From the NCBI GenBank assembly GCA_013287665.1, contig JABDDK010000011.1:1-43569 (forward strand): a DNA stretch of 43,569 bases. Direction: 5' to 3'. Numbering within the stretch: position 1 is the first letter of the stretch; each line of letters starts with the position of its first letter. Of this stretch, positions 1 through 43,569 are shown in pieces. The translations under genes and the position numbers were made by a program. The notes below the pieces were generated by a model. The model did not search any database, was not told the DNA's origin, and saw nothing but the letters and a program-made list of their open reading frames with translations. This stretch comes from Alphaproteobacteria bacterium. GTDB taxonomy: Bacteria; Pseudomonadota; Alphaproteobacteria; UBA9655.

Positions 1-1
1 C

Positions 2-919
2 GAGCTCTTCTTATCTCAGTTGGGCTATCATGCGTCAAATGCTGTCGATCAAACAGCCTCACACCTCGAGCCTCTTGAACCCTATTTTATCATTCCCTAT
101 CCAAAACTTATAAGTACAGACATTGCTCTTTTACTTGGCACACTTCTTGGACTTTATGGAGCTTTTTGGGGAAACGCGCGTCTCGCCTCAATTGGTGATT
201 CTTTAAAGAACATTGTCCAAAGCGGGCTCACGAAAGTGTTCATTCCTTTGGTTCCTCTGTACGTCATTGGATTTTTGTTTAAAATTCAACATGAGGAATC
301 TCTGGTTGATTTATTTGCAGGATATGGGCCTATGATTGGGCTCATCGTCTTTGCTCAAGCAACAACCATTTTATTCTTTTACTTTAAAGCTAACTTTGGA
401 AATATAAGAGACATGAAAACGTCCTTAAAGAATGTATTTCCTTCAGGTCTTGTTGCCTTGTCAACAATGTCAAGTGCTGCAACCTTGCCACTCACTTTGG
501 AAGCCGCTGAAAAAAACACGAAGAACAAGGGACTTGCTCAAGTTGTTATTCCTGCAACGTCTAACATCCATCATGTAGGTGACTCCATTGGTATTCCCAT
601 TCTGATTGCTGTCGTTCTCGCGATCCATGGCATTGATTCCATGAGTTATTCCGCATTCCTTCTCTTCTCTATGTATTATATGGTCGCAAAATTTGGCGTA
701 CCGTCAGTCCCTGGGGGAGAGCTCATTGTTCTATTCCCTCTCCTTGAGGGCCATTTTGGGTTTACGGATTCAATGAGCGGGCTTTTGACAACCTTATACC
801 TTCTCATGGACCCCTTTATTACGGTCACAAATGTTCTCTCAAACGGGGCACTTGCTATATTTATTGATAGAATATGCGGAAGAATGAAGGCCTTTAAAGA
901 AGTTGAGGCTGCTTTTTAG
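2..919 (+). CDS. DAACS/SDF-type cation symporter, 5'-truncated
   Basis: The frame is open to the left edge of the window, so the gene starts upstream; a TTG at 20 is not a convincing start. About 305 residues are visible against roughly 400 for the family. They are strongly hydrophobic with several membrane spans. The re-entrant-loop region reads LSTMSSAATLPLTLEAAEKN followed by VIPATSNIHHVGDS, and the last helices contain MDPFITVTNVLSNGALA, which resemble the serine-rich hairpin and terminal NxxxD-like region of sodium/proton:dicarboxylate or amino-acid symporters. The protein at 38822-40042 is a paralogue with the same landmarks. The likely role is uptake of a dicarboxylate or amino acid across the inner membrane; the substrate cannot be read from the sequence. 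A LuxR-type regulator follows after 78 nt on the same strand. Confidence 0.72.
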   Translation, partial: ELFLSQLGYHASNAVDQTASHLEPLEPYFIIPYPKLISTDIALLLGTLLGLYGAFWGNARLASIGDSLKNIVQSGLTKVFIPLVPLYVIGFLFKIQHEESLVDLFAGYGPMIGLIVFAQATTILFFYFKANFGNIRDMKTSLKNVFPSGLVALSTMSSAATLPLTLEAAEKNTKNKGLAQVVIPATSNIHHVGDSIGIPILIAVVLAIHGIDSMSYSAFLLFSMYYMVAKFGVPSVPGGELIVLFPLLEGHFGFTDSMSGLLTTLYLLMDPFITVTNVLSNGALAIFIDRICGRMKAFKEVEAAF

Positions 920-997
920 CCAGAATTATTTCTGTATTGACTAAACATTTTTAATCTGCTCTGCTTTAGAATTATAATTTTAAAGTGAGTAAAACTC

Positions 998-1882
998 ATG
1001 AGCTCCAAGATAAAAGATACGAGAGAGTTGAATTTAGCCTTGTGTGAAAAGCTTCAACCGTTTTTGGAGCCTCTTTCACAGAAATTTGGTATTCAAACCT
1101 TTGGATATAGAAAATTCTATCCCGACGGGATGAGCGTAGGCCTCTCAACAAATCATGTCTTAAATGCCTTAACCATTGAGAAATTTAATCACAATATAAT
1201 TCCAAGTTACGAAACGGAAGTGAGTCTGGTCTTAAACAATGAGAGAAGTCATTTTTTTCGGATTGGAAAACCTGATAAAAACAATGCCTTTTTTTCAACA
1301 CTCTATGATCTTGATGTGTGGAACACCCTTTCATATTATAGAAAAAGCGGAAAGTGTGTTGAGGGATTTTATTATGCTGCAACGAGAAGCAATGAAGCCA
1401 TTATAGAGGAATACATTAATAATGCTCAAGTCTTTGAAATGTTCTCATTTTATTTTAAAGACAAAATTAATAGTATAATCCGACCTGCTGATCTTGAACC
1501 GGTAAAAACGGAAACGATCTCCCCTCTTATTTTTGAAAATAAGCACATGGCTGTCTCTAAGGACACCCTCGACATTAAAAATTTTATATCTAACATCCCC
1601 GTTCAGAAATTCTTTTTATCTTCAAATGGACAGGACTATTGTCTTTCAATTCAAGAATTTAAGTGTTTGTCTTTGTTAAGCCGTGGAAAGACCTCAAAAG
1701 AGGTTGGTGTACAGCTCAATATTTCTTCAAGAACGGTTGAGGGGTATATTGAAAACATCAAGAGCAAAATTGATGTGAGTTCTCGCAGTCAACTTATTGA
1801 CCTCTTTATTGCAAACTTTAAGAACGATAAAAACTTCATATTTCCTATCGAGGAAGAACCTATAGATAAACGAGAAACTTAA
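998..1882 (+). CDS. LuxR-type HTH transcriptional regulator
   Basis: This is a 294-aa protein with a C-terminal LuxR/GerE helix-turn-helix (about residues 218-280). It begins LSIQEFKCLSLLSRGKTSKE and continues with SSRTVEGYIENIKSKI, the recognition-helix signature of the family. The first 190 or so residues contain FGYRKFYPDGMSVGLSTN, and I do not recognise them as a standard autoinducer-binding or receiver domain. There is no phosphoacceptor Asp pattern, so this is probably a solo regulator with its own sensory domain. The MFS permease gene follows 21 nt downstream on the same strand and is probably co-transcribed. Regulation of the flanking transporters is an inference from position. Confidence 0.82.
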   Translation: MSSKIKDTRELNLALCEKLQPFLEPLSQKFGIQTFGYRKFYPDGMSVGLSTNHVLNALTIEKFNHNIIPSYETEVSLVLNNERSHFFRIGKPDKNNAFFSTLYDLDVWNTLSYYRKSGKCVEGFYYAATRSNEAIIEEYINNAQVFEMFSFYFKDKINSIIRPADLEPVKTETISPLIFENKHMAVSKDTLDIKNFISNIPVQKFFLSSNGQDYCLSIQEFKCLSLLSRGKTSKEVGVQLNISSRTVEGYIENIKSKIDVSSRSQLIDLFIANFKNDKNFIFPIEEEPIDKRET

Positions 1883-1903
1883 ACCTCTATTTAGGAGTGT
1901 GGA

Positions 1904-3181
1904 ATGGGTATAAATAGAAAAGTCCTTTTAGCATCCATAAGTGGAGGAGTCCTTGAAATATATGACTTCATTGTTTATGGACTCATGGCCTCAACTCTTG
2001 CTCCCCTTCTCTTTAATTCGGACGATCCCTTTTCTAGCCTTATCCAAAGTTATATTGCCTTTTCAGTTGGGTTTTTAGCCCGTCCCATTGGAGCCCTTAT
2101 CTTTGGCCATCTCGGTGATTGTTTTGGACGAAAAAAAGCACTCATTTTTTCTTCGCTTCTGATGTCCTTTGCGACTCTCGCTCTTGGGCTAATCCCCACC
2201 TATGAAACGATTGGTGTGTGGGCATCAGTCTCAGTTTTTGTCATACGCATTCTACAGGGAATCTCTGTCGGTGGAGAATACACCGGCGGTATCATTATGT
2301 CCGTTGAACACACGGCAAAAGAACGACGAGGCGCTATCGGAGCCTATGTTGTCGCTGGGTATTTGGGAGGAATATTCCTAGGTACAATCACGAGCTTCCT
2401 CTTTACCTTACCGTTTATGCCCTCATGGGGATGGAGGTTGCCTTTCATCTTTGGATTTATCATCGTCGGTGTCGGTTTTTATATTCGGAGTCGTGTTGAG
2501 GAATCTCCTGAGTTTGTAAAAGTGAAAGAAACGAAACGAGACTCATTCTTTCAAGACTTTATGAAAGCCCCCCAACTGTTTGTGGCATGTATGGGCATGG
2601 CAGGGTTTGGAGGCGTATTCCTGTATACAATTACGGTTTATATACCGACTTACCTAAAGAACAATTTTGACATTTCGAACAGTACCATGATGTTTATTCC
2701 CATTTTGCCAACATTTTGCATGATGATCGGGGTTATTATTTTCGGCTCTTTATCCGATAAGGTCGGAAGGATTCCTCTCATGAAACTCGGGGCCATTCTC
2801 TTTATGATTCTTGTCATCCCTCTGGTTTATCTGATTAATGGAGCGACCTTAATGATTGGGATTCTTGCCTTAATGGCAATCGGTTTCCTGTCTACAATTT
2901 ATAATGGCCCCATGAATACACTTGTTGTTGAAGTTTTTGGCCCCACTCATCGTTATAAGTCAGCGGCTATTAGTTATTCCTTAGGCATGAGTTTATTTGG
3001 GGGGACAGCTCCCCTTATCGCCGCATGGATCACGAGAGTCAGCGATGGACCCTTTTTGCTTTCCGCATATTTTTTCCTAACTGGTGTCATCGGCTGGGGA
3101 GCCATAAAAATAGTCGATAATCATTTTAATCCGGAGAAAAAGAAAAGAGGGGACTTTATCCCCTCTTTTATGACGTCATGA
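1904..3181 (+). CDS. MFS permease, metabolite:H+ symporter (ProP-like) family
   Basis: This 425-aa protein has about 12 membrane spans. It begins with a segment ending EIYDFIVYGLMA, has the loop 2-3 motif GHLGDCFGRKKAL and the region GISVGGEYTGG with EERRG-like residues (AKERRGAIGAYV), all typical of the MHS branch that includes ProP, KgtP and citrate/alpha-ketoglutarate carriers. The GTG/ATG choice is clear: ATG at 1904 has AGGAGTG upstream. It likely imports an osmolyte or organic acid with protons; the substrate is unknown. The gene directly follows the LuxR-type regulator. Its last 13 codons contain a perfect stem-loop that looks like the transcription terminator. Confidence 0.88.
   Translation: MGINRKVLLASISGGVLEIYDFIVYGLMASTLAPLLFNSDDPFSSLIQSYIAFSVGFLARPIGALIFGHLGDCFGRKKALIFSSLLMSFATLALGLIPTYETIGVWASVSVFVIRILQGISVGGEYTGGIIMSVEHTAKERRGAIGAYVVAGYLGGIFLGTITSFLFTLPFMPSWGWRLPFIFGFIIVGVGFYIRSRVEESPEFVKVKETKRDSFFQDFMKAPQLFVACMGMAGFGGVFLYTITVYIPTYLKNNFDISNSTMMFIPILPTFCMMIGVIIFGSLSDKVGRIPLMKLGAILFMILVIPLVYLINGATLMIGILALMAIGFLSTIYNGPMNTLVVEVFGPTHRYKSAAISYSLGMSLFGGTAPLIAAWITRVSDGPFLLSAYFFLTGVIGWGAIKIVDNHFNPEKKKRGDFIPSFMTS
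3143..3172 (+). terminator. Rho-independent terminator inside the 3' end of the MFS gene
   Basis: A perfect 11-bp stem (AAAAGAGGGGA, 3143-3153) with a 5-nt loop pairs with TCCCCTCTTTT (3159-3169). The arms carry A and T runs, so it could work in both directions. It lies within the last codons of the permease gene, only 27 nt before the convergent 193-aa gene ends. Confidence 0.75.
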
Positions 3182-3195
3182 TTGAGTAGGGAGGG

Positions 3196-3777
3196 TCATG
3201 CCGCCAATCTGTTATATTCTGATAGATAGGCTTCCCACGTTTTCGGATTTGGCTTAGGCCTGCTTTTGAGAAGTGATAAAATTCCATGAAAAAGACCATC
3301 CCCCGATTCACTCGGTCTCACCTCCACCACATAGGGCCAAAAACCGAGAACTTCTGTACACAGATATTCGCCTGGAATCAGAACAATACTTAAATAGTCA
3401 ATTCCTTCCTTGTGACCAAATTCTGAGAGTTTCTGATAAAGTTCCACGTAAAACTTCTTCGAAAAACACTCAAAATCCGTGAATACATTTTCATTCTCTA
3501 AGTGAAGATATACAGTGCAAGTCCATGCTTCTTTTGCCTGACGTGTGGCTGCAGGCATATTTTCCCTTATTCTTTTTTCAAAAGAACTCATTCTATTTTT
3601 AACAAGAAATGCCCCACCAAAAATTCCTTTTGATTCCTCATTCATGAGGAGGAACGTGCTATCTTCACGGTTTTGAAAAAATTGAGAGAGGATCTTATTT
3701 TTTGCAATTTTTTCACAAAATACTTCAAGAAGCCCGGTATTTGAAGAATGCTGACTGGGGTCAATTGTTTCAAACAT
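3196..3777 (-). CDS. 193-aa protein of unknown function, possible GNAT-like fold
   Basis: I do not recognise this protein with confidence. It has no signal peptide or membrane span. A strand-like segment GIFGGAFLV followed later by WTCTVYLHLE, a helical stretch FYVELYQKLSEFGHKEGI and then YLSIVLIPGEY loosely follows the order of strands and helices of GNAT acyltransferases, including autoinducer synthases, but the hallmark residues are not clear. It ends with a basic tail. Start ATG at 3777 has an AGGAATAAG-like ribosome site. It converges on the MFS/LuxR pair and shares a 196-nt upstream region, containing a palindrome, with the VOC gene. The function stays open. Confidence 0.6.
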   Translation of the reverse strand: MFETIDPSQHSSNTGLLEVFCEKIAKNKILSQFFQNREDSTFLLMNEESKGIFGGAFLVKNRMSSFEKRIRENMPAATRQAKEAWTCTVYLHLENENVFTDFECFSKKFYVELYQKLSEFGHKEGIDYLSIVLIPGEYLCTEVLGFWPYVVEVRPSESGDGLFHGILSLLKSRPKPNPKTWEAYLSEYNRLAA

Positions 3778-3844
3778 TTCTTATTCCTCTTGTATGCTTT
3801 GGTTTCTCATCTTTACTCTTTATATCGGTTTTTTTCGATATTAA

Positions 3845-3866
3845 ATACCCGTAAATTTTACGGTAT
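3845..3866. promoter_or_regulatory. Near-palindrome in the divergent promoter region, candidate operator
   Basis: The core CCGTAAA-T-TTTACGG (3849-3863) is a perfect odd palindrome, and with one base of offset it extends to a 22-nt inverted repeat bounded by ATACC and GTAT. It sits between the divergent 193-aa gene and the VOC gene. Size and symmetry fit an operator, and a LuxR-family regulator is encoded 2 kb away, but no binding specificity can be read here. Confidence 0.4.
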
Positions 3867-3915
3867 CAATCAGATGGCGCATTCATTAATATAGCATTAA
3901 TATGTCCGTGTTATT

Positions 3916-3943
3916 TTGAAAATTTCACAAAATATGGTATAAT
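3916..3943 (+). promoter_or_regulatory. Sigma-70-type promoter of the VOC gene
   Basis: TTGAAA (3916-3921) is followed after 16 nt by a perfect TATAAT (3938-3943). The start codon is at 3974, preceded by AAGGAGAG (3959-3966), giving a leader of about 25 nt. Confidence 0.7.
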
Positions 3944-3973
3944 AAAAAAATTAAAAACAAGGAGAGAAATATC

Positions 3974-4333
3974 ATGACTAATAATTTCGCATGGCTTCAA
4001 CTTCAAACATCAGACGCAAAGAAGGCAGAATCCTTTTATGGACAACTTTTTAAGTGGACCATGAATACAATGCCCGTTTCTGGTGGATATACGTATACTC
4101 AAATTGATGCAGGCGAAGGCAGCTTTGCTGGTATCACGCAAGGGGATACGTCTTCACCACCACAATGGATTTCTTATATCACTGTCGATGACATCAAGTC
4201 CTACACTGAGAAAGCACAAAAACTAGGGGCACAAATTATTGTCCCAGTTACTGATATTGGTGGCGGGCAAGGATATTACAGTGTCTTTAAAGATCCTACA
4301 GGGGCGATCTTAGGTCTTTACGGACAAAAGTAG
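3974..4333 (+). CDS. VOC-superfamily (glyoxalase/bleomycin-resistance fold) protein
   Basis: This 119-aa single-domain protein starts FAWLQLQTSDAKKAESFYGQ, the classic first strand and helix of the vicinal-oxygen-chelate fold. It continues with the second beta-alpha-beta-beta module: WISYITVDDIKSYTEKAQKLG and then VFKDPTGAILGLY near the C terminus. Members are often small cytosolic enzymes or binding proteins of unknown substrate. The length is typical for the fold. It is a monocistronic unit with its own consensus promoter, a strong AAGGAGAG ribosome site and a perfect terminator directly after the stop codon, which suggests high expression. Confidence 0.87.
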   Translation: MTNNFAWLQLQTSDAKKAESFYGQLFKWTMNTMPVSGGYTYTQIDAGEGSFAGITQGDTSSPPQWISYITVDDIKSYTEKAQKLGAQIIVPVTDIGGGQGYYSVFKDPTGAILGLYGQK

Positions 4334-4345
4334 TAATCTCTAATC

Positions 4346-4380
4346 TTAAAGGACGTCATTATCAATGACGTCCTTTTTAA
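4346..4380 (+). terminator. Rho-independent terminator of the VOC gene
   Basis: A perfect 13-bp stem (AAAGGACGTCATT, 4348-4360) with a 3-nt loop pairs with AATGACGTCCTTT (4364-4376) and is followed by further Ts. It begins 14 nt after the VOC stop codon. Confidence 0.88.
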
Positions 4381-4437
4381 ACCCAAAGTTGCAATTCCTT
4401 GATTTCTCCCTATATTAAGAAGAGCAAGGATATTGAT

Positions 4438-5346
4438 ATGAATTCTCTTAACTTAAGTAAGCTCTCCGATATGTGTCCTCCTAAATTAATTGGAGCCTCC
4501 TTTATGTTGCTTTGGGCGCTGAGCTTCAGCACAGCGATGGCTGTTGCGAAGACACTCTCTCCTGGCATCGATAGCGTCGTGCTGCTTTTTATGCGATTTT
4601 TCTTTGGTTTTCTTTTCTTTTCACCGTTTATTGCAAAAGCTGGAATCAAAGGATTTACAACCTCTCGTCCACTTCTTCATTTATCGCGTGTTATCCTGAT
4701 TAGTCTTGCAGTCGCTTGCACCTATTATGCCTACCGGAATTTACCGTTGGCTCTCGCCACTTCCATTGGGATGACGGGCCCTTTATTTACAACCGTGTTT
4801 GCAATGATCATTCTAAAAGATAATGTCTCCTTATCAAAATGGGCTTTAATAATCTTGGGATATTTTGGCGTTCTTGTCATGGTTCGCCCTCATGAACTTC
4901 CCATAAGCCTAGGTGTCTGGGTCGAGTTATGTGCGAACACCTTCGCAGCAATGGCGATTATTTGTACGAAAATTCTATCCAGAACGGAGAAGACGTTCAC
5001 AATAATGCTATATGCGAATACATTTACGACAATCCTCGCCGGAATCCTGGCCTACACCGTATGGAAAACACCAGAATTCAACGACGTCTTAATTTTAATG
5101 GTTGTCGGAGCTCTCGGGGTATTTTCTCAATTTTGTAATGTCACCGCTTTAAAACACGCAGATCCCTCATATTTAGCACCATTTGAATACACGAGGATGT
5201 GTTTTGCAATTCCTGTTGGTTTTATGTTTTTTGAAGAAGTGCCAACCTTATGGGTGATTGTAGGGAGTCTTATCATTATTGGAGCAACCTATGGGCTTAC
5301 AAGACTTGAACTTAAGCCAACTCAAAAAGCAGTAACTGCGACCTAA
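4438..5346 (+). CDS. EamA/DMT-family permease
   Basis: The gene encodes a 302-aa inner-membrane protein with about 10 hydrophobic segments arranged as two EamA repeats. The first half contains LFMRFFFGFLFFSPFI and YRNLPLALATSIGMTGPLF, and the second ends FFEEVPTLWVIVGSLIIIGA, both typical of drug/metabolite transporters. Similar proteins in obligate intracellular alphaproteobacteria include S-adenosylmethionine carriers, but the substrate is not shown here. I chose ATG at 4438 because AAGGA lies 7 nt upstream; a TTG 39 nt earlier has no ribosome site. The stop codon directly abuts the stop of the convergent small secreted protein gene. Confidence 0.85.
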   Translation: MNSLNLSKLSDMCPPKLIGASFMLLWALSFSTAMAVAKTLSPGIDSVVLLFMRFFFGFLFFSPFIAKAGIKGFTTSRPLLHLSRVILISLAVACTYYAYRNLPLALATSIGMTGPLFTTVFAMIILKDNVSLSKWALIILGYFGVLVMVRPHELPISLGVWVELCANTFAAMAIICTKILSRTEKTFTIMLYANTFTTILAGILAYTVWKTPEFNDVLILMVVGALGVFSQFCNVTALKHADPSYLAPFEYTRMCFAIPVGFMFFEEVPTLWVIVGSLIIIGATYGLTRLELKPTQKAVTAT

Positions 5347-5622
5347 TTAACGGAAATATTTAACAAGCTTGACCATGTTAAAATCGACAACCGGAGTAAA
5401 TCCAACTTCCATCCCTTTTGAAGAATATTTTTCTTGTTTTTCCCCAGTTTTGCAACTGGCCTGACAGGCGAATAAATCATGAGCACAGTCATTAAAAGTG
5501 TGGCCTCTTGTTGTGTTACATTTGTGCTTTGCTTGGAAGCATTTTTCATGACATGTTGGAGAGCTGTTTGCATACACAGCGGATGTAACCAGAAAGGGTA
5601 CAATGAGAAGGAATCGTTTCAT
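5347..5622 (-). CDS. Small secreted Cys-rich protein
   Basis: This is a 91-aa protein with a clear signal peptide: MKRFLLIVPFLVTSAVYA, cleaved before NSSP. The mature part has seven cysteines within about 40 residues, including CHEKC, FNDCAHDLFACQASC spacing, then a cysteine-free tail. The regular spacing suggests disulfide bonds in the periplasm or outside the cell. Start ATG at 5622 is preceded by GGAGAG. I do not recognise a family. Other small exported Cys-containing proteins occur at 22726, 42223 and 42655. Confidence 0.72.
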   Translation of the reverse strand: MKRFLLIVPFLVTSAVYANSSPTCHEKCFQAKHKCNTTRGHTFNDCAHDLFACQASCKTGEKQEKYSSKGMEVGFTPVVDFNMVKLVKYFR

Positions 5623-5747
5623 AGTTATCTCTCCATTATAAATTAAGCCAGTCTTTGATTTTTAACAGATAAAAGTTAATAATTTGACAACGTTTCTATA
5701 AAAGATTTCTTGATTCTGATAACGTCTTACTGTACAAGGCACAACAT

Positions 5748-5823
5748 GTCCCCTTCGTCTAGAGGCCTAGGACACTGCCCTCTCACGGCAGCAACACGGG
5801 TTCGAATCCCGTAGGGGACGCCA
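5748..5823 (+). tRNA. tRNA-Glu, anticodon CUC
   Basis: This is a 76-nt gene with CCA encoded. The 7-bp acceptor stem GTCCCCT/AGGGGAC is perfect. The anticodon arm CTGCC-CTCTCAC-GGCAG gives anticodon CTC (decodes GAG), and the T arm contains GGTTCGAATCC. The D arm has TCGTCTAGAGGCCTAGGACA. A second isoacceptor with UUC would be expected elsewhere in the genome. Confidence 0.96.
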
Positions 5824-5835
5824 TTTTTAGGGATT

Positions 5836-5900
5836 AGTAATTAGTCTTTAGAGATTAGAAAAAGAACTTTCTAATAACAAATTACTAAACACTAATTACT
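5836..5900. repeat. AT-rich inverted repeat after tRNA-Glu
   Basis: The arms AGTAATTAGTCTTTAG (5836-5851) and CTAAACACTAATTACT (5885-5900) pair over 16 bp with one mismatch, and the intervening sequence can extend the stem with a bulge. It lies between the tRNA and the next gene. It may act as a processing or termination structure, or be a small palindromic repeat. Confidence 0.55.
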
Positions 5901-5913
5901 GCATGAGGAACGA

Positions 5914-6414
5914 ATGCACTCCCTGGCCCTAAAAATAAATGTTTCCAAGACCGACCAAGAGGCTCTGAATAAGGTTATGGAAAGCTGCGGGTATGCCCCT
6001 CAAAAGCGCAAATTTCATTGTACTTTCGGATTTATTGAGAAGATGATCCCTGAAGATGAAGCCGACTCTTTCGGCCAGACCATAACTCAACACCTGCAAG
6101 CGTATATCGATCCCCTCCCCCCGATTTATGAAGTGGGAAAGGCCGCGCACATTTTTGGTCATGTGATTGCCTTTGAACCAACACCGCAATCACGCATACA
6201 CTTGGAGGGTATCAATCTATGGCTCAGCAATAAGGTGAATGAGCTTTCGGAAGGCCGCTTTACCTTGAATGAAGAAACCAAACCTGGCCAAATAACCCCT
6301 CACATGACCCTGTGGCGCACGCACAGAGCCGATCAGCGCCTCCAGAAACTTGAGACCATTGCTGATACTCATCCGAGCTATCACCTTACACAAGCTGGGT
6401 ATGTGGTTTTTTAA
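5914..6414 (+). CDS. 2H-phosphoesterase-superfamily protein (2'-5' RNA ligase/CPDase-like)
   Basis: This 166-aa cytosolic protein carries two HxT motifs about 95 residues apart: H35-C-T in RKFHCTFGF and H130-M-T in ITPHMTLWR. Paired Hx[T/S] motifs form the catalytic centre of the 2H superfamily (LigT, cyclic phosphodiesterases, 2'-5' RNA ligases), which act on 2',3'-cyclic or 2'-5' phosphodiester bonds in RNA. The length matches the family. Start ATG at 5914 follows GAGGAACGA. It lies 90 nt after tRNA-Glu and next to a toxin-antitoxin pair, so a role in RNA end metabolism is plausible but inferred. Confidence 0.78.
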   Translation: MHSLALKINVSKTDQEALNKVMESCGYAPQKRKFHCTFGFIEKMIPEDEADSFGQTITQHLQAYIDPLPPIYEVGKAAHIFGHVIAFEPTPQSRIHLEGINLWLSNKVNELSEGRFTLNEETKPGQITPHMTLWRTHRADQRLQKLETIADTHPSYHLTQAGYVVF

Positions 6415-6416
6415 AT

Positions 6417-6686
6417 TTACAAGTCCTTAAAAGCTTCAGGATGTTTTTGAGCAATTTTTAACAGCATAATAGCTGGGCCACTAGGCTTGCGGCGTCCCTG
6501 TTCCCACTCTTGAAGAGTCCGTAAACTAATACCCATAAAGCCTGCAAATGCAGTTTGAGAAAGATGAAGCTGCTGCCTGATTTTAGAAACTTCAGGAATT
6601 TCAAGGTGATAGCTCTTTCCTAATCCCCCTTGGATTTCTTCAATTCCATCAAGGATCTCTTGACCAATATCTCTCTTTTTTGTCAT
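6417..6686 (-). CDS. NadS/HigA-like XRE-family antitoxin
   Basis: This 89-aa protein has a helix-turn-helix at about residues 36-65: IRQQLHLSQTAFAGFMGIS followed by RTLQEWEQGRRKPSGPA, the form seen in NadS/HigA-type antitoxins. It ends with a short helical tail (MLLKIAQKHPEAF). Its start codon overlaps the stop of the upstream toxin gene by 4 nt (ATGA-type), so translation is coupled. Such proteins bind the toxin and repress their own promoter. The toxin-first order is the HigBA arrangement. Confidence 0.88.
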   Translation of the reverse strand: MTKKRDIGQEILDGIEEIQGGLGKSYHLEIPEVSKIRQQLHLSQTAFAGFMGISLRTLQEWEQGRRKPSGPAIMLLKIAQKHPEAFKDL

Positions 6687-7003
6687 ATTCCTAACTTCTC
6701 TCTAATTCTTTTTAATGTTTCAGGTGGTATATTTTCAATTTCATTTTTTGCGTATATTGTAATCAACCATATTTGTTGATTGTACTTATGATAATAATAT
6801 ACGATGCGAACACCTCCCCGTTTCCCTCGTCCTTTTGCTCCCCACCGAATTTTTCGTAATCCGGCTGTTGCTGGAATCATGTCCCCTATTTCGGGGTGAA
6901 GCGTCAGGCCCCATTGCAAGATTGCATATTCCTCATCCTCCAAATATTTATAGATGAGCTTTGAAAACAGACTTGTTTCTATAAACTCCACTTTCACCTC
7001 CAT
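6683..7003 (-). CDS. RelE/ParE-superfamily toxin
   Basis: This 106-aa protein has the RelE-fold core: an N-terminal helix region (FSKLIYKYLEDEEYAILQ), then IPATAGLRKIRWGAKGRGKRGGVRIVYYY and the final strand IWLITIYAKNE. The G-L-R-K-I-R and RGKRGGVR segments match the basic catalytic face of RelE-type mRNA interferases. It is the first gene of a two-gene unit with the XRE antitoxin. Upstream (7004-7166) is an AT-rich 163-nt gap expected to hold the autoregulated promoter; I see no certain -35/-10 there. Confidence 0.88.
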   Translation of the reverse strand: MEVKVEFIETSLFSKLIYKYLEDEEYAILQWGLTLHPEIGDMIPATAGLRKIRWGAKGRGKRGGVRIVYYYHKYNQQIWLITIYAKNEIENIPPETLKRIREKLGI

Positions 7004-7166
7004 TATACGTCAGTGCCGTAAAAAAAGTCAAGATATTTTTTTTGATTGGGTTTGAATGGGTAACTTTTTAGATTTAGATATTGAACTTATGAATCTATGG
7101 GGTTCCCCAAAGTACATTTAGTGTATTACAAGAAATTAATATGTCAATCGCAACGACCAAAAGTCC

Positions 7167-7628
7167 TCAATAAGTAACTGTTGCCGTGATTGTATCGGAA
7201 TAAGCCCCAACATGGGCTGTTGGTTGAGGTGCTGGCAATTGGCCATAGACTGTATACAAGCAAGGGGCGAGCAGACAGGTTGCAAGGTTCGCGCTTATGA
7301 CACCCGTCCCCCCCGTGCCATCACCCCAAATGGTTACCAAATTAGCTGCCGTATATAAATTATAATTCAAAGTATTCAACCCTGAAAGCATTTGGCGAGG
7401 GTTGAAACCTCCTCCTAATCCAGTACTTAAAGCTATTGAATAATTAACGATGGGAGATAAGGCATTACATTGGATCGATAATTGTGAATTGATATTTATT
7501 GGAGCTGGCTGAAATGGGTTGAAATTCCCAAAACCAATCGCACCAACTGCAACTGTGCACGAACCAAAACAAGGATGATTAAGAAGCGTTAGAGCTAATA
7601 ATCCTGACAGGAAGCACTTCTTATACAT
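7167..7628 (-). CDS. SCPU-domain (spore coat U) pilus subunit, last gene of the chaperone-usher operon
   Basis: This 153-aa exported protein has signal peptide MYKKCFLSGLLALTLLNHPCFG. One SCPU domain follows: CTVAVGAIGFGNFNP at the mature N terminus, the conserved NYNLYTAANLVTIWGDGTGGT, and the C-terminal strand SDTITATVTY. These are the hallmarks of archaic (Csu-like) pilins. Csu-type tip adhesins (CsuE) usually have two domains, whereas this one has only one. The start ATG lies 34 nt inside the usher gene in another frame, so expression is coupled to the usher. Confidence 0.87.
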   Translation of the reverse strand: MYKKCFLSGLLALTLLNHPCFGSCTVAVGAIGFGNFNPFQPAPININSQLSIQCNALSPIVNYSIALSTGLGGGFNPRQMLSGLNTLNYNLYTAANLVTIWGDGTGGTGVISANLATCLLAPCLYTVYGQLPAPQPTAHVGAYSDTITATVTY

Positions 7629-9916
7629 TGAATTTTTCCAAGGTGTGGAAGAACATTTTTTGTTTTCTTATAGCTAATATCACAAGAATACGTCTCATTT
7701 TTATATATAAATGTCAATGCATTTAGAGGCTCAAGGCCTGTCATATAGACCTCACCTTCATATCCAACGGGAAAAGTATCATTTTTCAATTTTATAGTTG
7801 TACCTGTAGGAACAGGCTCCCTGGAAGGCATCACTAGATTAGCAAGAGCGCTTGAAGAGGATTTTATTGGGAAATTTAAAACTAATCCGCTTCGATAAAA
7901 AGGTATAGCATTCATATCTAAAGTCTTGAGTTCAGCATCTAAAGGCAGATCCTGCAGTTCTAAACGGAGAGGGTTATTTTGGTAAGGGAGAAGATTAGGC
8001 ACAAATAAGTCACCATCTTGATCCGTATAACCAATGAGTTGATTTTGAGAATATACACTTACATCTTCGTACCCTGGAACTTTTATAACTGCAAAACTCT
8101 GCCCAACAATCCGGGACAGATACAAATTTTGATCCATAAAGGCCAAGGATCCTTTAGCTTGAATTTGCCCACCCGTTATACCTTCTTGATGGGCAACAGC
8201 ACCTGTTAACGTTCCAGTATCATTTTGTCCAGAAAGTGACGCCAGGTAAGTCTTATTTTGCCCATTAGCTGCATACAAGTTGTAACCATAGCCTGGCCCT
8301 GGGGGTAAGTTTCGTGCAACTTGAACGGTTCCTTGATTTGAATGCTTCTGGGCCATGCCCCCAACATTTGCCGTTGTATTTTCTGTCAAAGCATAGGTCA
8401 GAGTTAGAAATACTGCTTTGTTTTCTGGTCCTTCAACATTGATTTGAGCTGTAATGTTTAGGGATAATCCCAAACCCAGTGTTTGATTATAGCCAACATT
8501 AACGAAACTAAACGTTGGAGAGAAGCGATTTGCTTGACGCACATATGAAACGCCAAGAGAAGCGCCAGGAAATAATGGAAGTCCAACAAATGATGTGATT
8601 AAACTCTTTGGAGAAAAGCATGGATTAATCCCCAGTTGAACAAAGTTCCTTGAAAAAAATTGAACATTTGTGCCAAGGGTAACCCCTTTCAAGGATTGAC
8701 GTTGAAAACCTGTCGCTACAAGATATCCGGGTTTGTTATTTCTTTGACTTATGGCCCCAGCAAGATTTGCAACTCCAAGAGCATCAATAAGGTAGCTTCC
8801 TCCAAGCCCTCCGGTTTGTTGTTTCGCTAGCAATTCACCTCGCACTTCAGGCGTAAATACCTCTGACAAACCAATCTGATAGGTTCCTGTGAAAGCGGGT
8901 TTTCCATAATCATTACTCTGTCGTCCAAAATTCTTACGAATAAACCCCAAGGAATAGGCGAAATTTGTTAATCCAGGCTTTAAAAGTGTATTTGAAACGT
9001 AATATGGAACGGTTACCTGCTGTTGACGACCCAAAAAATCTGTCGTCACAAAGTTTATTGTACCACTACCTGTTGTAACGGGGATGTTATCAATTCTAAA
9101 GGGCCCTGCCATCGTATCAACTTTTTTTGTCCTCGCATCATTGATAAACAGATCTATCGACGAGGGCACCACTGCCTCTCCTCTCGCAGAGGGAAGAGGA
9201 AACGTAATAAAGCTGGGCTGAGTTCCAAAGTTCGTTTTATATTGGATCCCTCCAAATCCAACTGTATTACCCCACATTCCCGGCACCGTGTAGCTATCCC
9301 CTAAAATGAGACTTTGCATTTCAATAGGATTATCAACTTGCCAATAAGAATTGAGGCGCACAGCATTATTACAAGTTATGCCCGAATTAGTAAGATTCTG
9401 TGCCAGAAAATCAGTAAAACCTGTTCCGTAGCCATTAAAGAGACCAACGGCAAATACACCGCCAATCTGTTTTGAGTTTGAATCCTTTTGAGCAATTGTA
9501 TCATAGTCAACATAAGCTCCGGGAGATGGATCCATTGGAATAACAAAAGGATTACCTGTAAGGTTTAGTTCCTGCCCATAAAAATAAGGAACAGGTACAG
9601 TAAGGTTAACTATCATTTGTTTATTATCGATTTGATACTTCAAACCATTTACAGCATTTAGATTATAATAACTTTCATTACGATGTTTAATCACTTTACC
9701 ATCAATCGTTTTCAAACCCCATGTTCTCATGTCATGAGAACTGGCATATAAGGCTCCTTCATCATCTTGAATAAACAATCCAATCTCATCAAGAGACTGT
9801 TTGTTAATCTCAACAGCCAAAAATTGTTCTCTAAAATCTCCTTCCTCAAGTGCACTCACTTTACCGTTGAGCAAAAGAAAAAAAAGAAGGCTTTTCCCCA
9901 TTAATAAAACAAACAA
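7595..9916 (-). CDS. Outer-membrane fimbrial usher (archaic chaperone-usher type)
   Basis: About 773 aa, close to the normal 780-850 of ushers. The order of landmarks is a hydrophobic N-terminal segment ending KVSA, the N-terminal chaperone-binding domain starting FREQFLAVEINKQSL, a long barrel region rich in alternating Gly/Tyr (LILGDSYTVPGMWGNTVGFGG), a plug-like region with VPSSIDLFINDARTKKVDTMAGPFRIDNIPV, and C-terminal domains with GYTDQDGDLFVPNLLPYQNN. It assembles and secretes the pilus subunits. The start is uncertain: a TTG at 9916 and an in-frame ATG at 9899-9901 both lack a good ribosome site, and the frame stays open upstream into the chaperone gene, where it would add basic residues to the signal peptide. 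Confidence 0.9.
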   Translation of the reverse strand: MFVLLMGKSLLFFLLLNGKVSALEEGDFREQFLAVEINKQSLDEIGLFIQDDEGALYASSHDMRTWGLKTIDGKVIKHRNESYYNLNAVNGLKYQIDNKQMIVNLTVPVPYFYGQELNLTGNPFVIPMDPSPGAYVDYDTIAQKDSNSKQIGGVFAVGLFNGYGTGFTDFLAQNLTNSGITCNNAVRLNSYWQVDNPIEMQSLILGDSYTVPGMWGNTVGFGGIQYKTNFGTQPSFITFPLPSARGEAVVPSSIDLFINDARTKKVDTMAGPFRIDNIPVTTGSGTINFVTTDFLGRQQQVTVPYYVSNTLLKPGLTNFAYSLGFIRKNFGRQSNDYGKPAFTGTYQIGLSEVFTPEVRGELLAKQQTGGLGGSYLIDALGVANLAGAISQRNNKPGYLVATGFQRQSLKGVTLGTNVQFFSRNFVQLGINPCFSPKSLITSFVGLPLFPGASLGVSYVRQANRFSPTFSFVNVGYNQTLGLGLSLNITAQINVEGPENKAVFLTLTYALTENTTANVGGMAQKHSNQGTVQVARNLPPGPGYGYNLYAANGQNKTYLASLSGQNDTGTLTGAVAHQEGITGGQIQAKGSLAFMDQNLYLSRIVGQSFAVIKVPGYEDVSVYSQNQLIGYTDQDGDLFVPNLLPYQNNPLRLELQDLPLDAELKTLDMNAIPFYRSGLVLNFPIKSSSSALANLVMPSREPVPTGTTIKLKNDTFPVGYEGEVYMTGLEPLNALTFIYKNETYSCDISYKKTKNVLPHLGKIQCIRSASCQDY

Positions 9917-9965
9917 TTTCCGTAGGAAGATCGAAGCAAGGCCGAAGTAGAAATCCTGGAGTGAC

Positions 9966-10724
9966 TTAAAGCTGAATAGTCTCAGAAAATTCTCCGTTGT
10001 TCGTTACAATAGTCACTATAACGTTGTTGCATTTAATCGTTTGTGGAAGTTGCAGAAGCCATTCCTTCGTTTGAGTCGGTAAAAGATAGTTATAGATCGT
10101 TTGATCAACCAATGGTTTTGCCTCTTTGTTTTCTTTTATTTTTACTTTATTAATAATAATATAACTATCTCCAGAGTTTTGAACTCTAACCTTAAGTTCT
10201 TGAGAACCTGTTCGACTCGCAGCTACAGCTAATTTCTGTTCACACGGGGAGAGTGACTCAACAAGGAGAGGAATACTAATCTCAAGAAGAGTTTGAACCC
10301 CCAAGTTGAGGGTGGGTTTAGCCTGTGGAACCTCTCGAACAAATACGCGATACGTCTCTCCTTTTTGAGAGTCTCTAGAAGAAAGGATCCCAACCCTTAC
10401 AAGCTGAGTATCATTAGGATTAATCGTTACAATGGGAGGCGTAATTAATATTTCTTTCGTGTTGTCGTAAATTTCTTTACCAAAAGAATGAGACCATTTA
10501 ACGGCATTCAGTTGGACCACAATGGCTTCTAAGGAATTATTTTTAATTTCAAGGGAGGTAATCTTTTGATTTTTTAATATTTCCAAACGGATTGGATTCA
10601 CTTCAATTGAAGAAGCAAAACCATAGGAATAAAAAAGGACAACAATAATAAAAGAGATGATCCCATGCTTTAGAGATTTTGCCAAATGAACGAAAGCATT
10701 CATATTATTGATTTTAGAGTCCAC
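9966..10724 (-). CDS. Periplasmic pilus chaperone (PapD-like, archaic class)
   Basis: This 252-aa protein has a hydrophobic segment (about residues 21-38, ending YSYGFASS) that serves as a signal peptide. Two Ig-like domains follow. The first carries the subunit-binding strand region ILITPPIVTINPNDTQLVRVG and ETYRVFVREVP, both diagnostic of fimbrial chaperones. The second ends FSETIQL. It would cap SCPU subunits and pass them to the usher. I kept the GTG start at 10724 because AAAGGG lies 6 nt upstream; an internal ATG at 10703 would give a shorter signal peptide but has no ribosome site. The gap to the usher is about 49 nt. Confidence 0.9.
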   Translation of the reverse strand: MDSKINNMNAFVHLAKSLKHGIISFIIVVLFYSYGFASSIEVNPIRLEILKNQKITSLEIKNNSLEAIVVQLNAVKWSHSFGKEIYDNTKEILITPPIVTINPNDTQLVRVGILSSRDSQKGETYRVFVREVPQAKPTLNLGVQTLLEISIPLLVESLSPCEQKLAVAASRTGSQELKVRVQNSGDSYIIINKVKIKENKEAKPLVDQTIYNYLLPTQTKEWLLQLPQTIKCNNVIVTIVTNNGEFSETIQL

Positions 10725-10808
10725 ATTGATCCCTTTCTTGTTTTTATGGATTCAAGCGAATAAAATTTACCTTATTCTAAGTTGCGTTCTTTTTGAAGAG
10801 TTAGATTC

Positions 10809-11315
10809 TTAAAATGTAACTGTAACAGTAATCGTGTCGGTATAATCGTTGGCGGGATGCGTTGTCGCCTGAGGACCAATAATTCTACCGTAGGCTGTCT
10901 TGACTTGAGCTAAGCCCGTCCCTGTATCATTGATTGTTTGCGTCGCGCCTGTTCCATCCCCCCACACTGTTGCGTAGGTATTGGCAGTATATATATTATA
11001 ATTCAAAGGAGTGCCTGGCGCCGTGGCAGAAGTCATTTGTCTGTTGACGAACGTACCAGAACCAGTACTTAAGCCGGCTGACCAAGCCGTTCCATTTGAG
11101 CATGTCACCGTAATTGAGTTTGATGCCATTACATCAGGACCGAACGGGCTAAAAGCTCCAAATGTGAGAGGTGTTGCAACCACAGAACAAGCAGCAGTTA
11201 CGTTTGCTGTAACGTTAAATGTTGTTGTGGCAGTGGAAGCACTGCAATCCTGCTGAGCCACAAGCAAGTTACAAAGAACTAGCCCAAGAGAGAGGATATA
11301 TATTTTCGTCTTCAT
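10809..11315 (-). CDS. SCPU-domain major pilus subunit, first gene of the chaperone-usher operon
   Basis: This 168-aa exported protein has signal peptide MKTKIYILSLGLVLCNLLVA, then a Thr-rich N terminus (TATTTFNVTANVTAAC) that could be the donor strand. The SCPU domain carries TPLTFGAFSPFGPD, LNYNIYTANTYATVWGDGTG and the final strand YTDTITVTVTF. Position first in the operon and single-domain size match CsuA/B-like major subunits. AGGGAG precedes the ATG. The AT-rich 104-nt gap upstream (11316-11419) presumably holds the operon promoter. The DNA is richer in GC than the gap, and the gene shares clear family identity with the second SCPU gene at 7167. Confidence 0.9.
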   Translation of the reverse strand: MKTKIYILSLGLVLCNLLVAQQDCSASTATTTFNVTANVTAACSVVATPLTFGAFSPFGPDVMASNSITVTCSNGTAWSAGLSTGSGTFVNRQMTSATAPGTPLNYNIYTANTYATVWGDGTGATQTINDTGTGLAQVKTAYGRIIGPQATTHPANDYTDTITVTVTF

Positions 11316-11419
11316 AAAGCTCCCTAAATATTTCTTTATATCACAAGGGATAACAAAATTAACTTAAAAATTTATTAAAATTTAAAATTTATTTTTAAAT
11401 GTATTTCCCGATGGGGAGT

Positions 11420-13357
11420 TCACCCAATTTTCGCCATATGCTGATCCAAGTTCACGCCATCTCCTTGTTTCACATATATTTTTTCTATAACCCCATCCAC
11501 TTCAGCCCGAATGATATTCTCCATCTTCATCGCTTCAATTGTAGCGACAGGTTGGCCAGCTTTGATGGGGTCCCCTTCTTTGACAAATACCTCAACAACA
11601 AGGCCTGTCATGGGAGATTGAACAATACGAGACATATCCGCTTTTTGTTTGAGTGGCATATGCAAGTAAAGATCAGCCACATGTGCTTCCAATACCTGCG
11701 TTAAAGCTGCATATCCGTTCCAAGAAAGCTTGTTAAGAACACCATGGGGGTCGAGTTGTATCGTCACGGAATGGCCATTAAACACCCCTTCAAAGAGAGC
11801 CTCTCCTGATAACCAACTCGTTTCTATAACGAGACTTTCCGCGGCCAAAACCTCATATCTCTCCCCTTCACCCCTGACTGTCATGGGATAACTCTTACGA
11901 TCGATAAGAACGGTAACCTCTGCCTGACTCAGTCCTTTTTGGATGACATGCATAACTGCCGCAGCCCCAACAGCAATGATGGGATTCTCTGGAACTGATG
12001 GTGAAAATCCAATGGGAAATTCAAGGTCAAGCGTTGCCGTATCGAAAGTGCTCTTTCTGAAGTGAGGCGAATTAACGAGGGCTGCAAGGAAATTAATATT
12101 GGTTTCAATTCCTCTTATATAATAGTGATCTAAACCAGCTAAAAGACTCTCAACAGCCACCTTTCGGTCAGTCTCATGGACAATGAGTTTTGAAATCATA
12201 GGATCATAATAGGGGGTAATCGTATCGCCCTCCTCAACCCCACTATCCACCCGAAGCTTACCCTCAGTTTCAAGGGGGGGCAGGTAAGTGCTCAGTCGTC
12301 CTATTGAGGGCAAAAAGCCCCGTGACGAATCTTCAGCATAAATGCGAGCTTCAATTGCATGACCGGAAAACTGCACGTCGGATTGCTTCATGCGTAGAGG
12401 TTCACCGGCTGAAATGCGCACCATTTCTTCCACGAGATCAAGCTTCGTCACCATCTCTGTCGTCGGATGCTCAACTTGAAGGCGGGTGTTCATCTCTAAA
12501 AAATAGAAGTTTCTTGTCTGATCGACAACGAACTCAACCGTACCTGCTGACGAATACTCCACAGCCTTCGCCAGACGAATGGCAGCTGAGGTCATGGACT
12601 CACGTAGTCCCTCAGTCACAAAGGGGCTGGGAGACTCCTCTATGACCTTCTGATGACGTCTTTGGAGGGAACATTCCCTCTCTCCCAAATGAATACAATT
12701 CCCATGAGTATCAGCAAGGATTTGGATTTCAATATGCCGGGCTGATTCGATATACTTTTCAAGGAAAACCCGTCCATCCCCAAAGCTTGCCTCTGCCTCA
12801 TGGATAGCCCCTTTCAAGCCTTCCTCTAGGTGAATCTTCTCTCGAATGATGCGCATTCCTTTACCGCCACCTCCCGCAGCCGCTTTCACCATTAAGGGAA
12901 AACCGATGGAATGGGCCACTTTTTGAGCTTCGTTTATATCACCCAGTGGCTCATCCGTTCCTGGAATACAGGGAACACCAGCATCTCTTGCAAGCCTTTT
13001 AGCCTCAAGCTTATCCCCCATCAGAGCAATCGCTTTTGCTGGAGGTCCGATGAAGACCAACCCTTCTTTCTTTACTGCTTCAGCAAATCCCGCGTTTTCA
13101 GAAAGAAAACCATAGCCAGGATGAATGGCTTCAGCGCCACTTTGCTTTGCTGCCTTCAAAATAGCGGGACTATTCAGGTAACTCTCAATTGCAGGCGCAT
13201 TCCCTATAAGATAAGCCTCCTCAGCCATCCTGACAGCGAGCGAGTCTTCATCCGCACTCGAATACACAACGACGGACCCAATTCCCATGCGGTTTAAGGT
13301 CTGAATAATTCGGCAAGCAATTTCACCGCGATTTGCAATCAGAACCTTTTTAAACAC
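11420..13357 (-). CDS. pccA: Propionyl/acetyl-CoA carboxylase alpha subunit (biotin carboxylase + BCCP)
   Basis: This 645-aa cytosolic enzyme subunit carboxylates biotin with ATP and bicarbonate and carries the biotin on its C-terminal arm. The biotin carboxylase domain (about 1-445) shows RGEIACRIIQTLNRMG, the ATP-grasp loop KAAAGGGGKGMRII, and LEMNTRLQVEHPTTEMVT. A linker/BT-like region follows. The C-terminal biotinyl domain has EAMKMEN with Lys611 as the biotin site. The presence of the middle domain and pccB beside it argue for propionyl-CoA rather than the separate AccB/AccC system. The start is GTG with a weak ribosome site, 13 nt after the 2TM gene, suggesting coupled translation in a pccB-2TM-pccA operon. 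Confidence 0.92.
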   Translation of the reverse strand: MFKKVLIANRGEIACRIIQTLNRMGIGSVVVYSSADEDSLAVRMAEEAYLIGNAPAIESYLNSPAILKAAKQSGAEAIHPGYGFLSENAGFAEAVKKEGLVFIGPPAKAIALMGDKLEAKRLARDAGVPCIPGTDEPLGDINEAQKVAHSIGFPLMVKAAAGGGGKGMRIIREKIHLEEGLKGAIHEAEASFGDGRVFLEKYIESARHIEIQILADTHGNCIHLGERECSLQRRHQKVIEESPSPFVTEGLRESMTSAAIRLAKAVEYSSAGTVEFVVDQTRNFYFLEMNTRLQVEHPTTEMVTKLDLVEEMVRISAGEPLRMKQSDVQFSGHAIEARIYAEDSSRGFLPSIGRLSTYLPPLETEGKLRVDSGVEEGDTITPYYDPMISKLIVHETDRKVAVESLLAGLDHYYIRGIETNINFLAALVNSPHFRKSTFDTATLDLEFPIGFSPSVPENPIIAVGAAAVMHVIQKGLSQAEVTVLIDRKSYPMTVRGEGERYEVLAAESLVIETSWLSGEALFEGVFNGHSVTIQLDPHGVLNKLSWNGYAALTQVLEAHVADLYLHMPLKQKADMSRIVQSPMTGLVVEVFVKEGDPIKAGQPVATIEAMKMENIIRAEVDGVIEKIYVKQGDGVNLDQHMAKIG

Positions 13358-13370
13358 AACAGGACTAGAT

Positions 13371-13973
13371 CTAAACAGTCGTCATGTTTGCAACTTTACG
13401 GGCCTTTAACGCCTTTGGAGCCTTTGGAGCCTTCGAAACATTTGAAGCTTTTAAAGCTTTAGGTGTTTTAGCCTTCTTAGCTTTTTTTGTTTTCTTTGCT
13501 TTAACCGCTTTTGGAGCCTTTATAACCGCGAGAGCTTTCTTTGCTTTCGTCGTCTTCTTTTTCTTAGGCTTCTTTACGACCTTTGCTTTCTTAACAGCAG
13601 CCTTTACCTCTTCTTCAATATGGGAAATTTCTTTGCTAATTTTTTCAGCAAGTCTTTGCGTTGGTGCATGTGTCTTGGAAGTCTTTTCCTTAGCACGAGG
13701 ACCAGTATTTAAGATGCGACGCACTTCTTGATCTTCCCACTCAGCGGTCATGAAAGGAACCATTGCGTTCATTTGAGGAATGAGGCCTAGTGAAAACGCA
13801 TGCACTCCAAGGCCAATACCCCATCCAATAATAACCCAAATAGGCCAGAAATATCCACCGCCCGAAATGGCCCAGATGAGAATCAAACCAAGGTTAACGA
13901 TGGCGTATATTAAGGCGTCTGTGTAGAACCGGCTGAGTTTACGGACGTGTTCTCTAACTTGTTGTTCAGTCAT
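13371..13973 (-). CDS. 2TM-domain membrane protein with histone-H1-like Lys/Ala/Pro tail
   Basis: This is a 200-aa protein with two parts. Residues about 1-75 match the 2TM domain: a short basic N terminus (VREHVRKLSRFYTDALIY), two hydrophobic helices and the conserved IIGWGIGLGVHAF. From about residue 110 the sequence becomes extremely basic and low in complexity, made of K/A/P units such as KKAKVVKKPKKKKTTKAKK and SKAPKAPKALKARK, like the tail of histone H1 or bacterial H1-like proteins. The tail would be cytoplasmic and could bind nucleic acid or acidic partners. It sits between pccB and pccA with gaps of 19 and 13 nt, so it is co-transcribed with them; why is unknown. Confidence 0.82.
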   Translation of the reverse strand: MTEQQVREHVRKLSRFYTDALIYAIVNLGLILIWAISGGGYFWPIWVIIGWGIGLGVHAFSLGLIPQMNAMVPFMTAEWEDQEVRRILNTGPRAKEKTSKTHAPTQRLAEKISKEISHIEEEVKAAVKKAKVVKKPKKKKTTKAKKALAVIKAPKAVKAKKTKKAKKAKTPKALKASNVSKAPKAPKALKARKVANMTTV

Positions 13974-13992
13974 AGGTTTCTCCTAATTATAA

Positions 13993-15525
13993 TTATAATG
14001 GAATATTGTCATGTTTTTTCCATGGATTTTCAAGCTTTTTATTTTTAAGCATTTGTAAAGACTTGCAAATGCTTGTCCTTGTTTCATGTGGCATAATAAC
14101 ATCATCAATATAACCGCGACTTGCGGCAACCACGGGATTCGCAAACTTCTGTCTGTATTCTTCCGTGTAGGTTTCGACTTCTCGTCTGTTATCAAGTTGA
14201 TTTCTGAAAATAATTTCAACAGCCCCTTTTGGACCCATCACAGCTATTTCAGCCGAAGGCCATGCAAAATTCACATCCCCCCGCAAATGCTTTGAGCTCA
14301 TCACGTCATAAGCCCCGCCATAGGCCTTGCGGGTAATAATTGTGACTTTTGGAACGGTTGCTTCCGCATAAGCAAATAAGAGCTTCGCTCCGTGTTTAAT
14401 AATTCCACCATGCTCTTGAACCGTCCCTGGTAAAAATCCAGGAACATCCACAAACGTTACAAGCGGAATATGAAAGCAATCACAAAACCGCACAAACCGT
14501 GCCGCTTTCCTTGAGGAATCAATATCAAGACATCCTGCAAGAACTAAGGGCTGATTGGCAACAAAACCAACTGTCTCACCGTTCATTCGACCAAAACCAA
14601 TGATAATATTAGCGGCAAATTCGGGTTGGAGTTCAAAGAAATTTCCTTCATCCACAACCTTATGAATAAGGTCTTTCATATCATACCCCTTAGAGGAACT
14701 CTGGGGGATCAACGTATCGAGCGATACTGTTTTTCGATCTGGACTGTCAGGCGTTGTCTTAAGAGGGGGTGCCTCACGATTGGAGAGCGGCAGAAATTCA
14801 AAGAAACGTCTCAACTCCAAAAGGGTCTCTACATCATTTTCAAAAGCAAGATCTGCAACACCCGATTTGGTCGTATGGGGAAGGGCTCCCCCTAATTCCT
14901 CATGAGTCACTGTCTCGTGCGTCACTGTTTTCACAACATCAGGACCTGTCACAAACATATACGACGAATCCTTCACCATAAAGATAAAGTCGGTCATGGC
15001 AGGGGAATACACAGCCCCACCCGCGCAAGGCCCCATAATCACCGAAATTTGCGGCACAACACCAGATGCAAGAACGTTCCGTTGAAAGACATCCGCATAT
15101 CCCGCAAGGGAATCAACACCTTCTTGAATACGAGCCCCGCCTGAATCATTAAGTCCAATAATGGGCGCTCCCACTTGCATTGCCTTATCCATAATCTTTC
15201 CGATTTTCAGTGCGTTCGTCTCACTCAAACTTCCGCCAAAAACCGTAAAATCTTGTGAGAACACAAAGACGAGCCGCCCTTCAATTTTCCCATATCCCGT
15301 AATCACGCCATCCCCTGGGATTTTAGTTTTATCCATCCCAAAGTCTTGACAGCGGTGCTCAACAAACATATCCCATTCTTCAAAGGAGCCAGGATCAAGC
15401 AACACCTCAAGCCTCTCGCGAGCAGTTAATTTTCCCTTTTTGCGATGAGCTTCAATGCGCTTCAGGCCGCCACCGAGCTTTGCAGCCTCACGCTTTTCTT
15501 GCAATTGTTTGAGAACGCTTTGCAT
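13993..15525 (-). CDS. pccB: Propionyl-CoA carboxylase beta subunit (carboxyltransferase)
   Basis: This 510-aa protein, a normal length for PccB, carries the two crotonase-like halves of the carboxyltransferase. The first half has [39 protein letters not shown] and [16 protein letters not shown]. The second has [26 protein letters not shown] and [16 protein letters not shown], with [18 protein letters not shown]. It transfers CO2 from biotin on PccA to propionyl-CoA, forming methylmalonyl-CoA. The A-V-M-G-P region supports an acyl-CoA carboxylase of the PCC group. It is first in the operon, with AGGGAG upstream of the ATG. The next step, B12-dependent methylmalonyl-CoA mutase, is not in this window. 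Confidence 0.93.
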
Positions 15526-15630
15526 TCATGTACTCCCTGGAGAAGAGTATATCAAAAAAAGAGCCTCTTGGCGATGCGTTTTGATTATATGTATGAGTTC
15601 AGTCGATATGAGCCTTTTCAAGAACTCCAT

Positions 15631-16110
15631 TCACTCTTTTTTACTTTTTTTCTTCTTGCAATAGATCACACATGACGTAAGAGCGACAGCTCCAAGGACT
15701 GCGAACAAAGCTTTTGGAGGAACCTTCTTCATAAGCTCAGTCAGGTCCTCACAATCTAGATTGCGCATCTGGTCTAAGCTTTTTTCCAAGAGAGGTATGA
15801 TCTGAGGGGACGATTGTGTTTTCTTAGGGTATAAACGACTCGCGATCAGCATAAGCCCAAAGGCGATAAGCAAAAACAAAAAGCATAGAAAAAGTGCAGC
15901 CAGAGCCTCTCCCCAAAAGGGGATAAGATAATGATAAAGTGCCGAAATCGCAAAAACACCAGAAATAATTAAAAATACAGATGCAATGCTGCAGAGAACT
16001 ATTTTTCTTATCACATTTCTAAAGTTAAAAATCTTCTGAAATGGAAATAAATTTAAAATGACGGAAATAAGATTCTTATTAGAGAACGATATATTTAATA
16101 AGTCCTTCAT
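15631..16110 (-). CDS. Membrane protein, YqjE/holin-III-like
   Basis: This 159-aa protein has two long central hydrophobic segments (about residues 40-60 and 70-92, the latter LAALFLCFLFLLIAFGLMLI). A third hydrophobic segment near the C terminus (ALFAVLGAVALTSCVIY) precedes a Lys-rich tail KKKKSKKE. The two-helix hairpin after an N-terminal amphipathic stretch resembles YqjE-type proteins. The start overlaps the end of the DUF883-like gene by 4 nt, and yqjD-yqjE pairs occur together elsewhere, which supports the call. The function of the family is unknown. Confidence 0.6.
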   Translation of the reverse strand: MKDLLNISFSNKNLISVILNLFPFQKIFNFRNVIRKIVLCSIASVFLIISGVFAISALYHYLIPFWGEALAALFLCFLFLLIAFGLMLIASRLYPKKTQSSPQIIPLLEKSLDQMRNLDCEDLTELMKKVPPKALFAVLGAVALTSCVIYCKKKKSKKE

Positions 16111-16529
16111 TTAAGAATTTTTCCTATAATAATCCCTGCTCCAACTGCAAATAAAAGACTTTTAAAAGGATTTTCTTTTACATATGTGGCAACATGGGAC
16201 AGCTGCTCGTCACAGCCTTCTTCAATTTTCCCAGCGTATTTCTTTGCTTTGTCTTTAGAGGCGTTGATCTTGTCATCAAACGAAGCTCGTAAATTGTTGA
16301 AGCTTTTGGTTGTGATGGCTTTGAGCGGTTCCCATTCATCCGCCGAGGCCGATTTTAATTTTCCATAGGCGGCCTTCGCTTCTTGGAGAATATCTTTCAA
16401 GGATTTATTGATTTTTTTTACATGCTTTCCAGTGCTGCCCTTAAAGTCACCTTGAATAAGCGATAATTGTTGGGTGTAAGCTTCTAATTCCTTTTTTAGA
16501 TTTTTAAGATACTTTTCTCTGTCTTCCAT
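16107..16529 (-). CDS. YqjD/ElaB-like (DUF883) tail-anchored protein
   Basis: This 140-aa protein has no signal peptide. Residues 1-115 are highly charged and helical, with coiled-coil character (KYLKNLKKELEAYTQQLS, KSFNNLRASFDDKINASKD). The C terminus reads YVKENPFKSLLFAVGAGIIIGKILK in its last 25 residues, a single membrane anchor of the DUF883 type (PF-P motif before a Gly-rich helix). Escherichia coli relatives bind ribosomes at the inner membrane in stationary phase; that role here is inferred. It forms a two-gene unit with the YqjE-like gene. Confidence 0.72.
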   Translation of the reverse strand: MEDREKYLKNLKKELEAYTQQLSLIQGDFKGSTGKHVKKINKSLKDILQEAKAAYGKLKSASADEWEPLKAITTKSFNNLRASFDDKINASKDKAKKYAGKIEEGCDEQLSHVATYVKENPFKSLLFAVGAGIIIGKILK

Positions 16530-16647
16530 GGTATTCCCCTTTTCATCATAAAATCACTTTATTTTAGAAAACTTAAAATTTGATTAAGACTCTGAATTTT
16601 GATGCGGCTGAGAGCTCTTCTTCACTCTTTCTTTACACTCCGTGGGT

Positions 16648-16653
16648 TATAAT
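16648..16653 (+). promoter_or_regulatory. Consensus -10 hexamer upstream of the arginase gene
   Basis: A perfect TATAAT lies at 16648-16653, 31 nt before the arginase ATG at 16685. No good -35 box is visible at the usual spacing (a TTTACA is only 10 nt upstream), so this is a weak call. Confidence 0.4.
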
Positions 16654-16684
16654 GTAATTGTCAGCTCAGGTGAGGAAACAACAA

Positions 16685-17587
16685 ATGAATCAAGTCGGCT
16701 TCATAGGTTCGGCATCCGGTTGGGGAGCGCAAATTCGGGAGACTGAAAAAGGTCCCGATACGTTCCAAACGTCAGGTGTTTTAGATACCCTTCCCTTCGC
16801 TTGGAACTGGCGAGAAACATATTATCCTCTTAAATCTGCTGAAGACCTTAATTTGCCGAACGGTGCAATAACTCTCCCCTTCATTGAAGATATGTGCCTT
16901 CGTGTTTCCCAGTCTGTGAATCAGACTCTGAACCATAACCAATTCCCTATCGTTATTGGAGGGGATCATTCGATTGCCGTCGGCACTTGGGGTGGTGTTG
17001 TCAGCCATTTTGACGCCTTTCAAAACTTTGGACTAATTTGGATTGATGCCCATATGGATTCTCACACACCAGAAACCTCTGAGTCTCAAGCATACCATGG
17101 CATGCCACTCGCAGCCTTGCTCGGATATGGAGCCTCCGCCCTTGTCAATATATCGTCAAAAATGCCAATATATCGTCCAGAGCACGTTTGCCTTATTGGC
17201 GTCCGTAGTTATGAGGAAGGGGAAGCAGACTTACTCAACAGGCTCGGTGTACGCGTTTATAAAATGGACGAGGTTCAAAAGCGTGGATTTCAGGACGTCC
17301 TCAAAGAAGCCCTTGCTCTTGTTAACAAGGGCACCGAAGGGTTTGGCGTAACGATTGATCTCGATGCCTTTGACCCAACAGATGCCCCCGGTGTTGGAAG
17401 CCCCGAACCAAACGGTTTGTCAGTGAAAGAAGTCCTACCAGCACTTTCATTGATAAAAAAAGATCCGTCCTTTAAAGCTCTGGAAATCGTAGAATTTAAT
17501 CCCAATTTTGATAAAAACAATAAGACTCTTCACTTAATGAGGGATTTACTCATCCACTTAGTACCAACAGGGAGGGACAAGCCATGA
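16685..17587 (+). CDS. rocF: Arginase
   Basis: A 300-aa cytosolic manganese enzyme of the ureohydrolase family that hydrolyses arginine to ornithine and urea. The three metal-binding segments are present: GGDHSIAVGTWGG, WIDAHMDSHTPETSES followed by HGMPLA, and TIDLDAFDPTDAPGVGSPEPNG, with a Glu near the C terminus in ALEIVEFNP. I chose ATG at 16685 because TGAGGA lies about 9 nt upstream; a TTG at 16658 has no ribosome site. Its stop overlaps the start of the aminotransferase gene by 4 nt, so the two steps of arginine breakdown are made together. Confidence 0.92.
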   Translation: MNQVGFIGSASGWGAQIRETEKGPDTFQTSGVLDTLPFAWNWRETYYPLKSAEDLNLPNGAITLPFIEDMCLRVSQSVNQTLNHNQFPIVIGGDHSIAVGTWGGVVSHFDAFQNFGLIWIDAHMDSHTPETSESQAYHGMPLAALLGYGASALVNISSKMPIYRPEHVCLIGVRSYEEGEADLLNRLGVRVYKMDEVQKRGFQDVLKEALALVNKGTEGFGVTIDLDAFDPTDAPGVGSPEPNGLSVKEVLPALSLIKKDPSFKALEIVEFNPNFDKNNKTLHLMRDLLIHLVPTGRDKP

Positions 17588-18825
17588 AAACACAAGATTT
17601 CATCACCCGCGAAAATCAGGTCTGCGCTCAAACCTATACTCCCCTTCCTGTCGTTCTTCATAAGGGAAAGGGTGTATGGGTATGGGACGTTGAAGGAAAC
17701 AAATACATAGATATGATGACAGCTTATTCAGCTGTTAGTTTTGGTCACGCGAATGAAAGACTTGTGAATGTTCTCACACAACAAGCCCAAACGTTGAGTC
17801 TCACGTCTCGTGCCTTTTATACGGATAGACTTGCGCCCCTCCTTGAAAAACTGTGTGCAATGTCTGGTTTTGATATGGGAATTATAATGAATACAGGCGC
17901 CGAAGCAGTTGAGACGGCTGTCAAAGTTGCGAGGCGATGGGGTTACGAAGTCAAAGGTATTCCAAGCAATCAAGCTGAAATTATTGTCGCTCAAAATAAT
18001 TTCCATGGCCGAACAACTACGATCATAAGTTTTTCAACGGAAGCTGAATATCAACGAGATTTCGGACCCTTAACGCCAGGGTTTAAGGCCATTCCCTTTG
18101 GAGATGCAAAAGCCTTAGAACAAGCCATAACACCAAATACGGCGGCATTCCTCGTTGAACCCATTCAAGGGGAAACGGGCATTATCACGCCCCATCCTGG
18201 TTATCTCAAGGAAGTGCGACGCATTTGCACAGAAAACAACGTCCTCTTATTGCTTGATGAAGTTCAATCTGGGTTAGGAAGGACTGGGAAGTTGTTTGCT
18301 TACCAACATGAAGGAATCATTCCAGACGGTATCATGATTGCCAAAGCTCTTGGAGGAGGCCTTTTGCCTATTTCAGCATTTTTAAGTCAGCGCGATATCC
18401 TTTCCCTCATGGGACCTGGGAGTCACGGCTCCACCTTTGGTGGCAATCCTTTAGCTGCTACAGTCGCTCTTGAAGCTCTTTCTATGCTTGAGGAAGGGCT
18501 TATTGCAAATGCAGCGACCCTTGGTGTCTATATGAATGAACGTCTTCAAAATATAAAATCTCCCTTAATTAAAGAGGTCAGAGGCCTTGGCTTTTGGTAT
18601 GGCGTTGAATTTAATAAAGAATTCGTGAGCGCACGTGAAGTCTGTGAAAGAATGCTCACCAAAGGAGTCCTCACAAAAGACACCCACAAAACCGTTGTCC
18701 GCTTTGCCCCACCCCTTATCATTACAAAGGAAGAGCTCGATTACGGCTTAAATGGTTTTGAAGAGGCCATCAGAGAGCTTGAGGATGAAAAGTTGGGTGG
18801 ATTTAACCAAGCCTCAAGAGAATAA
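17584..18825 (+). CDS. rocD: Ornithine-oxo-acid aminotransferase
   Basis: This 413-aa class-III PLP aminotransferase has the normal length for ornithine aminotransferase. Landmarks are DMMTAYSAVSFGHAN near the N terminus, MNTGAEAVETAVKVARRWG (phosphate-binding loop), NNFHGRTTTIISFS, LLLLDEVQSGLGRTGKLFAY (Asp binding the PLP pyridine), and the Schiff-base lysine in MIAKALGGGLLPISA. It converts ornithine and 2-oxoglutarate to glutamate-5-semialdehyde and glutamate. Translationally coupled to arginase, it points to arginine use as carbon and nitrogen source. The Y-S-A-V-S-F-G-H run is more OAT-like than acetylornithine aminotransferase-like. Confidence 0.92.
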   Translation: MKTQDFITRENQVCAQTYTPLPVVLHKGKGVWVWDVEGNKYIDMMTAYSAVSFGHANERLVNVLTQQAQTLSLTSRAFYTDRLAPLLEKLCAMSGFDMGIIMNTGAEAVETAVKVARRWGYEVKGIPSNQAEIIVAQNNFHGRTTTIISFSTEAEYQRDFGPLTPGFKAIPFGDAKALEQAITPNTAAFLVEPIQGETGIITPHPGYLKEVRRICTENNVLLLLDEVQSGLGRTGKLFAYQHEGIIPDGIMIAKALGGGLLPISAFLSQRDILSLMGPGSHGSTFGGNPLAATVALEALSMLEEGLIANAATLGVYMNERLQNIKSPLIKEVRGLGFWYGVEFNKEFVSAREVCERMLTKGVLTKDTHKTVVRFAPPLIITKEELDYGLNGFEEAIRELEDEKLGGFNQASRE

Positions 18826-18861
18826 CACCCCTTGCCACCCCAGAGGTTTCTGATTACTATC

Positions 18862-19062
18862 CCCTTGCTAAAGGTGCTTTTTAAGTTAAAAGGGAACACA
18901 ATCTCAAACCTATGAGAAACTGTGGCTGTACCCGCAACTGTAAAACGTGAGTTTTGAGCAAAATACCACTGACCGCTAGGTTGGGAAGGTTGCTCAAAAT
19001 GGTGAACGTTAGCCAGGAAACCTGCCTTTAGAGTCATCACTACGTTTGGCGGGCCAAACAAA
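18862..19062 (+). ncRNA. Cobalamin (B12) riboswitch
   Basis: The conserved parts of the cobalamin aptamer occur in order: AAAGGTGC (18870-18877), AAAAGGGAA (18888-18896), GCTG-ACCCGCAACTGTAA around 18925-18943, CCACTG then GGGAAGG (18967-18989), and the B12 box AGCCAGGAAACCTGCC (19011-19026). A hairpin GTTTGG-CGGG-CCAAAC (19044-19059) follows. Its loop CGGG could pair with CCCG at 18931-18934, as expected for the loop-loop contact of this class. GTCATC-ac-TACG (19033-19044) can instead pair with CGTAGATGAC (19079-19088), a possible alternate platform before the strong AAGGAGG site. It directly precedes the biotinyl-domain gene and should repress it when B12 is bound. Confidence 0.93.
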
Positions 19063-19120
19063 CGGAAGCGAAAAGTCTCGTAGATGACGAATAATAATAA
19101 AGCACGTCAAAGGAGGCTAC

Positions 19121-20557
19121 ATGCACAGTAAAATACTAACCCATTCAATCTTTTTGAAACCTAAGTTTCTTCATACATTTTTTGCTTTATCACTTGGGAC
19201 TTATTATGTCATAGCCCATCCACCCCTTATGTTCAGATTAGCTTTTCATTTCTCCCGTCCCCATCTTATTCTTCAAAATGTGGAAAGCCAAAATCTTCAA
19301 TCACCGCAGAATTATATGTCACCTCTTAAGTTTAGCTCTCATTCATCAAGTTCAGAACAAGTTTTAAAAAGAGCTTTTGTTAACGAAGCAAACGTTTTAA
19401 AAAAGAATTCTTTTCTTCCCCTAGAAACGATCCAAGTTAAACCAGAGGTCCTCATAACGAGTCACAGAACAAAAGCCGTTCTTCAATCTACACCTGTTGA
19501 CCTCTTTGTTATTCTGAAAGCTGCAGAGCCTCTTGTACAAGCCGTTCCTGTCATTGATATTATGAGCGTTCCCTCGTCAGTCGTTCCTTATGACCGCATT
19601 GTTGCAGTCCATCAGGCAGTGACTGTACCTTCCGAAGTTATGGCCCCTCCTCAGGCGGAAGTTCATGCTCCTGTTCAACAAGTAACCGTAGCACCTGTAG
19701 CAATGGTTGATCCTGTCGTTGAAGGTGCACCTCCTCTCGAGCAAGTCGTTCCAGTTGAACCTATTGTAGTTGTTCAACAAGAAATGGCTCGTGTTATCGT
19801 TAATAATCCCGCCCAAAACCCTATACCTATCACTGCCGTTTTCCCAGGCAGAATCGAGCAGATCTCTATTAAGGAAGGGGATAGGATTACCAGAGGACAA
19901 CCCATCTATACTATAATGGCCATGAAGATGGAAAACATTATCAACGCTGATGTTGATGGGATTGTTAGAAGGATTCTTATAAATCGTGGAGAGGACGTTA
20001 ATATGGGTCAACCTTTGGCCGAGGTTGAGCCCATTCCTGCAACACCCCTTCAACTCCCTGCAATCAACATTGTACCTGTTGTGCCACAAACAGAAACACT
20101 TCCACTCCAAAACACAATAACACCTGCCCCTAGCGTCACTATAAAAGAACCTGCTCTTGCAAGATTAGGTCAAACCATTGAGCCGATGAATCCCATTCTT
20201 ATGCAATTCCTGGACCTTTTAGAACCCAATAGTGCCTATTCTCAAGATGAAAATGAAATAAGGAAAGCGCTTAGAAGAACACTTCTTTCATCCCAATATC
20301 GAAATCATGTAAAAGAAGATTGGGTTACGAGCGATACAACCGAATGGATATTGAGAAGAAAGAACTTTTTCCGCGATTTTTGTAACAATATTAATGAGGC
20401 TGCACTTTCATTTAAAATCTTTAGACATGATTTGCAAAAATTATATTACACTGAAGAGGCTGACTATCACTTGAATATACTACCCAATGAGATTGTAGGA
20501 AGAGGAGGCCTGACATTATACAGGGAAGAGGAAACCTGCATGGGGGAGGGCATTTAA
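19121..20557 (+). CDS. Membrane-anchored biotinyl-domain protein under B12 riboswitch control
   Basis: This 478-aa protein is not one I recognise as a whole. Residues 1-16 are basic and 17-32 hydrophobic (FLHTFFALSLGTYYVIA), giving a signal anchor or signal peptide. Residues about 135-235 are a Val/Pro-rich low-complexity stretch. Residues about 237-302 form a complete biotinyl/lipoyl domain: FPGRIEQISIKEGDRITRGQ, then AMKMEN with Lys269 as the predicted biotin site, then the ADVDGIVRRILINRGEDVN half. A Pro-rich linker (303-345) and an unrecognised charged C-terminal domain (346-478) follow. The domain strongly resembles that of PccA, 6 kb away. The N-anchor/Pro-rich/C-domain layout recalls TonB. 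AAGGAGG lies 4 nt upstream of the ATG. Confidence 0.8.
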   Translation: MHSKILTHSIFLKPKFLHTFFALSLGTYYVIAHPPLMFRLAFHFSRPHLILQNVESQNLQSPQNYMSPLKFSSHSSSSEQVLKRAFVNEANVLKKNSFLPLETIQVKPEVLITSHRTKAVLQSTPVDLFVILKAAEPLVQAVPVIDIMSVPSSVVPYDRIVAVHQAVTVPSEVMAPPQAEVHAPVQQVTVAPVAMVDPVVEGAPPLEQVVPVEPIVVVQQEMARVIVNNPAQNPIPITAVFPGRIEQISIKEGDRITRGQPIYTIMAMKMENIINADVDGIVRRILINRGEDVNMGQPLAEVEPIPATPLQLPAINIVPVVPQTETLPLQNTITPAPSVTIKEPALARLGQTIEPMNPILMQFLDLLEPNSAYSQDENEIRKALRRTLLSSQYRNHVKEDWVTSDTTEWILRRKNFFRDFCNNINEAALSFKIFRHDLQKLYYTEEADYHLNILPNEIVGRGGLTLYREEETCMGEGI

Positions 20558-20594
20558 AATCGCGGTTTTTCGACAAGGCATCGTTAGAATTTGA

Positions 20595-21551
20595 TCAGAC
20601 AGCACCTAACCGTCCCATCGCCAGGAATTTCGCCCGGCGTTGCTCTCGGGCGGCCTTCCCGCTGAGAGCTAGGAGTGGTTTAAAGGCTTTTTCCATAGCT
20701 TCTCCTACTGCATGAATAGCTGCCTGGGGATTGCGTTGGGCGCCGCCCATTGGCTCAGGGATGATGCGGTCTATAACACCTAGGGCCTTCAGATCTTGAG
20801 CTGTCAGCTTTTGAGCCGCTGCAGCCTCTTCCTTTTTATCGCGGGTACGCCATAAAATGGAGGCACAGCCTTCAGGGGAAATCACTGAATAAATGGAATG
20901 CTCTAGCATCAATATCGTATTGGCAAAAGCAAGAGCTACGGCCCCGCCTGAGCCCCCTTCCCCAATGATCGTGGTCAGGATCGGAACATGAATGGCAGAG
21001 CTCACCTCAAGGCTACGGGCGATGGCTTCTGACTGCCCCCTCTCCTCGGCTTCAATCGCGGGGTGAGCGCCAGCCGTATCAACAAATGTTATAACAGGAA
21101 TCTTAAAGCGGTCCGCAAGCTCCATGAGTCGAGCGGCCTTTCGGTATCCTTCAGGACGTGGCATACCGAAGTTGTGCTTAAGCCGAAGTTCCGTATCTTT
21201 CCCCTTTTCATGGCCGATAATCACCACAGGATGACCTCTGAAGCGTCCTAAGCCGCCGATGATTGCAGCATCCTCTGCAAAGTTTCGATCCCCTGCAAGG
21301 GGCGTAAAATCCGTAATAAGCGCACTTAAATAATCGCTGGTGTGGGGCCTTTCGGGATGACGAGCCACCTGAACTTTTTGCCAAGGAGTCAAATTCTGAT
21401 AGGTCTTTTGGAGGAGTTTTTCTGTTTTTTCCTGCAAACGCTCAACTTCTGACGCAATATTCATCTCCCCTTTTGAGGACAGGTGACGTAATTCGTTCAG
21501 CTTGCTTTCCAACTCTGCAATGGGCTTTTCAAAATCCAGTGGTATTGCCAT
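20595..21551 (-). CDS. accA: Acetyl-CoA carboxylase carboxyltransferase subunit alpha
   Basis: This 318-aa protein is the normal length for AccA and starts [19 protein letters not shown]. The body has [65 protein letters not shown] and [17 protein letters not shown], with [14 protein letters not shown], all signatures of the bacterial alpha subunit. It transfers carboxyl groups from biotinyl-AccB to acetyl-CoA in fatty acid synthesis, together with AccD, which is not in this window. The gene converges with the riboswitch gene with 37 nt between the stops. Confidence 0.96.
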
Positions 21552-21620
21552 AAGCTTAGTATCCCTTCACATTTCTGAAACTGAATCTAAACGGCTCTTC
21601 CCTTCGGTTCAAGCAAAACA

Positions 21621-22454
21621 TTACTTCTGCTCTACAACAGCACACCTTTCCTTAACCCGCACCCCAAATGCTTTGAGCTCATCTGGCGTTAGGAGAGACT
21701 TTCCCCCATCAATTGTCTCTTTAATTATCTGATTAAAACAATCCTGAGGTGATTTAGGATCTGCTTTTAAATGATCAAGAACATCTTGATCAAATTCAAA
21801 CGTATTTACCTGTCCATTCTTAAACCTTACTTTACCAACACAACAAGCCGCACAATCAGCAAAGTTTTGATTAGGGGTAGCGGTTTTTTGAGCATTGGAA
21901 TACAGAGCAAGCGGCGTGACATTCTTTTTATAAATTAGTGTATTGTCTTTAAATTCAACACTTGAGAGGCCGCCATTACACCGATCTCCCCCGTCAATTG
22001 TGTCGATGAGTCGCAGAACATCATTATTCAGATCAACAACATTGATCGATGAAAACGCTCCCGTTCCACCCCCACTATTTTCCACATAAATCAAATTATA
22101 GGTTGGAGCGTCTAACTCTTGGAAATGAATCTTTCCCAAATATTTATAATAGACGTATGAACCAGGAGCGTCCTTATACACCGGTTCAAACCCAATAAAA
22201 CCATGAGTTAGCTTTTCCTGAGTATAGTCTCTTTTCGTTTGTTGGCACTCATTTGTATCGAGCCAAATAGGCTCAAAGCGCGAAGAATCGCCTGTAAACT
22301 TATCGATACATCCAGGATTCACGGGTTGCCCCTTAAAGGTAAATGATTCGGGAACAGGAACTGGCGTTTCCGTCGCTATTACATCTGAACTGAAATAATA
22401 GGCAGAATATAATATAACTGCCGACAATGCAAATAATGCCAAATACTTTTTCAT
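21621..22454 (-). CDS. Exported protein of unknown function
   Basis: This 277-aa protein has an N-terminal signal sequence (MKKYLALFALSAVILYSAYYF) and no other membrane span. The mature part has a Cys cluster FADCAACCVGK, a Gly-rich GGGTGAFSS stretch, and alternating hydrophobic strands suggesting a beta-rich fold. I do not recognise a family. It lies 69 nt upstream of accA on the same strand, but the ribosome site and gap allow separate transcription. Cysteine pairs suggest a periplasmic or secreted location. Confidence 0.65.
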   Translation of the reverse strand: MKKYLALFALSAVILYSAYYFSSDVIATETPVPVPESFTFKGQPVNPGCIDKFTGDSSRFEPIWLDTNECQQTKRDYTQEKLTHGFIGFEPVYKDAPGSYVYYKYLGKIHFQELDAPTYNLIYVENSGGGTGAFSSINVVDLNNDVLRLIDTIDGGDRCNGGLSSVEFKDNTLIYKKNVTPLALYSNAQKTATPNQNFADCAACCVGKVRFKNGQVNTFEFDQDVLDHLKADPKSPQDCFNQIIKETIDGGKSLLTPDELKAFGVRVKERCAVVEQK

Positions 22455-22556
22455 GTGTTCCCCGTTATCTTTTTTCCTGAATGGTACACCAATCTAAAGA
22501 GTTCCACAAGAAAAGGGTCGTTTTGTGATAACGACAACTTTTGTGGCTTCAGTGGC

Positions 22557-22652
22557 TTATGCTCGTTTTCCTAAAGGATGGAACGTTTCAACACTCTCCT
22601 TAAGTTCAACTTTTTCCAAAAGGCGCAAGGGATTGAGTTCTTCTCGACCCAT
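22557..22652 (-). pseudogene. Fossil 3' end of a xerD-like recombinase gene
   Basis: Read on the minus strand, the last 20 or so codons give ELKESVETFHPLGKRA and a stop, closely matching the C terminus of the intact XerD at 23300 (ELKEMVEAFHPLGKRE). Upstream the frame gives a short run MGREELNPLRLLEKV and no recombinase homology. The differences from the intact copy fall mostly at third codon positions, so this is an old duplicated or displaced fragment rather than a fresh target-site copy. It lies 740 bp from the intact 3' end, with one secreted-protein gene between them. Confidence 0.75.
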
Positions 22653-22679
22653 TAATTCATTTTATTGGGTGGAGTCCAG

Positions 22680-22706
22680 AAGGCGGCTAAGTGAATGAGC
22701 CGCCTT
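22680..22706 (-). terminator. Hairpin after the 144-aa secreted-protein gene
   Basis: A perfect 9-bp stem AAGGCGGCT/AGCCGCCTT (22680-22688 and 22698-22706) with a 9-nt loop lies just downstream of the gene ending at 22726. There is no strong T run on the minus strand, so it may act as a weak terminator or a stabilising structure. Confidence 0.5.
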
Positions 22707-22725
22707 TGGATTTACGCTAGGTAAA

Positions 22726-23160
22726 CTATTTAACAGGGGTTTTGGATTTTTCGGCATTATGTTGCTGAGAAAATTTTTTCCACTCACGTTCCGATGACTT
22801 GCACACCGCCATCATCTTAGCAACGATCTTGAACTCGCTTGCAAGCTCGGGGCGTTCACAGGAAGCAAAGCAGTCATTCAGAAGTTTGCTGACCTGCCCA
22901 CCGGGGTTTGTTTGCATATTTGGGGTGCCAGGTGGGGGGTTCGCAATAAACAGATCAAGGGCCTTGAGGTAGTCGTGTTCCATGACTTCCACCCCATGAA
23001 AGTTGTTCTCACAGATTCGTGTACAATTTGAACTGGGCTTATGCTGACGTTCGACAGGCATATCGACGGCTGCACATTTCGTGGCTTGGGAGTTCATTGC
23101 TGTCGCATGCGTTGAAATTGCGCTCGCAACTATAGCTAACTTGAGAATTTTCTTATACAT
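22726..23160 (-). CDS. Small exported Cys-containing protein of unknown function
   Basis: This 144-aa protein has signal peptide MYKKILKLAIVASAISTHATA. The mature part has CxxxC pairs, NCTRICENN and DCFASCERP, plus a further Cys in MAVCKSSERE, suggesting a disulfide-stabilised helical protein of the general CHCH or four-helix kind, and a Lys-rich tail. No family is recognised. It sits between the xerD fossil and the intact xerD. The protein at 42223 shares the general plan of a short signal peptide and paired cysteines, but I see no real sequence identity. Confidence 0.68.
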   Translation of the reverse strand: MYKKILKLAIVASAISTHATAMNSQATKCAAVDMPVERQHKPSSNCTRICENNFHGVEVMEHDYLKALDLFIANPPPGTPNMQTNPGGQVSKLLNDCFASCERPELASEFKIVAKMMAVCKSSEREWKKFSQQHNAEKSKTPVK

Positions 23161-23299
23161 GTTTCATTATCCTTACATTTTTGGCTCTATAAGCATTTTC
23201 CAGGATAGGGCATTAATGGCCTACTAGGCACATTCTCACACAGACATTATTAATAAGTTGTTAACCCCAATACTTATTTCTGGAATTTGTCCTGATCAT

Positions 23300-24202
23300 T
23301 TATTCCCGTTTCCCTAAAGGATGGAAGGCTTCCACCATTTCTTTGAGTTCATCTTGAACCACATGGGTATATATCTGGGTTGTGGAAATATCACTGTGGC
23401 CTAAGAGTTTCTGAACAACCAGAAGATCTGCGCCATGACGCAAGAGATGAGTCGCAAATGCATGGCGCAGCGTATGAGGTGACAAATGGTTAGAGTTCAA
23501 ATTAGCTTTAAGCGCAAGTTCCTTTAATAATTGCCCAAATCTCTGTCGTGTCAAATATCCTTCCTTGCTTGCAGAAGGAAACAACCAGGGAGACTTACTC
23601 CCTTTTGGAATAAAAGATGATCTCACTTTTAAATACGACCCCAATGCCTCAAGCGCTGTAGGGGTTAAGAGAACAATACGATCTTTATTTCCCTTTCCCT
23701 TCACTAACAGAAAAGGTTTATCGCTCTTTAACACTCCCAAAGCAGCTGTTAAGGGAAGAGAGACAAGCTCACTCACGCGAAACCCTGTTGCATAAAGGAT
23801 TTCAAGAAGTGCGTACAGACGAACACCCTCAATCCCGCCCCACTCCTTTGCTGACTTTAAAAGCAACTCTACATGAGTCTCGCTTAAGATCGTCGGCAGT
23901 TTACGACGGTGACGTGGGGATTCGAGAAGAGAGGTGGGGTCCGATTCGATCTGTTCCTCACTCATCAAAAACCTGTAGAACTGTCGCAGGCAAGAAAGTC
24001 TTCTTGCAACAGTTGGGCCCGAATGGGATTTTTGAGTCACAAGGTACTCTTGCAAATCCTTAAGAGTTGCTGAAACGGGACTTTGTCCTTTGAGGAATGC
24101 AAAGAAGTCCTTCAAATCTGTTTCATAAGCACTTAAGGTAGAACGTGCCGCCCCCCGTTCTGCGGCCATCATCTCAAGAAATTGCTCAAGGGAGGTAGTC
24201 AT
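23300..24202 (-). CDS. xerD: Site-specific tyrosine recombinase XerD
   Basis: This 300-aa protein matches XerD in length. The N-terminal SAM-like core-binding domain (LEQFLEMMAAERGAARSTLS) is followed by the catalytic domain with the first Arg in ILYATGFRVSELVSLP, a Lys in KGKGNKDRIV, HTLRHAFATHLL, and GHSDISTTQIYTH with the Tyr nucleophile. The ending GADLLVVQKLLGHSD fits XerD better than XerC. With XerC it resolves chromosome dimers at dif. GGGGAG lies close before the ATG, within the start of the palindromic element to its left. Confidence 0.94.
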   Translation of the reverse strand: MTTSLEQFLEMMAAERGAARSTLSAYETDLKDFFAFLKGQSPVSATLKDLQEYLVTQKSHSGPTVARRLSCLRQFYRFLMSEEQIESDPTSLLESPRHRRKLPTILSETHVELLLKSAKEWGGIEGVRLYALLEILYATGFRVSELVSLPLTAALGVLKSDKPFLLVKGKGNKDRIVLLTPTALEALGSYLKVRSSFIPKGSKSPWLFPSASKEGYLTRQRFGQLLKELALKANLNSNHLSPHTLRHAFATHLLRHGADLLVVQKLLGHSDISTTQIYTHVVQDELKEMVEAFHPLGKRE

Positions 24203-24215
24203 TCACTCCCCCTCA

Positions 24216-24500
24216 GCGTCATCCTCGCGAAAGCGCACTGCTGTCCGGGGAAAGTTGAGCACCTCTTTAAACACCCAAAAGGTGTCATTCTTGGGAAGCG
24301 CATGCTTTGTTTTTCGAAGAAAAACATTAGCATTGCTTGCCCGAGAATCCACAAAATAAAATCAAGTCTCTGGATCCTCGGCGAATTCGACCTAAAGATT
24401 TTCCATAGGAAAATCAAGGTCTTATTGCCAAGGATGACGGTTGTGTGTGTGGCACGAGGAATTTTCCCCGGACAGCAGTGCGCATTCGCGAGGACGACGC
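24216..24500. repeat. Large palindromic element with 38-bp arms
   Basis: The arms at 24216-24253 (GCGTCATCCTCGCGAAAGCG...) and 24463-24500 (...GCGAGGACGACGC) are inverted copies over 38 bp with two mismatches. Inside, GTCATTCTTGG and CCAAGGATGAC pair as a second layer. It fills the xerD-mlaC gap of 320 nt. Both strands are open for about 100 codons, but only because of symmetry and base composition. No transposase or tRNA is present. It may be a non-autonomous repeat. Confidence 0.7.
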
Positions 24501-24522
24501 CGACTGGGGGGCCGCTAGCCAT

Positions 24523-41800: not shown

Positions 41801-42179
41801 GGTCGTCATTGCGAGTAACACACCACCCTTTGGGTAAACTTTAGGAAAATGACGTCAATTCCAAACCCACAGGCCGTCGTCCCGGAAACAAGAAATTCTT
41901 GAGCAAAGCTCAAGATTTCTTGTTATCCGGGATCCATTACTCTTTCCGAAGGAAAGAAGGAATTTCTACATTGCTACGCAATGAGTCGTTGCCCTGGATC
42001 CCGGGTTATGAGAAATCTAAGCTTCGCTTAGCATTTCTCATCCCCGGGACGACCCACTCTTTTTTGATTTCAGTAGCTTACCAGTCTCCGTCATTAGAGC
42101 CCCGAAGGGACGCGGCAATCCATCTTTCTTAGATTAAGATAGATTGCCACGTCGCTTATCGCTCCTCGTAATGACGACC
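41801..42179. repeat. Short palindromic repeat element (GTCATTGCGAG type), copy 2, split by another element
   Basis: GGTCGTCATTGCGAG (41801-41815) and CTCGTAATGACGACC (42165-42179) are inverted arms with one mismatch. The right half (about 42089-42179) also contains GGCAATCCATCT and AGATTGCC, matching the interior of the element at 33170. Copy 3 of the modular element (41876-42053) lies between the arms, so it appears to have been inserted into this one or the two are nested. Confidence 0.68.
41876..42053. repeat. Modular palindromic repeat element, copy 3
   Basis: GTCGTCCCGG (41876-41885) and CCGGGACGAC (42044-42053) close the element. The left arm carries the AACAAGAA/CTTGAGC...GCTCAAG/TTCTTGTT hairpin, the right arm the ATGAGAAATCTAAGC/GCTTAGCATTTCTCAT hairpin, the same pair as copy 2. 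The centre is TACGCAATGAGTCGTTGCCC. The outermost CCACTGCC arms of copies 1 and 2 are absent. Confidence 0.78.
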
Positions 42180-42222
42180 TTTTGTGTGATCTCAGTTAGT
42201 TACCTTAACAATCAATAAGAGC

Positions 42223-42546
42223 TTATTGCTTAGCAGCTGGGCACTTTGCATTTAATCCAAAATGTTCTGCAGCCCCTTCACACCGATGTCCTAGAACATC
42301 ATGGCAGATTTTTTTCCAAGCCTCTGCATCTTTGGGGGTCGCGAATTTTTTACTGCTTTCTTCACATATTTTAAATTCTGGAGCAACTAACTGTGTTTTA
42401 GTTGACACTCCATGTGCCGTATTATACCACCAACAGCAGGTATCAAAAGCTTTCTGAACTTCATCCGGCGTATGAGCACTCAAGGGGAAATTAGCACAAA
42501 GGCTGAATGATGCTACGGCAAAAACCTGTAAATATTTTTTAGACAT
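42223..42546 (-). CDS. Small secreted Cys-containing protein, paralogue 1
   Basis: This 107-aa protein has signal sequence MSKKYLQVFAVASFSLCANFPLSA. The mature part has CCWWYNTA, a CEES segment and CHDVLGHRCEG, giving seven or more Cys, and no membrane span. Its N-terminal 35 residues nearly match those of the next gene at 42655, so the two arose by duplication. No family recognised; likely exported and disulfide-stabilised. Confidence 0.68.
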   Translation of the reverse strand: MSKKYLQVFAVASFSLCANFPLSAHTPDEVQKAFDTCCWWYNTAHGVSTKTQLVAPEFKICEESSKKFATPKDAEAWKKICHDVLGHRCEGAAEHFGLNAKCPAAKQ

Positions 42547-42654
42547 GATCGTTTCTCCTGTTTGCTATCTATAGTCTTCTGAGACTACTTGTTCGTCCAT
42601 TAAATCAGCTTTTTGTTAAATTTGCATTAAGAAATGAGAAGAACATCGCATACT

Positions 42655-42852
42655 TTAGTTCAAATATTTTTTACGCATAATTTCGTATGTTTTTCTTTCT
42701 GGAGCAGTCATTTCCCCTTTATTTAAAGCAAGAATCCCACAGCAATCATCAAACAGGCTCTCTATTTCATCTGAAATATAAGCCATCACTGGGAAGTTAG
42801 CACAGAAACTGAACGATGCGACGGTAATAATCTGTAAGTATTTTTTAGACAT
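42655..42852 (-). CDS. Small secreted protein, paralogue 2, C-terminally truncated
   Basis: This 65-aa protein starts MSKKYLQIITVASFSFCANFPVMA, closely matching the signal peptide of the 42223 protein. The mature part shares DEI..DDCC and TAPERKTYEIMRKKY with it, but the frame ends at the point where the paralogue continues with a further 35 residues, so it is truncated or divergent. It begins 10 nt after proS ends, on the same strand. Confidence 0.5.
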   Translation of the reverse strand: MSKKYLQIITVASFSFCANFPVMAYISDEIESLFDDCCGILALNKGEMTAPERKTYEIMRKKYLN

Positions 42853-42861
42853 AACGACTCC

Positions 42862-43569
42862 CTACGCCACCCTCTTCAAAGCATCCTCAATCGAGAGTTC
42901 AATCTTCTCCCCCGAACGGCGGTTCTTGAGCTCACATTGGCCTGAAGTCACGCTTCGGGGACCTATAATAATCTGCCAAGGGAGTCCGATGAGGTCCATG
43001 TCCGCAAACTTAGCGCCTGTGCCCATGTCTCTGTCATCATACAGCACTTCAATCCCAGCATTCAGCAACTTGGCGTAGAGGTCCTCACACAACTTCGTGC
43101 AGGCTTCATCTTTAACTTTGAGGTTAAGGATTCCAACCTTAAAGGGCGCCACACTTTCAGGCCACTTAATGCCGTCCTCATCGTGGTGGGCCTCAATAAT
43201 CGCCCCTACAAGGCGTGAAACACCGATCCCGTATGATCCCATCTCCACAGGCACATGCTTGCCCTCTGGGTTCATCACCGTGGCTCCCAGGGGTATCGAG
43301 TATTTTGTTCCAAAGTAGAAGACATGTCCCACTTCGATACCGCGAGCTGTTTTAAGACGCTCAACAGGAACAGGGCAATTCGCCGGATCATGGAGCTCAT
43401 CAGCAGCTGCATAGAGTGTTTGAAGTCGGTCCAGCGTCAGTGTGTTCACATCAAGCGTTTCATAGGCTTCGTCATAAAATATTTCACTTTCGCCCGTCTC
43501 CGCGAGAATCTGAAACTCATGACTTAGGTTTCCTCCGATAGCCCCTGAAGAAGCCCTGACAGGAATAGC
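42862..43569 (-). CDS. proS: Prolyl-tRNA synthetase, C-terminal part
   Basis: The frame is open to the right edge of the window, so the 5' part is missing; about 236 residues are visible. They include AIGGNLSHEFQILAETGESEIFY (the class II region after motif 2), VPVERLKTARGIEVGHVFYFGTKYS and then VEMGSYGIGVSRLVGAIIEAHHDEDGI (motif 3), with the anticodon-binding domain at the end (KVGILNLKV; LYDDRDMGTGAKFADMDLIGLPWQIIIGPR). There is only a short linker between motif 2 and motif 3, so the editing insertion of the Escherichia coli type is absent, as in many alphaproteobacterial ProS proteins. Confidence 0.95.
   Translation of the reverse strand, partial: AIPVRASSGAIGGNLSHEFQILAETGESEIFYDEAYETLDVNTLTLDRLQTLYAAADELHDPANCPVPVERLKTARGIEVGHVFYFGTKYSIPLGATVMNPEGKHVPVEMGSYGIGVSRLVGAIIEAHHDEDGIKWPESVAPFKVGILNLKVKDEACTKLCEDLYAKLLNAGIEVLYDDRDMGTGAKFADMDLIGLPWQIIIGPRSVTSGQCELKNRRSGEKIELSIEDALKRVA

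Follow-up and report, generated by a model that had tools for sequence, protein, structure and literature searches.

A cobalamin riboswitch in front of a small alphaproteobacterial protein family, one member of which carries a biotinyl domain

Riboswitch leader and layout of the 478-residue protein

The window, a stretch of 43,569 nucleotides from an alphaproteobacterial genome (G000; 74 contigs, 1.58 Mb, 84% complete), carries a cobalamin riboswitch aptamer at positions 18855-19043 of the forward strand. The aptamer matches the covariance model RF00174 over its full length (model positions 1-189 of 189) at 96.7 bits, with a gathering score of 31.5 and an E-value of 5e-23, and is the one RF00174 match in the genome. 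Its B12 box is AGCCAGGAAACCTGCC. A full cobalamin aptamer with a B12 box, directly followed by a 478-residue gene, had been proposed from the letters alone, with the covariance model named as a check; both the score and the gene arrangement bear this out. The gene (19121-20557, forward strand) begins with an ATG at 19121, 77 nt beyond the end of the aptamer, and stops at 20557; an SD-like GGAGG (19112-19116, forward strand) lies 4 nt 5' of the ATG. We refer to the encoded protein as P0001.

By inspection, a hairpin just 3' of the end of the Rfam model (19043-19064, forward strand; stem CGTTTG/CAAACG, loop GCGGG) corresponds to P13, and its loop L13 (19049-19053) is complementary to L5 of the aptamer (CCCGC, 18931-18935), making up the kissing loop. 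The P13 stem (CGUUUG/CAAACG) and L13 are identical in the window and in the leaders of two related genes, from genomes G001 and G008, described below; L5 is CCCGC in all three, and in each the expression platform precedes the SD. The candidate switching segment (19033-19088, forward strand) was delimited from alternative folds, by inspection and MFE prediction. Here GTCATC (19033-19038) is able to pair with GATGAC (19083-19088), as are GUCAUC 5' of P13 and GAUGRC 3' of P13 in all three leaders. Alternatively, the conserved CTCGTAGATGRC of the window leader could pair towards the SD, and in the window and G008 leaders a conserved CUCGUAGAUGRC can pair with the SD side. Of the five bases of the SD-like GGAGG, four are mostly paired in the predicted ligand-free ensemble. 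Because the btuB leaders of the order show, by eye, a comparable layout (GUCAYC, P13, GGUGRY), we expect by analogy that the window gene would be turned down by B12, in the same sense as expected for btuB leaders; taken by themselves, the folding predictions leave room for an ON switch as well.

P0001 is arranged as a probable export segment, a Pro/Val-rich spacer, a biotinyl domain, a further spacer and a C-terminal family domain, with the Pro/Val-rich stretches on both sides of the biotinyl domain that had been noted before. The N-terminal segment (residues 3-40; 19127-19240, forward strand) was delimited by local alignment with the G008 copy: over about the first 40 residues the two score 75, a value reached by none of 300 shuffles (mean 25.8, sd 5.5). 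The N-terminus of the G001 protein gave no significant alignment with either. A single N-terminal hydrophobic segment, taken in the sequence-only reading as a membrane anchor, is present in P0001 as claimed; it is weak, and the highest-scoring 19-residue Kyte-Doolittle windows fall at residues 127-147 instead. Hydrophobicity at the N-terminus is clearer in the relatives, with values of 1.62 in G008 and 1.92 in G001 on the same scale. Since the segment in P0001 is weak, the protein may be membrane-anchored or, equally possibly, carry a cleaved signal peptide. By eye, there is no N-terminal cysteine that could serve a lipobox.

The biotinyl domain occupies residues 237-303 (19829-20029, forward strand). 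Pfam Biotin_lipoyl matches residues 241-301 at 57.9 bits, the models HlyD_3 and Biotin_lipoyl_2 likewise match the domain, and the lysine of the AMKME motif is residue 269 (codon 19925-19927), so that the domain is complete, as first described. Three residues before Lys269 stands a methionine; among 33 other biotinyl domains compared, 32 have Glu or Asp at this position and one has Met. An acidic residue at -3 to the biotinyl lysine is important, and the meaning of a methionine there comes from mutants of E. coli BCCP. With Met in place of the usual Glu or Asp, biotinylation of P0001 cannot be assumed; a literature search on the -3 glutamate found nothing.

By tblastn, the nearest sequences are the PccA-type biotinyl domains of the genus, at 40-50% identity (50% for G006, 48% for the window's own, the latter over 60 residues), and a tree of 34 rows leaves the placement of the P0001 domain open. 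The window's own PccA-type domain belongs to a carboxylase alpha subunit encoded on the reverse strand (11420-13357), outside the riboswitch-gene unit. The same strand carries a chaperone-usher fimbrial cluster (7167-11315), comprising an usher with PapC_C (7595-9916), a PapD-type chaperone (9966-10724) and two small proteins that by eye resemble secreted subunits (7167-7628 and 10809-11315). A Woesearchaeota-labelled contig (L032:6649-7062) encodes a biotinyl-domain protein with an identical IMAMKMEN motif. It was the one match of the contig search and extends over the biotinyl domain only; the motif itself served as the search pattern, and the likeness is therefore partly a product of selection.

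A family defined by its C-terminal domain

A search with full-length P0001 matched 52 of 59 relatives, nearly all in the biotinyl region only, and gave two further matches to the C-terminal domain (residues 334-478; 20120-20554, forward strand), both from the same genus. With the G001 protein as query, three of the 15 genus genomes were found: G001 itself, G008 (E = 7e-26) and the window (E = 9.3e-7). A three-row profile of the C-terminal domain recovered three of 17 order genomes, all of one genus, and the same three among 385 sampled genomes of the class; three further profile matches in G009 and G002, at E-values of 0.07-0.28, were treated as chance. Among 398 sampled genomes of the phylum, the domain returned the window's own copy and one weak match of 31 positions (E = 0.0047). 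The three copies share 31-41% identity in this domain, the window's being the most diverged (31% to G001, with indels).

The C-terminal domains of the three copies matched nothing in Pfam, and NCBIfam gave no match in the C-terminal region. The best hits were at E = 0.38 among PDB sequences (mS37, taken as chance) and at E = 0.16 in PHROGs, which is not meaningful. None of 53 pattern stretches from IMG/VR held a relative of the domain, and a plasmid search with the G001 protein found none either.

Between the N-terminus and the conserved C-terminal domain the proteins differ widely, and their lengths range from 192 residues in G001 through 478 in the window to 505 in G008. The window has a biotinyl domain in this middle part and G008 has three tandem 231-nt units, with almost nothing there in G001. 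The G008 units (L033:7892-8584) lie head to tail and are 100, 80 and 73% identical to the reference copy; a match to RSS_P20 in this spacer (E = 0.027) stays below the Pfam cut-off. We considered whether the repeats are a decayed biotinyl domain. With normal gap costs this is unsupported, 77 of 300 shuffles reaching the score, and with permissive gaps the resemblance is weak (8 of 300).

Pfam and NCBIfam searches found no biotinyl domain in either the G001 or the G008 protein. Judged from these sequences, the domain was therefore either gained in the lineage of the window or lost in both others. Both relatives keep the riboswitch and the C-terminal domain without it, so that the conserved unit, as the comparison suggests, consists of the switch and a protein in which a segment probably used for export is followed by a Pro-rich spacer of variable make-up and a C-terminal domain not described before. 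On this evidence the link to B12 is the real finding, and the biotinyl domain appears as an add-on of the window's copy.

This comparison bears directly on the proposal that P0001, together with the window's pccB-type subunit, acts as a biotin carboxyl carrier in a B12-sparing route close to propionate metabolism. A complete biotinyl domain with AMKME, closest to the PccA-type domains of the genus, and the presence of pccA-, pccB- and accA-type genes within 8 kb speak for it. Against it, the genome already holds a pccA-type gene with a biotinyl domain of its own, the methionine at -3 is shared with one of the 33 other domains compared, and the window gene stands in no operon with a carboxylase gene, being convergent to accA. 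Since neither relative shows a biotinyl match, a carboxyl carrier is ruled out as the family function, and the earlier view that centred on the biotinyl domain is not supported; for the window protein itself we regard the role as highly improbable. Most likely, whether or not it is biotinylated, the window's biotinyl domain would act as a contact element or a spacer with a fold of its own rather than as a working carboxyl carrier.

An independent RF00174 search of the relatives, run with Infernal's stricter filters, placed riboswitches directly 5' of both genes (G008:C84:7210-7401 and G001:C1:80046-80243). The gaps from aptamer to start codon are 77 nt in the window, 84 nt in G008 and 86 nt in G001. 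The homologue search suggested in the sequence-only reading thus returned a cobalamin riboswitch before each of the three copies found. In a tree of 23 aptamers, the three form one clade with a local support of 0.999; they are 70-73% identical among themselves and at most 61% identical to any other.

The three loci have no common neighbours that we could see, the G008 contig ending soon after the gene, and homologues of btuBFCD, which had been proposed as possible companions, were not seen beside any of the three genes. Each leader sits between unrelated genes, as would be expected had a rearrangement placed a leader copy before an unrelated gene whose function has nothing to do with B12. All three members, at 31-41% C-terminal identity, nevertheless keep a related leader with its aptamer, kissing loop and platform, and without selection a leader should have decayed across such divergence; we consider such hitch-hiking improbable. 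Chance adjacency and decay of the riboswitch are rejected on the same ground, namely related and conserved leaders in three of three cases. A species tree built from pccA, covering 12 genomes of the genus plus two outgroups but not G004, G007 and G011, places the three carriers in one half of the genus (seven species, support 83/97). The tree does not fix their order, so vertical loss and transfer of the family gene cannot be told apart from these sequences.

Cobalamin supply and riboswitch targets in the order

To place the family in context, the other cobalamin riboswitches of the order were assigned to their targets. Across 17 order genomes there are 23 RF00174 matches, none of them in G007, and all 23 are accounted for: 13 precede a BtuB homologue, seven precede nrdA and three precede the C-terminal-domain family. 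The one BtuB copy tested, from G001, has the vitamin B12 receptor TIGR01779 as its best model, at 175 bits and under the cut-off of 599.7. A TonB_C gene adjoins 12 of the 13 riboswitch-led btuB genes, the thirteenth (G003) lying at a contig end; the order has 14 TonB_C matches in all, and the two that are not beside a riboswitch-led btuB are both in G005:C52. The seven riboswitch-led nrdA genes (L073, L074, L078, L079, L082, L084 and L086), from seven genus genomes, were all confirmed by Pfam and represent B12 control of an apparently B12-independent ribonucleotide reductase, NrdB and the reductase class having been examined in one of these loci (G002). The 20 targets outside the family are in keeping with B12 uptake or with an isozyme that apparently needs no B12.

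The riboswitch-led loci hold further genes. The third gene of the btuB loci encodes an LHH-type HNH nuclease-like protein, which follows the TonB-like gene at a distance of about 130-155 nt. Among the nine of 13 btuB loci tested, PF14411 matched at E <= 0.01 in seven (L071:6292-7386 on the reverse strand, L072, L077, L080, L081, L083 and L085), and six of the nine lie above the Pfam cut-off. Several of these proteins have a hydrophobic N-terminus by eye, and L088, one of the two loci without a PF14411 match, shows an IHHLTQ motif by eye. In G002, the gene that follows the riboswitch-led nrdAB (L073:12340-13851, forward strand) codes for a protein that is hydrophobic at its N-terminus and matches Fic (PF02661, 26.8 bits; cut-off 24).

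The remaining context searches covered 16 order genomes, G011 (63% complete) being left out. Among these, searches of G000, G007 and G008 gave neither a BtuB nor a receptor Plug domain (G000 being 84% and G008 99% complete), and TonB_C was not found in G000, G003, G007 and G008. Methylmalonyl-CoA mutase is present in 13 of the 16, including all three carriers of the family, and was not found in G004, G007 and G013. Two of the 13 mutase-bearing genomes, G000 and G008, are without a detected BtuB, and both carry the family; by our own arithmetic such a coincidence arises in three of 78 ways (about 0.04), a figure that depends on two genomes, one of them 84% complete. In both, the family gene is the only target of a cobalamin riboswitch that was found. 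G001 has the family gene and, elsewhere, a separate riboswitch-led btuB-tonB locus, with a Plug receptor present. FecCD permease was found in none of the 16 genomes, though 13 carry a BtuB homologue and the control was positive in 13 of 14 named genomes.

These distributions weigh heavily on the earlier suggestion that P0001 is a TonB-like component, transducing energy for B12 uptake or serving it as an adaptor. A short N-terminal hydrophobic segment, a Pro-rich spacer, a C-terminal domain and the cobalamin riboswitch would suit such a role. None of the three family proteins has a TonB_C match, though, and G000 and G008, two of the three carriers, show neither TonB_C nor a Plug-domain receptor to energise. 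The third, G001, has its own btuB-tonB, and apart from the two in G005:C52, all of the order's 14 TonB_C matches adjoin a riboswitch-led btuB. A TonB-like transducer is strongly disfavored, and we give it very little credence.

Proposed function and comparison with known systems

Our tentative preference, held at somewhat less than even confidence, is that a dedicated cobalamin riboswitch governs a small protein family, specific to this lineage, whose members are probably located in the cell envelope and serve B12 supply. When B12 is scarce, the leader would let the family gene be translated, and the N-terminal segment would export or anchor the protein. Outside the inner membrane, the C-terminal domain would putatively capture, store or pass on cobamides, or aid another part of uptake. 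B12 would then turn the gene down, as expected for btuB leaders, and the window's biotinyl domain would be a lineage-specific module accommodated in a tolerant spacer. In this general sense, the earlier "component for B12 uptake" is still our best guess for the family protein. The conserved pairing with a riboswitch of one aptamer clade, the detection of no other riboswitch target in the two mutase-bearing genomes without a detected BtuB, and the BtuH precedent described below speak for the B12-supply reading. The absence of common neighbours at the three loci, the failure to find a FecCD permease as a possible partner in any of the 16 genomes, the strong divergence of the window's C-terminal domain and the lack of a significant alignment for the G001 N-terminus count against it.

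A narrower version is rather doubtful. It would make the family an undescribed B12-acquisition protein that replaces BtuB-TonB in a B12-dependent lineage, the window's copy having additionally captured a carboxylase-type biotinyl domain. Because G001 has both systems, the family gene does not strictly replace BtuB-TonB.

A secreted or surface effector made under B12 scarcity, such as an enzyme or antagonist whose C-terminal domain targets another cell or host material, explains the data nearly as well as the B12-supply reading, since genes resembling nucleases and Fic occur at further riboswitch-linked loci of the genus. The patchy, genus-restricted domain, the variable spacer and the tandem repeats of G008 all suit an effector, as do the LHH-type third genes of seven of the nine btuB loci tested, several with a hydrophobic N-terminus, and the Fic match after nrdAB in G002. 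Against this, Pfam, NCBIfam and PHROGs gave no toxin or enzyme family for the C-terminal domain, and in G000 and G008, genomes with a B12 enzyme, no B12-regulated gene besides the effector would be known. On balance we rate the effector as possible, if on the unlikely side.

Should the narrower, replacement version be true, the species of the window would have an exported, possibly biotinylated and B12-regulated protein. A riboswitch kept in front of an undescribed family is a strong and testable pointer to function, here B12, and the family gene would be a direct candidate for B12 passage across the outer membrane in genomes where BtuB and TonB were not found and the B12 enzyme is kept. PMC3418276 reports that secreted proteins carrying a BCCP87 fusion receive biotin in the cytosol of E. 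coli and are then exported by Sec, and an exported, biotinylated P0001 is accordingly conceivable. A biotinyl domain in a probably exported protein would offer a natural test of whether biotinylation and export coexist, to set beside the engineered fusions in that paper. None of the papers listed by our literature search joined "cobalamin riboswitch" with a biotinyl-domain term.

Set against known systems, the biotinyl domain of P0001 resembles the biotin carboxyl carrier domain of PccA in its 40-50% identity to the domains of the genus and its AMKME lysine. It differs in being embedded in the Pro/Val-rich spacer of a probably exported protein, in having Met for Glu at -3 and in not being found in the relatives. 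A biotinyl/lipoyl-type fold (barrel-sandwich) in periplasmic proteins is known from the HlyD/RND periplasmic adaptors; unlike in these, the P0001 domain is uninterrupted and keeps the modification lysine, and no other adaptor domain was matched. With TonB, P0001 shares the layout of a hydrophobic N-terminus, a Pro-rich spacer and a C-terminal domain, whereas the family is without TonB_C and occurs where no TonB-dependent receptor was found (G000 and G008). The leader itself is a cobalamin riboswitch of the RF00174 type, with a full aptamer, a B12 box, L5-L13 complementarity and a nearby SD; what differs is its target, an undescribed family, where the other 20 in the order precede btuB or nrdA.

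Among known systems, BtuH of Bacteroides comes nearest as a working analogue. BtuH is membrane-associated, is encoded in transport loci that bear cobamide riboswitches and hold btuBFCD homologues, and is required for efficient transport; its N-terminal half is modular, and a globular B12-binding domain without known structural homologues forms its C-terminal part (PMC8941943). We claim no sequence relation between the two; P0001 is without a lipobox cysteine, and no btuBFCD homologues were seen beside the family genes. What they share is a cobalamin riboswitch, found before all three family copies, and by this analogy the family may be BtuH-like in its logic, with a putative role in handling B12.
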